Shown here: one piece after another, positions 1 through 64,000 of the stretch
Position numbering within the stretch: position 1 is the stretch's first letter
How the letters are laid out: each line of letters begins with the position of its first letter
Source: a gamma proteobacterium SCGC AAA076-P13
Lineage (GTDB): Bacteria; Pseudomonadota; Gammaproteobacteria; Magnimaribacterales; D2472
Assembly (NCBI GenBank): GCA_000384935.1
Contig: ARRA01000001.1
Span: 62,001 to 126,000, forward strand
Length of the DNA: 64,000 nucleotides
Reading direction: 5' to 3'
The notes under the pieces: generated by a model
Told to the model about the DNA's origin: nothing
Database searches by the model: none
What the model saw: the letters and a program-made list of their open reading frames with translations, nothing else
Translations under genes and position numbers: made by a program

Positions 1-357
1 AAGATTATATGGAGGGTTTATTGGCAATCTTAAAAAGTACTTTATATAAGTGGAGTTAATTGTTTTTGATCTATTTTTTTCTTCAAAGAGCTCAGTATCA
101 AAGCGAGAAGATAAACCGGAATCACGATTATCAAAAACTATCGGCCTAAAGTTATTTTCAATTAAAAATTCCAGCAAATGATCAGGCCAATTAATTAACT
201 GGCCACCTAAGCCTTGAACAAGAAGAATGGGATCACCGTCTTTTGGTCCATAGTCTCTATAGATAATTTCAATATCATTGTTATAAACGGAACCCTCTTC
301 AAAGGATTGAGTATTTATAGATACGGTCATTAAAAATAAAATGCTAAAGAAACGCAT
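1..357 (-). CDS. alpha/beta hydrolase, 3' part beyond window
   Basis: This gene is absent from the ORF track because it runs off the left edge. Read from the ATG at 357, the product starts MRFFSILFLMTVSINTQSFEEG, a short signal-peptide-like stretch. It continues with IIYRDYGPKDGDPILLVQGLGGQ and then IVFDNRDSGLSSRF. The LVQGLGG oxyanion-type loop and the FDNRDSGLS turn are typical of the N-terminal half of alpha/beta-hydrolase esterases; the nucleophile region lies outside the window. The start overlaps the end of the DUF3089 gene by 14 bases, so the two are probably co-transcribed. The substrate cannot be told. Confidence 0.7.
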   Translation of the reverse strand, partial: MRFFSILFLMTVSINTQSFEEGSVYNNDIEIIYRDYGPKDGDPILLVQGLGGQLINWPDHLLEFLIENNFRPIVFDNRDSGLSSRFDTELFEEKNRSKTINSTYIKYFLRLPINPPYNL

Positions 358-1441
358 TTATTCTATCCTTTATGTTCTCTCTTAAACAACCCCAAAATAA
401 CATCACATCATAGCTATGCAGATCACCTGTAAAAGTAGCCATTTTCCTCATTTTCTCTATCAGAGGACCTTTTGTTTCTATTAAGCCATTGTCTGGGTTA
501 ATTCGCGTTGAAAAACTCTGCTCACGTGCATATGCCAAACTCTTTTTAGCTCCTGAATGATGGAGAGATAAACGATCAGCAAAATCAAAATTAGGTGATT
601 TAGTTATTACAGAGCTATGGCATGAAGGCGCATCAACCCAATTATTATCATTCGTCCAAGAAAAGGGATTAGTGCTAATAATTTTTTGCTTCATTAATTC
701 AAGTGACCAGCCTGATGGCTGCCAAAAAACTGTTCTTTCTCTTTCTCTTTTAAACCCCTCAACAACAGTTGACCAGCTAATAATACAATTTGTATCGATT
801 GGTGATTGTGATTGAGGTATTAAAGGAAACATAGAGGCATAATGTTTTTCTGGAATCATATACCCAATGGCATAAGCACATATGAATCTTTTTTGAAGCT
901 CAGTGCCTTGGATCTTATTGGCTATCAATCTGTGAGAATGGAGTGCTCCCTGGCTATGACCCATGATGATAAAAGGCTTATTATTATTAAAATTTTCTAA
1001 AAAATAATCAAAAGAACTTTCTATATCTTCATACGCCAAGTCCAATGCCTTAGTGCCATCGCTATCTTTTGCAAAAAATGAATAATAAGTAGCTTGCCTA
1101 TATTCAGGAGCATATATATTACATGTATCATTAAAAGCAGAAGCCTGATTACCCAGCATCATTTCAGTTCTTTCATAAGCACTTCTAGATTTATCCATAT
1201 TTGAATTCCAGACCTTCTCAAAAAATCCAGTCGGATGAATATAGAAAACATCAACATTATTCTCAGATTTACTAAGAGTTAAGTTCTGGTCTGGTAAGTG
1301 GAATTGCTGAGCAGTTTTTTCAGGATAAGCGGCCCAATTATCTAAGTTTGAATAATCTGGTGTAGCAGGTGTGAAACAATTCTCAAAAGAATTATCTGGC
1401 TTAACTTCCTCTAGTAATTTATATAATTTTCCTTCATCCAT
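344..1441 (-). CDS. DUF3089-type lipase/esterase
   Basis: The 365-residue protein resembles the DUF3089 group of alpha/beta hydrolases. Visible features are FYIHPTGFF near residue 67, the nucleophile elbow GHSQG at 161-165 (Ser163) within FIIMGHSQGALHSHRL, and a C-terminal region with a possible catalytic His at LHHSG. No signal peptide is evident, unlike many relatives, so either the protein is cytoplasmic or the true start lies elsewhere. It lies 14 bases after the thioesterase gene and overlaps the next hydrolase, suggesting a small lipid or ester hydrolysis operon. The family is recognised from motif and overall layout; the substrate is unknown. Confidence 0.75.
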   Translation of the reverse strand: MDEGKLYKLLEEVKPDNSFENCFTPATPDYSNLDNWAAYPEKTAQQFHLPDQNLTLSKSENNVDVFYIHPTGFFEKVWNSNMDKSRSAYERTEMMLGNQASAFNDTCNIYAPEYRQATYYSFFAKDSDGTKALDLAYEDIESSFDYFLENFNNNKPFIIMGHSQGALHSHRLIANKIQGTELQKRFICAYAIGYMIPEKHYASMFPLIPQSQSPIDTNCIISWSTVVEGFKRERERTVFWQPSGWSLELMKQKIISTNPFSWTNDNNWVDAPSCHSSVITKSPNFDFADRLSLHHSGAKKSLAYAREQSFSTRINPDNGLIETKGPLIEKMRKMATFTGDLHSYDVMLFWGCLRENIKDRINAFL

Positions 1442-1455
1442 GGAAAAATTATATA

Positions 1456-1872
1456 TTAAATTTTCGTTGGAACTATTTTATTTGTTGCGGTTGAAATCGC
1501 TATAAGTTGATCGTTCTGAAACAGCTTCGCTTCAGTAAAAGATATAGATTTACCTTCTTTAGTAATCTTTGATATGACTCTTACATCGCCAGGCGCACAG
1601 GGCATAAAAAACTTTACATCTATATCAAGCGTTAGTGGAATTTTTGTTCCTCGGTATTTAAATATAATAAACTGAGCCATACATGCATCTAACATGCCGG
1701 TTACAAAGCCACCTTGTACTATCATTCCATTCGAATGTGTTAGGTCAACTGAGGGTGAGAAGTCACATACAAATGAATCATCTTCAATAAGTTTAGCGCC
1801 TTTAAATCCAAGAATTTCTAAGAATGGAGGAATCTCTTTAAAGCTATCTGCAAAATCGCTGTCTGATGTCAT
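1456..1872 (-). CDS. PaaI-like hotdog-fold thioesterase
   Basis: A 138-residue single hotdog domain. The segment SNGMIVQGGFVTGMLDACMAQFI matches the PaaI/YbgC-type pattern in which the Gly-Gly turn and the following Asp on the central helix form the active site. The C-terminal strands (KFFMPCAPGDVRVISKITKEGKSISF) complete the fold. The family hydrolyses acyl-CoA thioesters; the acyl group is not predictable. The ORF track starts 15 residues earlier, but that extension (MGSNPTPSAIL) is the 3' end of tRNA-Ser read as protein, so the ATG at 1872 is used. It is probably in an operon with the two hydrolases that follow. Confidence 0.8.
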   Translation of the reverse strand: MTSDSDFADSFKEIPPFLEILGFKGAKLIEDDSFVCDFSPSVDLTHSNGMIVQGGFVTGMLDACMAQFIIFKYRGTKIPLTLDIDVKFFMPCAPGDVRVISKITKEGKSISFTEAKLFQNDQLIAISTATNKIVPTKI

Positions 1873-1889
1873 TAGTGTTGCTCGTAAAA

Positions 1890-1981
1890 TGGCGGAGGGA
1901 GTGGGATTCGAACCCACGGTGCCGATGAAGGCACGACGGTTTTCAAGACCGTTACAATAAACCAGACTCTGCCATCCCTCC
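1890..1981 (-). tRNA. tRNA-Ser(UGA)
   Basis: On the minus strand a 92-base cloverleaf is visible. The acceptor GGAGGGA pairs with TCCCTCC, followed by G and an encoded CCA. The anticodon arm is ACGGT-CTTGAAA-ACCGT, giving anticodon TGA. A long variable arm (CGTGCCTTCATCGGCACG region) marks a class II tRNA, and the T loop is GGTTCGAATCC. Together these identify tRNA-Ser reading UCA-type codons. The thioesterase gene starts 17 bases downstream of the CCA. Confidence 0.97.
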
Positions 1982-1996
1982 TGATTGCGAACGCTT

Positions 1997-2024
1997 ATTT
2001 TATAGGCTTTGTGGCTAAATGCAA
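1997..2024 (-). promoter_or_regulatory. candidate sigma-70 promoter of tRNA-Ser
   Basis: Reading the minus strand, TTGCAT and TAAAAT are separated by 16 bases, placed just before the tRNA 5' end. The elements match -35/-10 consensus well enough to be plausible, but in A/T-rich DNA such matches arise by chance. Confidence 0.4.
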
Positions 2025-2068
2025 TATCTCATTACGCTCTATTGAGCCTTCTGACGTCATTTAAAATT

Positions 2069-3367
2069 TTACAAAAGTATGTTGCTAATAGTTTGCTTCA
2101 CGCCATTAATGCCAATGTAAGTTGTGAATAGAGAAAAAATAAAAATTATAATCAGAACACTATTAGTTAGCCATGTGTTTTCATAACCATTCATCAAACT
2201 TTTCTTATTAGTAAGATAAAAAATACTTGTCACCGTTATAGGTAAAATAAGTGAATTAAGTGCCTGAGAAACTATCATTACTAATACAGGTCTAGCATCA
2301 AAAATAGGCACTACCAGACCTAAAAGAGAGATTCCTAATACCATTAATCGAAATTTTAGCAAACTCATATCCCTATCGGTATTTGTGTAATCACAAATAA
2401 GCCAAGGCAACATTAAAACGTTTGGCAGTTGAGAAGATACGCCTGCTGCAATAAGACCAATTGCAAAAATAGAGACAGCCAATGAACCGGCTAATGGTTC
2501 AAGAAGTGTAATCATTTGAGAGGCTTTGGATAAGACCAAACCTTCGGTATGGAGTGAAGCTGCTGATGCTGCCATAATTGATGCACTAATAACGAACATT
2601 AGGCATACAGAAACAATTGCATCATTTCTTTGTTTTTTGTAATCAATTAAAGTCCAGCCAGCTTCCTTAACCAGCGTTGTGCGAATAATAAATAATCCTG
2701 AGAACACAGTTGTACCAACCATTGATGCGATAACAAGAAAAGCGCTTTTATTTGAGTCTTCTAAAACGCCAGGGATGCTTGGCATCAAGCCTCGAAAGAT
2801 ATCAATAGGAGGAGGCATCATTATAAAAAAGTTTGCTATAAAACAGATCGCCATTACTGCAACGATTACTGCTGCACTTCGTTCAAAAAACTGAGTGTTA
2901 CCGTTCCAAAAAATATAATAAACCAAGGATATAAATACAATTGAAAAATAGATAGGCGGAATACCTTCATCAAAAATAGATTTTGACCATTCAGATGATA
3001 TTTCAGCAACTATACCCATAACGCCCATAACGCTTCCGCAGACGCCAGCGGTTAAGGTTATTATAAAAAATAGTCCTAGTGTTGGATGTATGTGCGTTCT
3101 GAATGCGTGAAGAGCTGTTTCTCCTGTGATTAATGTATAGCGGCCATATAGATTGATCATAAAAAAAGTGCAAAGACAGGATATAACAATGGTCCAAAGA
3201 AGGGACATTCCATAATCTGCCCCTGCCTTCGCCATAGAAGTTACACTTCCCGTCCCTATATTAAAGCCAAGTAAAAAAATACCAGGAAGAAATAAAGACA
3301 ATCCAGCTAAAAATCTCTGTTTAAAAGTTTTCATATTAGTTAATTTGGCTGTATTAGTTTTAGTCAT
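2069..3367 (-). CDS. NRAMP-like membrane transporter, non-canonical metal site
   Basis: A 432-residue membrane protein with about 11 helices. Its start, LSLFLPGIFLLGFNIGTGSV followed by KAGADYGMSLLW, aligns with the first helix of NRAMP/MntH metal-ion transporters. The helix-1 DPGN motif that binds the metal is replaced here by NIGTG (36-40). The helix-6 Met-Pro-His site appears as VFSG (221-224) after SMVGTT. Several coordinating residues are therefore missing and the substrate may not be Mn2+ or Fe2+. It is the last gene of the alginate operon. Its ATG overlaps the uxuA stop by four bases, supporting both the start and translational coupling. It may supply a metal to mannonate dehydratase or carry another solute; this is undecided. 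Confidence 0.7.
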   Translation of the reverse strand: MTKTNTAKLTNMKTFKQRFLAGLSLFLPGIFLLGFNIGTGSVTSMAKAGADYGMSLLWTIVISCLCTFFMINLYGRYTLITGETALHAFRTHIHPTLGLFFIITLTAGVCGSVMGVMGIVAEISSEWSKSIFDEGIPPIYFSIVFISLVYYIFWNGNTQFFERSAAVIVAVMAICFIANFFIMMPPPIDIFRGLMPSIPGVLEDSNKSAFLVIASMVGTTVFSGLFIIRTTLVKEAGWTLIDYKKQRNDAIVSVCLMFVISASIMAASAASLHTEGLVLSKASQMITLLEPLAGSLAVSIFAIGLIAAGVSSQLPNVLMLPWLICDYTNTDRDMSLLKFRLMVLGISLLGLVVPIFDARPVLVMIVSQALNSLILPITVTSIFYLTNKKSLMNGYENTWLTNSVLIIIFIFSLFTTYIGINGVKQTISNILL

Positions 3368-4578
3368 AAGGATTTACCAATCTTATCTGAAGATAAAGCT
3401 CTTATTACTCCCCGAATTTCTGCTAAAGCTTTCATTCTTCCTATCTTGGAGTAGCCAGGATTAACAACCTTATGAATATCATCCATCATCAAGTGCCCAT
3501 GATCGGGACGAAAATATATCTCATTATTAACTAACCCATTGGATTTTCTTCTTTTCTCTTCATTAAGCAACTCACTTATTATCTCAACCATATCAACATC
3601 ACCATCTAGATGAGAGGATTCATAAAAAGATCTATGTTCGTTTAGATCAATGCATACATTTCTCAAGTGAGAAAAATGTATACGAGATGCAAATGTTCTA
3701 GCTAGTTCAGGAATATCATTATCTGGTCGGCTACTATAAGTTCCAACACACAATGTCATCCCATTAGATTCGCTCGGCAAGCTATTAAAAAGCATATTAA
3801 GGTCATACTTTGTACAAATAATTCTAGGTAAACCCAGTAAATTTCTAGGTGGATCATCAGGATGGATTGCAAGTTTTACATCTAACATTTCACATCTTGG
3901 AAGTACTTTACTAAGAAAACTAATTAAATTAGAGCGAAGATTTTCAGCAGAAATGTTCTTGTATTTACCAAGCATAGTCTTAAAATCTTTAATATTATAA
4001 GATTCTGTCATTCGCCCGGGCAGGCCAGCAATAATATTATTAGTAAGTTCTTTTCTTTCGAGCTCCGACATTAAGTTAAAAATATCTCTTGCTATTGATA
4101 CATCCTTGTCAGAGTAATCATCTTTTGCATTGTCTCGTTTAAGAATGAATAAATCAAAGGCAGCAAATTTATTATGATCAAAACTAAGAGAATATGCCCC
4201 GTTTGGAAGCTTGTATTTAAGGTCTGTACGAGTCCAGTCAATAACAGGCATAAAGTTATAACATACTGTTTTTATCCCACACTTTGCCAAATTTTCTATT
4301 GATGAAATCCAGTTTTCTATGTAGATATCATTACCAGGAAGTCCCAATTTAATATCCTCATGCACCGGAATACTTTCAACTACCGTCCATGAAAGATTGC
4401 TCTCTCCTGACTCTGTGAATTGAATAAATTTTTGATGATCTTTGATTGCCTCTTCTGACCAAGTTTCCCCGATAGGTATGTGGTGAAGTGCACTGACAAT
4501 ATCGGTTGCACCAGTCTGCTTAATATCATCGATCGTAACTGGATCGTTGGGACCAAACCACCTCCAAGACTCTCTCAT
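3364..4578 (-). CDS. uxuA: mannonate dehydratase
   Basis: UxuA dehydrates D-mannonate to 2-keto-3-deoxygluconate (KDG) in the cytoplasm, using Mn2+ or Fe2+. The 404-residue protein has the family's MxxxWRWFGPNDPV start, the TVCYNFMPVIDWTRTDL segment (104-120), the HPDDPP motif (239-244), CVGTYSSRPDND (277-288), HFSHLRNV (301-308) and FRPDHG (356-361). Length is close to E. coli UxuA (394). The ATG follows the kdgK stop codon with no spacing, and the stop overlaps the NRAMP-like gene, so it is deep inside the alginate operon. Glucuronate isomerase and a recognisable UxuB are absent from the window, so the source of mannonate is unclear. Confidence 0.93.
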   Translation of the reverse strand: MRESWRWFGPNDPVTIDDIKQTGATDIVSALHHIPIGETWSEEAIKDHQKFIQFTESGESNLSWTVVESIPVHEDIKLGLPGNDIYIENWISSIENLAKCGIKTVCYNFMPVIDWTRTDLKYKLPNGAYSLSFDHNKFAAFDLFILKRDNAKDDYSDKDVSIARDIFNLMSELERKELTNNIIAGLPGRMTESYNIKDFKTMLGKYKNISAENLRSNLISFLSKVLPRCEMLDVKLAIHPDDPPRNLLGLPRIICTKYDLNMLFNSLPSESNGMTLCVGTYSSRPDNDIPELARTFASRIHFSHLRNVCIDLNEHRSFYESSHLDGDVDMVEIISELLNEEKRRKSNGLVNNEIYFRPDHGHLMMDDIHKVVNPGYSKIGRMKALAEIRGVIRALSSDKIGKSL

Positions 4579-5532
4579 CTAAGATTCATTAGAATTAGCA
4601 CTAAGAGAACTTAAGTTGCTCTTTGGTAATATTGCTCCTTTTGTTTGCACAACTCTTGCTGCCAAAAAGTGCCCCGCCTTACAAGCCTCATCTTGATTTA
4701 ATCCACTAAATCTTGAGGCTAGATAAGCTGCATTGAATGAATCTCCTGCAGCAGTTGTATCAACAACGTCTACAAGATTAGATTTAATATAGACAAACTC
4801 ATGATTTGTAAAAAACATACACCCTTCTTCGCCAAGCTTTATAACAACTTCTTCAACTCCAAGTTTGGTAAGTGAAATCACCGTTTCTTTTTCTGACTGG
4901 AAGCTAAATAACTCTTTCTCGTCTTCAAAGGTTGGAAGTGCGATGTTCGTTAAACGATACATTTCTGTATAGGCAGCTTGTGCTGTTTCTTCATCTGGCC
5001 ATAAAGCTGGGCGGTAGTTGCTGTCAAAAATAACCTTCCCACCTTTATTTTTATAATTGGCAAGTAAGCGAAATAAAACACTACGGGTTTCCTTATTCAT
5101 AATAGCCAGGGTGATTCCAGATAAATAAATATAATTAAAATTAATCAGTTCAAGGAGCGCCTCTTCAATTGATGTTTTGTTGTTAAAGAATTCTCTTGCA
5201 GCAGAGCTACTTCTCCAATACATAAATGAACGCTCACCCTCATCGTCAATATCAATCATGTAGAGCCCAGGTAGTAAACCAGGAGTTCTTTTAACCAACG
5301 AGCAGTCAATACCCTCTCTTTCCCAATTCTTAATAAGCCAGTTGCTATTTGAATCAAGGCCTAATGCTGAAACATAACTAACATCAATGTCGTGCCTAGA
5401 TAAATATATAGCTGTATTCAATGTATCTCCTCCAAAAGATAATTTTCTTAGGTTGTTATCATTGCCTATAGAACTTTCTTCATTTGAAAGTTCCAGCATA
5501 CATTCACCTAAAATAGCTACAGAGATAGACAT
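4579..5532 (-). CDS. kdgK: 2-keto-3-deoxygluconate kinase
   Basis: A PfkB-family sugar kinase that phosphorylates KDG to KDPG with ATP. The 317-residue sequence closely follows E. coli KdgK: AILGECMLELS at the start, FGGDTLNTAIYLSR (33-46), LPGLYMIDIDDEGERSF, YWRSSSAAR, IFDSNYRPALWP, and the PfkB signature DTTAAGDSF (258-266) with catalytic Asp264. It abuts uxuA and follows the SDR gene by 31 bases in the same operon. KDG made from alginate (through DEH) and from mannonate (through UxuA) would both pass through this enzyme before aldol cleavage by KDPG aldolase, which is not encoded here. Confidence 0.95.
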   Translation of the reverse strand: MSISVAILGECMLELSNEESSIGNDNNLRKLSFGGDTLNTAIYLSRHDIDVSYVSALGLDSNSNWLIKNWEREGIDCSLVKRTPGLLPGLYMIDIDDEGERSFMYWRSSSAAREFFNNKTSIEEALLELINFNYIYLSGITLAIMNKETRSVLFRLLANYKNKGGKVIFDSNYRPALWPDEETAQAAYTEMYRLTNIALPTFEDEKELFSFQSEKETVISLTKLGVEEVVIKLGEEGCMFFTNHEFVYIKSNLVDVVDTTAAGDSFNAAYLASRFSGLNQDEACKAGHFLAARVVQTKGAILPKSNLSSLSANSNES

Positions 5533-5563
5533 GCTATATTTTTAAATCTTCTGCTAGTAGAGA

Positions 5564-6316
5564 CTAAGAGAAGACCAAACCCCCATTGGTGTCTAGATTA
5601 ACACCTGTTAAAAAAGATGATTCATCAGACAATAAAAAGCTAACTGTTGTTGCCATTTCATCTGGCCTACCTTCTCGTTTTAAAGGAGTAGCATTAGCTA
5701 CATTAGATCTGACTTCGTCTTTAGTAAAAGTGTCATGAAATGTTGTGGCGATCATTCCGGGGCATAGTGAATTAACACGAATGCCCTGCTGTCCAAGTTC
5801 TTTAGCCATTGATCTGGTGAATGTAATTACTGCCCCCTTCGAAGCTGCATAAGCAGATGCTCCAGGACCGCCGCCATCTCGCCCTGCTTGAGAAGCAAAA
5901 TTAACAATGGAAGAGCCACTCGTCATATAAGGTATCACCTGTTGGGTAGCTAAAAATGTTGAATTGAAGTTTAATTGGACTACTTTATTTAAAAAGTTTT
6001 CATCCATTTCATCTATTTTTTTTCTCTGAACCAGGCCTCCAGAAATATTAACTAAGCCATGAATTTCATTTCCATAATGAGATATAGTTTTTTCAACAAG
6101 AGCAACCACATCATCCTTGTTTGTCATATCACCTTTTAAAATAAAAGCATCTGAATTGTTATTTTTAAGCTCTTGATTTAGAGATTGTGCTTGGTCTTCA
6201 CTCCCAAAATAATTTATAGCAAGCTTTGCACCATGATTAGCCAGATCTAATGAAACGGCTCTACCTATATCCCTTGCTCCACCTGTAATTATTACTACTT
6301 TATCTTTAAATTTCAT
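5564..6316 (-). CDS. SDR oxidoreductase, probable DEH reductase
   Basis: A 250-residue short-chain dehydrogenase. The cofactor loop TGGARDIGRA is at 11-20 and the catalytic triad is Ser142, Tyr156 and Lys160 (YAASK). The usual NNAG is NISGG, and the C-terminus has the FabG-like LTGVNLDTNGG. Alginate lyase systems need an SDR that reduces 4-deoxy-L-erythro-5-hexoseulose uronate (DEH) to KDG. The place of this gene between the uronate transporter and kdgK makes that the best call. A fructuronate or mannonate dehydrogenase role paired with UxuA is the main alternative. A clear AAGGAG ribosome site supports the start. The function assignment rests mostly on context. Confidence 0.75.
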   Translation of the reverse strand: MKFKDKVVIITGGARDIGRAVSLDLANHGAKLAINYFGSEDQAQSLNQELKNNNSDAFILKGDMTNKDDVVALVEKTISHYGNEIHGLVNISGGLVQRKKIDEMDENFLNKVVQLNFNSTFLATQQVIPYMTSGSSIVNFASQAGRDGGGPGASAYAASKGAVITFTRSMAKELGQQGIRVNSLCPGMIATTFHDTFTKDEVRSNVANATPLKREGRPDEMATTVSFLLSDESSFLTGVNLDTNGGLVFS

Positions 6317-6357
6317 TGTTTTAATCTCCTTAAGATTGTTTAAATTCTAAATTATGT

Positions 6358-7653
6358 TTATCTTTTTTTTAGTGGCTTGATTCTTGGAATTAGTATCAAG
6401 ACACTTAACATGGCAATAACTGCTAAAGCGGCACCAATCACAAACGCTGGAGCATAGTTCCCACCAGATGTTAGCCAAGGGACCAGTGATGTTAAAGCAA
6501 CCGCACCAAGCTTGGCAGCTGTTCCAGAGTACCCTGCAAGAGTAGCAATAGTCTTACCTCCAAACATATCACTAGGTAAAGTTTGAACATTACCTATAGA
6601 AGTTTGAAATCCAAATAAAATTACAGCCATTATTATTACTGCAGTCGAAGGGCTGCCGGGATTAGACATGGCTAGTAATGAAGGAAGCATTATCAAGCAA
6701 CCAAGACCAATAACTACTTTACGTGTTCTGTTAACTGACCAGCCTGCTTTTATTCTATTTTGAGCTAATAAGCCTCCAAACCAGGCTCCAAACATAGCAC
6801 CAACGTAAGGGACCCATCCGTAAAGACCAATAGTCTTAACATCCATTCCATATACTTCGAATAAATAGATAGGTATCCAGAAAACAAATAACCACCAAAT
6901 AGGATCAATTGCAGCAGAAGCTATTATTACTCCCCAGCTTTCTTTCCGAGATAGTAATTCCCTTGTGTTGGGATTATAGTCATCCAATATTGATTCATCA
7001 TCGACATCAACTCTTATTTGACCGTCTAGAATGTATTTTTTTTCCTCTTCAGTAATCCATGGGTGTGTCGAAGGAGGAGATTTAACTAAGAATAACCAAG
7101 GAATCAACCATAAAAAACCGAAGACTCCAACAATTATAAATATTAACTTCCAGCTAAAATATATAGTTAAAAATGCAATCAAAGGTATTGAAATAATACC
7201 TCCAATTGCAGCACCTGAATTAAAAACACCTTGAGCAAATGCCCTTTCTTTTGTAGGAAACCATTCAGCATTTCCTTTTGTAGCTCCAGGCCAGTTCCCA
7301 GCTTCAGCTAAACCTAAAATAGATCTAAAAATTGCAAAACTTATTAAGCCTCTTCCAAAAGCATGAAGCACTGTTGCTAATGACCATAAACTAATAGATA
7401 TAGCAAACCCAATTCTTGTTCCGACCCAATCAAATATCTTGCCAAAAATTGCCTGACCGAAAGAATATGAGAAAACAAATACTACTGATATGACAGCAAA
7501 TATTTGTTTGTGTTCATCATTTGTTTTGTCAGGAAATAAGTCACTTGCAATTTCTGGCCATAGAACTCCAAGTGCTTGCCTATCTATATAATTAATAACT
7601 GTTGCTAATGCTATTAAACTGACAACCCACCATCTTAAATTATTTATTTTCAT
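6358..7653 (-). CDS. MFS hexuronate/DEH transporter, ExuT-like
   Basis: A 431-residue, 12-helix major facilitator of the anion:cation symporter (ExuT/GudP) group. It begins MKINNLRWWVVSLIALATVINYIDRQALG, whose NYIDRQ segment is a hallmark of this group. Other marks are SFGQAIFGKIFDWVGTRIGF, the NWPGATKGNAEWFPTKERAFAQG segment between helices 4 and 5, and GGIISIPLIA. The ORF track adds 47 residues upstream, but these read antisense-like out of the cupin gene. The ATG at 7653 has a strong GGGAGAGG ribosome site and overlaps the kdgF end by 14 bases. It likely imports unsaturated or keto uronates across the inner membrane. Confidence 0.88.
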   Translation of the reverse strand: MKINNLRWWVVSLIALATVINYIDRQALGVLWPEIASDLFPDKTNDEHKQIFAVISVVFVFSYSFGQAIFGKIFDWVGTRIGFAISISLWSLATVLHAFGRGLISFAIFRSILGLAEAGNWPGATKGNAEWFPTKERAFAQGVFNSGAAIGGIISIPLIAFLTIYFSWKLIFIIVGVFGFLWLIPWLFLVKSPPSTHPWITEEEKKYILDGQIRVDVDDESILDDYNPNTRELLSRKESWGVIIASAAIDPIWWLFVFWIPIYLFEVYGMDVKTIGLYGWVPYVGAMFGAWFGGLLAQNRIKAGWSVNRTRKVVIGLGCLIMLPSLLAMSNPGSPSTAVIIMAVILFGFQTSIGNVQTLPSDMFGGKTIATLAGYSGTAAKLGAVALTSLVPWLTSGGNYAPAFVIGAALAVIAMLSVLILIPRIKPLKKR

Positions 7654-8002
7654 TATCCTCTCCCTGAATAAAATCCTCACGATGCGGACTAAAAATATCA
7701 ATAAGTACCCCTTTTTTTCTACAAACAGCTCCATGTAATGCATGAGGTTCAACAAAGAATGAATCTCCAGCACCAAGAATTTGCATCTCCCCATTTATAA
7801 CTACTTCAAATTCTCCACTCTCTACATAACTAATCTGGGTATGGTAATGCTTATGCTCATAACCTATTGCACCTTCATCAAACCATACCTTTACTGCCAT
7901 TAAATCTGAGCCATAGGCTAGTATTTGACGGTTAATACCAATATCAACATTCTCTATTGATTTGGGGTTATGTTTATTAAATACTGTATTCTTTTTTATC
8001 AT
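7640..8002 (-). CDS. kdgF: KdgF-like cupin, uronate linearisation
   Basis: A 120-residue single-cupin protein. Known KdgF enzymes speed the opening of 4,5-unsaturated uronate monosaccharides, released by pectate or alginate lyases, to the linear keto form (DEH). The metal site is visible as His50, His52 and Gln56 in YEHKHYHTQISYVESG and His90 in PHALHG, the H-H-Q-H arrangement of KdgF. Its place directly after the oligoalginate lyase and before the transporter fits processing of the lyase product. No signal peptide is seen, so it acts in the cytoplasm after uptake. General cupins can look alike, so the name rests on motif plus operon position. Confidence 0.85.
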   Translation of the reverse strand: MIKKNTVFNKHNPKSIENVDIGINRQILAYGSDLMAVKVWFDEGAIGYEHKHYHTQISYVESGEFEVVINGEMQILGAGDSFFVEPHALHGAVCRKKGVLIDIFSPHREDFIQGEDNENK

Positions 8003-8020
8003 TAATATTGTCTCTTAAAG

Positions 8021-10213
8021 TTAATTTGACTTAACAAACGTGAAGTGACCCTGCCACTCTAGGTTTATATTATCTTCATTTAAATTGTGATTTGATTCCC
8101 AATCACCTTCGCCAGAAATTGCTAATATATATGTATCTCCATTAATAAAATGCAACTTAATTACGTTTTTATTAACAAAATTACTATGTTCTATTTTTAC
8201 AATTGAGCTTTTTGCATTTTTTGTAAACTCAAGCCTTGGGTTGTATTCGCCATGTGTTTCTAGAACAGATACAAAGGTATGGTTTTGTGATGAAGGAACT
8301 CTATGAATTATTAGGTTTTCGTTTCTAAGATTAAATGATTCATCATTAGCACCTATCTGTGAAAATATAAATTTTTCATTAGTGTTACTCATGGTGCTAT
8401 AGGTATAAAACCTGTTGGTATTTAGCCAAGTCATTTGCGACAAGCCATTTTCAAGGGCAACAGTGCCTTTGTTCCATAGATACTCATATCCATTTGACTT
8501 CCCGAGCGCTTCCTGAACTGGGTTGTATTGAATTTTTCCAGAATGAGATATTAAATGGCCTTGATAATGTAAAGGCAGATCATATTGATTTTTATGTTTT
8601 GATTTAATATCAAAAATATCAACAATTAAAGGATGTTCTAAAAAATCAAGATTAATCATAGCCATTGTTCTTGTAAGAACTGAATCCTTATAAGCTCCCA
8701 TGAGCTTTGATGAGGTTATATTTATTAAATCACCCTCCTTAAAAAATAATATCTCTGGAGCAGTTTTTTGAGACTCATGCCAGTCTCCATTAAACTGACT
8801 AGATTCATTTAAAACAACTGTATTATGAGCAATTGTCTGCTTGGCCCATTTGTTATTTTCTGGCAAGTAATGACCACCGTACTTAGCTTCAATATTTAAA
8901 AAACGAGCTGCGCCATAATCGCTAATAATTTCATTATTATTGTCATAAAAAAGCCAATGCATTTTATCAAAATGCCCATGCCCAAGGCCATGAGATGTAT
9001 TTTTCATAACAAGAGCCTGATGTCCTGATTCAAAACCATTTCGAAAAACACTCAGAGCACCCATGTCACCCTCAATACCATCCCTTAGTTGCAGACTTTT
9101 ATATATAAAAGGTTTTTCAAGTTTTGCATCTAGCGCCTTTGCTACATTAAAACCATAACCAGTTAGCAAGAGATGGTTTTGAAGCTTAGCAATAGATAAA
9201 AGACTTGGATCTTTATTAATGTCATATGCTATTGCAACAGAGTGAACTAATTCTATGGTATCTATTCCTTTGTCCTTGATAGCGTCATTGATTGGAAAAA
9301 ATAGTTTGCTATAGCTTAGTTGAATTGTTGTGTAGATAGCTTTTATTAAAGCATTGTCCTTATATTCAAATATTTTTAAATTAGGATCATTGGTATTAAT
9401 TGATTTAGCAAAAATAACAAATGGCAGAAGAGCAAATCTTTGATAATAGGGACCTTCTGCATAGTATCCATCAGGAGAAAATAATTCATCTATTTGTTTA
9501 TAAAATCCTGAATCACCAGATTTATCAAGACCATATAAAGCTTTTGTAACCAGGTCATTGTTATTCAAGGTATATCCAGTCATTCCAACAGCTGAAACAG
9601 CCCAAGTTCCATGGTTATGAATTTTATTAAAAGTCTCTGGCTGCCCGGATGATAAAAAATCTGCCATTGGAATAAGAAGATTTTGCTCAATGATATTTTT
9701 TTCTGAGCTAGACAAAGAACTAATTATCATATCGTAGCCTTGTATAGCATAAAACAACCACATCGCTTCATTTAGACTTTGCCAAAACAAAACACCTGGA
9801 GATTGTTCTTTTCTTTTAGGATGTATACCCAGTGTAGGGTAAATATCGGCGTAAATTAGAAAAATAGATTTTGCGTAATCTAGGTATTTTTTGTTTTCAG
9901 TTATTTGATATAGCAAGCCGAGATCATAGATAAGTTTATAATTACGTTTATGTTGCTCATGTGTAAAGCCTCCACCAGCATCTTTTGGGATTGGAACAAC
10001 TGGAGGGCTATCAATATGCTTGTCAGTCTCTTTAACTAAAGTTACTAATGCTTTTTGGGCTAAAGGAATCTGAGTTATATTCTGAGATATATTTAATATA
10101 TCTTTCTGGGTAATAGCCAAATTCGGATTTAGCTGTTCAGCACTTGCATGCATACTGATTATTAATAAATAGCAAATAAAATTTATTAATGGCTTTCTGT
10201 GATTAAGTTGCAT
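8021..10213 (-). CDS. PL17 oligoalginate lyase
   Basis: A 730-residue exo-acting alginate lyase of polysaccharide lyase family 17. It has a signal peptide (cleavage likely after MHASA, residue 25), an N-terminal alpha-helical alginate lyase domain to about residue 370 and a C-terminal heparinase II/III-like beta domain. Family marks include PIPKDAGGGFTHEQHKRNY (74-92), NHGTWAVSAVGMTG (200-213) and DGYYAEGPYYQRFALLPF. Asn200, His201 and Tyr257 line up with the catalytic Asn201, His202 and Tyr258 that I recall for Saccharophagus Alg17C. It releases unsaturated monomer from oligoalginate, probably in the periplasm. It sits 10 bases after the PL6 gene and 18 before kdgF. Confidence 0.93.
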   Translation of the reverse strand: MQLNHRKPLINFICYLLIISMHASAEQLNPNLAITQKDILNISQNITQIPLAQKALVTLVKETDKHIDSPPVVPIPKDAGGGFTHEQHKRNYKLIYDLGLLYQITENKKYLDYAKSIFLIYADIYPTLGIHPKRKEQSPGVLFWQSLNEAMWLFYAIQGYDMIISSLSSSEKNIIEQNLLIPMADFLSSGQPETFNKIHNHGTWAVSAVGMTGYTLNNNDLVTKALYGLDKSGDSGFYKQIDELFSPDGYYAEGPYYQRFALLPFVIFAKSINTNDPNLKIFEYKDNALIKAIYTTIQLSYSKLFFPINDAIKDKGIDTIELVHSVAIAYDINKDPSLLSIAKLQNHLLLTGYGFNVAKALDAKLEKPFIYKSLQLRDGIEGDMGALSVFRNGFESGHQALVMKNTSHGLGHGHFDKMHWLFYDNNNEIISDYGAARFLNIEAKYGGHYLPENNKWAKQTIAHNTVVLNESSQFNGDWHESQKTAPEILFFKEGDLINITSSKLMGAYKDSVLTRTMAMINLDFLEHPLIVDIFDIKSKHKNQYDLPLHYQGHLISHSGKIQYNPVQEALGKSNGYEYLWNKGTVALENGLSQMTWLNTNRFYTYSTMSNTNEKFIFSQIGANDESFNLRNENLIIHRVPSSQNHTFVSVLETHGEYNPRLEFTKNAKSSIVKIEHSNFVNKNVIKLHFINGDTYILAISGEGDWESNHNLNEDNINLEWQGHFTFVKSN

Positions 10214-10223
10214 ATTTTTATTA

Positions 10224-12548
10224 TTAATTAGAATATTGATATATATTATTTTGCAAAAATGCAGTGTTTATTTTTGAGCTATTTAATTCTTTTATATTGG
10301 TCTTCTCTGTTCCGATAAATTGGTTATCGAAAACTCTGGTGATGGGTTCACCTACAGTATGGGCAATTTTGATACCAGGGCTTTTCAAGAGTTTATTTTT
10401 TTCAATATTAGTAACTTGAACCCCGTGTAAGAGTATCGAGCTTTTAGATTTATTCCTAGAGCCATGACCAACATTCGTTAATGTTGAGTTAGTTAAATTA
10501 AAATGAGGTCCAAAAGTGCTCTCATCTGTACCACCCCTATAAAGACTTACAAGAGAACCGCCAATGTCTTTAAAAATTGAATCAGAAATAGATACATATT
10601 CAGCATTATAGATACCATAATCCTCATACTCTTTATTTAATAAGAGAACAGATCCTGAAATATTCGTAAATTCTGAATTTTTTATAGTAATAGAGTTAGC
10701 AAATGAGCCTTTTGAAGGATTTATAAAATCAAATGAATGATTGATATTTAAATCATATATTGAACAGTTTTCAACTATAAGTTGGTAATTATCTAATATT
10801 GATTTGTGAGTCCTAATTACACTATTACCAGCACTATCTGGCGATTCTGAACCAGAAATCTGAAGCCCTGATAGCTTTAAATTTCCTCCATTTTTTATTT
10901 CAAAAAGATTTCCTCTCTCAAAAAATATTTTTGTATTTTTTGCCTTTGACTTGATTGTTATGGACTTATTAATTTGTAATATTTTGTTAACTGTATATTC
11001 ACCTGGAGCTAAGAGTAAGATATCACCAGATTTGGTAAGCTTTAGGGCATTAAAAATATTATTATCACCTGGCTTAACCTCTATTACATTTCCGGAATCA
11101 AAAGTATCCTCAATTGATGGCTTTGGATACCATTGAACACCAACTTTATCTTTAGTAATGGGATTAAGTGATCTAGAGACCCCTTCTTTAATAAGGATAT
11201 CTTTTGGGTAAAGCAGGTTGTTAGCTAGACGGACATAATCAAAACTAACTGAGTTAAAGCCATCGTTGAATTGAAAATTACTTATTTTATTTATTAAGTT
11301 ATTTGTAAATTTAATACCACTAATGTCATCAAATACCTTGAATGGATCTTTATTATTTTGTTGGTAAATAAGATTATTTTTAAACTCTGAGTTTTTTGGG
11401 ACTGCTGATCTCTCTTGATCACTGCCAGATGCAAAGTGTATATGGTCGGAATTTATTATTGAATTATTTTGAATAATTGAATCCTCGACTTGATGGTACC
11501 TATTAATACTTGAGTTAGGAACGCCATTCATTACCACCAAGGCTCCACCAAATCGATATCCCTTTAGGCCTTCCATGTAATTATTTTTAATTAATTGGCG
11601 TTTATTTATTACCCTAATACCGCCTGTATGATCTTGATTATTGCCAAGAAAAATATTTTCTTCTACTGCAGTATCGTTACCGTGCCTCATGGTCAAAGTG
11701 CCTCGAGATTCGAAGAAGATATTTCCAATAAACTTATTATTACCTGATTTATTTGAAACAATCTCAAGCTCTCCATCACAACGATCAAAAAAATTATTTT
11801 TTACAAGAGTGTGTGATTTAGATAATGAGAAATGGCTTGTTCCTATTCTTAGTGTTTCACCACCATTTGAACCTAGAATTTGGCGGGGTCCAAAATAGTT
11901 ATTTTCAATTATATGATAATTTTCTTGGCTTTCCAGAGTGTTAAGTTTAACTGCTAAAGTTACTCCCTTGTTCTTCTTGCCTTCTAGGTGATTGGAATCA
12001 AAGCGATTATGTTTGCCATAAATTGTGACCCAAGAATCATTCTCTGTTCTTTCTGGGTTATTAAAGTTATCAATAACGACTTGCGTAACTCTTGAATGAT
12101 TAGCAAGCAATAGTTTATTTTGACGGAATTCTATTACAGAACTAGTTGGCGTAAATCCATTTTTAAAAATTAAACCAGAAACAACAAGATGCTCGCCAGC
12201 TATTCTTAAATTTGACTCTCCTGTAATCAGAACATTTCCATTAGTTTGAGATCTTAATGTAATTGGTTTGTCTTTGCTTCCCTGGCCAACAAAAAGAATT
12301 TCAAAATTAGACCAGACACCATCTTTTAAAATAATAGTGTCGCCTGGTTTGACATTTTTAACTCTATCCTCATATTCAAGCTGTGTTGACACTAAAAAAT
12401 CTTCAGCAATTAAATGGTTCAAAGAAAATAAAGTTAAACAAAGAACAATAAAGTTAGAGGATATTGTTTTATTTAGTAAATTCAAAATATATATAAGCCC
12501 ACTTAAATTTTGTATACCAAAGCTATGTAATATAAAGTTTTTTGTCAT
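10224..12548 (-). CDS. PL6 alginate lyase, two beta-helix domains
   Basis: A 774-residue right-handed beta-helix lyase of family PL6 (chondroitinase B/AlyGC type), first gene of the alginate operon. Motifs in order are VKPGDTIILKDGVW (66-79), NGGETLRIGTS (228-238), ELEIVSNKSGNN (260-271) and GTLTMRHGN (283-291). Lys267 and Arg288 are 21 residues apart, the spacing of the catalytic Lys220/Arg241 pair of AlyGC. A second beta-helix starts near residue 490 (VKPGDNNIFNALKLTKSGDILLL), as in two-domain PL6 enzymes. The N-terminus is odd: a signal-like hydrophobic core at 33-48 comes after a 32-residue leader, so an internal non-ATG start (for example TTG at residue 22) is possible. It is exported and cuts polymer or oligomers. 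Confidence 0.92.
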   Translation of the reverse strand: MTKNFILHSFGIQNLSGLIYILNLLNKTISSNFIVLCLTLFSLNHLIAEDFLVSTQLEYEDRVKNVKPGDTIILKDGVWSNFEILFVGQGSKDKPITLRSQTNGNVLITGESNLRIAGEHLVVSGLIFKNGFTPTSSVIEFRQNKLLLANHSRVTQVVIDNFNNPERTENDSWVTIYGKHNRFDSNHLEGKKNKGVTLAVKLNTLESQENYHIIENNYFGPRQILGSNGGETLRIGTSHFSLSKSHTLVKNNFFDRCDGELEIVSNKSGNNKFIGNIFFESRGTLTMRHGNDTAVEENIFLGNNQDHTGGIRVINKRQLIKNNYMEGLKGYRFGGALVVMNGVPNSSINRYHQVEDSIIQNNSIINSDHIHFASGSDQERSAVPKNSEFKNNLIYQQNNKDPFKVFDDISGIKFTNNLINKISNFQFNDGFNSVSFDYVRLANNLLYPKDILIKEGVSRSLNPITKDKVGVQWYPKPSIEDTFDSGNVIEVKPGDNNIFNALKLTKSGDILLLAPGEYTVNKILQINKSITIKSKAKNTKIFFERGNLFEIKNGGNLKLSGLQISGSESPDSAGNSVIRTHKSILDNYQLIVENCSIYDLNINHSFDFINPSKGSFANSITIKNSEFTNISGSVLLLNKEYEDYGIYNAEYVSISDSIFKDIGGSLVSLYRGGTDESTFGPHFNLTNSTLTNVGHGSRNKSKSSILLHGVQVTNIEKNKLLKSPGIKIAHTVGEPITRVFDNQFIGTEKTNIKELNSSKINTAFLQNNIYQYSN
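12508..12521. promoter_or_regulatory. weak operator-like site inside PL6 start region
   Basis: TTTTGTATACCAAA resembles the operator-like palindromes upstream but has a two-base centre instead of three, close to the TTGGTATACCAA type known for UxuR/ExuR. It lies in codons for the PL6 leader. It may be an extra binding site or chance. Confidence 0.3.
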
Positions 12549-12554
12549 ACCAAA
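12540..12554. promoter_or_regulatory. putative GntR operator, copy 1
   Basis: TTTTGTCATACCAAA spans the PL6 start codon. It fits the shared pattern TTKGTNNTACMAA seen at 12584, 12694 and 16626, which follows the GT-N-AC core known for FadR/FCD-type GntR regulators. Binding here would block translation-start DNA and the promoter's downstream edge. Confidence 0.5.
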
Positions 12555-12583
12555 TCTTAATAAAAATATATAAATATTATATA

Positions 12584-12598
12584 TTTTGTAATACCAAT
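12584..12598. promoter_or_regulatory. putative GntR operator, copy 2
   Basis: TTTTGTAATACCAAT lies 36 bases upstream of the PL6 start codon. The right half ACCAAT is identical to that of the receptor-gene site at 16626. Its centre lies 44 bases from copy 1. Confidence 0.55.
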
Positions 12599-12693
12599 TA
12601 ACAAACTATATCGTACATATGATGCACTGTATTGATATTACAGCAATTGTTTTAAAAGTAATTAAATATTTTTTTTTTATCTATTCTATCAAA

Positions 12694-12708
12694 AATTGTA
12701 ATACAATC
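12694..12708. promoter_or_regulatory. putative GntR operator, copy 3
   Basis: AATTGTAATACAATC contains a perfect 13-base palindrome (ATTGTA-A-TACAAT). It lies 26 bases before the regulator's start codon, well placed for autoregulation. Confidence 0.55.
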
Positions 12709-12733
12709 TCTGATCATTCATTATTAAATACAT

Positions 12734-13471
12734 ATGAAGAATAAAGAAAGGTTATATATAAAAATTTCAAAAAGTATCGCATTGCTTATTAATAATGGTG
12801 AGTTTCCTGTTGGGAGCAGACTGCCAACAGAGAGAGAACTTTCCGAAATATTTAATGTAAGTAGACCAACTATTCGTGAAGCAATAATTGCTCTAGAGGT
12901 AAAGGAAATAGTCTCGATCAAAGCTGGATCAGGAGTTTATGTAGTTGGGAATACTCTTAAGATTGAGGATTTTTCTGGAGATATTAGTGCTTTTGAGCTA
13001 TTGGAAGCCAGAGTGATATTAGAAAGTGAGTCTGCATCACTGGCAGCTAGAATGATAACATCTGATGAAATTGATTTATTACAAGCTTCTCTAGAAAATA
13101 TGAAGACTGAAAATGCGCAATGTTCCAAAGCAGATAGAGAATTTCATACATTAATAGCGCATGGAACACATAACAAAGTCTTACTTAAACAAATTACCCA
13201 TCTCTGGGATTTGCAAGACAATCTAAATCATATCAATCAGAAACGTGAATCAGTTTGTATTGATGAGGATAGGCACTCAAAAATAGCAGATCATGAGGCT
13301 ATATTTGAAGCTATAAAAAATAGAGACTCAAAAGCTGCTAAAAAAGCAATGCAATTGCACTTTACTGATCTATTACATGCTATGCATGAAATTACTGAAA
13401 AGAAAGTTGTTGATGAGGCTAGAAATAAAGCCTTAGATATGAGAAAACGATTTATTATTTCTAATTCTTAA
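12734..13471 (+). CDS. GntR/FCD regulator of the alginate locus
   Basis: A 245-residue FadR/UxuR-like repressor. The winged helix covers about 1-72, with the recognition segment RLPTERELSEIFNVSRPTIREAI (29-51). An FCD sensing domain follows (about 85-225). Its His residues in FHTLIAHGTHN, DHEAIF and MQLHFTDL probably bind a metal that helps hold the ligand. The gene is divergent from the alginate operon, and three palindromes of FCD type lie between them. Its inducer may be a uronate intermediate such as DEH or KDG, by analogy with UxuR/ExuR/KdgR systems; this is inference. A hairpin terminator follows directly. Confidence 0.9.
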   Translation: MKNKERLYIKISKSIALLINNGEFPVGSRLPTERELSEIFNVSRPTIREAIIALEVKEIVSIKAGSGVYVVGNTLKIEDFSGDISAFELLEARVILESESASLAARMITSDEIDLLQASLENMKTENAQCSKADREFHTLIAHGTHNKVLLKQITHLWDLQDNLNHINQKRESVCIDEDRHSKIADHEAIFEAIKNRDSKAAKKAMQLHFTDLLHAMHEITEKKVVDEARNKALDMRKRFIISNS

Positions 13472-13508
13472 TAAAAAAAAGCTTCATGAGGGGACACGAA
13501 GCTTTTTA
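13472..13508 (+). terminator. terminator of the GntR gene
   Basis: The inverted repeat AAAAAGCTTC / GAAGCTTTTT with a 12-base loop starts right after the stop codon and ends in a T run. It also provides some A/T symmetry for the other strand. Confidence 0.75.
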
Positions 13509-13544
13509 AGTTTTCATTAATTTGCCATCAAACAAAGCAAACTA

Positions 13545-13583
13545 AAAAAAAGAAAAACAATACCCCGATTAGATCGGGGTTAT
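13545..13583 (-). terminator. terminator of the alginate-locus TonB receptor
   Basis: On the minus strand ACCCCGAT-CTA-ATCGGGGT forms an eight-pair stem with a three-base loop, followed by a T-rich tract. It begins seven bases after the receptor's stop codon. Confidence 0.85.
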
Positions 13584-13587
13584 TAAA

Positions 13588-16533
13588 TTAGAACCTATAA
13601 CTAGCCCCAATTGTAATCCTTCTGTCTGGGATACCAGCAAAACACAAAGGTCCAGATTGACTAACACAGTGTTGGCTTATGCCCTCTTCTGTTAAGTTAA
13701 CTGCTTCTATGCCTATGTTCAGCTTTTCACTAACATCATAGTTAACGCTTGCATTAAGCTGCGCTCTATCTAATGTCCAAACTGGGAAACTAAATGTACT
13801 ACTACCACTTGTATTAGCACCACCAGCAAAGTCATTAGTTCTAAAAGCCTCACGCCATGTATAACGCATTCTTGCTGATAGTTTATTCTTTTCATAGAAA
13901 ACAGTAACGTTGTAAGCATCCTCAGAGAAATCTAAAAGACCTCTATCAATACATACATCACCCAATACAGTTAAACCTCTTCCAGAAGTACAATCTTGTG
14001 TAGATCCACCACTGAAGTCTTGAGTCGTATAGTTAGCAAGAACACCAAAACCAGATGCCCATCCTAATTTTTCTTCAAAACTTGAAAGATCATATTGAAA
14101 TGCAAACTCAAACCCTGATTGAGTTGTAGTATCTGAATCATTTCCAGGCCTTGTAAAGTCAACACACATTCCAGTGGTATTAGGATCACCTAAAACATTT
14201 GGTTGAACAATTGGGTTATATATTCCTCCACCAGGACATGTTGGATCAGTTTCTCTAGCAAATCCATCAGTAGTAGAAGGATCTACAACCAAGAGAGCAC
14301 CCTCAAAGTCCTGTCCAAATATATTAGTTCTATCTTTAGTAAAATAGCCAACACTAGCTACAGCAGCTGGTGCAAAATACCACTCAAAACCAATTTCAAT
14401 AGAATCAACTTCCTCAGGCTCTAATCCAGGATTTCCCAAACTGACAGAAGCATTCTCACTGGTGTTAAAAGTAAAACCAGTATTTAGGTTATTAAACCCA
14501 GGTCTTCTAATGTCTGATGTGTAACCAAAACGAACAAGCATCTCATCATTTAACTCAGCAACAATATTAATTCTAGGTAAGATATAGTCATATGAACCCT
14601 TAGTTGATACTAAACTTCTATCACCACTTGAATTTGCAGGACCATAAGCAACAGAGTCAACCTCAGTATCAACATATCTAAAACCAAAATTACCTCTGTA
14701 TATACCATGTTCAAAGTTTGCTTGAGCATAAAGAGCAGTCGACTCTTCACTTACATCATAGTATGAATTGGTATCAGATTTGATATTCGCAATAGATGGG
14801 CTAGATGGATCATGAGCTATAACAGCATCTTGTAATATCTTTAAAACACCAAATGGATCAGAAAATGATAAGTCAGGATTTATTAGCAAGAAGTTTCTAA
14901 TACATAGACTTCTTCCATCGCCTGAACAAAAGTTTGATGGACCAGGAACTAATAGTTGAGAAAATAAAGAGCCATTAGGGCTATCAACCATTTTACTAAA
15001 TCCACCTATTTTTCCACTAACTTTATCAAATACACTGGACTGTTCACTTGAACGAATACCAAAGTCAACAGTTGTTATTGAATTCCAGTCTAGGTCATAT
15101 GTGAAATCAAGTCTCATGCTTGATTGCTCATTAGTATTTGTATTTCTTCCAATATCAACTTGATCTAATACAACATTATTAGGGTCTAATAAATCAGACG
15201 GTGAAGGTGCATATGCAGAATTAAAATTAACCCCAAATGCTAGAGCACCATCAGAAAAGTCATATATATAAGGAACACAATTATCATTACTACTACCATC
15301 AAGAGGACAATTTGGGTTAATAAAGTTAACAGTTGTATTTAAAGTAGGATTTAGAGTGTCTGAACTAGATTTTGAAATTTCAAATGTAGTGAATAATCTA
15401 TCTCCCTCCAATTCGCCTCTAAATGAAAATACATCAGTATCAGTGACACGTGAGTTAGTTTCACTTGAAAAACGAAGATTTGGATCATCGTCGTCATTCG
15501 CTAAATCTGGAACCAGTTCTCCCTTATAAGCTGCTGGATATCTGCCTGGACCGACACCAAAATCTACATACTCGAAGGCGCTAGGGATACTTATATTCTT
15601 TAATGAGCTAACACCAGAGCCTTGAAGTCTATATTGGTCTCTGCTTCTTTCCTGCTCAGTAATTACCGCATCAAAAGAAAGTGTTAAGTTCTCATTAAAC
15701 GAAGGAGCCCATTCAAATGTTGTAGATATGTTATTAGTTTCATAATCATCATTCTCCTGCTCTTGTAATAAGAATTGAATACCTAGGTATTCTGAAGGAT
15801 CCGATCCTGAAGGAGATGCTATGTTATCTCTGTCAGCACGAGGGCGAAATGAAACTGCTTCTTGTTCAGTAATACTGCCTGTAAATACAAAACCAAAATC
15901 GCCAGCATCACTGGACCATGTATCTCCAAATGCACCTGAAATTCTAGGAAGAGCATCTTCAACACTCAAGCTACTTTCTTCTAATTGGTATCTTAATGAT
16001 CCCAACCTTTCAGATAAATCTAATGGACGTATTGTCTTAAGATTCACAATACCACCAATAGCACCTTCAGTTGTTTTAGCTTCTGGTGATTTAATTACTT
16101 CAAGGGAAGAAATAATAGCAGCATTTACATCTTCAAAACTTATGCCACCTCTTCCGGAACCAGAACCAACTGTTGAAACTCCATTAATCTCTACTCTATT
16201 AGAGTTAGTTCCTCTAATTTGAACGCCGGTACCAACACCAGCAGTTCTTGTAATCTGAACACCGGTAATATTTTCAAGAACCTCAGCAAGATTTTGATCA
16301 GGTAGCTTACCAATGTCTTCGGCTACAATTACTTCAATTAAGTTATCAGAGCTTCTTTTTTGTGCAACTGCACTTGCAAGAGCCGATCTAATTCCTGTTA
16401 CAACAACTTCTTCTACTGCGTCGTCCTTTGAGTCTTCAACAGCTTGTGCTGAGACAGTGAAAGGCACTGTTAATAAAAGACTAAATGCGATGGTTAATAA
16501 CTGTTTAAAATTAAACTTATATATGTTCATCAT
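13588..16533 (-). CDS. TonB-dependent receptor, probable alginate oligomer importer
   Basis: A 981-residue outer-membrane receptor of the Caulobacter/Xanthomonas type. A signal peptide ends near TVSAQA. The TonB box region is EEVVVTGIRSALASAVAQKR, and the plug carries IGKLPDQNLAEVLENITGVQITR followed by GTNSNRVEINGV. The barrel ends with the aromatic ITIGASYRF, as outer-membrane proteins require. In marine bacteria this subfamily often imports glycans. Here it is next to the alginate operon, on the same strand, and has an operator-like palindrome (16626-16640) in its promoter region like those of the operon. The start has two ATGs (MMN), with a GGGGGG-rich ribosome site upstream. The ligand is inferred from context. 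Confidence 0.88.
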   Translation of the reverse strand: MMNIYKFNFKQLLTIAFSLLLTVPFTVSAQAVEDSKDDAVEEVVVTGIRSALASAVAQKRSSDNLIEVIVAEDIGKLPDQNLAEVLENITGVQITRTAGVGTGVQIRGTNSNRVEINGVSTVGSGSGRGGISFEDVNAAIISSLEVIKSPEAKTTEGAIGGIVNLKTIRPLDLSERLGSLRYQLEESSLSVEDALPRISGAFGDTWSSDAGDFGFVFTGSITEQEAVSFRPRADRDNIASPSGSDPSEYLGIQFLLQEQENDDYETNNISTTFEWAPSFNENLTLSFDAVITEQERSRDQYRLQGSGVSSLKNISIPSAFEYVDFGVGPGRYPAAYKGELVPDLANDDDDPNLRFSSETNSRVTDTDVFSFRGELEGDRLFTTFEISKSSSDTLNPTLNTTVNFINPNCPLDGSSNDNCVPYIYDFSDGALAFGVNFNSAYAPSPSDLLDPNNVVLDQVDIGRNTNTNEQSSMRLDFTYDLDWNSITTVDFGIRSSEQSSVFDKVSGKIGGFSKMVDSPNGSLFSQLLVPGPSNFCSGDGRSLCIRNFLLINPDLSFSDPFGVLKILQDAVIAHDPSSPSIANIKSDTNSYYDVSEESTALYAQANFEHGIYRGNFGFRYVDTEVDSVAYGPANSSGDRSLVSTKGSYDYILPRINIVAELNDEMLVRFGYTSDIRRPGFNNLNTGFTFNTSENASVSLGNPGLEPEEVDSIEIGFEWYFAPAAVASVGYFTKDRTNIFGQDFEGALLVVDPSTTDGFARETDPTCPGGGIYNPIVQPNVLGDPNTTGMCVDFTRPGNDSDTTTQSGFEFAFQYDLSSFEEKLGWASGFGVLANYTTQDFSGGSTQDCTSGRGLTVLGDVCIDRGLLDFSEDAYNVTVFYEKNKLSARMRYTWREAFRTNDFAGGANTSGSSTFSFPVWTLDRAQLNASVNYDVSEKLNIGIEAVNLTEEGISQHCVSQSGPLCFAGIPDRRITIGASYRF

Positions 16534-16625
16534 GTTTTGGTTCCCCCCAAAAAAAATTTAAATCAATCCTTATAATACAAACTTATTTGACAAAAGCAAT
16601 CATTTTGGCTTAACAATATATATTA

Positions 16626-16640
16626 ATTGGTCTTACCAAT
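16626..16640. promoter_or_regulatory. putative GntR operator before TonB receptor
   Basis: ATTGGTCTTACCAAT is a perfect palindrome with a three-base centre, 93 bases upstream of the receptor start and 100 upstream of the pantothenate kinase gene. It matches the motif found three times between the alginate operon and its regulator, suggesting control by the same protein. Confidence 0.6.
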
Positions 16641-16739
16641 ATAATTAAAAATAAGTTATTTAAAAAAAAGTTATCAATATCTAAGTTAAATCAAATTTAA
16701 TATACTTATAGACAAAGAAATCAACTCTCATAATTAAAA

Positions 16740-17559
16740 ATGGATATTGGTATAGATTTTGGAATCACCAACACTGATTTAGTCATTGTGGATAATGGTA
16801 CTTCTACATTTCATACATTTGCATCTAAAGAGAGTATTGATACTAAGCTATTAGATACTATCTTTTCTAAATTGAATCTCACTGACTTGGAGATTGAAAA
16901 TATTGCAGTAACTGGGGGTAAATCAAGCAATCTACCAGAATCTTATAATTCAATACCCATAACAAAGGTGAATGAAGTTTTTGCTATAGGGAGTGGTGCA
17001 AAGGCAATTTATAACATCCAAGAAGATTCATATGTTGTTGTAAGTACTGGAACCGGAACTGCATGTGTAAGTTATATTAATGGGGAATTTCATCATTTAG
17101 GTGGTATTTCTTTTGGTGGTGGGACTCTTCAGGGATTATCAAATTTGCTAGTTGATACCAAAGATTCTAAAAAAATAAACAGTATGGCTTTTGATGGAGA
17201 TAAAAATAGTCTAGATATGCTTATTGGTGAAGTTGTAAATAATATTGGCTCTCTTGACCCTGACATAACTGCATCAAATTTTTTCCAAAGCAAGGGATTT
17301 AAAAAAATTCGCTGATGAAGATATAGCAGCATCTCTTATGAATATGACTGGAGAGGTAATAGGCACTGTAGCTTATTTGAATGCCTTGCTTGTTGGTGTT
17401 GATAAAGTCTATTTTGTAGGAAGAGTTTCTTTACTTGAATCCGTTACATCAGCTATAGATAAAAGATTAGAACTTGCAGGTGTTACAAGTGTATATATTG
17501 AAAATAGGGAATTTGCTAATGCAGTTGGCTCACTATCTTTTTTGAAGCCAGATAGGTAG
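16740..17559 (+). pseudogene. coaW: type II pantothenate kinase, frameshifted
   Basis: Two adjacent ORFs form one CoaW-like protein of about 272 residues, the family's usual length. The first part has the ATPase-fold start MDIGIDFGITNTDLVIV, the loop VVVSTGTGTACVSY and GGISFGGGTLQGLSNLL. It ends early at a TGA near 17313. The second part continues in the next frame with ADEDIAASLMNMTGEVIG, VYFVGR and a normal C-terminus. Deleting one A from the A7 run at 17301-17307 joins them exactly (KGFKKFADEDI). The extra base may be a real mutation, slippage-tolerated expression or an assembly error. Type II kinases are unusual in Gammaproteobacteria, which mostly use CoaA or CoaX. Confidence 0.85.
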
Positions 17560-17721
17560 ATAAAGCCTTAGATTTAATAGCTGTGATGCTCCTAGATGAG
17601 CCCCCCCCTTCTATCTTCTAAGTTACTTGAACACTAAATAGAAGGCTGCGATTTCTTTTTGTTTCTAGATTATGGCAAGATAAGTCAACCGTATTTATAA
17701 GTAGGAGTTATGTAAGGATTT

Positions 17722-17919
17722 ATGGATAGACTTGGATTAGTTATTCATTGGATTGGATTAATTGCAACTTGTTTTATGCTTGTGTTTTCTTTTTTAGACC
17801 AAAGTCAGGATGAGTTAATTATTCATCTAATTGCATCTAGTTTTCCAATTCTTATTGGCTGGATGTTTAGAGTTTTGTTGGTAGGTAAATGTAAATTGCT
17901 TCCATGGACGACATTATGA
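17722..17919 (+). CDS. small two-helix membrane protein
   Basis: A 65-residue protein with helices at about 6-24 and 33-51 and a polar turn between them (DQSQDE). It ends LIGWMFRVLLVGKCKLLPW, a pattern of Gly-Trp, basic residues and Leu-Pro-Trp that looks conserved rather than random. AAGGA precedes the ATG. It overlaps the next gene by 16 bases and may be co-transcribed with it. I cannot assign a function. Confidence 0.6.
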   Translation: MDRLGLVIHWIGLIATCFMLVFSFLDQSQDELIIHLIASSFPILIGWMFRVLLVGKCKLLPWTTL

Positions 17920-18902
17920 AAAAACTATTACTTATCCCCCTTTTACTTATTGGTTGCTCAGGGCCAACTGCGGATGCAACATCATATCTAAAAGAAACTA
18001 TTTCGTTCCCTTCAAAGAATATTTTAGGGATTGAAAATCTTTTTAATGATGATCTTAACAAGCAAGAGAGTTTAGAAGTTTTTGGCGTCCTACATTTCCC
18101 CAATAACTATAATGCAGCTCAGGCTTATCCTGTAATTGTTGCCTCTCACGGATCATCAAATTGGAGAGAGCATCATTTACAGTACATCGAGCAAATGCGA
18201 CAAGCTGATTTTATAGTTTTTGCTATGCATCCTTTTGACTCTAGGGGAGTCAATAGCACAGTCGGCAATCAGATGAATGTTACCAGCGAAACAATGATTT
18301 ACGAAATGGCTATGTCATTAAATCTATTGTGGGATGACCCAAGGTTTGATAACACCAAAATTTATTCTGCAGGCTGGAGCTTGGGTGGCACAGCAGCTCT
18401 TTTCAATGCATGGGTGCCGCTGCAACAAGCTTTAAATAAACCAGGGGCTTCATATGCAGGCTATCTCTTATGGTACCCAGGATGCTTAGCTTTGCCTGAT
18501 AATAATGACTGGGACAGTGATGTCTTTCAAATTTACATGGGGGAGGAGGATAACTATGTGCCACCAGAACCTTGTGTTGAGCTAGTATCTGAGATTAATA
18601 GTGGTGGTGGGAATGCTAAAATTACACTCTATCCGCGCTCCTTTCATTCATTTGATGGACCCAATCCATTGCGTCTGAATCCGGATGCATATAGCTGGAA
18701 TAATTGTAAATTTAAACTCAACGCTGTGACCAAGAAAGTTTATGATCCAAATAATATTAACTTAAAGTTTTCTGATCCAGCGGCTAGAGTAACCGCCTAT
18801 AGGAGTTGCGCTGTTAAAGGAGAAGTTATGGTTGGATTTAATCCGAAATATAAGAACTCCGCATTTGATGCATTGGCAAATCTCTTGCCTACTCTTCGAT
18901 AA
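17904..18902 (+). CDS. lipoprotein alpha/beta hydrolase (dienelactone hydrolase-like)
   Basis: A 332-residue hydrolase with a lipoprotein signal: MKKLLLIPLLLIGCSG gives a lipobox ending at Cys, so it is probably anchored in the periplasm. The alpha/beta hydrolase core shows YPVIVASHGSSNWREHH, the nucleophile elbow GWSLGG inside YSAGWSLGGTAAL, and the acidic and His positions around MGEEDNYVPPEPC and YPRSFHSFDG. Layout is like the dienelactone hydrolase and acetylxylan esterase groups. The start could be the second ATG (17916), which gives a cleaner signal peptide. The substrate is unknown. Confidence 0.75.
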   Translation: MDDIMKKLLLIPLLLIGCSGPTADATSYLKETISFPSKNILGIENLFNDDLNKQESLEVFGVLHFPNNYNAAQAYPVIVASHGSSNWREHHLQYIEQMRQADFIVFAMHPFDSRGVNSTVGNQMNVTSETMIYEMAMSLNLLWDDPRFDNTKIYSAGWSLGGTAALFNAWVPLQQALNKPGASYAGYLLWYPGCLALPDNNDWDSDVFQIYMGEEDNYVPPEPCVELVSEINSGGGNAKITLYPRSFHSFDGPNPLRLNPDAYSWNNCKFKLNAVTKKVYDPNNINLKFSDPAARVTAYRSCAVKGEVMVGFNPKYKNSAFDALANLLPTLR

Positions 18903-19285
18903 GGTAGGAATAGTTACCACCTCTAGAAGACTAAAACTCGTAAATACGGCGAATAGCAAACCTCTGGCTCTACAACAAGAAAGCAGTATCCAACCTGCTC
19001 AGTGCATTACTCCAGAAGAACCTATACTATATAAACAAGAGCTTCAGAGCATCTAGGTTCTTTGCCAAGATAGGCTATTTATTAGCTAGCTGTTAGTGAA
19101 TGGCTGTTACCTTTGTCTTTTTGATATATAAATTATTTCTAATAATTTACCTTACTAATTCTTTTATATTAGCTGTAGGCAAGCTTAACAACGTAAAAAA
19201 ATAAGGATATTGCAAGACATCCATATATTACCCAATTAACCCAATTATTCATTATTTTTCCCTTAACTTAAATTGTAGAGGTAAT
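18903..19285. other. intergenic stretch, mostly empty
   Basis: Apart from the possible 27-residue ORF at 19169-19252, I see no gene, tRNA or strong hairpin in this stretch. The 74-residue plus-strand ORF that enters it from the hydrolase gene has no recognisable protein features. Confidence 0.5.
19169..19252 (-). CDS. possible 27-residue membrane peptide
   Basis: The ORF reads MNNWVNWVIYGCLAISLFFYV and then VKLAYS. It has one hydrophobic helix with a polar start and a Lys at the far end. A GGGA-type ribosome site lies a few bases before the ATG. It is below the size cut of the ORF track. It is listed because similar one-helix ORFs occur in other gaps of this window; coding status is unproven. 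Confidence 0.35.
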   Translation of the reverse strand: MNNWVNWVIYGCLAISLFFYVVKLAYS

Positions 19286-20972
19286 TTAATACCCTGCTGC
19301 TTGTCCATCCTTTCTAGATTCAGAAGCGCCATAATAAACACCATCTTTTAACATAATAGCCTGATAGCCACCAAATAAACCTTTTTGATCACCTATTTTA
19401 TGACCATATTTTTTTTAGATCATTTTGTATTTTTAAATCAAAACCACTTTCAAGATTTATTTGACCCCCATCAACCATAATTTCATCTGTAGGTTGACTT
19501 GATCCTGTATGAACTATTCTTGATACGTCGCCTGCTGCCTGAAGGTTTAAATCAAAATCAATTAAGTTAATTACAATTTGGGCATGAGCTTGAGGCTGAG
19601 TTCCTCCACCCATTACACCAAAGCTAACAAAAGGTTTGCCATCTTTTGTTATGAAGGCAGGAATAATAGTATGGAAAGGTCTTTTGCCCCCCTTCAAGGC
19701 ATTCACATGATTCTCATCTAAGCTAAAAAGCTCCCCCCTATCCTGAAGCATAAATCCTGTATTTGGTGGAACCATTCCAGACCCCATACCTCTATAATTA
19801 CTTTGAATTAATGAAACCATATTGCCGTATTTATCAGCTGTTGTTAGATATATAGTATCGCCATCTTTTAGAACTCCTGCATCTAAAACATCCATTGCTT
19901 TTATAGGATCAATGAGTTTCATTCTTTTTTTGGCATATTTTTTAGAAATTAAATAATTAATATTAATATCATTAAATTTAGGGTCTGCATAGTATTTTGC
20001 TCTATCCTCAAAAGCCAATTTTTTAGCTTCCACAAAATGATGAATATACTCGCTGCTAAATAACCCCATTTTTTTTAGATCATAATTTTCTAATACATTT
20101 AAAATTTGAAGTGCTGCAATGCCTTGACCGTTTGGTGGAAGCTCCCATACGTCATAGCCTCTATAGTTAGTTGAAACAGGTTCAATCCATTCAGCATGAT
20201 AATTTGAAAGATCTTCAGCGGATAAAAACCCACCTTGTTCTTTCACAAAATCAGCCATAACTTTAGCAATACTTCCTTCATAAAAACTTTTACGTTTAGT
20301 CTTGGATATCTCTTCAAGAGTATCTGCAAGATAAGGGTTTTTAAATACATCACCTTTTACTAATATTTTGTTCTTAGGCATGTAAACGTCTTTAAAGTTT
20401 GGATATGATTTAAATCTTTTAGACGAAGAATTTAAATAAAATGCGATAGTTTCAGTTATTGGAAATCCATTTCTAGCATAGTTAATTGTTGGTAAAAATA
20501 AATCTTTAAAATCAATTGAGCCAAATTTTTCATGTAATTTTATCCACCCATCAACCACTCCAGGAACCGTAACTGGTAATGGACCATAGGATGGTATTTT
20601 TGAAAGATTGTTATCTCTAAAGTAATCGATGGTTATTTTTTCTGGAGCAGGACCGCTGGCATTTAAACCATATAGTTTTTGTGATTTTTCATCCCATAGA
20701 ATTACAAATAAATCTCCACCAATCCCGTTTCCAGTTGGTTCCATTAGACCTAATGCAATATTAGCTGCAATAGCAGCATCGATAGCATTTCCGCCGTCTT
20801 TTAAGATATCCAATCCTATTTGTGTTGCTAGAGGGTGACTCGTTGCCACCATACCGTTTTGTGCAATAACTTCAGATCGACTAGCAAAATCAACTCCAGA
20901 AACTCTATCAAAGGAATACAGGGGTGATGTTGTAATTAAAAGAGATAGTAAAAATAATTTACATTGACTCAA
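19286..20972 (-). pseudogene. ggt: gamma-glutamyltransferase, frameshifted near 3' end
   Basis: A periplasmic Ntn-hydrolase that transfers or hydrolyses gamma-glutamyl groups such as glutathione. There is a signal peptide (about 1-20), then the large-subunit pattern GMVATSHPLATQIGLDILKDGGNAIDAA and the small subunit starting at Thr373 (GDTIYLTTADKYGNMVS). NYRGMGSGMVPPNTGFMLQDRG and KRPFHTIIPAF follow. The ORF track stops at 19398, but reading past an A8 run (19409-19416) with one A removed restores the conserved end, YGHKIGDQKGLFGGYQAIMLKDG to QAAGY, stopping at 19286. Full length would be 561 residues. The break costs only about 38 residues, so some activity could remain. Confidence 0.85.
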
Positions 20973-21037
20973 AATATTCTCCTAAAAAAATATATTTATG
21001 AGATTTTAATATACCAAAAATATTACATTTAAAATAA

Positions 21038-21214
21038 TTAACTTTCTCTAATTTCTTTAAGTATTTTTAATGATTCTTCCAGCTTTAAATCCTCATCCTT
21101 AATATCATTCAACCTTGCGCTAATATGATTAATTAAATTTATATCTTTGTTTGAATTATTTTTTAAAGCCTCAAGGATTTTGGCCATCACTTCGTTATTT
21201 TTATCTGTGAGCAT
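21038..21214 (-). CDS. 58-residue helical protein downstream of PAP2
   Basis: Not in the ORF track. The product begins MLTDKNNEVMAKILEALKNN and ends LEESLKILKEIRES. It is polar and rich in Lys, Glu and Leu with heptad-like spacing, so probably helical or coiled coil. Its ATG comes two bases after the stop of the PAP2 gene, which argues for a shared transcript. No family was recognised. Confidence 0.55.
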   Translation of the reverse strand: MLTDKNNEVMAKILEALKNNSNKDINLINHISARLNDIKDEDLKLEESLKILKEIRES

Positions 21215-21216
21215 AA

Positions 21217-22089
21217 TTATGTTTTATGCACATCTATTGCAAAGCCAAAATATACCCATAATCGAGGAATAAGATATGTAACGATAATGGAAAAAAGAAT
21301 CCCTAAAATATAAACGAATAAAAAATCTATTATTCCTGTAGAGGAAAAATTACCAGCTAAATTAGTTAAAATTATCATTGCAAAAAATACAACCCCAATA
21401 CTAATGAATGATAAGCAAAGGTTTATTAACTTATTATTTATAAGATCAATATTCGAAGATCCTATATACCAACCCATCATTGCGCCTAAAAACCAAACAC
21501 TTATCTCATGACCATCGTGAGTTGGATAAAGTACATACGCTACAAGTTGGAATACTAGTATACAAATCAAAATATTTAATCTCGATAGGTTTTTAAAGAA
21601 ATTACTAGAAATCACAACATGCCAGATTAGTAAAATTAATAACCCTACCAATAATCCCAATGATACATCTTGTATATCATGAACTCCCAAATACAGCCTG
21701 CTAAAACATATTGCTAATACCAATATTAGAGCCCCCAGTGATACCCGTTTATCTTTTAATTCATATGCTAATAACCCCCAAAGCGTAACGGCTATCTGTG
21801 CATGACCACTTGGAAGGCCGTATGAGGTTCCAACTTTTGGATCAAGCATGAATTCAATTGCAGGTCTGGGATCTTGAAAATAGTCTTTTAAAAAACTGTT
21901 TATTAGTCCTGAAATAAATAACATCATTGCTACACGAGTAAATCTTGATGGTGACCAATAAAAATATCCAAAAGATATAAATAGTATTAAAAATACTGGA
22001 TAACCCATTAAGGTTATTGCCTCAAAAAAAGGAGTTAATAAAGGGCTTCTCAAAGATTCAACCCAACTAAGGTCATTCCATATATTCAT
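21217..22089 (-). CDS. PAP2-family membrane phosphatase
   Basis: A 290-residue integral membrane protein with about eight helices. The three-part phosphatidic acid phosphatase type 2 signature is present: KDYFQDPRP, then PSGHAQIAV, then SRLYLGVHDIQDV, supplying the catalytic His pair and phosphate-binding Lys/Arg. Such enzymes remove phosphate from lipid substrates such as phosphatidate or undecaprenyl pyrophosphate. The length, with extra C-terminal helices, resembles the larger bacterial PAP2 proteins (sphingosine-1-phosphate phosphatase-like). The exact substrate cannot be told. The 58-residue gene follows in the same operon. Confidence 0.85.
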   Translation of the reverse strand: MNIWNDLSWVESLRSPLLTPFFEAITLMGYPVFLILFISFGYFYWSPSRFTRVAMMLFISGLINSFLKDYFQDPRPAIEFMLDPKVGTSYGLPSGHAQIAVTLWGLLAYELKDKRVSLGALILVLAICFSRLYLGVHDIQDVSLGLLVGLLILLIWHVVISSNFFKNLSRLNILICILVFQLVAYVLYPTHDGHEISVWFLGAMMGWYIGSSNIDLINNKLINLCLSFISIGVVFFAMIILTNLAGNFSSTGIIDFLFVYILGILFSIIVTYLIPRLWVYFGFAIDVHKT

Positions 22090-22226
22090 GAAAATATTAT
22101 GAACTAGTTCTATTTTGAATCATATTGAATTATTCATGAGCATTTTTAATATTCTGTTATTTGCAAATGCTTATAGATACAAATTAAGTATCATGTAATA
22201 TAGTTTTTATAAAATAGAGAAATATT

Positions 22227-23441
22227 ATGAATTATAAAATTAGCGATCAGGCAATAGAGCTCAATGCAAAACTAGAAGTTTTCATGGAGCAATATATTTA
22301 CCCTCATGAAAAAGACTACGATGAATTTACGTCTAATCAAGATAATCTTTGGCAATATCCAGATTGGTATGAGGGTTTAAAAAATGAAGCAAAAAAACAA
22401 GACCTTTGGAATTTATTCTTACCCAAAGAATACACACCATGGAGTCCCGGCCTTACCAATGTAGAGATAGCTTTATTATTTGAAACAATGTCTAGAGCAC
22501 CATGGAGTCAACAGATTTTTAATTGTAACGCCCCAGATAGAGGGAATATGGAAGTTCTAGCAAAGTATGGAACACCCGAACAACAAAAAGAATGGTTAGA
22601 CCCCCTATTAGCTGGAGAAATTAGATCTGCATATGCAATGACAGAACCTGATGTTGCCTCATCAGATGCAACAAATATGGAATTAGAAATTCTAAGGGAT
22701 GGTGACGAGTATGTTCTTAATGGTAGGAAATGGTGGACTACTAATGTTATTACTCCAAAATGTAAATTGATGCTAGTAATGGGCAAATCTAATCCTGGGA
22801 ATTCACGTCATACTCAACACTCTACAATCTTAGTCCCAACTGACACGCCTGGTGTAGAAATTGTTAGATCATTAAGAGTTCTAGGTGAATACCATTCACC
22901 TGGAGGCGAAGGAGACGTGGTTTTTAAAAATGTGAGAGTACCTGTTTCAAACCTAATTTTAGGAGAAGGACGAGGCTTTGAGATAGCTCAAGGCAGATTG
23001 GGACCAGGACGTTTCCAATATGCCATGATGTTTGTTGGAATGGCGCAGAGGAGCTTAGAATTAATGTGTGAAAGAGCACAAAGCAGAGTAGCCTTTGGTG
23101 AGGAATTGAGTAAAAAAACAAGTGTTCAGCATGAGATAGCTAGGAGTAGGTGTGATATTGAGCAATGCAGGCTTTTAGTAATGGCTGCAGCAGAGAAAAT
23201 GGATGAGCATGGAATAGATGCGGCAAGAGACTACATATCTATGCTTAAAATTGTTGCTCCAAAAATGTGTGAAGATGTTTCAAGTAGAGCAATACAAATC
23301 TTTGGTGGAATGGGAGTTAGCCAAGACACGCCTCTTGGACATTTTTTTACCACAAGTAGATTTTGCAGGATTGCAGATGGGCCAGACGAAGTCCATATGT
23401 CACAATTAGCAAAACTCACCATGAGATCGTTGAACAAATAG
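22227..23441 (+). CDS. acyl-CoA dehydrogenase
   Basis: A 404-residue FAD enzyme that forms the alpha-beta double bond in acyl-CoA. It has the family's three-domain layout. YAMTEPDVASSDATNMELEI is the flavin and substrate loop, GRKWWTTNV the middle beta domain, and QIFGGMGVSQDTPLGHFFTTSRFCRIADGPDEVH the C-terminal helical domain. Glu in ADGPDEVH is at the place of the catalytic base in the larger long-chain/ACAD10-11-like group. It stands alone, with a terminator right after it. Chain-length preference is not predictable. Confidence 0.88.
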   Translation: MNYKISDQAIELNAKLEVFMEQYIYPHEKDYDEFTSNQDNLWQYPDWYEGLKNEAKKQDLWNLFLPKEYTPWSPGLTNVEIALLFETMSRAPWSQQIFNCNAPDRGNMEVLAKYGTPEQQKEWLDPLLAGEIRSAYAMTEPDVASSDATNMELEILRDGDEYVLNGRKWWTTNVITPKCKLMLVMGKSNPGNSRHTQHSTILVPTDTPGVEIVRSLRVLGEYHSPGGEGDVVFKNVRVPVSNLILGEGRGFEIAQGRLGPGRFQYAMMFVGMAQRSLELMCERAQSRVAFGEELSKKTSVQHEIARSRCDIEQCRLLVMAAAEKMDEHGIDAARDYISMLKIVAPKMCEDVSSRAIQIFGGMGVSQDTPLGHFFTTSRFCRIADGPDEVHMSQLAKLTMRSLNK

Positions 23442-23459
23442 CTCAGATTTGATTTTTAT

Positions 23460-23486
23460 AAAAGGGAGTAATAGCTCCCTTTTTAT
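23460..23486 (+). terminator. terminator after acyl-CoA dehydrogenase
   Basis: AAAGGGAG-TAATAG-CTCCCTTT stem-loop followed by a T run, 19 bases after the stop codon. Its A tract could let it act on the minus strand too, ending the DmdA-like transcript. Confidence 0.85.
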
Positions 23487-23501
23487 TTATAAAGTATCTA
23501 A

Positions 23502-23666
23502 TTATTTATTTAAAATAGGTTCTGGCTGCCATAGCTCGAATGGATTACCTTTAGCATCTGAGTCCTTAGAATAGCCATTAAAATATATAAGCCTACCCTT
23601 TCTATCTTTCTTTGAGTCCCCTATAGACCAAACTTTTTTGATATTTTTTTTAGTATAATTTTTCAA
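23502..23666 (-). CDS. 54-residue hypothetical protein, TTG start
   Basis: The ORF reads KNYTKKNIKKVWSIGDSKKD, continues RKGRLIYFNGYSKDSDAKG and ends NPFELWQPEPILNK. It is basic, soluble and without a signal. The only sensible start is a TTG with GAGG about nine bases upstream. It begins 24 bases after the DmdA-like gene, so a shared transcript is likely. The mix of Trp, Gly and charged residues looks like real protein rather than random A/T-rich translation. No family was recognised. Confidence 0.5.
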   Translation of the reverse strand: MKNYTKKNIKKVWSIGDSKKDRKGRLIYFNGYSKDSDAKGNPFELWQPEPILNK

Positions 23667-23690
23667 TAGAAAATACCTCAATTCCTGCTG

Positions 23691-24833
23691 TTAAGCCTTA
23701 GTTAAGCTCTTGTTAGGGTCATAAAATGGCTTTTCAGTAATGACAGCATGTAATTTTTTTATGCCATTATCAATGCTTAATTCTTGACCAATATTTGAAT
23801 AATCTATTTGTACCATGCCAAGAGCTATATTTTTATCTAGCCTTGGCGAATAAACAGCTGAAGTAACTTTACCAACAAGACTATCGTTTACATATATGTT
23901 CCAAAATCTAGTATTTGGACCAGGCATTGGATCATCATCAATGATAATTCCAACCTGTTTTCTTTTAATGCCTTTGTTCAAGATGCTAATTAATGCATCT
24001 TTACCAACAAAATCAAAAACCTTATCTAAATCTATAAACTTATCTAAACCAAGCTCAAGAGGATTTGTATTAATTGTCATGTCAGCATGATAAGAGAGCA
24101 TTCCACCTTCGATTCTTCTAATTGTAGAGGTATGTCCAGGCCTTAACCCCATTGGTTCACCTAACTTCATAAGATGATTATAAAGATCATTACCTTGAGT
24201 AGAATTTAATAAAAATATCTCATAGCCAAGCTCACTAGACCAGCCAGTCCTTGATATGACTAAATCAATTCCATTTAAGGTAAACCTATTAAACCAATAA
24301 TATTTAAGATCTAAAATTTTATTACCAAAAACTTTAACCATGATATCTCTAGATTTTGGCCCTTGGAGTTGCAGAGGAGAAACATCAGGTTCTGATATTT
24401 CAACATCATATTTAGAGTTTACTGCTAAGCCTTGAGCCCAGAATAAAACATCACTATCTGCAAGTGAAAACCAATAACACTCCTCTTCTACTTTTAATAA
24501 AATCGGGTCATTTAGAACGCCGCCTTTTTGATTGATCAAAATAACATATTTACATTGACCTATTTTCATTTGTGATAAATCACGAGGTGTCATCATTTGA
24601 ACAAACTTTGATGCATCTGGTCCTTTTATCTGAACTTGTCTCTCAACAGCTACATCACAAAGAATGGCATCATTTATTAGGCTCCAAAAATTTTCTTCTG
24701 GATTTCCAAAATCTCTAGGAATATACATATGATTGTATACAGAGAAATCTTTTGCGCCCCACTTTACAGTTGCATCAAAAAAAGGGCTTTTTCTTATCTG
24801 CGTTCCAAAACCAAAATCATTCGAATTAGACAC
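23691..24833 (-). CDS. GcvT-family methyltransferase resembling DMSP demethylase DmdA
   Basis: A 380-residue tetrahydrofolate-dependent aminomethyltransferase-fold protein. Its order of segments tracks DmdA of marine bacteria as I recall it: YNHMYIPRDFG, VERQVQIKGPDASKFVQMMTPRDLS, LNDPILLKV, WFSLADSDVLFWAQGLA, VEISEPDVSPLQLQGPKS and RRIEGGMLSYHADMT. DmdA moves a methyl from dimethylsulfoniopropionate to tetrahydrofolate. Close non-DmdA paralogues share much of this pattern, so only a tree can decide. The ORF track starts at a TTG; GAGG is better spaced to the GTG at 24833, chosen here. A BCCT transporter gene lies about 6 kb away but not in the same operon. Confidence 0.75.
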   Translation of the reverse strand: MSNSNDFGFGTQIRKSPFFDATVKWGAKDFSVYNHMYIPRDFGNPEENFWSLINDAILCDVAVERQVQIKGPDASKFVQMMTPRDLSQMKIGQCKYVILINQKGGVLNDPILLKVEEECYWFSLADSDVLFWAQGLAVNSKYDVEISEPDVSPLQLQGPKSRDIMVKVFGNKILDLKYYWFNRFTLNGIDLVISRTGWSSELGYEIFLLNSTQGNDLYNHLMKLGEPMGLRPGHTSTIRRIEGGMLSYHADMTINTNPLELGLDKFIDLDKVFDFVGKDALISILNKGIKRKQVGIIIDDDPMPGPNTRFWNIYVNDSLVGKVTSAVYSPRLDKNIALGMVQIDYSNIGQELSIDNGIKKLHAVITEKPFYDPNKSLTKA

Positions 24834-24921
24834 CAATACCTCAACTCTTAATAAATTACTTTTAACATTAATGCCCTTTTAAAAAATATTCAATCAAAAT
24901 ATAAGATGCTAAAATTGTTAT

Positions 24922-25260
24922 ATGAAATCTTATCTTAAATTATCCATTCTCTTTTTAACATTTAATCTATACGCAGAATTTGATATAAAATGTTCTATTC
25001 TTTTAACAAAAAGACTTCAATCAACCGAAGATGCGTACAAAGATGCTCTTAATAAGATCAAACAGTGCAGTCAGTATGACATTTTATCAGTCACTAGTTT
25101 TCTAGAAATGCCGGTTAGTAAAATATATATTACCGATATAATCCAAACATACTGCATGTTTGATCATGAAATTATTACTTTGATTGATTCAAATACAAGT
25201 AATTTAAGCTGTGTTCACAGAGGAACAGCTCGTTCAGAAAGAAAGTTTTTAAAAGAATAG
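24922..25260 (+). CDS. secreted hypothetical protein with four cysteines
   Basis: A 112-residue protein with an N-terminal signal peptide (MKSYLKLSILFLTFNLYA, cleavage before EFDIKC). The mature part has Cys in DIKCSILL, KQCSQYD, TYCMFDH and LSCVHRG, enough for two disulfides in the periplasm. It ends in a basic tail. It stands alone, divergent from the DmdA-like gene. No family was recognised. Confidence 0.6.
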   Translation: MKSYLKLSILFLTFNLYAEFDIKCSILLTKRLQSTEDAYKDALNKIKQCSQYDILSVTSFLEMPVSKIYITDIIQTYCMFDHEIITLIDSNTSNLSCVHRGTARSERKFLKE

Positions 25261-25291
25261 CAGAACCTATTAAAGCCCTGCTATTAAAGAA

Positions 25292-25672
25292 TTAAGAATA
25301 TAAATTACATCCCATACAAACTAGCACAATAACAGATGGCAACCATATAACTGGTCGGACCATTTTAAACCTGTAAAGATCTAAAACTGCACCAAAAAGA
25401 TAAACAACCCTGAGGCCAAACCAAGTTTGAGCTAACATTAAATTATCTACATCCTGTATAACGGACAAGATAGCAAACACTAGAAAAACTGGTAGCGATT
25501 GTCTTAAATTGTCAGATGCAAGAACCATTCTTGAGGATAGAGCTGTTAAATTTGAAGTATCTCCATCTGTATAAGTCCACTGAACAAAAGGAACCTTGTG
25601 CAAAGAAAAGCTCATCTTAAAAAATAAATGAAGGATATAGAACATACCCACACATATAATCAAATCTATCAT
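25292..25672 (-). CDS. MAPEG-family membrane protein
   Basis: A 126-residue protein with four helices. The segment SSRMVLASDNLRQSLPVFLVFAI resembles the helix-2 pattern of MAPEG proteins (R...RA..N..E..P.F), though Gln replaces the usual Glu near Leu-Pro. LRVVYLFGAVLDLYRFKMVRPVIW fits the later helices. MAPEG proteins include glutathione transferases and related membrane enzymes; bacterial members are mostly uncharacterised. GGGAG lies before the ATG. It is probably a single gene. Confidence 0.75.
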   Translation of the reverse strand: MIDLIICVGMFYILHLFFKMSFSLHKVPFVQWTYTDGDTSNLTALSSRMVLASDNLRQSLPVFLVFAILSVIQDVDNLMLAQTWFGLRVVYLFGAVLDLYRFKMVRPVIWLPSVIVLVCMGCNLYS

Positions 25673-25738
25673 AATAATCTCCCTATTAGATTACTTATAA
25701 TACTACTGATTTTCTAAATATATTCAATATTAACGAAA

Positions 25739-27769
25739 CTAAGACTTAATAAGTGCTATATCCTCAGGAAGAAGAAGATCTGTATCTAATGTATCTACAA
25801 ACGGCTTTAGATGCTTGGCATAGGGCTTCCATCTACCCATTCCTTTTTTATTTATTGGTTGTCTAACCTGCTCTGAACTAGCAGTTCTTACTGATCTGTC
25901 TGTCTCATGAAAAGAAATACATGATTCTTCAAAAGGAACTCCGATATAATCCAATATCCTTCTAACCTGTCCATCTAAATCATTAATAACATCTTCATTA
26001 TTAACTCTTAAAACTTTATTGGGTAAAACACTATCCCAATGATTCATAAGCTTTATATAGCTATTATAGTAACTTGCAGCCTCTTCTAGACCGTATGTAA
26101 ATTCTTGGCCTTGCGCAAATAGTTGCTTGAACATACTAAAACAACAATCAAGAGGATATCTTCTTGCGTCTATAATTTTTGCGTTAGGCATAATGAGATG
26201 AATTAGCCCAATATGTCTAAAATTATTAGGCATCTTGTCTGTGAACATTGGAGCACTACCTCTGTGCATTTGAGTGTCTTCAATAAATCTTCTACCCATA
26301 TCAATTCTTTGATCTGATGATAAAGAACCCATGCTTTTTGGATAATTGCCTAATTTTCCGTAAATATCACCACCTCTTAAACTCTGAGCAAGAGATAAAA
26401 TATTTGGCAATTCGAGTGTTCCATCAATCATAGAATGAGATGCTAAGATTTGCTCTATTAAGGTTGATCCAGCTCTAGGTAGCCCTAATATAAAAATAGG
26501 ATCTTTAGTGTCATTGCCTCCAATGTCTAAGTTTTTAAAGAATTCATCATTACATACATCTATTTGGGCTTGAAGTTCATTATCCATTCGTTCTATAGAG
26601 TATTTACTTTGATCTCTTTTGATTTGATTACCATTTTTTAGATGGAAAAAAGCTTCATCGTATTGTTTATTGGATTCATAACCTTGAGCTAAAGCAAAAT
26701 GAAAATATGCTTTATCCCTTAATGAAAGATCAACCCTTTTTATTTGTTCTTTCATATTCATGAATTCTGGATTGGAAAAGGAATAAGTTTTTAAATTAGC
26801 CAGCGAAAAGAAAGCCTCACCATGATCAGGTCTAATTTTATAAGCAGATTGATAGCTTTCAATTGCATCATCAGTTTTACCAAGAGTCTTAAGTGCATGG
26901 CCTTTGGAAGTAAAGGTACTAAAATTATGCGGGTTCTTACTCAGAATATCGTCAAATAAGTCTATGGCATCTTCATGTTGACCATTTTGCATAATCTCAC
27001 TTGCTTTTTGAGCCTGATAAGCAAGATTATCAGGATACTTATCACACAGAATATTAACTTGTTCCATGGTCTTCGCAAATTTCTGCTTTTTCCTTAAGAC
27101 AAGAGCATATTTCATTCTTAATTCACCGTCATCTGGATTAAATTGAACTGCTTTTTCAAGCAAAAGCTCTGCATCATCAAAATGACCCAATCTATTCGCA
27201 ATTTCTGATAACTGCGACATTGCATAAGTATGAGTCGGATTCTTTTTTAAGAACTCTCTACATTTTAATTCTGCCACACCTAACCTGCCCTCATTCATAA
27301 CTTGGTCAATATAAAGCAATATATTAGGCAAGGATTTAAGCTTATTTATCTGTTCGGTAGCATGATCTAATGCAGGCTTATTATTATTCTTTTTAAAATA
27401 TTCATACAAAGACATCCATGAAGAAATTAACGCAGGGTTAAGCTCGCATGCTTGCCTATAATTTGAAATTGATTTTTCTTCATTACCCATATCTCGATTT
27501 ATATGAGCTAACTCTTGATATGCTCGACCCATGTCAGGTGCATGCACTAATAATGATTCAATATATTTTATTGCATCATCAAACTCTTTAAGATATCTAG
27601 AACAAACACCTGCAAGATATAAGCTATCTATATGGTCAGGGTGTTCAATTAAATTTATTTCAAGAAGCTTGATAGCATCTTTAAAACGATTTTCTTTAAC
27701 GGCTTGTGTAGCTTCATTAATATCTACAGCAAGTATTGTATCTTTGATATTAAATTTATTTTCAGTCAT
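25739..27769 (-). CDS. TPR-repeat sulfotransferase
   Basis: A 676-residue protein. From about residue 12 to 350 it consists of tetratricopeptide repeats, with repeated patterns such as ALKTLGKTDDAIESYQSAYKIRPDHGEAFFSL. From about 410 a sulfotransferase domain follows, with the PAPS 5'-phosphosulfate loop FILGLPRAGSTLIEQILASH and a later 3'-phosphate region (IIDARRYPLDCCFSMFKQ). This fusion is common in marine proteobacteria, and acceptors are mostly unknown. No signal peptide is present. It stands alone between the MAPEG gene and the second TonB receptor. Confidence 0.88.
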   Translation of the reverse strand: MTENKFNIKDTILAVDINEATQAVKENRFKDAIKLLEINLIEHPDHIDSLYLAGVCSRYLKEFDDAIKYIESLLVHAPDMGRAYQELAHINRDMGNEEKSISNYRQACELNPALISSWMSLYEYFKKNNNKPALDHATEQINKLKSLPNILLYIDQVMNEGRLGVAELKCREFLKKNPTHTYAMSQLSEIANRLGHFDDAELLLEKAVQFNPDDGELRMKYALVLRKKQKFAKTMEQVNILCDKYPDNLAYQAQKASEIMQNGQHEDAIDLFDDILSKNPHNFSTFTSKGHALKTLGKTDDAIESYQSAYKIRPDHGEAFFSLANLKTYSFSNPEFMNMKEQIKRVDLSLRDKAYFHFALAQGYESNKQYDEAFFHLKNGNQIKRDQSKYSIERMDNELQAQIDVCNDEFFKNLDIGGNDTKDPIFILGLPRAGSTLIEQILASHSMIDGTLELPNILSLAQSLRGGDIYGKLGNYPKSMGSLSSDQRIDMGRRFIEDTQMHRGSAPMFTDKMPNNFRHIGLIHLIMPNAKIIDARRYPLDCCFSMFKQLFAQGQEFTYGLEEAASYYNSYIKLMNHWDSVLPNKVLRVNNEDVINDLDGQVRRILDYIGVPFEESCISFHETDRSVRTASSEQVRQPINKKGMGRWKPYAKHLKPFVDTLDTDLLLPEDIALIKS

Positions 27770-27812
27770 TTAAAGTTACTTTAACAAAATTATTAAATAG
27801 AATCCTATAAAA

Positions 27813-27848
27813 AGAAAAAAGGGAGCATAAACTCCCTTTTTATTTTTT
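27813..27848 (-). terminator. terminator of the second TonB receptor
   Basis: On the minus strand AAAAAGGGAG-TTTATG-CTCCCTTTTTT forms a stem with a T tract, starting 12 bases after the receptor stop codon. Confidence 0.85.
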
Positions 27849-27859
27849 AATTTATTTAA

Positions 27860-30403
27860 TTAAAAGCTTTTCTTATATCTTAGCCCGAGAGTTCTTGGCT
27901 TAATGACACTCAAGCGAGATCTATCGAATACAAAAGTATTACTAATCTCAGCTCTTTTATCAGTTACGTTATCGATATATAACTCAGCTGTCCATTCATC
28001 ATTACTCATTCCGTATCTCATGTTTACAAAATGATGACTTTTTTGGATAGCTTTGTTTGGGGCCATAATATCTGAAAAACTCTTTTCAGACCTAGCCATT
28101 TGTAGTTGCCAATGACCAGTGTTACCTGATGACATTCCCCACTCTTTTCTAGCAGTTAAGTTTGCTTGGCTACCCGGAGCAAAAGCAAGGTCTGACCCAA
28201 CAATCACATCATTTGTAGGAACTAAGCTTTTTGTTATTTCAGTATCAAGCATTGAGAATGCTCCTGAAACTACCAGGCCGTTAACATTTGTATAATAAAC
28301 AAAGTCTCCTTCAAGACCAGTTATGTCTGCATCAGCTGCATTGTCTGAGAAGAATAAGTTAACAATACTTGGATCAAAAATAGTACTTTGAAGTCCAGAG
28401 ACATCAACCATAAATGCACTACCATTAAATCTAAGCTTGCCATCTCTTAAGACTGTTTTCCAACCAAACTCAAGGTTAGTAACTTCATCAGATTTAACTT
28501 CAGGCTTAACAACATATGAGCCATCTGAATTAGATGCTCCAACAGGACGATTTAATAGTCCAGGTCTAAAACCTTCTGACCATGTTACGTAATACATACG
28601 ATCTTCTGATGGATTCCATGAATAAGTTACTTTTCCAATAACACCATCACTTATGGCTTTATCAGGATACCCATTAGCATTTCCTGGTGCGTATTGAGCT
28701 GATAAATTAGAACCAAATTGCTGAGTATCAGGAGCTCCAAATCCATTATAGAATGATGAATTGGCACTACCCTCAAAATCAACTTCAATGTCATACCATC
28801 TGGCACCTACAGTCAGTTCAGATGTTTCTGATACGTCCATGCTGATTTCACCAAAGAATCCTTGTTGCTTATCAGTTCTTTTAATATCGTTGAAGAATAT
28901 TACTGGCTCGCTGTATGGTCCAGCTGAGAACCAGCCAGGACTTGCATTATTTATTGATCCTGTTACTGATGTATCGGTCAAAGCATAGTTTGCAGCATAT
29001 GTAATATCATTACCGACAGAACCTGGATAATTAAATAAATTTAACTCCGTTAATTCAAGATCGCTTAAAAATGCACCAGCTGTAAAACTCATAGTGTCGT
29101 TTATTGGGCCGCTAATACGGAATTCATGAGTCTGTACTTCCGTGTTTGTTGTTGAATCAACCAATAAGTTTGGAGCTCCACATGTTCCAGTTGGAACGTT
29201 GCCAGGTGCGTTTGATGTATAAGTTACATAGTAATCACAAATATAGTAAGGAAGGTATTGACCAACAAATAGGTAGTCAGTGTAATCAATATTTTGATCA
29301 GTAACTCTGTCTGTATAAGCACCAGCATATACAACCTCAAGATCTCCAACTGACCCTTCTAAAGTAAGGCTCATATTTTCAAACTCATCCTCAATTGTGT
29401 CATCTGTATATCTTTGAATCTCTAAGTCATCTAATGTTGGATCAACAAAGAAGACACCATCAGCATCTATTGTTTGCTTAGCAACAGTTGCTAGAGCATT
29501 CCAATTATCGTTAATTTCATGGGCAACACTTGCTCTAAAACCTTCGTAAGTTACAGGGTTAGCATTTTCTTTTTCTATTGCTACTGCATCATTAAGAGTA
29601 ACACCTGAAAGATCTGCATTAGGCTGAAATCCACCTCTAGGGTTTGATACAGGGACGCCATTTGCTCTAACAGTTCCAGCTGCTCTAAATCTAGCAGATT
29701 GACTTGCATTGAGCGTTCCAGCAACTTGGTCTATATATCCGCCTCTACGATCTCTATATGCTACAAATCTTAAAGCTGAACGTTCTCCTAAAGGAACGTT
29801 AGTCATGTACTCTAATTTACTACCTTCATCTCCACCTGAAGTGAATCTTGATTCTACTTCAATGCTACTTAGGCTCTCTCCCATAACAGGCTTGTTAGTA
29901 ATCATTCTTACAACACCAGCCTGAGAGCTAGCACCAAAAAGTGTTCCTTGAGGGCCTGATAATACTTCTATACGAGCCATATCTGCTGCGTATACATCTA
30001 AATTCCTTCCTGGTTGTCCTAAAGGTTGCTCATCAAGATAAAAAGATACGTTAGGTGCCAAACCAGCAACACCTGCTGTTGTTAAATTAGGTGTGGTTGA
30101 AGCAAGACCTCTTATATAGATAGTGCTTTGGCCTGGACCAGAACCACCAGCAGTAACACCTGGTAACTGTAATAAGTAGTCTTCAAAGACATTAACGCCC
30201 TTTTCTTCTAGATCTGACTCTCTTAAAGCAGAAACAGAAAGTGGCACATCTTGAAGGCTTTCAGACTTCTTCCTTGCGGTAACTACAATTTCTTCAACAG
30301 TATCTTGACCATTTAAAACACCTGTATATATAGAGGTATTTAGCAAAGCCAAAGCAGATAATGAAGGTAGTAGTTTTGTTTGTATCTTCTTGTAATTTAA
30401 CAT
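27860..30403 (-). CDS. TonB-dependent receptor
   Basis: An 847-residue outer-membrane receptor. A signal sequence precedes the TonB-box region VEEIVVTARKKSESLQDVPLSVSALRESDL, the start usual for sphingomonad-type receptors. The plug carries IYIRGLASTTPNLTTAG and ARIEVLSGPQGTLFGASSQAGVVRMITNKP. The barrel finishes with RTLGLRYKKSF, a terminal aromatic. Such receptors import siderophores, vitamins or plant-type molecules; the ligand cannot be told and no uptake partner is adjacent. The 300-base gap upstream, shared with the BCCT gene, holds two inverted repeats that may be regulatory. Confidence 0.88.
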   Translation of the reverse strand: MLNYKKIQTKLLPSLSALALLNTSIYTGVLNGQDTVEEIVVTARKKSESLQDVPLSVSALRESDLEEKGVNVFEDYLLQLPGVTAGGSGPGQSTIYIRGLASTTPNLTTAGVAGLAPNVSFYLDEQPLGQPGRNLDVYAADMARIEVLSGPQGTLFGASSQAGVVRMITNKPVMGESLSSIEVESRFTSGGDEGSKLEYMTNVPLGERSALRFVAYRDRRGGYIDQVAGTLNASQSARFRAAGTVRANGVPVSNPRGGFQPNADLSGVTLNDAVAIEKENANPVTYEGFRASVAHEINDNWNALATVAKQTIDADGVFFVDPTLDDLEIQRYTDDTIEDEFENMSLTLEGSVGDLEVVYAGAYTDRVTDQNIDYTDYLFVGQYLPYYICDYYVTYTSNAPGNVPTGTCGAPNLLVDSTTNTEVQTHEFRISGPINDTMSFTAGAFLSDLELTELNLFNYPGSVGNDITYAANYALTDTSVTGSINNASPGWFSAGPYSEPVIFFNDIKRTDKQQGFFGEISMDVSETSELTVGARWYDIEVDFEGSANSSFYNGFGAPDTQQFGSNLSAQYAPGNANGYPDKAISDGVIGKVTYSWNPSEDRMYYVTWSEGFRPGLLNRPVGASNSDGSYVVKPEVKSDEVTNLEFGWKTVLRDGKLRFNGSAFMVDVSGLQSTIFDPSIVNLFFSDNAADADITGLEGDFVYYTNVNGLVVSGAFSMLDTEITKSLVPTNDVIVGSDLAFAPGSQANLTARKEWGMSSGNTGHWQLQMARSEKSFSDIMAPNKAIQKSHHFVNMRYGMSNDEWTAELYIDNVTDKRAEISNTFVFDRSRLSVIKPRTLGLRYKKSF

Positions 30404-30704
30404 AACAAATTATTCCTTTATTTATTAATTTAAAAATTGCTAAATAAATAAAGATAAACCCCTAATGTCATCAGAGAAGTTTAGCTTTGTTTATAGACCA
30501 GCAATTTCAGTAAAATGGTCTTATGTCTATCATAACAGTTTGAGTTATGTATGCAAATTATGTCCTAATTAAATATGCAATTTTGTTCTTTGTATATAAC
30601 CAAAATGCATAATTATTAAAATAGCCTTATAGAGTTCATATAGAAAAATAAAATTTTTTATGTTTCACTAAATATTAAATATCTAAAAATTTAAAAATTA
30701 AACT
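30404..30704. promoter_or_regulatory. divergent promoter region with two inverted repeats
   Basis: There is no gene here. Two short inverted repeats stand out: AGACCA/TGGTCT (arms at 30495 and 30516) and CATAAC/GTTATG (arms at 30531 and 30544, seven-base loop). A/T-rich DNA follows, in which ATGCA recurs three times. The region should hold promoters for the TonB receptor and the BCCT transporter. Confidence 0.35.
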
Positions 30705-32186
30705 ATGAATAATATTAATAAACCTAGGTTTCTTTCGTCTGTTTTTTTACTAACACTGATAACTGGATTGGTTTATTTCAATCAGCCAACCTCTGCAGCA
30801 CTATTTGCACAAACACAACTTCTTCTTTCTGAATACCTGGGTTGGTTTATTATTTTAGTAGCTAATGGTTTTTTAATTTTTACAATTTATCTAACCTTTA
30901 CAAGGTATAGCGAAATAAGGCTAGGCGGTGCTAATGCCGTGCCTGCTTACACTTATACTAATTGGATTGCTATGCTTTTTAGCGCAGGATTGGGCATTGG
31001 TTTATTATTTTATGGTGTTGCAGAACCTATAGGAAACCTTAACGACTATCCAGAAATGATACCTGGAGATCTTTCCTATAATGCAGGTAAGGCACTAAGT
31101 TTAACTAACCTCCATTGGGGTCTTCATGGCTGGGCAATTTATGCAGCCTTGGGATTATGTTTTGCCTTTGCTTCTTACAATAACAGTAAGGCTTTTAGAG
31201 TTAGCTCACTCCTTGGAACTAAAGTTGAAAATAATAAAATACTATCAGCATCGATTGATATTATTGCAATTCTTACAACAGTTATTGGTATAGCAACATC
31301 TCTTGGACTTGGGGCCTCACAAATTAATGGTGGTCTTCAATATGTTTTTGATATACAAATTAATGAATTTATAATTATTGTAATAATAACAATCATTGGT
31401 CTTATTAGCGTCTGTCTTGGTCTTGATGTTGGTATCAAAAGACTATCTCAAATGAATATGCTCATAGCTATTTGTTTGTTAGTTTTAGTTTTATTATTAG
31501 GCCCAACCGTATTTATATTAAATGCAATGGTTCAGAATGCCGGGGTATATTTAAATCAGTTAATTCAACTGTCAACTTGGACAGAAGCTTATAATAGCTC
31601 TGTATATCAAAATGGTTATACCTTATTTTACTTCACTTGGTGGTTTGCGTGGGCACCTTTCGTTTCTCTCTTTATAGCAAGAATTTCATATGGAAGAACT
31701 ATAAAAGAATTTGTTATTGGTGTTCTTATTGTTCCATCTTTAATAGTATTTATTTGGATGGGAGTTTTTGGTAACGCTGCGATTTATTTAGTATTAAATG
31801 GAATTGGTGACATTAGTGCTGCGGTTAGCGGCAATGCAAGTACTGCACTTTTTGTTTTGTTTGACTCACTCTCATTTGCAAAACCACTTTCTATAATTTC
31901 TTTAATTTTAATAGTGACTTTCTTTGTAACTTCATCTGATTCTGGTGCTTTGGTTGCATCAATGCTTTCATCAAAGAAACATATAGATATAAGTAGCGAT
32001 TCCCCATTAATTTCTAGAATCACATGGGCTATTTTATTGGGAGTTGTTGCTGCCGTATTATTGCAGGCTGGTGGACTTGGAGCTCTTCAAACTGCTGTTG
32101 TTATATTTGGATTACCATTTTCAGTGATAACAATATTTGCATGCAAAGAGTTATTTAGATCTTTTGAAAAAGAACTAGATAAATAG
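30705..32186 (+). CDS. BCCT-family transporter
   Basis: A 493-residue, 12-helix betaine/carnitine/choline transporter. The family marks are WIAMLFSAGLGIGLLFYGVAEPI (near 90), LHWGLHGWAIYAALGL and FTWWFAWAPFVSLFIARISYGRTIKEFV, containing the Trp cage for quaternary ammonium or sulfonium groups. The Gly-rich GLGIGL loop suggests Na+ coupling, as in BetP. The C-terminus is short, without the long osmosensing tail of BetP. Substrates in this family include glycine betaine, choline, carnitine and DMSP; the sequence alone does not choose among them. Confidence 0.9.
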   Translation: MNNINKPRFLSSVFLLTLITGLVYFNQPTSAALFAQTQLLLSEYLGWFIILVANGFLIFTIYLTFTRYSEIRLGGANAVPAYTYTNWIAMLFSAGLGIGLLFYGVAEPIGNLNDYPEMIPGDLSYNAGKALSLTNLHWGLHGWAIYAALGLCFAFASYNNSKAFRVSSLLGTKVENNKILSASIDIIAILTTVIGIATSLGLGASQINGGLQYVFDIQINEFIIIVIITIIGLISVCLGLDVGIKRLSQMNMLIAICLLVLVLLLGPTVFILNAMVQNAGVYLNQLIQLSTWTEAYNSSVYQNGYTLFYFTWWFAWAPFVSLFIARISYGRTIKEFVIGVLIVPSLIVFIWMGVFGNAAIYLVLNGIGDISAAVSGNASTALFVLFDSLSFAKPLSIISLILIVTFFVTSSDSGALVASMLSSKKHIDISSDSPLISRITWAILLGVVAAVLLQAGGLGALQTAVVIFGLPFSVITIFACKELFRSFEKELDK

Positions 32187-32190
32187 CTTT

Positions 32191-32346
32191 CTAATCAAGC
32201 TCTTTATCTATGTCGTTGAGCTCTTCTGTGCTCATTTCATCTTCATAGATTAACTGATCATTATCAGAATCTTTTTTTGTAAATTTCTTTGAAATTAATA
32301 TAGCTACAACAATCAAAATAAGTATTAATCCTAGTTGATATCCCAT
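32191..32346 (-). CDS. 51-residue single-helix membrane protein
   Basis: Not in the ORF track. It reads MGYQLGLILILIVVAILISK followed by a short basic patch (KKFTKKD) and an acidic tail ending ELNDIDKELD. One membrane helix with an inside-facing basic patch is clear. AAAGGAA lies well spaced before the ATG. It is convergent with the BCCT gene, five bases from its stop. No family was recognised. Confidence 0.6.
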   Translation of the reverse strand: MGYQLGLILILIVVAILISKKFTKKDSDNDQLIYEDEMSTEELNDIDKELD

Positions 32347-32408
32347 TCTGTATTCCTTTATTTAAATATGTGATTTATCCTATCTTAACTCTTATAAAAT
32401 AAAAATAA

Positions 32409-32960
32409 ATGGAAGCGTTAGATAATATACTGAATAGGGTCTCCTCAAGAGAGCTCTCTCTGCCTCACCCTAGTCCCGAAGAAATGACTGTTGCCTATAA
32501 AGCAGCTCTTAGAGCCCCTGATCATGCCTGGCTTAGACCAAGTAGCTTTATAGAAGTAAAAGATGATGGTCTTTCTAAGTTATCAAATATTTTTGAACAA
32601 TATGCTATTTCTAATCCAGATATTCCTGGAACAACAGCTATAAAATACAGGGATGCTCCATATAGAGCTCCAATGATTATAATTTTAGTTAATACTTTTA
32701 AAGAGCACCCAAAGGTACCTGCGATTGAACAAAAGCTATCAACGGCTGCAGCGGCCCAAAATATAATGTTGGCACTAAATGCAATGGGGTATGGAGCTAT
32801 TTGGAGAACTGGAAAATTAGCTTTTAATCCTTTTGTTGCAGAAGCATTAGGCCTTAATGAGAGTCAAGAAATTTTAGGATTTTTATATATTGGGACTAAT
32901 ACTGGGAAAAATAAAAAGGTTCATGATATGGAAATAGATAATTTTGTTACAAACCTCTAA
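32409..32960 (+). CDS. ydjA: YdjA-like nitroreductase
   Basis: A 183-residue FMN-dependent nitroreductase-fold protein. It parallels E. coli YdjA along its length: INRVSSRELSLPHPSPEEM-like start, ALRAPDHAWLRPSSF, YRDAPYRAPMIIILV, HPKVPAIEQKLSTAAAAQNIMLAL, GYGAIWRTG and ILGFLYIGT. The minimal length is typical for this subfamily, which lacks the insertions of larger nitroreductases. The physiological substrate is not established. It is single, convergent with the membrane protein that follows. Confidence 0.85.
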   Translation: MEALDNILNRVSSRELSLPHPSPEEMTVAYKAALRAPDHAWLRPSSFIEVKDDGLSKLSNIFEQYAISNPDIPGTTAIKYRDAPYRAPMIIILVNTFKEHPKVPAIEQKLSTAAAAQNIMLALNAMGYGAIWRTGKLAFNPFVAEALGLNESQEILGFLYIGTNTGKNKKVHDMEIDNFVTNL

Positions 32961-33332
32961 CTATTTAAACTTTAATAATAAAGCTGAAGATATGGACATA
33001 ATTGCAAATATTAACTCTGCTACTAGTGATTGATGTGAGATTATTGATTCGTGATAAAAGCTTGATAGCACTGATACAGCAATCATTATAATGTAGATTA
33101 TTCCTGCAGACATAACCCATTGATACTGCCGAGTGATTAAAGATAGAAAACACATTATTGATGTTCCTAAGAACAGTGCAGTAAAGTCTCTGATTTGTGT
33201 ATTTCTGCCCTTCCCTTCAAGTAAAATCATATCCAAGGAATTAGCTGAGATTTCTGGAGATATTAACCAGCCTAATGCCAAAATAGCCATTACTAAACCA
33301 AGGATACTTAAGAGAATATTTTCTACTTTCAT
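32961..33332 (-). CDS. four-helix membrane protein, unknown
   Basis: A 123-residue membrane protein with four predicted helices (about 7-26, 50-66, 72-92 and 100-118) and a conserved-looking loop, EGKGRNTQIRDFTALFLGTS. It ends one base after the nitroreductase stop on the other strand. Its ATG overlaps the peptidase gene stop by four bases, so it is the last gene of the operon that starts with the exonuclease. I do not recognise the family with certainty. Confidence 0.65.
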   Translation of the reverse strand: MKVENILLSILGLVMAILALGWLISPEISANSLDMILLEGKGRNTQIRDFTALFLGTSIMCFLSLITRQYQWVMSAGIIYIIMIAVSVLSSFYHESIISHQSLVAELIFAIMSISSALLLKFK

Positions 33333-34030
33333 AAGTTAATCTTAACAGTATTTTTTATACTAGCGTGGTCAACAATATTGTTTTTATACACTACATGATG
33401 ACAATCCGTTTCTTTATCGCCAAAACTCACACTATAAGCTGGCATATCATCTATTAAATGAAGTGCTGTATACCCCTCAATTGCCAGGCATGAATCAATT
33501 TTTTTGTTAGTTAAGATATCCTTTACATAGGGAATTCTTTCTGGTTCTTCGTCATAATGTGGACAACATATACCTTCAACGAAACCCAAGCAATCTATTG
33601 TTGCTTGATGATCGGCCCATGAGTCAGTTATTCCTTTTTTAAACCAACAGATTGCTCCTGCACTAACACCACTCATGATGATGCCTTCTTGATATGCCTC
33701 TTCTAGAATTAAATCTAAACCCCACTCTTTCCATACGGCAAGCATGCTTTTGGTGTTACCACCCCCTACATAAATAATATCTTGGTTAAGAATATGAGAT
33801 TTTAAATCAATGGTTCTTTTAAAAAAATTAATATGAGATGTTTCACATTCAAGTTCGTTAAAAGCTTTATAAAAATTATCTATATAACCCTGATCATCAC
33901 CCGTAGCTGTTGGTATAAAACAAATCTTAGGATTAGTTTTACTGGACTGAGATTTGATATATCTTTCAATTTTTAAATCTTTTATCACTCTTCCAAAACC
34001 ACCGCCACCAATTGCTATTATTTGCTTCAT
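33329..34030 (-). CDS. peptidase S51 (dipeptidase E-like)
   Basis: A 233-residue serine peptidase of the S51 group. The nucleophile elbow is MSGVSAGAICWF with Ser in GxSAG. Upstream is YVGGGNTKSMLAVWKEWGL, the substrate-side Gly-Gly-Asn motif of PepE/cyanophycinase proteins, and the start is IIAIGGGGFG-like (MKQIIAIGGGGFGR). PepE cleaves Asp-X dipeptides; other members differ in specificity. It overlaps both neighbours by four bases, tying it to mmuM and the membrane protein. Cytoplasmic. Confidence 0.85.
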   Translation of the reverse strand: MKQIIAIGGGGFGRVIKDLKIERYIKSQSSKTNPKICFIPTATGDDQGYIDNFYKAFNELECETSHINFFKRTIDLKSHILNQDIIYVGGGNTKSMLAVWKEWGLDLILEEAYQEGIIMSGVSAGAICWFKKGITDSWADHQATIDCLGFVEGICCPHYDEEPERIPYVKDILTNKKIDSCLAIEGYTALHLIDDMPAYSVSFGDKETDCHHVVYKNNIVDHASIKNTVKINL

Positions 34031-34920
34031 ATTTTATCAACTATTTTTTTTATTTCTTCTATATGTTTAGTCGTTGTTCTGCAGCAGCCACCGATAACAA
34101 ATGCCCCATTATCAACCCATTCTTGAACATATTTTTTGTATTCAATATGATCGATAGGTTGATGATTATGATAATGCCATTCATCGGCATCGCTTACAAA
34201 ACCTTCTAATTTATTTTTCTTATAAATTGAAGAGTTTGCATATATTCCAAAGTTATCTACATCCTTAAATTTATCTATAGCAAGAGATGCTGTATCTGCA
34301 TGAATGCAATTAACAAGCTGGCATTCGACATCAAGATCATTTCCTTTCTGAAGAGCATCCGCTAAAAGTTCTGTACTAGGAAGCCTATTAAGTTTATTGC
34401 CTCTAGTAGTCCAACTTAGCCAAACCCTGTTAGAAAAATCTTTAGCAACAGACCCTGCTACAACGCCTTCATATATTGAAGCCATTGTTTCACAAATAAT
34501 GATGTCTACATTATTTTTATAGATACTCCCCAAGGTTGAATAAAATTTTCTTAAAGTTTTCTCTTTAGAGCTAAGATCTGGTCTAAAGGTTACATGAATA
34601 GGTGGGTAACATCCCGCTATCATAGTATTTGAATTAGTTTCATTAACAGCTTCTTGGCATAATTCTAATGCGCGCTTTGCTAAATCTTCATATGAAGGTG
34701 CTGAAGGCTCTCGTTTTAAAAGCTCTGGAGTTGCTTGATAGTTAGATGTTGTAATCACATCAGCTCCAGCTTCAATATTTTCAATATGAATTTGTTTTAT
34801 AATTTCTGGGTTATGTATCAACGAGTATGCTGACCAGATTGATGTCTTAAAACTAGGAAGATACTCTCCTCTATTTTCCAATTCAGTACCAAGTGCAGAA
34901 TCAAGTATGTATGGTTTCAT
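34027..34920 (-). CDS. homocysteine S-methyltransferase family
   Basis: A 297-residue TIM-barrel enzyme of the MmuM/BHMT family. It begins LDSALGTELENRG. The zinc-binding cysteines are visible as Cys205 in VNCIHAD and the pair Cys279-Cys280 in GGCCRTTTKHI. The family transfers a methyl group from S-methylmethionine, betaine or another donor to homocysteine to make methionine. The compact size matches MmuM. The donor cannot be told; with a DmdA-like gene and a BCCT transporter in the region, sulfonium or betaine donors are worth considering. It overlaps the S51 peptidase gene and lies 18 bases after the exonuclease gene. Confidence 0.85.
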   Translation of the reverse strand: MKPYILDSALGTELENRGEYLPSFKTSIWSAYSLIHNPEIIKQIHIENIEAGADVITTSNYQATPELLKREPSAPSYEDLAKRALELCQEAVNETNSNTMIAGCYPPIHVTFRPDLSSKEKTLRKFYSTLGSIYKNNVDIIICETMASIYEGVVAGSVAKDFSNRVWLSWTTRGNKLNRLPSTELLADALQKGNDLDVECQLVNCIHADTASLAIDKFKDVDNFGIYANSSIYKKNKLEGFVSDADEWHYHNHQPIDHIEYKKYVQEWVDNGAFVIGGCCRTTTKHIEEIKKIVDKI

Positions 34921-34938
34921 GTTAGTATTTTTGTTTTG

Positions 34939-35622
34939 TTAATTCTTATTATACTTCTTATCAAAGTCGATAAGCCTTCTTTTCCATTTACCGGTGAGAA
35001 CATTAAATTCAGCTGGCTTTACAAGAAATTCTTGGAATATTAAATCTCTATCAACCATCAAAATAACTATTTGCTTTATATCCGTCCCAAACATTACATT
35101 ATGGGCATTGGCATAGGCGCTACCTTGTAAAAAGTAGTCTTCTATCCAGTCCCGTCTTTTAATTTTTTTAGCAGTTTTAAAATCTATAAGAGATGGAACC
35201 CCATTATAAGTTCCTACACAGTCTGCTGTGCCAGCATATAAATCATCTAAAATAAGACCCACTTCCAAACCCCAAACCTCAGTGATTCCCTTCAAGCCAT
35301 CAGTAATAAATTTACCAGTCATTCTTTTCGCCATTAACTGATCACCATGATCAGTAAAATCATCCCACTCCTCTTGGTTTAAATGCTTTTCGATCGCCTC
35401 ATGAACAGCCGTACCAATATCTGTACTTTGCTTTATAACTCTATCTGCCTCTTTATCGCCAACACGTTGTCTCCATTGATCTATACCTGCTTTACTTTGC
35501 GAAGTTCCAGATAATATAGTCGTAACACTTGGAACAGCCTTATTATTTGAATCTAAATAATGTCTGCCTATTTCGGTATCAACTCTCTCTAAGATTGGGT
35601 AATTATATTTGTTATTGTTCAT
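34939..35622 (-). CDS. PD-(D/E)XK exonuclease, MGME1/phage-like
   Basis: A 227-residue single-domain nuclease. It starts with YNYPILERVDTEIGRHYLDS and PSVTTILSGT. The PD-(D/E)XK core follows: GTAVHEAIEKHL, then AGTADCVG and LIDFKTAKK (Asp and Lys of motif II/III), then QGSAYANAHN. This layout is that of MGME1-like and marine phage exonucleases that trim single-stranded ends. The ORF track begins nine residues earlier (MPVLFEIIF); the second Met is chosen because relatives start near this point, without a decisive ribosome site. No other phage or recombination gene is nearby. Confidence 0.72.
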   Translation of the reverse strand: MNNNKYNYPILERVDTEIGRHYLDSNNKAVPSVTTILSGTSQSKAGIDQWRQRVGDKEADRVIKQSTDIGTAVHEAIEKHLNQEEWDDFTDHGDQLMAKRMTGKFITDGLKGITEVWGLEVGLILDDLYAGTADCVGTYNGVPSLIDFKTAKKIKRRDWIEDYFLQGSAYANAHNVMFGTDIKQIVILMVDRDLIFQEFLVKPAEFNVLTGKWKRRLIDFDKKYNKN

Positions 35623-35710
35623 AAAAATTATTTCAAAAAGTACTGGCATATTGTATGACTAAAGACACAGAATATCATTTACAATATTTGCATAAATTTA
35701 AACTTACGTA

Positions 35711-36586
35711 ATGCAAATAGAAATAGAAGGACATAAGGCCTATATTCATACTGAGAAAGATATAGATATCAATCTTGAATCAATAATATTGATTCCAGGT
35801 GCGGGTATGGATCATAGAATTGCAAAAATGTTTGATTTTAATTCTGTTTCTAAAAACCATAATCTTATAAGCATAGACCTACCTGGTCATGGATTCACTC
35901 CCGGACCTGCATTGACCTCTATTGAGGATCACACAGATTTTTGTATTAACGTTCTTTCAAAGCTTGGAATAACTAATCCAATAATTGCTGGACACAGCAT
36001 GGGCGGTCTGATCGCCCTAAATCTGTCATTAGAAATTGATGTAAAGCAAACGATTTTAATTAATACAAGTTATCCGCTGGCTGTTGGAGAAATGCTTCTT
36101 GATCACGCTAAAGGAAACCTAGATCAAGCAAGTGAATTTTTTACTAAATATGGTGTTGTTAATATTCCAGAGACTGAAATAAAATCAAAAGGCTTTGGTG
36201 TTATGGGCTCTGGTTTCTACGGAAGATCCAAAGGGACTATTAAGTCACCTTATGGCACCAAAAATATTGAGTCAGACCCTGAAAAAGAAATTAAACTTTA
36301 CCCATTAAAAAAAATATTTAACCAAACTTATAAAGAAATTCTATCAATTGATTTAAAAGCTTGCGCCCCCTTCAGGATTAACGAAAGCGCAATTAATAAT
36401 TTATCAAAAATACACTTTGTATATGGCGGCAAGGATAAGTTAGCTAGATTTGATCCTGACAGTACTCTATTAAAAAACATAGATAAAGATACCAAGGTGC
36501 ATATCATGCCTGAAACAGGTCACTTTCCTTTTTTTGAAAGGCCTAATGATTTAAATAAACTAATTCAAAAAATTATTAATTTGTAA
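35711..36586 (+). CDS. alpha/beta hydrolase
   Basis: A 291-residue cytoplasmic alpha/beta hydrolase. It has ILIPGAGMDH for the oxyanion loop, SIDLPGHGFTPGP for the strand-4 turn and GHSMGGLIALNLS for the nucleophile elbow. A late Asp (YGGKDKLARFD) and the His of PETGHFPFFERP complete the triad. It overlaps the next gene, convergent, by 11 bases. Substrate unknown. Confidence 0.82.
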   Translation: MQIEIEGHKAYIHTEKDIDINLESIILIPGAGMDHRIAKMFDFNSVSKNHNLISIDLPGHGFTPGPALTSIEDHTDFCINVLSKLGITNPIIAGHSMGGLIALNLSLEIDVKQTILINTSYPLAVGEMLLDHAKGNLDQASEFFTKYGVVNIPETEIKSKGFGVMGSGFYGRSKGTIKSPYGTKNIESDPEKEIKLYPLKKIFNQTYKEILSIDLKACAPFRINESAINNLSKIHFVYGGKDKLARFDPDSTLLKNIDKDTKVHIMPETGHFPFFERPNDLNKLIQKIINL

Positions 36587-37487
36587 ACTTAGTATCTGTT
36601 AAAAAAGACTTTAAGTTTAGGTATGTATTATTCTTATCTAAACCACTAAAAACTTCATGCCTCTCATTCTTTAATAAAATAAATGATGTATTTTTAAAAA
36701 TAGATTTTAAGAATTTACAAAGCCTATTAACACCAGCGCCCATTTCGCCTACAGGATCTTTGTCTCCAGATATTATTAAAATTGGTAGTTCATGATCAGA
36801 GGAGGAGTAATGATCTTTGTTGTAGATTGATTTAAAGGAGCTCGCCATATCATCCCACAGACCATTGGATGCAATAAAACCACACATTGGATCATTGGTG
36901 TAGTCTTCAACATTGGTCATATCTGTTGATATCCAGTCATTTGGTGTTTGAGTTGGTTTAAACTTATCATTGAAAGTTCTCATGGTAATTGAGTCTAAAA
37001 AATTACTTTTTTTATCACGCCCTTTAATCAAAACTACAATTTTAATAAGCATTTTTTGGATAAATAAAGTTACTGGAGATATATGAGATGAGCCACTAAG
37101 AATTAAGCCCGACAAATGAAGGTTGTTAGTAATGGCAGATAAAGCAACATAAGACCCCATGCTATGAGCTAACAAGTAATGCTTTTGGTTTGGAAATTCT
37201 TCATGAGAAAATTGTATTAAATTGATTAAATCATCCACAACCAAATTCCAACCATTTGATGAATGAAATACACCCTCTTCATAACCATTCTCTATCCACT
37301 TCCCATGACCTCTATGGTCATGTCCAATAACATGATAGCCATCATTATTTAGTTTATTAATAAGCCAACTATATCGACCCATATGCTCCGCCATGCCATG
37401 GCTTATTATGACAACACCATTAGCCTTTTCATCGTTAGTTAAACTAATTGTTTTAACAGAATGTATATTAGAGTATTCTTTCAACAT
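36576..37487 (-). CDS. lysophospholipase-like alpha/beta hydrolase
   Basis: A 303-residue hydrolase of the monoglyceride lipase/PldB (Hydrolase_4) type: VVIISHGMAEHMGRYSWLINKL, then VIGHDHRGHGKW, then the elbow LLAHSMGSYVAL with Ser as nucleophile. The acid ISGDKDPVGEMG and the His of LKNERHEVFSG follow. HGMAEHxxRY is a strong mark of this group, which acts on monoacylglycerols or lysophospholipids. No signal peptide. It is divergent from the KAS III-like gene with only 34 bases between start codons. Confidence 0.85.
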   Translation of the reverse strand: MLKEYSNIHSVKTISLTNDEKANGVVIISHGMAEHMGRYSWLINKLNNDGYHVIGHDHRGHGKWIENGYEEGVFHSSNGWNLVVDDLINLIQFSHEEFPNQKHYLLAHSMGSYVALSAITNNLHLSGLILSGSSHISPVTLFIQKMLIKIVVLIKGRDKKSNFLDSITMRTFNDKFKPTQTPNDWISTDMTNVEDYTNDPMCGFIASNGLWDDMASSFKSIYNKDHYSSSDHELPILIISGDKDPVGEMGAGVNRLCKFLKSIFKNTSFILLKNERHEVFSGLDKNNTYLNLKSFLTDTKFTN

Positions 37488-37521
37488 AATTTATAATACA
37501 TCAAATTATTTATTTATACCT

Positions 37522-38637
37522 ATGCATAATATTCATATAGCTGGAACAGGAATCTGGCACCCAGATAACATGATCACTAACGATGAGTTAGTTCACTCTT
37601 ATAATTCTTATGTAGATCAGTTCAATGAAAAAAATAAAATTGAAATCGATAATGGTGCTATTGAACCAATGCTACATTCCTCTTCGGATTTTATTGAAAA
37701 AGCATCTGGAATTGAAACTAGATATGTAATAGACAAGGAAGGAACTCTTGATACCTCAAGAATGATGCCTAGAGTATCAAATGAAGATGAAAATAAATTA
37801 TCAGTTCATGCTGAAGTAGGAATTATTGCTGCAAACAGAGCAATGGAGCAGGCTGGAGTAACCGCATCTGATATAGATGCAATTATAGTTGGGACATCTC
37901 ATGCTGCACGAAATTATCCTGCCGTAGCAATAGAGATACAATCAGAGCTTGGAATTAATGGTTATGCATACGATATGCTTGTAGGCTGCTCTTCAACAAC
38001 CTTTGCAATTAATAATGCATATAGTGATATAGCATCCGGGCTTGCCAATACTGTACTGGTTATAAATCCAGAAATATCTACTCCTTTTGTAAATTTTACC
38101 CATAGAGATAAACATTTTATATTTGGTGATGCGTGTGCTGCTACTGTTGTTCAGAAGGATAGTAATTCAAAACATGCATTTAAAGTAATAGATAGAAAAC
38201 TTCACACTCAGTTTTCTAATAATATAAGAAGTGATTTTAGTTATCTCAATAGAGCAGCTGTTGACCAAAAAACAATGGACGAGCTTCTATTTGATCAAAA
38301 TGGCAGGAGTGTATTTAAAGATGTCTGTCCTCTTGTTGCATCTTTAATATCCAATCAGCTTGAAAAAAATAATATTAATCCAAATGATGTATCTAGATTT
38401 TGGCTACATCAAGCTAATGGCAAGATGATTAGATTAATAGCTTCAAAGATCTTAAATAAGGATGATTTTGATCCTTCATTGATTCCTATGCCAATAAAGC
38501 AATTTGGTAATCTTGCATCTGTTGGATCATTATTTGCATTTAATTTAAATAATGATCTTAATCCTGGTGATGTAGGAGTAATTTGCTCTTTTGGTGCTGG
38601 TTATTCTGTGTGCTCAATCATTGTAGAAAAAATATAA
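37522..38637 (+). CDS. beta-ketoacyl-ACP synthase III-like (FabH family)
   Basis: A 371-residue thiolase-fold condensing enzyme. Catalytic residues are visible: Cys156 in MLVGCSSTTFAI, His296 in WLHQANGKM and Asn330 in QFGNLASVGS. The start is MHNIHIAGTGIWHPDNMITN. It is longer than E. coli FabH (317), with an insertion before residue 90 (LHSSSDFIEKASGIETRYVID), like the 370-residue KAS III paralogues of Gammaproteobacteria. The ORF track start would run 43 residues into the divergent hydrolase gene; the ATG at 37522 is used. It may start fatty acid synthesis or make a special acyl product. Confidence 0.86.
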   Translation: MHNIHIAGTGIWHPDNMITNDELVHSYNSYVDQFNEKNKIEIDNGAIEPMLHSSSDFIEKASGIETRYVIDKEGTLDTSRMMPRVSNEDENKLSVHAEVGIIAANRAMEQAGVTASDIDAIIVGTSHAARNYPAVAIEIQSELGINGYAYDMLVGCSSTTFAINNAYSDIASGLANTVLVINPEISTPFVNFTHRDKHFIFGDACAATVVQKDSNSKHAFKVIDRKLHTQFSNNIRSDFSYLNRAAVDQKTMDELLFDQNGRSVFKDVCPLVASLISNQLEKNNINPNDVSRFWLHQANGKMIRLIASKILNKDDFDPSLIPMPIKQFGNLASVGSLFAFNLNNDLNPGDVGVICSFGAGYSVCSIIVEKI

Positions 38638-38678
38638 TTTATCTCACCAATTAAATATAAAACATTTATAATATCGCC

Positions 38679-38822
38679 ATGGGTGAATATGATGCAGTAT
38701 GGGTTTTCTTAATATCTACGATTTTTGTAGGTACTTTTATATTTTTAGAAGCAAGACCTGGCGGATCAACACTTACTAAAGATATCACATCTACAATATC
38801 TAGATTTTTTCGTAAAAGATAA
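38679..38822 (+). CDS. 47-residue single-helix membrane protein
   Basis: Not in the ORF track. It begins MGEYDAVWVFLISTIFVGTF, followed by a soluble tail ARPGGSTLTKDITSTISRFF and a basic end RKR. The mixed composition, one clear helix and position just before tspO support a real small gene. The tspO start follows four bases after its stop, so the two may be translationally coupled. Confidence 0.5.
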   Translation: MGEYDAVWVFLISTIFVGTFIFLEARPGGSTLTKDITSTISRFFRKR

Positions 38823-38826
38823 TCTT

Positions 38827-39270
38827 TTGCTATTAACTAAAAAAGTATCTGTTTTCCCTTTTGTTTTTCTAGCCCTCATCTTGGGTGGATTGGCCTCATC
38901 TAATACGTCTACTGATGTCTGGTACCAGGCTCTTAACAAGTCAGATTTGAACCCGCCTGGTTATGTTTTTGGAATAGTATGGCCTATCTTATATATATTA
39001 ATGTCGATATCAGCCTACAGAACTTTCTCAGTAACTAGTAAAGTATTTTTTATACAACTAATTTTTAATACAGCTTGGTCATGGGTGTTTTTCTCATTTC
39101 ATATGCCTTTTATTGCCCTTTTAAATATATGGCTATTGATATACTTAAATATTAATCTTGCTTATAAAATGAGTAAAATTGATGTTTTATCTGCTGCCTT
39201 ATATTGTCCATACGTAATATGGCTGATGTTCGCCTCTTACCTAAATCTCTTTATCGTTATAAATAATTAG
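38827..39270 (+). CDS. tspO: TspO/MBR family protein
   Basis: A 147-residue five-helix membrane protein of the TspO (peripheral benzodiazepine receptor) family. The signature WYQALNKSDLNPPGYVFGIVWPILYILMSISAYR matches the family's W..L.KP...PP...F..VW..LY pattern. FNTAWSWVFFSFH and a fifth helix with PYVIWLMFASYLNLFIVINN follow. Members bind porphyrins and related ligands and influence tetrapyrrole or stress physiology. The start is TTG; no in-frame ATG exists before an upstream stop. It overlaps the convergent nucleoside transporter gene by four bases. Confidence 0.88.
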   Translation: MLLTKKVSVFPFVFLALILGGLASSNTSTDVWYQALNKSDLNPPGYVFGIVWPILYILMSISAYRTFSVTSKVFFIQLIFNTAWSWVFFSFHMPFIALLNIWLLIYLNINLAYKMSKIDVLSAALYCPYVIWLMFASYLNLFIVINN

Positions 39271-40517
39271 ATCAAGCATCCGACTATTAAGCCAGTCATA
39301 CAAGATGCCAGAGTAGCACCCACAAGGGCTTGAAAAGAAACCTCAATTAAATCTTCTTTTCTTTCGGGAGCCATTGCGCCCAATCCTGAAACTAAAATTC
39401 CAACTGAAGAAAAGTTTGCAAAACCACATAATGCATAAAAAGTTATTAACTTCGATTTATCCGACAATATACCAGGTTCTAAACTAGCTAATGCTGGGTA
39501 TGCAACAAACTCATTTAGAGTTGTTTTGAGACCAAGCAGCTCCCCTGCTACAACTGCTTCTCCCCATGGTATTCCCATTAACCATGCAACAGGAGCAAAT
39601 AAATAACCAAGAATAATCTGTATAGACATATCAAGACCTAAATAGGATCCTATAACACCTAAAAAAGAATTAACAATAAATACAAGAGCTATGACTGCTA
39701 TGAGAATAGCCGCAACGCTAGCTGCAATACTAGTCCCGTCACTAGTACCTCTTGTTATTGCATCCATGGTGCTTTTGTAAACTTTTGGAGTTTTATTCTC
39801 GCCAAACTCAGTAATTTCATTTGAAGGAATCATGATATTTGCATACATTATTGCTGCTGGAACAGATAATACAGATGCAGTAATAAAATGCTGAATTAGA
39901 TTTTCATTAGCAAATTGACTTTCTAGAATACTAATAAGTGCAACCATTACTGAACCAGCAACAGTAGCCATTCCTGCTGTCATTAAAATAAGAATTTCTT
40001 TTTTCGATAGCTTGCTTAGGTAAGGTTTTATTAAAAGTGGTGCTTCAACTTGGCCAACAAATACATTAGCAGCTGCGCCTAAACCAACTGGACCGCCTAT
40101 GTTAAATAATTTCTGACAAACTTTTGAAAGTATATTTACAATAAAAGGCAATACCCCCCAATACCATAAAATAGCTGAAATACATGACATAACAATTATG
40201 TAAGGCAGGACTCCAAATGCAAAGGTTTGGAGAAGAGATGGAAAAAGAGCTGCGCTGTCAGATGGCGGATAACCAAATACAAAACCAGCACCCTCAACAG
40301 TTGCTTTTTGAAGTATGGTTACTCCCTCGCCAAGCATTGCGAAAGCATCTACCACAAGTGGAATTTTTAATAATATAGCAGCTAATATAATCTGCGAAAG
40401 AACACCATAAGCTATATATTTATAGTTAATAATTTTTGCATTATTAGAGAAAGGAACGGCTAGAGCTATGAGCCCAATAAAGCCAATTATTATTTGTATT
40501 ATGTATGGTGCTGTCAT
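39267..40517 (-). CDS. nupC: concentrative nucleoside transporter
   Basis: A 416-residue membrane transporter of the CNT family (NupC type), moving nucleosides inward with H+ or Na+. Clear marks are GAGFVFGYPP, AFGVLPYIIVMSCISAILWYWGVLPFIV, the substrate loop NVFVGQVEAPLLIKPYL (Gln-Val-Glu in place of the common Gln-Thr-Glu) and AGMATVAGSVMVALISIL. EFVAYPAL and CGFANFSSVGI lie near the end. It sits three bases after the 2OG oxygenase gene, implying one transcript. Nucleoside salvage is a sensible role in a streamlined marine organism. Confidence 0.9.
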   Translation of the reverse strand: MTAPYIIQIIIGFIGLIALAVPFSNNAKIINYKYIAYGVLSQIILAAILLKIPLVVDAFAMLGEGVTILQKATVEGAGFVFGYPPSDSAALFPSLLQTFAFGVLPYIIVMSCISAILWYWGVLPFIVNILSKVCQKLFNIGGPVGLGAAANVFVGQVEAPLLIKPYLSKLSKKEILILMTAGMATVAGSVMVALISILESQFANENLIQHFITASVLSVPAAIMYANIMIPSNEITEFGENKTPKVYKSTMDAITRGTSDGTSIAASVAAILIAVIALVFIVNSFLGVIGSYLGLDMSIQIILGYLFAPVAWLMGIPWGEAVVAGELLGLKTTLNEFVAYPALASLEPGILSDKSKLITFYALCGFANFSSVGILVSGLGAMAPERKEDLIEVSFQALVGATLASCMTGLIVGCLI

Positions 40518-40520
40518 GAT

Positions 40521-41420
40521 TTAGTATAACTTAATAGCCCTTAATCTTTCATCTAAAAAATCATGAGCTAAGACTCCTTTGTCAGATTCATCATATATAG
40601 AACTCAGCATAGTATCTGGAGACGGATGAAGGAAGAAAGGTATGCTATATCTTGAGCGCTTCTCATCTAAGTTATATTTTACAACCCTGTGAGGTGTACT
40701 CTTTAATTTACCGTCTGTAATAAGTTGCATCATATCTCCAATGTTGCAAACTATTTCATTGATTGACGAACTTACAGGTAACCAATTTCCAGATTTATCT
40801 TTAACTTCAAGCCCTGGCTCATCAGCACCTATAAGCAGTGTAATAAGATTGATATCCTCATGCTCTCTTGCTCTAAACATATTTTCATTATCTGAGGGTG
40901 GGTAATGTATTAAACGTAAAAGTGAGTTGCCCTTTTCAACTTTTGAATCAAAAAAGTTTTCAGGCTTATCAAGAGTTAAGCTTATTGAAGATAACAGCTT
41001 CATACCTAGGTGTTTCATTTCATTGAACAGCTGATCAAATAATTCATCAAAGCCTTCTAAATCACTGACGTCAACATTAGACATAATTCTTCTGTCATAC
41101 GAATCATCAATAACAGGACCATGATGCCAAAACTCTTTCAAGTCAGGAACAGTTTCGCCTAAAGCAGTCTCTTTACCAAATGGGGTATATCCTCTAGCTC
41201 CTGCTTTTTCTGGATGTGAAAGTTTATTTTTAATTGCTAATTCTAAGTTAAAAAATTTCTCAGAAAAATGATAAGCCTCTTTAAATAGATCATTTGAAAT
41301 ACCATGATCAGTCAATACAAAAAACCCATGATTTTCTAGAGCTTCAGAAAGTAAATTTATTGAAGGTCGATCATTTTGCAAAAGATCATGAAGAGATAGT
41401 TTTGGAATTACATTAGACAT
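40521..41420 (-). CDS. 2OG-Fe(II) oxygenase, isopenicillin N synthase-like
   Basis: A 299-residue non-haem iron oxygenase. The N-terminal DIOX_N region has SEALENHGFFVLTDHGI. The iron triad is His187 and Asp189 (HEDIN) plus His244 (TPHRVV), and the 2-oxoglutarate-binding RYS is at 257-259. The core GYTPFGKETALGETVPDLKEFW matches plant-type/IPNS-like dioxygenases. The substrate is unknown; members hydroxylate or desaturate small molecules. It is co-transcribed with the nucleoside transporter gene, hinting at a role in nucleoside or base breakdown, but that is only context. Confidence 0.87.
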   Translation of the reverse strand: MSNVIPKLSLHDLLQNDRPSINLLSEALENHGFFVLTDHGISNDLFKEAYHFSEKFFNLELAIKNKLSHPEKAGARGYTPFGKETALGETVPDLKEFWHHGPVIDDSYDRRIMSNVDVSDLEGFDELFDQLFNEMKHLGMKLLSSISLTLDKPENFFDSKVEKGNSLLRLIHYPPSDNENMFRAREHEDINLITLLIGADEPGLEVKDKSGNWLPVSSSINEIVCNIGDMMQLITDGKLKSTPHRVVKYNLDEKRSRYSIPFFLHPSPDTMLSSIYDESDKGVLAHDFLDERLRAIKLY

Positions 41421-41434
41421 ATTTTTATTTTAAC

Positions 41435-41465
41435 AAAAAAAAAGGCAGTTTGAACTGCCTTTTTT
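41435..41465 (-). terminator. terminator of the Oar-like receptor
   Basis: On the minus strand AAAAAGGCAGTT-CA-AACTGCCTTTTTTTTT makes a strong stem with a long T tract, 15 bases after the receptor stop and just before the oxygenase start. Confidence 0.9.
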
Positions 41466-41479
41466 AATGATTCTATATA

Positions 41480-44400
41480 TTAAAACTTATATACAAAACC
41501 TAATTGCATTCTATATCTAGAAGCATAACTATCAATTGAGGCGCCTCTAGTATTAACACCTGTAATGATAATTCTGCCATCTGAATCTAGACCACCAGAA
41601 CTAAGAACACGTCTCATGCCTTGGCTTTGGAAGTAAGATTGACCTTTATCTTCATTGATAAAGTTCATTACATTCAATAAATCAAAGTACACAAGTATTT
41701 TATGACTATCGGAACCAATTCCAAGATTTCTGTCTCCTGATGAAGCACCAAGTCTAAGAGCAGGCAAAGGAATTTCTTGAGAAATTCTTAGATCAAGCTG
41801 TCTTGTATATGGAAGAGAACCTGAATTAGCTTGAAGATGTTGCCCAGCTGCACCTAGATGTGAAACAGCTTGTAAAACCTCGCCTTCTGTTACACCGCTG
41901 TAGACAACATTTGAGTCATTTGCAGTTGGTATATATAAAAGTGTATTTCCATCATCATAGCCATCATAAAGACCGTCAAATCCATAGCTAAATCTCTTGC
42001 CTGAATAAGCTTTATAGAATAGTGAAAAACTAGTTGGAGCATTGTTAAACCAATTAGCGGTGTAATTTAAGCCAGCAACGAATCTATTTTCAATAGCCCA
42101 TGGAGTTTTTCCAACAGATACATTCATTAAATCAACTCTAGGATTATATTCTAAGTTTGAAGATAACTGTGATGACGTTCCATTCCAAGCATTTTCAGCG
42201 TCAAGACCTGTATAACTTGCAAAAACACTGACTCCATTATCAAATTCTTTATCAAGAGATAATGTAAGTGAGTCTGATGAGGCGCCTGGACCATTAGTTA
42301 TATAGTATGCACCTTCAGAGTCATACTTAACTACGCCTGTTTTACCTACTTGATCTACAGTAGCAGATGCATCTGAGAAGCCAACACCATCTTTTGCATC
42401 ATCTCTGTTATAAGCTAATTTTAAGTCGTAGCCATTAGCTGTTGTTAATAGCAACTCTAAGTTTAACTTCCATGTTGATGGAGTGTCGTAATTAGGATCT
42501 ATAGCCTGAGCTGGACTTGTGCTTGCATAATCTGAATATGGAAAATCTTGATAGATCGTTTCAGGAGCTTTAAAACAAGTTATTTCAGCACCAGTAGTAC
42601 ATTCAGGAGTACCAGCAGCAAATCTACCACTTCTTGATCCGTACTGAACAACACCTGAATTAGCAAAAGGACTTGCTAACCATACGTTAGGTACTCGACC
42701 TGCAAATAATCCATAACCACCTCTTATTTCAGCAGCGACAATCCTGTCACTACTAAACATATCTAAATTAGTTGCATCAAGTTGAAAGCCAAATCTAGGC
42801 TGAACAATACTTGTGCTTGCAGGAGTATCATTTCTAAAGCCTAAAAGACTTGAACCATACTCGTTATATGCTGGACCATTGGCCATCTCGAAACTATCAT
42901 ATCTAAGGCCGTAGTTAACAGTTAAGATATCTGAAACATAGTACTTATCTTGAACATATAAAGTCTCAAAAGATCCGTCAAAGGCAGAGGCTGCATAGTA
43001 TGGGTCGCCAGTAGCAGATTTATTAAACCTAAAATAAGAAGGAATACCTGCATAATAGTTATCTACACCTTCGAATTGGTAAGCGCCATTTTCTCTTGAA
43101 ATAAATAAATTACCAAGTGTCTTATCAATACTGTCATAACCAACAGTTATTTCATGATCACCCATTGTATATACAGCTTTCAAATTAAAGATTTCATCAG
43201 TTGCATAGCCTTCATTAGCACTTCTGTACTTATCAGGACCAAGGAAAATATTTTCATTAGTTGAGCCGTTAAAAGAACCATCTGCAGATGAAATTTTAAT
43301 CCTAACTTCAGGAAAGTCTTCTCCACCTAGTGCGTCTTGGTCATTTGCCCATTCAACTTCAGAGTATTTAGCTTGAACATATAGGTTGTCTGAAATATCT
43401 CCATAATAAGCAATAGTGTCTTTTTCAGTAGTAGCAGGATAGTTGTAATAATGTGAACTAAATCGTATGTCATAGTTGTAAGGTCTTACAGTATTGTCTT
43501 CAGAAAAACTATAAACATATTCAATTCTATGATTGTCATTAATATACCAATCTAATTTTACTAGCTCTTTATCAGCCATTTCTGGTGGAGGTAAAAATGA
43601 AGTAGAACCAGGATTATAGCCATATAAAGCTTGAGTTTGAGCAGCAATCTCATCTACTAACGCTTGAGTGGCTACTTTATATGTGTAGGGTTCGGCAGGT
43701 GATACTGATGTGAACTCTTCTACAGATGCAAAAAAGAATAATTTATCTTTTATGATTGGGCCGCCAAGAACGAAACCTTTAGTTTCATCACTAAATTGGC
43801 TAGGCTTTTGACCATTAAGCTTTCCAACATTATCTTCATCAGTGCTGTAATTATAGTAAGAACCTGTGAATTCATTTGTTCCTGATTTAGTAACTGCGTT
43901 GATACTTGCCCCAGTAAAATTACCTTTTGATACATCAAATGGGCTTATGTCTACTTGAATTTGTGAAATAGTTTCAATACTAATAGGGTTTCTAACTGAC
44001 GGGAAACCGTTTGCATTCAAACCTAATTGGTCGTTTTGTTCAATTCCATCAACTGTGAAGTTGTTATATCTGTTATTAGTACCTGAAACAGAAATCGTTG
44101 CATTTCTTGATGTTCCTTCAACAAATATTCTTGAATCTTTTTTGACATAATCAGAAATAGATCTTTCGATACTAGGTATTCTTTCAATATCTTCTGAAGT
44201 TACAGCTAAAGATGTTTGAATTCTTGCCGATTTAGAACCAACTACAGTAACATCGTCTATATCACTATCAGAAGCTAGTGCTACAGATAGTTTTGCAGTC
44301 TCAGAAACTGATAGATATACATCATTAATAGTTTCAGTCGCATATCCTGCTTTTGAAACTGTAATTTTGTATGGACCACCAGGTCTTAAGTTACCAACTG

Positions 44401-44593
44401 AAAATACACCATTTGCATCAGAAGTTGAAGATTTGGTTATTCCAGTAGGTATGTGCGTTACTTCTACAGTTGCAGACCCAACATTCGATTGCCCTCTAAG
44501 AGCTGAAGTTGTGTCATTAGCTGCAAAGATGCTTGCACTAAAAAGTGATAATAAAAAGAAACCTGAAAAAAGGTACTTAGTTTGATTAAACAT
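41480..44593 (-). CDS. Oar-like TonB-dependent receptor
   Basis: A 1037-residue outer-membrane protein. A signal peptide ends near SIFAAND. A carboxypeptidase regulatory-like domain (about 30-110) follows, with ATVEVTHIPTGITKSSTSDANGVFSV and the conserved GYATETINDVYL. The plug has DVTVVGSKSARIQTSLAVT, NNRYNNFTVDGIEQNDQ and a GASINAVTKSGTNEFTGS segment, which are Oar/SusC-style marks. The barrel ends MQLGFVYKF. Oar-like receptors take up large or unknown ligands, in some bacteria peptides or proteins. It is a single gene with its own terminator, and no neighbouring lipoprotein of the SusD kind is present. Confidence 0.9.
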   Translation of the reverse strand: MFNQTKYLFSGFFLLSLFSASIFAANDTTSALRGQSNVGSATVEVTHIPTGITKSSTSDANGVFSVGNLRPGGPYKITVSKAGYATETINDVYLSVSETAKLSVALASDSDIDDVTVVGSKSARIQTSLAVTSEDIERIPSIERSISDYVKKDSRIFVEGTSRNATISVSGTNNRYNNFTVDGIEQNDQLGLNANGFPSVRNPISIETISQIQVDISPFDVSKGNFTGASINAVTKSGTNEFTGSYYNYSTDEDNVGKLNGQKPSQFSDETKGFVLGGPIIKDKLFFFASVEEFTSVSPAEPYTYKVATQALVDEIAAQTQALYGYNPGSTSFLPPPEMADKELVKLDWYINDNHRIEYVYSFSEDNTVRPYNYDIRFSSHYYNYPATTEKDTIAYYGDISDNLYVQAKYSEVEWANDQDALGGEDFPEVRIKISSADGSFNGSTNENIFLGPDKYRSANEGYATDEIFNLKAVYTMGDHEITVGYDSIDKTLGNLFISRENGAYQFEGVDNYYAGIPSYFRFNKSATGDPYYAASAFDGSFETLYVQDKYYVSDILTVNYGLRYDSFEMANGPAYNEYGSSLLGFRNDTPASTSIVQPRFGFQLDATNLDMFSSDRIVAAEIRGGYGLFAGRVPNVWLASPFANSGVVQYGSRSGRFAAGTPECTTGAEITCFKAPETIYQDFPYSDYASTSPAQAIDPNYDTPSTWKLNLELLLTTANGYDLKLAYNRDDAKDGVGFSDASATVDQVGKTGVVKYDSEGAYYITNGPGASSDSLTLSLDKEFDNGVSVFASYTGLDAENAWNGTSSQLSSNLEYNPRVDLMNVSVGKTPWAIENRFVAGLNYTANWFNNAPTSFSLFYKAYSGKRFSYGFDGLYDGYDDGNTLLYIPTANDSNVVYSGVTEGEVLQAVSHLGAAGQHLQANSGSLPYTRQLDLRISQEIPLPALRLGASSGDRNLGIGSDSHKILVYFDLLNVMNFINEDKGQSYFQSQGMRRVLSSGGLDSDGRIIITGVNTRGASIDSYASRYRMQLGFVYKF

Positions 44594-44685
44594 GGATTTA
44601 TCCCCATAAAGTTGTTATGGAATTTATTATCTACTTTTGAGTAAAATAAAACAAGAAATATATCTCAATTAACAGTATAAATTTG

Positions 44686-45930
44686 CTAAATTGAGAGCGT
44701 TAAATCTTCAATGTATGGTTTTAAAGCCTTTGGCAAGATAATTGTGTCAGAGCCATCATATCTATTTTCTAAAATAGCTATTAATGTTCTCCCAACAGCA
44801 AGTGCAGAACCATTAATGGTATGCGCAAAACTCTTACCATTTTCACCTTTAACCTTTATATTTGCCCTTCTGGCTTGAAAATCACTAAAATTAGAGCAGG
44901 ATGATATTTCTCTATATTTATTTTGACTTGGCATCCAAACTTCTATGTCAAAGGTTTTACATGATGAAAAGCCAATATCGCCGGTACAAAGTTCTACGAC
45001 TTGATATGGCAGCTCCAATAGTTGCAATATTTCTTCGGCGTTACCAAGTAACCCATCAAGAGCATTCATTGAGTCATCGTCATGAGTAACTTGTACTAAT
45101 TCAATTTTTTCAAATTGATGCTGTCTAATAAGGCCCTTTGTATCTCTTCCATAACTTCCAGCTTCTGATCTAAAGCATGGGGTATGAGAGGTAAGTTTTA
45201 ATGGCAATTTACCAATCTCAGTTAAAGTATCTCTGTGAACATTAGTTAAAGGTACTTCTGCAGTAGGTATAAGATAAAGATTCTCAGTTGTTTTAAATAA
45301 GTCTTCTTCAAACTTAGGTAATTGCCCAGTCCCTGTTAGAGAGTCTTTGTTAGCCATAAAAGGAACATAGTATTCTTCGTATCCATTTTTTATAGCTGTA
45401 TCAAGCATTAAGCTTATTAGAGCTCTTTGTAATTTAGCCACATCACCTTTTAAAACTGCGAATCTAGATCCTGCAAGCTTTACGGCAAGGTCAGTATCAA
45501 TTTTTGATGTAATGTCTAAATGATCGACCGTGTTAGAAGATAGAATATCGCCATGTTTTCTTACCACAACATTATCATCTTCATTTTTACCAACCGGTGT
45601 TGATGTATGAGGAATATTCGGAATATCTAACAAAAAGGTATTCATCTTTTCTAGTATGGCCTGTAATAAAGAATCATTTAATTTAAGAGCATTATTAATT
45701 TCATCAATATGATTCTTAAGCTCGCCTGTATCTTTTCCTTCAGATTTGAGTTTACCAAATTCGTTTGAAAGGTTTTTTCTATCAGACTGTAATGACTCAA
45801 CCTCAACCTGAAGAACTTTTCTTTCTCCTTCAAGCTCAATAAAGACAGCTTTGTTAAGCTCATAACCTCTAGTAGCCAATGCTGATGCTACGGTATCGAT
45901 ATCATCTCTTAAATTTTTAATGTTTATCAT
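44686..45930 (-). CDS. serS: seryl-tRNA synthetase
   Basis: A 414-residue class II synthetase that charges tRNA-Ser (a tRNA-Ser gene lies at 1890-1981). The N-terminal helical arm binding the long variable arm is visible (about 25-105, VFIELEGERKVLQVEVESLQSDRKNLSNE). Class II motif 2 is TPCFRSEAGSYGRDTKGLIRQHQFEKIELV, followed by ELCTGDIGFSSCKTFDIEVWMPSQNKYREISSCSNFSDFQARR. Motif 3 is NGSALAVGRTLIAILENRY. The length is slightly short of E. coli (430). The ATG abuts the crcB stop; this is the last gene of ftsK-lolA-crcB-serS. Confidence 0.97.
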   Translation of the reverse strand: MINIKNLRDDIDTVASALATRGYELNKAVFIELEGERKVLQVEVESLQSDRKNLSNEFGKLKSEGKDTGELKNHIDEINNALKLNDSLLQAILEKMNTFLLDIPNIPHTSTPVGKNEDDNVVVRKHGDILSSNTVDHLDITSKIDTDLAVKLAGSRFAVLKGDVAKLQRALISLMLDTAIKNGYEEYYVPFMANKDSLTGTGQLPKFEEDLFKTTENLYLIPTAEVPLTNVHRDTLTEIGKLPLKLTSHTPCFRSEAGSYGRDTKGLIRQHQFEKIELVQVTHDDDSMNALDGLLGNAEEILQLLELPYQVVELCTGDIGFSSCKTFDIEVWMPSQNKYREISSCSNFSDFQARRANIKVKGENGKSFAHTINGSALAVGRTLIAILENRYDGSDTIILPKALKPYIEDLTLSI

Positions 45931-46284
45931 TTATCTAGAAATAACTGTTCCAATATAGGTTGCAAATATGCATAAAAATATAGATGAGATTATATATGAT
46001 GTTGCAATTAATGTGTTTGTATTGATTAGTTGGATTGTATGATGTGTGAAGGCTGACATGGTTGTGAATGATCCTAAAAAACCAATAACAAAAAAATAAT
46101 ATGAAGAATCTTTGATTGGCATTGAATTACCTAGATACATTCCAATTAATAGACAACCAAAAATATTAATACATAAGGTTCCCAAAGATGCCATTGTCGG
46201 TATTATTTTAATTAAGAGTTCATTCAAGCTATATCTTGATATTGCTCCAATAAATCCACCGAAACCTATTAATAAAAGGTTCAT
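45931..46284 (-). CDS. crcB: fluoride channel CrcB/FluC
   Basis: A 117-residue four-helix protein of the Fluc family, which exports fluoride as a dual-topology dimer. The start GFGGFIGAISRYSLNELL has the conserved Gly-rich helix with Arg. CINIFGCLLIGMYLG is helix 2 with the pore Asn. GFLGSFTTMSAFTHHTIQLI is the conserved helix-3 break and Phe box. It is inserted between lolA and serS with one-base and zero-base spacing, so it depends on the ftsK operon rather than on a fluoride riboswitch; none was seen in front of it. Confidence 0.93.
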   Translation of the reverse strand: MNLLLIGFGGFIGAISRYSLNELLIKIIPTMASLGTLCINIFGCLLIGMYLGNSMPIKDSSYYFFVIGFLGSFTTMSAFTHHTIQLINTNTLIATSYIISSIFLCIFATYIGTVISR

Positions 46285-46285
46285 A

Positions 46286-46774
46286 CTATTTTATAGCCTC
46301 AAAATTAATAATATTATTAATGCCTAAATTATCTTTAAATTTAATTACAAAGGCTTCGTCACTTAATAATTCTATATAAACATCATGCGTTGAACTGCTC
46401 AGATAAACAGCATTTTCGGTAAAAGAGGAAATGTCTTCTAGGCTTATGCCACTTAGTAAAAAATTAATTGTTCTTGCATTTATATCTTCTAAAAGAATAG
46501 TTTTCGTTTCATCAAAATCATAATCATAAATCTCAACTACATCTTGTGTAATTTTATATCTTTCTTTAAAAGGAGAATCTACGTTTATGGTTATAACATC
46601 ATTTTTTCTAATAATATTGCCAGCAGAATTATCAACTTTATTTGTCTTGGGGTTGATAGACTTTTGTATAAAATTTAGATCATTTTGGATTAAATCATTA
46701 AGGTTATCCACCAAATCAAGCGCACTAAGATTAAAGCAAATTAATAAGACCAGTGATGATATGATCTTTGTCAT
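46286..46774 (-). CDS. lolA: outer-membrane lipoprotein chaperone LolA-like
   Basis: LolA carries lipoproteins across the periplasm from LolCDE to LolB. This 162-residue protein is short (E. coli about 203) but has a signal peptide ([20 protein letters not shown]). Its segments FKERYKITQDVVEIYDYDFDETKTI and VYIELLSDEAFVIKFKDNLG fit the half-barrel core, with the family's single-strand landmarks. Sequence identity looks low, and the strongest support is its position between ftsK and serS, where lolA lies in most Gammaproteobacteria. Its start overlaps the ftsK stop by one base (TAATG). Confidence 0.8.
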   Translation of the reverse strand: MTKIISSLVLLICFNLSALDLVDNLNDLIQNDLNFIQKSINPKTNKVDNSAGNIIRKNDVITINVDSPFKERYKITQDVVEIYDYDFDETKTILLEDINARTINFLLSGISLEDISSFTENAVYLSSSTHDVYIELLSDEAFVIKFKDNLGINNIINFEAIK

Positions 46775-49071
46775 TAATCCCTTTTGGGAACTAAAACTTC
46801 TCTTGAGCCATTAGAACTCATTTCAGATACAAGTCCTGCTTCTTCCATAGTCTCTATTAGGCGAGCTGCTCTGTTATAACCTATTCTAAGTTTTCTTTGA
46901 ACAGCTGAAATCGAGGCTCTTCGAGACTCAAGAACAAAGTTTACAGCCTCATCATATAAATCATCTGCATCTTCAGATGAAGCAGTTTCTGATCCTGACC
47001 AGCCAGGTATAGGTCCAGTTTCTTGAGCTGAGTTAACTATATCTTCAAGATAATCTGGTTCAGCTCTAGATTTCCAATCATTAACAACCCTATGAACCTC
47101 ATCATCACCAACAAAAGCACCATGAACACGAATTGGAACACCTACCCCGGGTGGAAGATAAAGCATATCTCCATAACCAAGCAATTGCTCTGCCCCGCCT
47201 TGATCAAGAATTGTTCTTGAATCAATTTTTGTAGAAACTTGAAAACCAATTCTTGTTGGAATATTTGCTTTGATTAAACCAGTAATAACATCTACAGATG
47301 GTCTTTGTGTTGCTAAAATAAGGTGGATACCAGCCGCTCTAGCTTTTTGTGCAATCCTTGCAATAAGGTGTTCAACTTTTTTGCCAACGAGCATCATCAT
47401 GTCAGCAAACTCATCCACAACAACTACTATAGATGGAAGAGTTTCAAGATACTCTTCATCTTCAGGACGCAGTGGGTTAATAATTTGTTTGCCATTAGCT
47501 GCTGCATCTTCAATCTTTTTATTAAATCCTGCTAGATTTCTAACACCCATCATCGACATCAGTTTATACCTTCTATCCATTTCCACAACGCACCACCTAA
47601 GACCATTAGAGGCATCTGTCATATCTGTTATTACCGGAGTAAGTAAATGAGGGATCCCATCATAAACAGACAGCTCTAGCATTTTTGGGTCAATAAGAAT
47701 TAAGCGAACATCTTTTGGATCAGATTTGAATAACAAACTCAATAACATGGCATTAACACCAACTGATTTACCTGACCCTGTAGTACCTGCAACAAGAAGA
47801 TGAGGCATTTTGGCAAGATCAACAACAACAGGGTTTCCAGAAATATCATGACCTAAAGCTAATGTGAGGTTTGATGGAGAGCTTTTGAATGCTTGTGAGG
47901 AAAGAATTTCAGTTAGTCTTACCATTTTTCTATTGGTATTAGGGATCTCTATTCCCACATAAGACTTACCTTCAATAACTTCTACAACCCTAACACTACT
48001 AACCGACAAGGACCTTGCAATGTCCTGAGCAATACCTGTAATTTTACTCGCCTTGGTTCCAGGTGCAGGTTGAATTTCAAATCTTGTAACTACGGGACCC
48101 GGGAGAACTGACTCTACACTTGCTTCTATACCAAATTCTTCAAGCTTAGTTTCAAGTAAATCTGCTATTTGGCTAAGCTCTGCTTCAGTTAAAGATGAGC
48201 CATCATCCAAAGCCCTGTCTAGCAATTCAGTGCTGGGCATGACTGCCTTAGATTCTGATTCTTTTACTGAAACATTGTCTATTTCTTTTAATTTAGTTTC
48301 AGTTGTATTAGGCAGATCAGGTTGCTTTACTTCTGATGAAATAACTTTGGATGAAAAATCTGGACTTTTTTCAGATTTCTTAGGTTTTAAAATAGTTTTT
48401 GTTTTTTCGATTTGTTTCTCTGCTCTTTTTTCAGCAAGAGAATTTTTCTTTTCTTTTATATTTACCATCAAATTATTAATGATATGTACAAGTCTAGAAA
48501 ATAAGAGCCCAGTATGAACCTTTATAAAATTAGCAACAGCAAAAATAGATGATCCTAGCACATCTATAATTTTGAGCCATGAAAAATTGAAAGAGAGCGA
48601 CGAAGCTGGAATTATAAAAATTACTAAGAATATTAAACTACCAATATAACCTAGAGCATTGGATAAATTAATAAAGATAGATTTGCCAAGATATCCACCA
48701 GCATTATTTGAAAAGTAATACTCTGTTATAGAGCAAAAACTTGTTAGTAAAATTAGAGAGCTTATTAACCTAACTGCTATTTTGATTCGAGAATTATATG
48801 GATCTTTAAAAAAAAGAATCTGCAAAGCCCAGACAGAACCCATTAGTAAAACTAAATATGCCCCTGTACCAATAAGTGTAAATAAAAAATCTGATATTTT
48901 TGCACCCAAAGGACCGCCAAGGTTCTCAATTGTTGGGTTTGAATTAATATTAAAAGAACCTGAGTCTCCTGCGTTGTACGAGACCAATGCAATAAATATA
49001 TATAGTGAAAAAGCTATTAAAAAGAAGCTAAAAAAATTTAGTAGAGTATTTTTTACATATATAGGAATCAT
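46774..49071 (-). CDS. ftsK: DNA translocase FtsK
   Basis: A 765-residue septal DNA pump. Four membrane helices lie in the first 190 residues (about 10-30, 65-90, 100-115 and 140-160), then a charged linker rich in Lys and Glu to about 275. The motor follows, with Walker A GTTGSGKS (429-436), [20 protein letters not shown] and Walker [14 protein letters not shown]. The C-terminal gamma winged helix ([33 protein letters not shown]) reads KOPS sites. The linker is much shorter than in E. coli FtsK (1329 residues), as in SpoIIIE-size homologues. It is divergent from trxB. Confidence 0.97.
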
Positions 49072-49095
49072 AGTTATTTTTTATTTAAATTTTAG

Positions 49096-50076
<981 letters not shown>

Positions 50077-50079
50077 GGA

Positions 50080-51063
50080 ATGAAATATAAGGCTTATCTC
50101 ATTGAGCAAACAGACGATCAATTTAATGGGTCAGTGAAAGAGCTAGATAAACCCATAATAGAAGCAGGCCATTTAATAATAAGTGTTCATTACTCATCAT
50201 TAAATTATAAGGATGCCCTAGCCTCTACTGGGGTTAAAGGTGTTGCAAAGGCATACCCTTTTGTTCCAGGAATAGATGTCGTAGGAACTGTCTTGGAATC
50301 CGCAGATGAAAGATTTTCAGAAGGCGATATTGTAGTTGCCACTGGCTATAAGATTGGAATGGCCGTTCATGGAGGTTTTGGTGAAATTGTTCATTTACCT
50401 GCAGACTGGGTTCTTCATCTCCCTGAAAATATGGAAATGTTTGATGCGATGAGCATTGGAACAGCAGGTATAACAGCTGCAGCCTGTGTTAAAAAAATTA
50501 TTGATTCTGGAATATCAAAAGATTTACCAGTTTTGGTTTCTGGGGCTACTGGTGGAGTTGGCTCTGTCGCAGTTAATATATTATCCAAGCTTGGTTATGA
50601 GGTTCACGCTATAACTGGCAAGACAGATGAGGATAAAACATTACTAGATATGGGAGCAACAGAAATCATTCAAAGATCTGACTATATGGCAGAACCAGCA
50701 AGAGCTCTTGATAAGGCAATATATTCTGGAGCAGTAGATACTGTTGGTGGTGACATGCTTGCAAAGATTATTTCTATGATTACAAATGAGGGTGCAATTT
50801 CATGTTGTGGAAATGTCGGAGGTATGAAGTTCACATCTTCTGTTTTTCCTTTCATATTACGTGGAGTTTCTTTAATAGGTATTGACTCTGCTGAATCCCC
50901 AATCGAATTAAAGAAAGAATTATGGAGACTTTTGTCCTCAGAATGGCAACTTGATCTTAAATCACAAACGAAAGAAATTAGTCTTGATACTATTGGAGAG
51001 GAAGTTAATAAAATTCTCCAAGGTCAACAGGTAGGAAGAATAGTCATTAAACATGGAGCATAA
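50080..51063 (+). CDS. YhdH/AcuI-type quinone oxidoreductase
   Basis: A 327-residue zinc-free MDR-family enzyme of the YhdH/YhfP group. Segments match AcuI: SLNYKDALASTG, FVPGIDVVGTV, GYKIGMAVHGGFGE, IGTAGITAAACV, the NADPH loop VSGATGGVGSVAV and ALDKAIYSGAVDTVGG. AcuI reduces acryloyl-CoA to propionyl-CoA, which protects cells that make acrylate from DMSP; YhdH is similar and more widespread. Its place behind trxB does not discriminate. A 44-residue membrane protein follows two bases after its stop. Confidence 0.88.
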   Translation: MKYKAYLIEQTDDQFNGSVKELDKPIIEAGHLIISVHYSSLNYKDALASTGVKGVAKAYPFVPGIDVVGTVLESADERFSEGDIVVATGYKIGMAVHGGFGEIVHLPADWVLHLPENMEMFDAMSIGTAGITAAACVKKIIDSGISKDLPVLVSGATGGVGSVAVNILSKLGYEVHAITGKTDEDKTLLDMGATEIIQRSDYMAEPARALDKAIYSGAVDTVGGDMLAKIISMITNEGAISCCGNVGGMKFTSSVFPFILRGVSLIGIDSAESPIELKKELWRLLSSEWQLDLKSQTKEISLDTIGEEVNKILQGQQVGRIVIKHGA

Positions 51064-51065
51064 AA

Positions 51066-51200
51066 ATGAATAAAGATGAATTTGAAAAATATTACGAATC
51101 TGCAGAAGCAAACGAAGATAGTAAGTCAGACACAAAAGTTATACTCTTTCTAGTCACTGTAGTCGTTATAGCTATGACCTATTGGGTTGCTGCCCAGTAA
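51066..51200 (+). CDS. 44-residue single-helix membrane protein
   Basis: Not in the ORF track. It starts with a very polar, acidic head (MNKDEFEKYYESAEANEDSK) followed by one helix, VILFLVTVVVIAMTYWVAA. A tail-anchored topology is likely. Its ATG follows the yhdH-like stop by two bases, and it ends three bases before the convergent SDR stop. Operon position and clear head/helix layout favour a real gene. Function unknown. Confidence 0.65.
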   Translation: MNKDEFEKYYESAEANEDSKSDTKVILFLVTVVVIAMTYWVAAQ

Positions 51201-51203
51201 ATA

Positions 51204-51974
51204 TTACTTAGGTCCCATTCTCATTGCAGAATCTAGCCTGATAGTCTCACCGTTTAAATAAGTATTACTAATAATGTGCTCAGCTAATTGAGCATATTCG
51301 TCGACATGTCCAAACCTGTGAGGAAACTGAGTAGCTTCAAGTAAGGTCTCTTTATTTTCATCTTTTGCTAGCTGCATTAAAGGAGTATCGAATATCCCAG
51401 GTGCAATAGTGCAAACTCTAATGTTATGACGAGCTAGGTCTCTAGCAGCTGTTAATGTAAGACCAATAACTCCAGCTTTTGAAGCGCTATAAGCTGATTG
51501 ACCAATCTGCCCTTCATAGCCTGCTATAGATGCCGTATTAATAATCACACCCCTTTCACCTTTTGCATCAGGCTCATTTTTATCTATTAACTCTGCCCCT
51601 AATCTCATTACGTTAAATGTGCCGACAAGGTTGAGATCAATTATAAATTTAAAAATATCTAAGGGGTGCGGGCCTTTGCGACCTAATATTCTTGCACCAT
51701 AACCAGTTCCAGCACAGTTAATAACAAAATTGAGTTTGCCAAAAGTTTCTTTAATGCCATCGATAGCATTTTGAACAGATTCTTCTTCCATAACATTGGT
51801 ATTAAAATAAGAAACATTTTCAGAACCTAATAAATCAACAACTTCTTTAGCTTTATCATCATTGATATCAAGTATTGCTACTTTTGCTCCTTTAGAGACT
51901 AAATACTCAACAGTTCCTCTTCCTAAGCCAGAAGCTCCACCAGTTACGAGTGCTACATTATTTTTTAAATCCAT
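51204..51974 (-). CDS. SDR, 3-hydroxyacyl-CoA dehydrogenase type 2-like
   Basis: A 256-residue short-chain dehydrogenase. It resembles the HSD17B10/type-2 hydroxyacyl-CoA dehydrogenase group: ALVTGGASGLGRGTVEYL, then NCAGTGYGARILGRKGPHPLDIF, NTASIAGYEGQIGQSAYSASKAGV (catalytic Ser, Tyr, Lys) and APGIFDTPLM. It ends LNGETIRLDSAMRMGPK. These enzymes oxidise 3-hydroxyacyl-CoA, including branched short-chain forms from isoleucine breakdown. It stands alone, convergent with the trxB operon and divergent from the TorF-like porin. Confidence 0.87.
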   Translation of the reverse strand: MDLKNNVALVTGGASGLGRGTVEYLVSKGAKVAILDINDDKAKEVVDLLGSENVSYFNTNVMEEESVQNAIDGIKETFGKLNFVINCAGTGYGARILGRKGPHPLDIFKFIIDLNLVGTFNVMRLGAELIDKNEPDAKGERGVIINTASIAGYEGQIGQSAYSASKAGVIGLTLTAARDLARHNIRVCTIAPGIFDTPLMQLAKDENKETLLEATQFPHRFGHVDEYAQLAEHIISNTYLNGETIRLDSAMRMGPK

Positions 51975-52041
51975 CAGATTTCCCCTTTAATTTATAGGTT
52001 TATTATATCTTCAAAATACATTTCATAAAACTATTTCATAT

Positions 52042-52057
52042 TGGCACGCTAATTGCA
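52042..52057 (+). promoter_or_regulatory. sigma-54 promoter of porin-glnK-amtB
   Basis: TGGCACGCTAATTGCA fits the -24/-12 consensus (TGGCAC-N5-TTGC), with exactly ten bases between GG and GC. It lies 47 bases before the porin ATG. The 13-mer ACATTTCATAAAA lies 11 bases upstream and recurs at the second site (54421). Confidence 0.85.
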
Positions 52058-52104
52058 TTAGGTATTAATGAATATCAATTATTTTTTTATAAAAGGAGTA
52101 AAAA

Positions 52105-52695
52105 ATGAAAAAATTATTATTATTGGTGAGTTTGGTATCTCTTCCTACTTTTGCATCGGTTAGTGCAAATGTAAGTTTTGCATCTGATTATATTTGGAGA
52201 GGCATGACGCAAACCGATGGCCCTGCTATGTCAGGTGGTTTTGATTATGCAGCAGAAAATGGATTCTATGCCGGCATTTGGGGTTCAAATGTGAACTTTA
52301 ATGATGGCGCTGGAAGTGAATTAGATTACTACTTTGGTTATGGTTTCGAAGTTGGCGGAGTTGGGGTTGATTTAGGTTATGTAGCTTTTGATTATCCTGA
52401 AAATAATACTGGTTTAGATTTTGAAGAAGTTGTTATTGGGTTATCAATGGGTGACTTTGGCCTTACATTTGCTTTAGGTCAAGATTCAGCGCCTGATTAT
52501 ACTGAAATCTCATATGCTTTAGGTGACTTTGGATTCTCATATGGCGAATATGATGAATATGGTGATAATTTTGGTATTTCTTATGGCTTCTCATGCGGTT
52601 CATATGATTGCGGTCTAGCTTACTCAGATTTTTCTGATGGTGGATATGGTGCAGATGAAGATGCATTTGTATTCTCAATTTCAGCAAGTCTTTAA
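52105..52695 (+). CDS. TorF-family putative porin
   Basis: A 196-residue outer-membrane beta-barrel protein. The signal peptide is MKKLLLLVSLVSLPTFA, and the mature protein starts with SVSANVSFASDYIWRGMTQTDGPAMSGGFDY, the opening of the gcw_chp/TorF family. Alternating hydrophobic strands with Gly, Tyr and Asp run to a C-terminal FSISASL-like strand. The middle is rich in YGE/YDE-like repeats and strongly acidic. It heads the nitrogen operon behind a sigma-54 promoter with an AAGGAG ribosome site, so it probably opens the outer membrane to ammonium or a small nitrogen source. Confidence 0.85.
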   Translation: MKKLLLLVSLVSLPTFASVSANVSFASDYIWRGMTQTDGPAMSGGFDYAAENGFYAGIWGSNVNFNDGAGSELDYYFGYGFEVGGVGVDLGYVAFDYPENNTGLDFEEVVIGLSMGDFGLTFALGQDSAPDYTEISYALGDFGFSYGEYDEYGDNFGISYGFSCGSYDCGLAYSDFSDGGYGADEDAFVFSISASL

Positions 52696-52704
52696 TTTTA
52701 ATAG

Positions 52705-53052
<348 letters not shown>

Positions 53053-53062
53053 GGAGTAAGAA

Positions 53063-54298
53063 ATGGAAATTGCATTTGCATTAGACACATTTTATGCCGT
53101 AATGGCAGGAGCTTTAGTTATGTTTATGGCCGCTGGTTTTACCATGCTCGAAGCAGGACTTGTTCAAAAAAAAGATGTATCAGAAATTGTTACTAAAAAT
53201 ATAGGGCTATATTCCATAGCTTGCATTATGTACTTAGTATGTGGGTTTATGGTTATGTACCCTGGTGATGCAACTATTATAAGTGGTGTTTTACCAGAAT
53301 TTAGCTTAGCTTCACTCGGCTTATCTACAAGCCTAGCCAATGAAGATATTGGTATTCCATATGGAATGGCATATTCACAACAGGCAGACTTCTTCTTCCA
53401 GGTTGTTTTTGTAGCCACAGCTATGTCTATAGTATCAGGAGCTGTTGCTGGAAGAATGAAATTAGTTCCATTCTTCTTGTTTGCAGTTGTTCTAACTGGA
53501 GTTATTTACCCAATTCAAGGATATTGGAATTGGGGAGAAGGATTCCTAAATCAAATGGGTTATTCGGATTATGCTGGGTCAGGTACTGTTCACCTTTGTG
53601 GGGCAGCAGCAGCATTAGCGGTAGCTCTTGTTCTTGGTGCTAGAAATGGCAAATATGCTGCCGATGGAACATCTTTGCCAATGCCAGGCTCTAATATACC
53701 AATGGCAGCATTAGGTGTTTGGATACTATGGTTAGGTTGGTTTGGATTCAATGGTGGTTCCGAATTAGCCATCGCTAGTGAAGGAAGTGCTATAGCTGTT
53801 AGTCAAGTATTCTTAAATACAAATATGGCAGCTTGTGGTGGTGTTGTTACGGCCATTTTCTTAAGTTTGATATTAACTGGAAAAATGGATGTAACAATGG
53901 CAATGAATGGAGCAATTGCTGGTCTTGTTGCTATAACAGCAAACCCGTTAGATCCATCTGCAGGCGTAGCAGTTCTAATAGGAGCATCTGGAGGTGCTTT
54001 AGTTTATTTCTCTATCTTATTTTTTGATAAAAGATTAAAAATAGACGATCCAGTTGGGGCTATATCTGCTCACGGAATAGTAGGAATATTGGGTGTAATG
54101 GTTGTACCGTTTTCAAATGATGCATCATTCGTAATACAGTTCATTGGAGTTGTATCGATTGCTAGTTTTACATTTATTGCTAGCTTAATAACTATATTAG
54201 TTATAAATAAATTCCTACCAATCAGAGCTTCTGATGAAGAACAATATGATGGTTTAGATAAGTCTGAAATTGGAGTCGAAGCCTATCCAGAGTTCTAG
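53063..54298 (+). CDS. amtB: ammonium transporter, first copy
   Basis: A 411-residue Amt channel with 11 helices. The twin pore histidines are in GSGTVHLCGAAAAL and ISAHGIVGILG. The Phe gate region and the signature LWLGWFGFNGGSELA are present. Unlike E. coli AmtB it has no obvious signal peptide and starts MEIAFALDTFYAVMAG, a layout seen in many marine Amt proteins. It is coupled to glnK. The tail (EEQYDGLDKSEIGVEAYPEF) is acidic and matches the Amt C-terminal regulatory segment. Confidence 0.95.
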   Translation: MEIAFALDTFYAVMAGALVMFMAAGFTMLEAGLVQKKDVSEIVTKNIGLYSIACIMYLVCGFMVMYPGDATIISGVLPEFSLASLGLSTSLANEDIGIPYGMAYSQQADFFFQVVFVATAMSIVSGAVAGRMKLVPFFLFAVVLTGVIYPIQGYWNWGEGFLNQMGYSDYAGSGTVHLCGAAAALAVALVLGARNGKYAADGTSLPMPGSNIPMAALGVWILWLGWFGFNGGSELAIASEGSAIAVSQVFLNTNMAACGGVVTAIFLSLILTGKMDVTMAMNGAIAGLVAITANPLDPSAGVAVLIGASGGALVYFSILFFDKRLKIDDPVGAISAHGIVGILGVMVVPFSNDASFVIQFIGVVSIASFTFIASLITILVINKFLPIRASDEEQYDGLDKSEIGVEAYPEF

Positions 54299-54349
54299 TT
54301 TTTAAATGTAAATAAGGTCCCCCCCTAATTACCTTATTTATGTCCCCTG

Positions 54350-54387
54350 AAGGAGTTGTTACCCAAAATAGCAACTCCTTTTCTTTT
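54350..54387 (+). terminator. terminator after first amtB
   Basis: AAGGAGTTG and CAACTCCTT form a nine-pair stem around a 13-base loop, followed by a T-rich tract. A weaker hairpin, AAATAAGGT/ACCTTATTT around a C7 run, lies just before it (54310-54339). Confidence 0.8.
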
Positions 54388-54420
54388 GCACTGTATTTGA
54401 ACAATCCACATTTCATAAAA

Positions 54421-54437
54421 TGGCATATAAATTGCAT
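54421..54437 (+). promoter_or_regulatory. sigma-54 promoter of second amtB
   Basis: TGGCATATAAATTGCAT has the GG-N10-GC spacing of a sigma-54 promoter and is directly preceded by ACATTTCATAAAA, the same 13-mer found before the other sigma-54 site. It lies 36 bases before the amtB ATG. Confidence 0.8.
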
Positions 54438-54472
54438 GCTACTAGAATAGATATATTTTTTTGGGAGATATT

Positions 54473-55756
54473 ATGTTAAAAAAACTTTTACTACTGAATA
54501 TAGGTTTATTTTTTGTTCCTTGGGTTTATGCAGCTGAACTAAATAGTGGCGACACTTCATGGATATTAACCTCAACAGCCTTAGTTTTATTTATGACTTT
54601 ACCGGGCTTAGCTTTATTTTATGGCGGCTTGGTTAGATCAAAAAATGTGTTATCTGTGTTAATGCAATGCTTTGCAATAGCATGCCTGATTTCAGTTTGC
54701 TGGGTTGTTTATGGCTATAGTCTTGCTTTCAAAGGGGATGGCCTTTTTATTGGTAATTTAAGTGCAGCTTTTCTTAATGGTGTAGGCAGAGACTCTCTTG
54801 TTGGGGATGTTCCTGAGACTGTTTTTATTTCATTTCAAATGACATTTGCAATAATAACACCAGCACTAGTAGTGGGCGCTTTTGCTGAAAGAATGAAATT
54901 TGGTGCAATGTGTTTATTTTCTGTTGTTTGGTTTACTTTAGTCTATCTGCCAGCCTGTCATATGGTTTGGGGTGGTGGATATCTGGCAAACCTAGGTGTA
55001 ATCGATTTTGCTGGTGGGCTTGTTGTTCATGCAACCTGTGGGATTGGAGCTTTGGTAATTGCTCTATATCTTGGACAAAGAAATGGGTTTATGAAAACTC
55101 CTATGCCTCCTCATAACCGAACCATGGTCATGATAGGTGCATCAATGTTATGGGTTGGATGGTTTGGGTTTAATGGAGGTAGCGCATTAGCTGCCGATGG
55201 ATCAGCGGGAATGGCAATGCTTGTAACTCATATTAGTGCAGCGGTGGGTGCTCTTTCTTGGATGGCTATTGAGTGGCTAAAATCAGGAAAGGCTACAATT
55301 ATTGGCATAGCAACTGGGATGGTTGCTGGTTTAGCCACAATCACACCAGCATCTGGAACAGTAGGACCAGCTGGAGCTATATTAATTGGTCTATTAGCTG
55401 GAGTTATTTGTTTTTATGCAACCCAGGCTGTTAAGTCATATTTTAAAATTGATGATTCGCTTGATGTATTTCCAGTTCATGGTGTTGGTGGAATGCTTGG
55501 AATAATAATGCTTTGTTTTGTTGGTACTCCAGATGGGTTTTTAGGATCTGGTTCAGCGGGTATATCTGATTCTGGAGTTCTTGATCAACTTATCATTCAA
55601 ATCAAAGGAATACTAATTATATGTACTTGGACTGCTATAGCTACACTATTTACTTTAAAAGTAATTTCATTTGTAACCGATATTAGGGTTTCTTCAGAAG
55701 ATGAAGAAATAGGCCTAGATATGAGTGAGCATAATGAACAAGGCTACAACTTATAA
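54473..55756 (+). CDS. amtB: ammonium transporter, second copy
   Basis: A 427-residue Amt channel of the classical type, with a signal peptide (MLKKLLLLNIGLFFVPWVYA) as in E. coli AmtB. It has MTLPGLALFYGGLVRSKNVLSVLMQCF, the pore His in GLVVHATCGIGAL and PVHGVGGMLG, and LWVGWFGFNGGSALAADG. The ORF track uses a TTG inside the GGGAG ribosome site; the ATG at 54473 is the proper start. It has its own sigma-54 promoter, so the two transporters can be expressed in different amounts. It overlaps the convergent acyltransferase by 13 bases. Confidence 0.95.
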   Translation: MLKKLLLLNIGLFFVPWVYAAELNSGDTSWILTSTALVLFMTLPGLALFYGGLVRSKNVLSVLMQCFAIACLISVCWVVYGYSLAFKGDGLFIGNLSAAFLNGVGRDSLVGDVPETVFISFQMTFAIITPALVVGAFAERMKFGAMCLFSVVWFTLVYLPACHMVWGGGYLANLGVIDFAGGLVVHATCGIGALVIALYLGQRNGFMKTPMPPHNRTMVMIGASMLWVGWFGFNGGSALAADGSAGMAMLVTHISAAVGALSWMAIEWLKSGKATIIGIATGMVAGLATITPASGTVGPAGAILIGLLAGVICFYATQAVKSYFKIDDSLDVFPVHGVGGMLGIIMLCFVGTPDGFLGSGSAGISDSGVLDQLIIQIKGILIICTWTAIATLFTLKVISFVTDIRVSSEDEEIGLDMSEHNEQGYNL

Positions 55757-56856
55757 TTAGAATTACTATACTGTCTTAACAAGAAAGGTTGCATCCCCTC
55801 TTCAACTAATTGCAACCTTTCTCTTAAATAAGACATAGCATGTTCTACCTCTTCTTCTGAGAAATGAGGATCGTTTAAAGGAAATCCCTGAATAACACAT
55901 GCTGCTTCATTTGTTGCATGGCATTTATATAAATTATTGATTTTAGATGTTAGTAGTTTAGCTGATGCCTCATAGCAGTCTTCTTCAAAATTTAAAACTT
56001 TGCCTATTGATAAATGTACATTCCCTTTATGCCCAGTAATTCCATCTGAAATGCTCTGCAAGTCTTCCCTTGGTTCTTTCTTGTATTCACTATTAATCGA
56101 TGTGAGATAAATTTCTTTTGCTTTCAGCAAATCATTTGGATCTTTTTCATAGGATATAGAAATTGGGACTACGGACAACTTATTAAGGAAATCATTAATT
56201 TTTGTCTTGCGCCCACATAAGTGAATCATTTTTAAAACAGATGGGTCTGTAAAATCAACTCCATCCTTTGATCTGCCTTGTTTTTGTGCAATCCAAATAG
56301 ATTCATTTTTTTCTGTTAATGACATAGATATAAATTCTGAAGCTAAAAATAAGCTTTTATATATATCCTTTTTTGATTTATCGCTACGGTCAATAATAAA
56401 GCTCCTGTTAAGCCTCATAAGATCTGAAGCCCATTCTTCATTTAGTAAATTATTACCTACAGCATTGTTGGTTGTACTAAACCCATTTTTTCGTAATGTA
56501 AGATTTAATAGAGCTGAGTCAAGAGTGATATCTCTGTGATTAGATATGAATAGGTATGACTTATCTTTATCAAGATTCTCAATGCCTGAGACTGAAAAAT
56601 TATCTATGGATTTATCAACAATATTAGTTACTATGCCTTCAAAAATATCCTGATACTCTTTAATTGATTGTATATTTCTTACTTTCATCCACAGCATTAA
56701 TGAGATTAAGCTTCTAGAAAAAGGTAATTTTTTTATTAACGGATACGTATTAGTATCGAGAATGGTGTCTATGATATTTCTATCGAAGGATAATTTCTTT
56801 AATGTATTATTAACTTCGTGGTCTTGATAGGGCCTTATGGAATCAAATTTATTCAA
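55744..56856 (-). CDS. PlsC-like acyltransferase
   Basis: A 370-residue glycerol-phosphate acyltransferase-fold protein. The key motif is FISNHRDITLDSALLNL, the SNHRDIxLD form seen in a distinct subgroup of 1-acylglycerol-3-phosphate acyltransferase-like proteins. It is followed by LMRLNRSFIIDRSDK and WIAQKQGRSKDGVDFTDPSVLKM. No membrane helices are clear, unlike most PlsC. It probably acylates a lysophospholipid or related lipid at the membrane surface; the substrate is unproven. Its 3' end contains a 12-base perfect inverted repeat and overlaps the second amtB. Confidence 0.8.
   Translation of the reverse strand: MNKFDSIRPYQDHEVNNTLKKLSFDRNIIDTILDTNTYPLIKKLPFSRSLISLMLWMKVRNIQSIKEYQDIFEGIVTNIVDKSIDNFSVSGIENLDKDKSYLFISNHRDITLDSALLNLTLRKNGFSTTNNAVGNNLLNEEWASDLMRLNRSFIIDRSDKSKKDIYKSLFLASEFISMSLTEKNESIWIAQKQGRSKDGVDFTDPSVLKMIHLCGRKTKINDFLNKLSVVPISISYEKDPNDLLKAKEIYLTSINSEYKKEPREDLQSISDGITGHKGNVHLSIGKVLNFEEDCYEASAKLLTSKINNLYKCHATNEAACVIQGFPLNDPHFSEEEVEHAMSYLRERLQLVEEGMQPFLLRQYSNSNYKL
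55782..55822 (+). terminator. possible hairpin terminator inside convergent gene end
   Basis: AGAAAGGTTGCA and TGCAACCTTTCT form a perfect 12-pair stem with a 17-base loop, 26 bases after the second amtB stop. No strong T run follows on either strand. The repeat is within acyltransferase codons. Confidence 0.5.
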
Positions 56857-56920
56857 AGCAATATTTAATGTAATTTTTAGATTATTTATTTTACATCAAT
56901 AATGTATACAATATCTCTTC

Positions 56921-57652
56921 ATGAAAGCTTATCTAAATTATTCTGGCTTAGCCGTCCTGGCGCATAGAGGCGGGTCAATTGAATCGTTTGAAAATACATT
57001 AACTTCTTTTGAATATGCTCAATCTGTTGGTTGTACGTATATAGAAACAGATGTTCAGGTTTCTTCAGATGGAATTCCTTATATATTCCATGATGAGTCT
57101 TTAAAAAGAATTACAGGTAAAGATGAAGTTTTTAGTTCTCTGACATCACACCAAATTGATGAATTAAGAATATTCGATGATCATGTAATACCAACACTTG
57201 ATCAAACTTTAAAAGCCTTCCCTAACCTGTTGTTTCAAATTGATCTTAAGACCGATATGGTTGCAGCCCCTGCCCTTAAAGTCATCAAACAAAATAATGC
57301 AGAAAATAGAGTTTGTATTGCTAGCTTTAGTAGTAAAAGACTCAAGCAAGTTCAGGATAATTATCCAGAGATGTGTCTTTCAATGGGCCCAAATGAGGTG
57401 GCTAAATTGTTATTAGCAAGCTTTGGTCTTTATAGAGGGAATATTCCTGGAGATTGTCTTCAGGTGCCTATGTATTCTCATGGAATAAGGGTTGTAACAA
57501 AAAGATTTATAAAATATGCACAAAGAAGAAATCTTAAAATAATGGTCTGGACTATTAACGATGAGAAAACATTAAAAAAATTAATCAATTTGAATGTTGA
57601 TGGTATTATTACAGACAAGCCTAAGCTTCTTCATCAACTTCTTAAAAGCTAA
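56921..57652 (+). CDS. glycerophosphodiester phosphodiesterase
   Basis: A 243-residue GDPD-family TIM-barrel enzyme that splits glycerophosphodiesters into glycerol-3-phosphate and an alcohol. The active-site signature is LAHRGGSIESFENTLTSFEYA, then CTYIETDVQVSSDGIPYIFHDESLKRITG with catalytic Glu, Asp and His. The last strands include IMVWTINDEKTLKKLINLNVDGIITDKP. Without a signal peptide it is cytoplasmic, like UgpQ. It is divergent from the acyltransferase with 64 bases between starts, so the two may serve phospholipid turnover together. Confidence 0.92.
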   Translation: MKAYLNYSGLAVLAHRGGSIESFENTLTSFEYAQSVGCTYIETDVQVSSDGIPYIFHDESLKRITGKDEVFSSLTSHQIDELRIFDDHVIPTLDQTLKAFPNLLFQIDLKTDMVAAPALKVIKQNNAENRVCIASFSSKRLKQVQDNYPEMCLSMGPNEVAKLLLASFGLYRGNIPGDCLQVPMYSHGIRVVTKRFIKYAQRRNLKIMVWTINDEKTLKKLINLNVDGIITDKPKLLHQLLKS

Positions 57653-57843
57653 TTTTTAATAAAATATTTAAGCAATAATTTTTTTGCAATCACATACATA
57701 GGAATAATAAAACAAGTTGTAATTACCAACTCTATGGGAGTTGATAAATCCATTAAACTTCTTATAAATGGTGCAATAACAAACCCAGTAAAAGCACCCA
57801 AAATACTATAAAAAATAATTGATTCTTTGCTAAATAATTTCAT
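57649..57843 (-). CDS. 64-residue two-helix membrane protein
   Basis: A small protein with helices at about 9-27 and 37-54 and a basic end (KKLLLKYFIKN). It overlaps the GDPD stop by four bases on the opposite strand and lies 31 bases after the CofE-like gene start region on the same strand order (cofE upstream is separate at 57875). The hydrophobic pattern FYSILGAFTGFVIAPFIRSL is convincing for a membrane protein. No family was recognised. Confidence 0.5.
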   Translation of the reverse strand: MKLFSKESIIFYSILGAFTGFVIAPFIRSLMDLSTPIELVITTCFIIPMYVIAKKLLLKYFIKN

Positions 57844-57874
57844 GCGCTAATTATAGTAGACAATCTAGACAATG

Positions 57875-58636
57875 TTATCGATACAAGTCATCTTCTTCAT
57901 TAACTATTAAATTAAATGCATCATTTTTTGAATATTGATCTCTATTGAAGCCTTTTATAATAATAACTGGTTGCCCATCATCACCCTGCCCCATTAAAAT
58001 ACCAGCGGCAGCAGATAGCTCATCAGCAATAGCTATTTCAGTACTTTTTAAAGTATTGCCATAAATATCAAGCTCTCCTTTAAGATCAATAAGGCTTTGT
58101 AAATTAGAGCTAGCAAGAGCAAAGTTTGTGACGCCCGATCTATAAGGCCTTGTCATTGAATCAGAGATAATTAGTGATATAGATTGATTTGATTTACGAG
58201 ATATACTTTCCTGCAGATTGATGGCGCTTGCTGATGGGTCATCTGGAAGAAGTAGAACTATATTATTATCTTGCTCAATATTAGATCTATCTAAGCCAGC
58301 ATTTATATTAATAAAGCCAAGTTTATGCTCGACAATAATGACATTTTTTTCTGTGCTAAGAATCTTTGATGATTCATCTAAGATTATTTGTATAAAACCT
58401 GGCTCTCTATTTAATTTTTTTGCAAGTTCCTCTGCCTCTTTACTGGCAACAACCTCATCAATATTTTTATACCTATTCTCTGATTTGGATACAATTTTTT
58501 GCGCAATGACAATAACGTCACCATCTTCAAGATCAACACTATTTAGTTTTAAAGATTTAAGTATCAGAGATGCCAAATTATCATTTGGTTGCACTAGGGG
58601 AAAGTCTTTTAATGCTATTAACTTTAAATGATCCAT
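57875..58636 (-). CDS. cofE: CofE-like F420:gamma-glutamyl ligase
   Basis: A 253-residue protein of the CofE family, which adds glutamate to coenzyme F420-0 using GTP. Typical segments are DGDVIVIAQKIVSKSENR (38-55), LIISDSMTRPYRSGVTNFALASSNLQSLIDLKGELDIYGN and the conserved IAIADELSAAAGILMGQGDDGQPVIIIKGF. TRPYRSG replaces the usual GRPFR(R/L)G. F420 is known mainly from archaea and actinobacteria, with scattered proteobacteria. CofC, CofD and FbiC genes are not in the window. It could serve F420 or a related gamma-glutamyl ligation. It is divergent from the Trm112-like gene. Confidence 0.82.
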   Translation of the reverse strand: MDHLKLIALKDFPLVQPNDNLASLILKSLKLNSVDLEDGDVIVIAQKIVSKSENRYKNIDEVVASKEAEELAKKLNREPGFIQIILDESSKILSTEKNVIIVEHKLGFININAGLDRSNIEQDNNIVLLLPDDPSASAINLQESISRKSNQSISLIISDSMTRPYRSGVTNFALASSNLQSLIDLKGELDIYGNTLKSTEIAIADELSAAAGILMGQGDDGQPVIIIKGFNRDQYSKNDAFNLIVNEEDDLYR

Positions 58637-58715
58637 AGCTTGAAGTTCTGTGAATTTGTGTAATTACAATAACATATATACAAACAATATAAATCCTATT
58701 GTATACTGCAAAAAT

Positions 58716-58886
58716 ATGACAATATTAGATCAAAAACTACTAGACATTCTTATATGCCCTGTTTCCAAGGGCCCTCTTGAGTATGATAAAGAAGCCAATG
58801 AACTGGTTTCTGTGGAAGCTGGATTAGCTTACCCGATAAAGGATGGGATACCAGTAATGCTTCCTGAAGAAGCTCGTAAATTTTAG
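58716..58886 (+). CDS. Trm112-family small protein (YcaR-like)
   Basis: A 56-residue protein: [20 protein letters not shown], then [18 protein letters not shown]. This is the compact Trm112/UPF0434 fold, as in E. coli YcaR; bacterial members have lost most zinc cysteines, and here one Cys remains in ICPVSKG. The ORF track's GTG start adds 22 residues without support, so the ATG at 58716 is used. Eukaryotic relatives activate methyltransferases, while the bacterial role is open. tRNA-Arg starts three bases after the stop. Confidence 0.85.
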
Positions 58887-58889
58887 ATA

Positions 58890-58966
58890 GCGCCCGTAGC
58901 TCAGCTGGATAGAGTACTTGGCTACGAACCAAGGGGTCGGGAGTTCGAATCTCTCCGGGCGCGCCA
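58890..58966 (+). tRNA. tRNA-Arg(ACG)
   Basis: A 77-base cloverleaf with acceptor GCGCCCG/CGGGCGC, a D arm GTAGCTCAGCTGGATAGAGTAC, and an anticodon arm CTTGG-CTACGAA-CCAAG giving ACG (read as ICG after deamination). The T arm is GGGAGTTCGAATCTCTC, and CCA is encoded. These identify tRNA-Arg. Confidence 0.97.
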
Positions 58967-58971
58967 TTATA

Positions 58972-60837
58972 TTATTTTAGGATATCAAGCTCAGCAGCTT
59001 TATCCATCCACTCTTTCTCAGCAGCCTCTACCTCATTAGTAAGTTCTAATTGATTTCTTATTAAGTCTTGAAGGTCTTCGCTGGAATCATCAGAATATAA
59101 TTCTGGATCAGCTAATTTGTTATTAGCTTCGGTAAGTTTTGTATTTAATCTAAATAATCTTTTATCAAGTTTAGATATAGAGCTATTAAGTATTTTAATC
59201 TTTTCGGAGTTATCTTCTTTTGACCCATCTTTTGCTGATTTCTTCTTTTTTGATTGTTTATTATCAGAGGATTTAATATCCAGGATATAATTTTTATAAT
59301 CGTCTAAGTCACCATCAAATATCTCTAGTGCTCCATTATCGATAAGATAAAAAGTATCTACAGAACTATTGAGAAGATGTCTGTCATGAGAAATAAGAAG
59401 AATAGCTCCTTTGAATGTTTGGATTGCAACTGTTAATGCATGTCTCATTTCCATATCTAAATGATTAGTTGGTTCATCCATTAAAAGAATATTTGGTTTT
59501 TGATATGAAATAATTGCAAAAGCAAGCCTAGCCTTTTCGCCACCAGAAAATAATCTGATAGGATCTTTTACCTTGTCTCCCTTAAAGGCAAAGCCACCAA
59601 GATAGGTTCTAATCTGTTTTTCTGTTTTAGTTTCATCAAGCCTTTGGATATGAACAAATGCAGATATTGATAAATCAAGATCATCAACTTGATGTTGAGA
59701 GAAATACCCCACCTTGATGTTAGTACCTGTTTCTCTATCACCATCCAATATTGGCAATGTCCCAACAATACTTTTTATAAGAGTAGATTTACCAGCACCA
59801 TTAGGACCTAGTAAGCCAATTCTATCTCCAGGGCAAATCGTGAACCCAACATTTGAAAGAATAGGTTCTGAATAACCTAGGCCAGCTCTGTTAAGAGTAA
59901 CCAAGGGGTTAGAGATTTTATCTGTCTCAGAGATTGTAAAATTAAATGGGGAATCGATATGAGCAGGAGCAATTAATTCCATTTTTTCTAATGCTTTAAC
60001 TCTACTTTGTGCCTGTCTCGCTTTTGTTGCCTTAGCTTTAAATCGATTAATGAAGCTTTGCATATGAGCTACTTCTTTTTGCTGCTTAATAAAATTACTT
60101 TGAATTTCTGCCATCTTTGCCGCTCTAAGAATTTCAAATTGAGAATAGTTTCCTGAATACAATTCAATTGATTGTTGATACAAATGGGCTACATATGAGA
60201 CACAATCATCAAGAAAATCTCTATCATGAGATATAAGAATCATTGCGCCCTTAAATGATTTAATCCAATTAGAAAGCCAAAGAATCGCATCTAAATCTAA
60301 ATGGTTTGTTGGTTCATCTAGAAGCATTAAATCTGATGGCTGCATTAATGTTTTTGCAAGATTTAATCTAACCCTCCATCCACCGGAAAAATCTTTTAGT
60401 GGCTTATCAAAATCATCTGACTTGAAACCGAGACCAACCATTAATTGTTCTGCTTTTGATTTTGCCGAGTACCCATCCAATGAACTATAAACCTCATAAA
60501 GCTCTCCAAGAATCTCATAATTCTCATCAATTTCAGCTTTTTCTATTTTTTTCTGAATATCAATAAGATTTGAATCACCTGAGAGAACATAATCGAGAGC
60601 AATTTCATCAGTACCCTTCACTTCCTGAGCAAGATACGAAATTCTTAAGTCAGATGGAAAACTTACAGTACTTTGATCGACTTCGATTTCTTTTTTTATT
60701 ATTTTAAATAAGCTAGTTTTGCCAGTTCCATTGGCACCAACAAGTCCAACTTTTTGGTGATGATGAATGGTTAACGAAACATCATCAAAAAGTGTTTTAC
60801 CACCAAGAACTAGTTCTAAATTATTAAATGAAAGCAT
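58972..60837 (-). CDS. ABC-F ATPase, YheS-like
   Basis: A 621-residue protein with two ABC ATPase domains and no membrane part. The first Walker A is GLVGANGTGKTS (near 33-44), with the signature LKDFSGGWRVRLNLAKTL and LMLLDEPTNHLDLDAI. The second is GLLGPNGAGKST, with LFSGGEKARLAFAI and LLMDEPTNHLDMEMR. The linker SFINRFKAKATKARQAQSRVKALEKM is the P-site tRNA interaction motif of ABC-F translation factors. A charged C-terminal coiled coil (about 525-621) follows. The length and start favour YheS. It acts on the ribosome. Confidence 0.92.
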   Translation of the reverse strand: MLSFNNLELVLGGKTLFDDVSLTIHHHQKVGLVGANGTGKTSLFKIIKKEIEVDQSTVSFPSDLRISYLAQEVKGTDEIALDYVLSGDSNLIDIQKKIEKAEIDENYEILGELYEVYSSLDGYSAKSKAEQLMVGLGFKSDDFDKPLKDFSGGWRVRLNLAKTLMQPSDLMLLDEPTNHLDLDAILWLSNWIKSFKGAMILISHDRDFLDDCVSYVAHLYQQSIELYSGNYSQFEILRAAKMAEIQSNFIKQQKEVAHMQSFINRFKAKATKARQAQSRVKALEKMELIAPAHIDSPFNFTISETDKISNPLVTLNRAGLGYSEPILSNVGFTICPGDRIGLLGPNGAGKSTLIKSIVGTLPILDGDRETGTNIKVGYFSQHQVDDLDLSISAFVHIQRLDETKTEKQIRTYLGGFAFKGDKVKDPIRLFSGGEKARLAFAIISYQKPNILLMDEPTNHLDMEMRHALTVAIQTFKGAILLISHDRHLLNSSVDTFYLIDNGALEIFDGDLDDYKNYILDIKSSDNKQSKKKKSAKDGSKEDNSEKIKILNSSISKLDKRLFRLNTKLTEANNKLADPELYSDDSSEDLQDLIRNQLELTNEVEAAEKEWMDKAAELDILK

Positions 60838-60879
60838 TATGTGATTTTTAAAAAATGCTAGTGTATCAGAAGATGGATG

Positions 60880-60960
60880 TTATTTAATATTGTCTTTTAC
60901 AGCCCAGTAAAGTAAACCTATAAAAATAATATTTCCAATAATATAAACTGAGGTATCCAT
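60880..60960 (-). CDS. possible 26-residue membrane peptide
   Basis: The ORF reads MDTSVYIIGNIIFIGLLYWA followed by VKDNIK. It is a single hydrophobic helix with an acidic start and basic end, on the same strand as its neighbours, in a 148-base gap. The ribosome site is weak. It is listed with low confidence because other gaps hold similar ORFs. Confidence 0.35.
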   Translation of the reverse strand: MDTSVYIIGNIIFIGLLYWAVKDNIK

Positions 60961-60985
60961 GCTTATTATCTTAACAAAACCTCAT

Positions 60986-62212
60986 TTATAAATCATTTCC
61001 TGCAACATATGCCGAAGCCCATGCCCATTGAAAATTGAATCCACCAAGGTGACCAGTGACATCAAGAACTTCACCTATAAAATATAATCCTTTTTTATTC
61101 TTAACTTCCATAGTTTTTGAGCTGACTGAGTCTGTATTAACTCCACCTAAGGTGACCTCTGCAGTTCTATATCCTTCTGTTGAAGATGGTTTTAATATCC
61201 AATTATTTAATATAAACCCAGTCTCCTCAATTTGATGATTTGACCACTCGCCAATTGGTTTATTTGCAAATTCTTTCCACAACAAATTTTCTAACTCAGA
61301 CACCAGTGCTTTTGCCATCTTATTTGCTAAAATAGTTTTCAAGAGAAGTTTAGGATTATTAGTTTTTGCACTCTTTATATAGTCAGAAGCCAAGATTGAT
61401 GGCATTAAATTAATGCTAACAGAATCACCAAGGTTCCAATAATTCGATATTTGCAAAATAGCAGGACCACTTAACCCTCTGTGAGTAAATAACATATCCT
61501 CATTAAATGTAACCTCATTAGATGTAACTTCTATGCCATGAGATACTCCCGACAGAGTTTCACAAATATTTTTTATATAATCGCTAAACATAAATGGAAC
61601 AAGGCCTGCCTGTAGATTAGTGATTTTTAATTCAAATTGTTTAGCAATATCATAACCAAATCCACTGCCTCCTAATGTGGGGACTGACAAAGCTCCTGTT
61701 GCAACAACAAGATTTCTTGAATGAACTTCAAATGATAAATTTTCAGTTTTATTTTCTATGTCTACCTTAAGATCATATGAGTTATCTGCAATATGCTTAA
61801 CGCTAGTCGTATTGGCATGAGTTAATATCTTAACTTTATATTTATCACACTCTGCAACCAGCATTGCAACAATGTCCTTTGCAGAATTTACACAAAAAAG
61901 TTGTCCATGTTTTTTTTCTTCATACTCTATATCATGATCCTCAACCATGGATATGAAATCCTGAGCTGTATATTGTGAAAGTGCTGATTTACAAAAATGG
62001 TTATTTGTAGAAAGGAAATTACTAGGATTAATAAACTGATTGGTAAAATTACATCTACCACCACCAGACATTAATATTTTTTTTCCTACTTTGTTAGATT
62101 TTTCTAAAACAAGAACTTTCCTGCCTTTTTTGGCAGCAGTTAAAGCGCAAAACAAGCCGCCAGCACCGCCACCTAAGATAACGACATCATAAGATTGCTT
62201 GATGCTATTCAT
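60986..62212 (-). CDS. YhiN/HI0933-family flavoprotein
   Basis: A 408-residue FAD protein. The N-terminus has the dinucleotide motif VVILGGGAGGLFCALTAAKKGRKVLVLEKSNKVGKKILMSGGGRCNFTN, unmistakable for the YhiN/BaiN-like group. Near the end are GGVNTDSVSSKTMEVKNKKGLYFIGEVLDVTGHLGGFNFQWAWASAYVAG. Members are poorly characterised NAD(P)/FAD oxidoreductases; one gut bacterial relative has been linked to bile acid reduction. It lies 13 bases after the rhlE gene on the same strand. Confidence 0.9.
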   Translation of the reverse strand: MNSIKQSYDVVILGGGAGGLFCALTAAKKGRKVLVLEKSNKVGKKILMSGGGRCNFTNQFINPSNFLSTNNHFCKSALSQYTAQDFISMVEDHDIEYEEKKHGQLFCVNSAKDIVAMLVAECDKYKVKILTHANTTSVKHIADNSYDLKVDIENKTENLSFEVHSRNLVVATGALSVPTLGGSGFGYDIAKQFELKITNLQAGLVPFMFSDYIKNICETLSGVSHGIEVTSNEVTFNEDMLFTHRGLSGPAILQISNYWNLGDSVSINLMPSILASDYIKSAKTNNPKLLLKTILANKMAKALVSELENLLWKEFANKPIGEWSNHQIEETGFILNNWILKPSSTEGYRTAEVTLGGVNTDSVSSKTMEVKNKKGLYFIGEVLDVTGHLGGFNFQWAWASAYVAGNDL

Positions 62213-62225
62213 AACTTATATTTAA

Positions 62226-63449
62226 CTAGCCCTTTCTGTTTCTTTTCCTGTTTCTAAAACCAGCTTTATTATGAAAATTCTTTTTTTGTGGTTTTTCTTT
62301 TGTTGGAATAAGGTGCTGAGGTTCAAACCCATCGATTTCAATTCTTTCTAGCTTCTGATTCAAAAGCTTTTCAATATCTCGTAATAATCTAAACTCATCT
62401 GCGCTTACAAGAGATATTGCAGTTCCTTTGTCCCCGCCTCTGCCGGTTCTTCCAATTCTATGAATATAGTCTTTTGCAACTGTTGGTACATCAAAATTAA
62501 TAACTTGTGACATTTTTTTTATATCAATTCCACGTGCCGCAACATCAGTTGCTACAAGTATCTTAATTCTGTTATTTTTAAAGTCATCCAGTGCCTTCAT
62601 CCTATTATTTTGAGTTTTATTTCCATGTATGGCTTTTGACTTTATAGAAACCTTATCCAATTGTTTTTGAAGCCTATCCGCACCATGCTTTGTTCTAGTA
62701 AAAACCAAGGCTTGATCCCATTTTTTAGTTTCAATAAGTTCGATTAAAAGTTCAGCTTTACGTGATTTGTCTACAGGGTGAACATAATGCTCTATATTCT
62801 CTCCAGTTTCACCATCAGAGGTTACAGAAATTTCTATTGCCTTGTCAGCCATCTCTCTTGCTAGAGATCTAAATGAATTTGAAAAAGTTGCTGTAAACAT
62901 TAAATTTTGCCTTCTTTCAGGGAGTAAATTAGCAATTTTTTTTATGTCATGAATAAAACCCATATCAAGCATCTGATCTGCCTCATCTAACACGAACATC
63001 TCTATATTTTTAAAATTTACAGATTTCTGATTATATAAATCTAATAACCTTCCTGGAGTTGCTACGAGGACATCTACTCCCTTTCTTAATTTAAGTTGTT
63101 GATTGTGTATCCTAGCACCACCGTAAACAGCTGTAGACCGAATACTTAAATATTTACTATATGTATTTACACTCTCCCTAACTTGCGCAGCAAGTTCTCG
63201 AGTTGGTGTCACTATCAAGGCTCTTAATTGGTGGCCCTTATAATTATTTTTAGGATTTGAAAGAATGCTTAAAATGGGCAAAACAAATGCTGCAGTTTTT
63301 CCTGTACCAGTCTGAGCGGCAGCCATTACATCGCTTTTGTTTAAAATAGCTGGTATGACATCAGCCTGTATAGGTGTCGGTTCTTTATAATTTTGATCTT
63401 GTAATGATCTTAATATGGGGTCTGATAATTTCAGATCACTAAATTTCAT
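62226..63449 (-). CDS. rhlE: DEAD-box RNA helicase RhlE
   Basis: A 407-residue DEAD-box helicase. The Q motif region is FSDLKLSDPILRSLQDQNYKEPTPIQ. Motif I is AQTGTGKTA, motif II VLDEADQMLDMGF, motif III FTATFS and motif VI HRIGRTGRGG. The short start and basic tail (KKNFHNKAGFRNRKRNRKG) match RhlE rather than DbpA or SrmB. It remodels RNA, with roles in ribosome assembly and RNA decay. It is followed by the YhiN-type gene. Confidence 0.93.
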   Translation of the reverse strand: MKFSDLKLSDPILRSLQDQNYKEPTPIQADVIPAILNKSDVMAAAQTGTGKTAAFVLPILSILSNPKNNYKGHQLRALIVTPTRELAAQVRESVNTYSKYLSIRSTAVYGGARIHNQQLKLRKGVDVLVATPGRLLDLYNQKSVNFKNIEMFVLDEADQMLDMGFIHDIKKIANLLPERRQNLMFTATFSNSFRSLAREMADKAIEISVTSDGETGENIEHYVHPVDKSRKAELLIELIETKKWDQALVFTRTKHGADRLQKQLDKVSIKSKAIHGNKTQNNRMKALDDFKNNRIKILVATDVAARGIDIKKMSQVINFDVPTVAKDYIHRIGRTGRGGDKGTAISLVSADEFRLLRDIEKLLNQKLERIEIDGFEPQHLIPTKEKPQKKNFHNKAGFRNRKRNRKG

Positions 63450-63565
63450 CTGGTCCTTTGTTATTTATGCCCGAAGGTTATAGTTAAGGATGACTCGGGT
63501 CAATCTTTATTAAAATAATCTATTGCTAATTAGTAAGATATCAGTTCAATATAAATATTGAATCT

Positions 63566-64000
63566 TTATAAAATCATACCAATAACACGGTCTATAAACC
63601 AATAGAAGCCCATACCACCTATCGAATAGCTTGCTAGAATTTTTAGATGCTTTGAAAGATTGAATCTCTTTGATAAATAAATAAAAAATAACGGGATTGG
63701 TATAAGTGCTATTTGGGCTAGCTCAATTCCGATATTAAAAAATAATAAAGATAAAAGCATTTGGTTATTCGCTATACCTATATCCATTAAAGCGCTAGCA
63801 AAACCAAGTCCATGCAATAGGCCAAAACCAAAAGCCATCATCCATGGAGTTTTCAGTTTTAAATTTGATTTACTAATCTCTAACGCTAAATAAACAATTG
63901 TTAGTGCTATAAGTGCCTCCACGGTAGCTTGTGGTAATGAAATAATATTAAAAACAGATAAGCCAAGAGTTATGCTATGGGCAATAGTAAAAGCTGTAAT
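63566..64000 (-). CDS. HupE/UreJ-like membrane protein, 5' part beyond window
   Basis: The ORF track starts at an internal GTG (63922), but the frame is open to the window edge and reads ITAFTIAHSITLGLSVFNII upstream, the conserved FxxAHSITL helix of the HupE/UreJ_2 family. It continues with VEALIALTIVYLALE, GFGLLHGLGFASAL and FNIGIELAQIALIPI, also family marks with His and Glu residues in the membrane. The family includes proteins linked to nickel or cobalt handling, but this subgroup is uncharacterised. The gene is partial: at least 145 residues are encoded here and the N-terminus is missing. Confidence 0.85.
   Translation of the reverse strand: MTAFTIAHSITLGLSVFNIISLPQATVEALIALTIVYLALEISKSNLKLKTPWMMAFGFGLLHGLGFASALMDIGIANNQMLLSLLFFNIGIELAQIALIPIPLFFIYLSKRFNLSKHLKILASYSIGGMGFYWFIDRVIGMIL

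Follow-up and report, generated by a model that had tools for sequence, protein, structure and literature searches.

The last gene of a compact bacterial operon, located at positions 2069–3367 (minus strand) of the 64,000-nucleotide stretch of DNA analyzed here (the window), encodes a 432-amino acid protein, with an ATG start, that is labelled in databases as a metal importer, has lost the metal-binding residues of that family and lies, in bacteria of several phyla, beside genes for the catabolism of acidic sugars found in seaweed and in other glycans; its solute is probably a sugar acid and not a metal. Judging from sequence comparisons, we give a probability of roughly 0.6 to the reading that an NRAMP scaffold has here been turned into a sugar-acid importer of the inner membrane that no longer handles metals, the solute of this particular subclade probably being a hexuronate, e.g., D-mannuronate. 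The preliminary description of this gene left two options, either the transport of Mg2+/Mn2+ through a different site or that of a different solute, for instance an organic acid; residues, family tree and genomic context support the latter, and the former is the less supported of the two.

An NRAMP-Like Gene at the End of an Alginate Operon

The Pfam Nramp family (PF01566) covers the whole ORF (E = 1.3e-56, 192.7 bits against a cut-off of 29.8), in agreement with the reading frame and the NRAMP membership first proposed. Furthermore, the comparison with NRAMP structures suggested at that time, carried out with an AlphaFold model based on a 65-sequence alignment (pLDDT 82.5, pTM 0.82), returned the NRAMP fold: the top Foldseek matches of the model are DraNramp, EleNRMT and BfraNramp, followed by APC amino-acid carriers such as AdiC, with TM-scores of 0.63–0.77 to the DraNramp and BfraNramp structures and 0.76 to EleNRMT. 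The protein is an NRAMP-fold member of the PF01566 superfamily.

The operon lies entirely on the minus strand. It opens with a PL6-type lyase of the Chondroitinas_B family (10224–12548) and a PL17-type oligoalginate lyase with Alginate_lyase and Hepar_II_III_C domains (8021–10213), and continues with a KdgF-like cupin, recognized from its ORF and a family scan (7640–8002), an MFS transporter of the galactonate/hexuronate type (6358–7656) and an SDR oxidoreductase similar to DEH reductases, assigned from its position in the alginate operon (5564–6316). A PfkB-family kinase comes next (4579–5532), whose best NCBIfam match, KDG kinase (KdgK), stays under the cut-off (350 bits against 400), and then uxuA, encoding D-mannonate dehydratase (3364–4578; PRK03906, 527 bits, cut-off 191; TIGR00695, 476 bits, cut-off 200), which precedes the NRAMP-like gene. 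The mechanical ORF call for the MFS gene, 6358–7794, begins inside the cupin gene, and a start near 7656 is likely, as judged from the overlap of the two genes. A divergent GntR-type regulator (12734–13471, plus strand), identified by sequence and position, and a TonB-dependent receptor (13588–16533, minus strand), identified by sequence and with homologs at related loci, adjoin the operon. The "sugar-acid operon" of the preliminary description can thus be kept and narrowed: given PL6, PL17, the KdgF-like cupin, the SDR and the KdgK-type kinase, it is an alginate-utilization operon, to which UxuA contributes the conversion of D-mannonate to KDG. The translational coupling to uxuA proposed there agrees with the sequence as well: the TGA stop of uxuA and the ATG of the NRAMP-like gene share four base pairs (ATGA) in the window sequence, and an overlap of the same kind is found in seven further orthologs, near-identical genomes not counted.

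In the window genome (1.3 Mb, 87% complete) this is the sole PF01566 gene. A near-identical gene exists in the single cell SCGC AAA168-P09, which we take to be SAR86. Given that only two of the 61 genomes of the host family carry the NRAMP-like gene, its horizontal gain is likely. A tRNA-Ser gene (TGA; 1890–1981, minus strand) lies just downstream, and its place at the operon end, together with the distribution in the family, suggests that an alginate operon acquired by transfer may have integrated here. We also note that a contig titled Cellvibrionales bacterium UBA4435 (L035) encodes an NRAMP-like protein 100% identical to that of the SAR86-like window genome, so its title or binning may be wrong. 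Elsewhere in the window, two tandem genes (53063–54298 and 54461–55756, plus strand) appear, by their sequence, to encode ammonium transporter-like proteins.

Loss of the Metal Site

Residues were aligned with Escherichia coli MntH as a guide and DraNramp numbering, including 101 clade relatives. Codons 36–41 (N-I-G-T-G-S; 3245–3262, minus strand) correspond to the unwound segment of TM1, where GTGS stands for the canonical DPGN (D56 to G38, N59 to S41); the replacement of DPGN was therefore correctly noticed in the preliminary description, but its "NIGTG" register is shifted by two, the true counterpart being G38-T39-G40-S41. Codons 219–229 (2681–2713, minus strand) span the unwound TM6 to TM6b and present T219 (for A227), F222 (M230), S223 (P231), G224 (H232) and R229 (H237), so that the Met-Pro-His of helix 6 is indeed replaced, as described, by a VFSG-like stretch. 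Adding V113 for D131 and V116 for E134, the metal ligands D56, N59 and M230 and the proton relay D131, E134 and H232 have all been replaced, and the only side-chain metal ligand retained is Gln378 of TM10.

These changes are shared by the relatives. D56 to Gly, N59 to Ser and H237 to Arg occur in 101 out of 101 sequences, and G38, T39, G40, S41, T219 and R229 are invariant across the 101 clade members. In the same set, the M230 position carries F, A, G or S and the H232 position mostly G, A or V, never Met or His, while E134 is changed to V or I and D131 to V, L, S or C. The invariance of GTGS and of the Arg in every sequence means that the residue changes are not due to chance. Moreover, at the level of sequence position, no conserved acidic substitute ligand is present in unwound TM1/TM6 or in the middle of TM3, TM8 or TM10 of the 101 relatives; a relocation of the canonical ligands, named in the preliminary description as contrary to its claim, is accordingly rejected.

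Mutation of D56 abolishes metal transport in DraNramp, whose proton path runs through D56, E134, H232 and D131 (PMC6398981); this Asp has been described as universally conserved in SLC11 (PMC8806188). Nevertheless, the loss of the Asp alone is not proof of a non-metal substrate, because two pxpA-linked NRAMP-type proteins likewise lack it in the alignment. Two more PF01566 groups devoid of the TM1 Asp, with the motifs GAGD/GGVGG and GPGT/VVPYN, were encountered (L013, L014, L015, L018, L020, L202; L005, L006, L009, L116–L121, L165–L175), L005 and L006 lying near a cysC-like gene.

Maximum-likelihood analysis of 74 PF01566 proteins places the GTGS proteins in one clade (100/100) and the DPGN/MPH MntH proteins in a separate one (100/100); NRMT forms a third group and the two pxpA-linked proteins a distant fourth, the deeper joins having long branches and not being relied on. 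Among five plasmid NRAMPs included as references, four are DPGN/MPH MntH types; the two pxpA-linked plasmid proteins serve as stand-ins for Bacillus subtilis YcsG. The window protein falls outside the classical MntH clade, the other placement that the preliminary description had held to be incompatible with its claim, and scores 88 bits against a cut-off of 430 with the MntH model. Membership in MntH or NRMT is ruled out by this separation. None of the Slc11/MntH features (D56 with N59, M230 with H232, D131 with E134, clade or cut-off) is present, nor is the NRMT signature DxxG-TxxA/T, as the TM1 Asp is absent. Orthology with YcsG is ruled out too, the GTGS clade lying apart from the pxpA-linked proteins and having annotated neighborhoods rich in uronate genes.

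Recurrent Linkage to Sugar-Acid Catabolism

A scan of 84,980 genomes yielded 165 relatives, the best 80 of which were kept as orthologs (65–73% identity, plus two near-identical). These best 80 are spread over six phyla: Pseudomonadota, Bacteroidota, Kiritimatiellota, Lentisphaerota, Verrucomicrobiota and Planctomycetota. Around them, the 442 genes located at most three positions away include 102 of the D-mannonate pathway, against 4 among the 338 genes at six or more positions, with an odds ratio of 25 that, like the Fisher value, is indicative only, the loci being related and not independent. The 102 genes comprise 45 UxuA, 5 ManD, 12 UxuB, 7 SDR mannonate oxidoreductases of the PRK08277 type, 25 PMI-like and 8 AGE proteins. 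Linkage beside uronate genes, which the preliminary description had asked about as a constant trait, is thus largely but not wholly the rule: 65 of these best 80 of 165 have a D-mannonate-pathway gene within four genes and 15 do not, some of the latter on short contigs, and 18 of 21 sister loci agree.

Each step of the pathway appears in two non-homologous forms, namely UxuA or ManD for the dehydratase, UxuB or the PRK08277-type SDR for the reductase, and a PMI-like or AGE protein for the isomerase. All three steps are found together in 17 loci, e.g., L048 (UxuA, PMI-like, UxuB, NRAMP) and L089 (PMI-like, SDR, NRAMP, UxuA). The PMI-like partner (364 amino acids; L088, 13376–14470, minus strand, and similar genes in 26 of 80 loci) belongs to the type I phosphomannose isomerase family under the ManA cut-off, and an AGE-family protein takes its place in Alphaproteobacteria; both are candidate D-mannuronate (or mannose) isomerases. 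UxuA itself may be upstream, downstream or divergent, and its presence on the ortholog tree requires 17 changes, a figure inflated by partial loci and weak branches. UxuA is missing from the locus in 32 genomes, 21 of which encode it at another site and 6 more of which have ManD above the cut-off, the background being 26 UxuA-bearing genomes among 118 Bacteroidota not matched for lifestyle. Since alternative families fill each step and UxuA or ManD occurs elsewhere in most of these genomes, the linkage follows the reaction and not one metal enzyme. A coupling specific to UxuA is too narrow a description, as PMI-like, AGE, ManD and SDR contexts occur.

The sister proteins, 36–44% identical and with the same GTGS and Arg, come from Bacteroidota and a few other groups. 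One sister subclade lies in alginate loci with PL6, PL7, PL17, KdgF and DehR, one member being beside DgoK and an aldolase; another has a beta-glucuronidase nearby (616 bits, cut-off 544) or GH88-like enzymes upstream, and one of the GH88-like loci also encodes uronate isomerase (UxaC). The 18 sister loci that fit sugar-acid use do so through alginate, glucuronidase, GH88-like or sugar-acid genes; L186, L190 and L193 do not. These loci provide support beyond the subclade from which the idea arose. Hence the linkage to uronate/aldonate catabolism expected of a sugar-acid permease recurs in both orthologs and sister clades.

Proposed Function and Alternative Explanations

In amino-acid carriers of the APC superfamily, a GSG/GTG motif holds the substrate carboxylate. 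By analogy, the metal site would have been rebuilt for a carboxylate through the loss of the Asp, the glycine-rich G-T-G break of TM1 and the gain of Arg229 in TM6b, and transport would follow the alternating-access mode of other LeuT-fold carriers. This subclade would most likely carry D-mannuronate or a close hexuronate, as the chemistry shared by its loci is aldose-ketose isomerization of a manno-sugar, reduction to D-mannonate and dehydration to KDG. In members other than the window protein's host, a PMI-like or AGE-type isomerase followed by UxuB or an SDR mannonate oxidoreductase would lead from D-mannuronate to D-mannonate, UxuA or ManD would yield KDG, and KdgK would phosphorylate it.

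In the window, the step to D-mannonate would perhaps fall to the operon SDR, and the MFS transporter would handle DEH, the unsaturated product. Given the symmetry of D-mannitol, D-mannonate should also arise directly from D-mannuronate by reduction at C1; as a DEH reductase is known to oxidize D-mannonate at C6 (PMC6011931), the SDR could join mannuronate to mannonate with neither isomerase nor UxuB. Indeed, UxuB, PMI-like and AGE proteins had no match in the window genome (87% complete), which fits an SDR-only route, and this genome probably lacks the isomerase/UxuB route. Lyases should release saturated D-mannuronate only in minor amounts; this minor yield, the GH38 genes near some NRAMP-PMI loci and the case of Formosa sp. 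L2A11, whose complete genome carries an NRAMP-PMI pair and in which neither UxuA nor ManD was found, are weak points of the D-mannuronate reading. More tentatively, and as an idea that could well fail, the GTGS/TM6b-Arg clade of six phyla might constitute a hexuronate permease family, whose mannonate-linked subclade (PMI-like/AGE, UxuB/SDR, UxuA/ManD) would mark an undescribed route for saturated D-mannuronate beside the DEH route of alginate use.

The main rival, which we regard as unlikely, holds that the protein imports divalent cations (Mn2+, Mg2+ or other) through a rebuilt site and is co-expressed with UxuA and the remaining metalloenzymes of the pathway to provide them with metal. UxuA needs Mn/Fe, Gln378 of TM10 is retained, and the NCBIfam equivalog model NF037982 (Nramp divalent metal transporter) accepts the window protein (77 against a cut-off of 50) and its orthologs, so that automatic annotation labels them as metal transporters despite the lost metal site. 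However, the binding region of the 101 relatives includes no acidic ligand in any sequence, and the neighbors swap to ManD, which uses Mg, and to AGE, UxuB, SDR, beta-glucuronidase and GH88, with other or no metal needs, so the linkage tracks a metabolite. Metal importers can sit in catabolic operons, as reported for the operon-encoded NRAMP-like Mn importers MumT, from a urea operon with urea carboxylase (PMC5050338), and the 5-oxoprolinase-linked YcsG/MntG (PMC10448178); but even in the Mg2+ transporter EleNRMT the Asp is still essential, and transport is strongly compromised in its absence (PMC8806188).

A carrier of neutral manno-sugars (D-mannose or a mannoside), with the PMI-like and AGE proteins acting as mannose isomerases, would account for the two-gene NRAMP-PMI units that have no UxuA nearby, for the GH38 genes in L077, L084, L104 and L107, and for the best match of the AGE protein, a D-mannose isomerase under the cut-off; it seems quite improbable, as it leaves unexplained the UxuA, ManD, UxuB and SDR mannonate genes of most loci and the presence of sister subclades beside alginate, glucuronidase and UxaC genes. 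There is even less to be expected from a non-importing role, whether as a transceptor/regulator or in the export of surplus sugar acid or a pathway by-product: an MFS carrier is already encoded in the window operon, and TRAP or SSS carriers lie beside the gene in other loci, yet the Pfam scan finds no extra regulatory domain, the transporter core is highly conserved, and in some loci, e.g., L196, the NRAMP-like protein is the only permease observed in the vicinity of the catabolic genes.

The NRAMP family is regarded as one of metal transporters, and under the NCBI model these proteins receive the name of divalent metal transporter. Should the clade carry sugar acids, this annotation would be wrong in many marine genomes, and alginate and glucuronate use would gain an inner-membrane step that has been missing. 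It would also be a second case, besides PxpT of Corynebacterium glutamicum, of an NRAMP scaffold in the service of an organic acid, and the disputed substrate of the Asp-less NRAMP relatives would become directly testable.

Comparison With Known Systems

PF01566 comprises Slc11, an outgroup devoid of Slc11 features, and NRMT (Cellier, PMC9606685). With the Slc11/NRAMP importers (E. coli MntH, DraNramp, Bacteroides fragilis Nramp) the window protein shares the family, the NRAMP fold and the TM10 Gln, but D56, N59, M230, H232, E134 and D131 are all replaced and the clade is separate. EleNRMT is among its best PDB matches (59 bits by sequence, TM-score 0.76), and both have Thr at the A227 position (PMC8806188); NRMT, however, retains the TM1 Asp in its DxxG-TxxA/T signature (PMC8806188), where the window protein reads GxxS-TxxF.

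Other parallels concern genomic context. In the literature searched, outside subscription journals, we found no proposal of a uronate role for NRAMP, and nothing joining NRAMP with mannonate or alginate use beyond one figure legend: an NRAMP-annotated gene in an alginate locus of the alginolytic systems of Alteromonas sp. 76-1 (PMC6431674, Fig. S3 legend), comparable by description and labelled there as a metal-ion transporter with no analysis. MumT of Acinetobacter baumannii, also set beside our protein by description, is a low-similarity NRAMP of a catabolic operon, but is reported to accumulate Mn (PMC5050338). YcsG/MntG and PxpT are likewise NRAMP-family proteins of catabolic operons, and the TM1 Asp is changed to Gly in the two pxpA-linked proteins aligned. 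The role of this type is disputed, since Mn import has been reported for YcsG/MntG (PMC10448178) and growth of C. glutamicum on 5-oxoproline depends on the related PxpT (PMC13274462). Unlike the window clade, the two pxpA-linked proteins carry GPGF instead of GTGS, have no TM6b Arg and are distant on the tree; and the YcsG/PxpT type is linked to pxpABC, whereas the window clade is linked to uronate genes.
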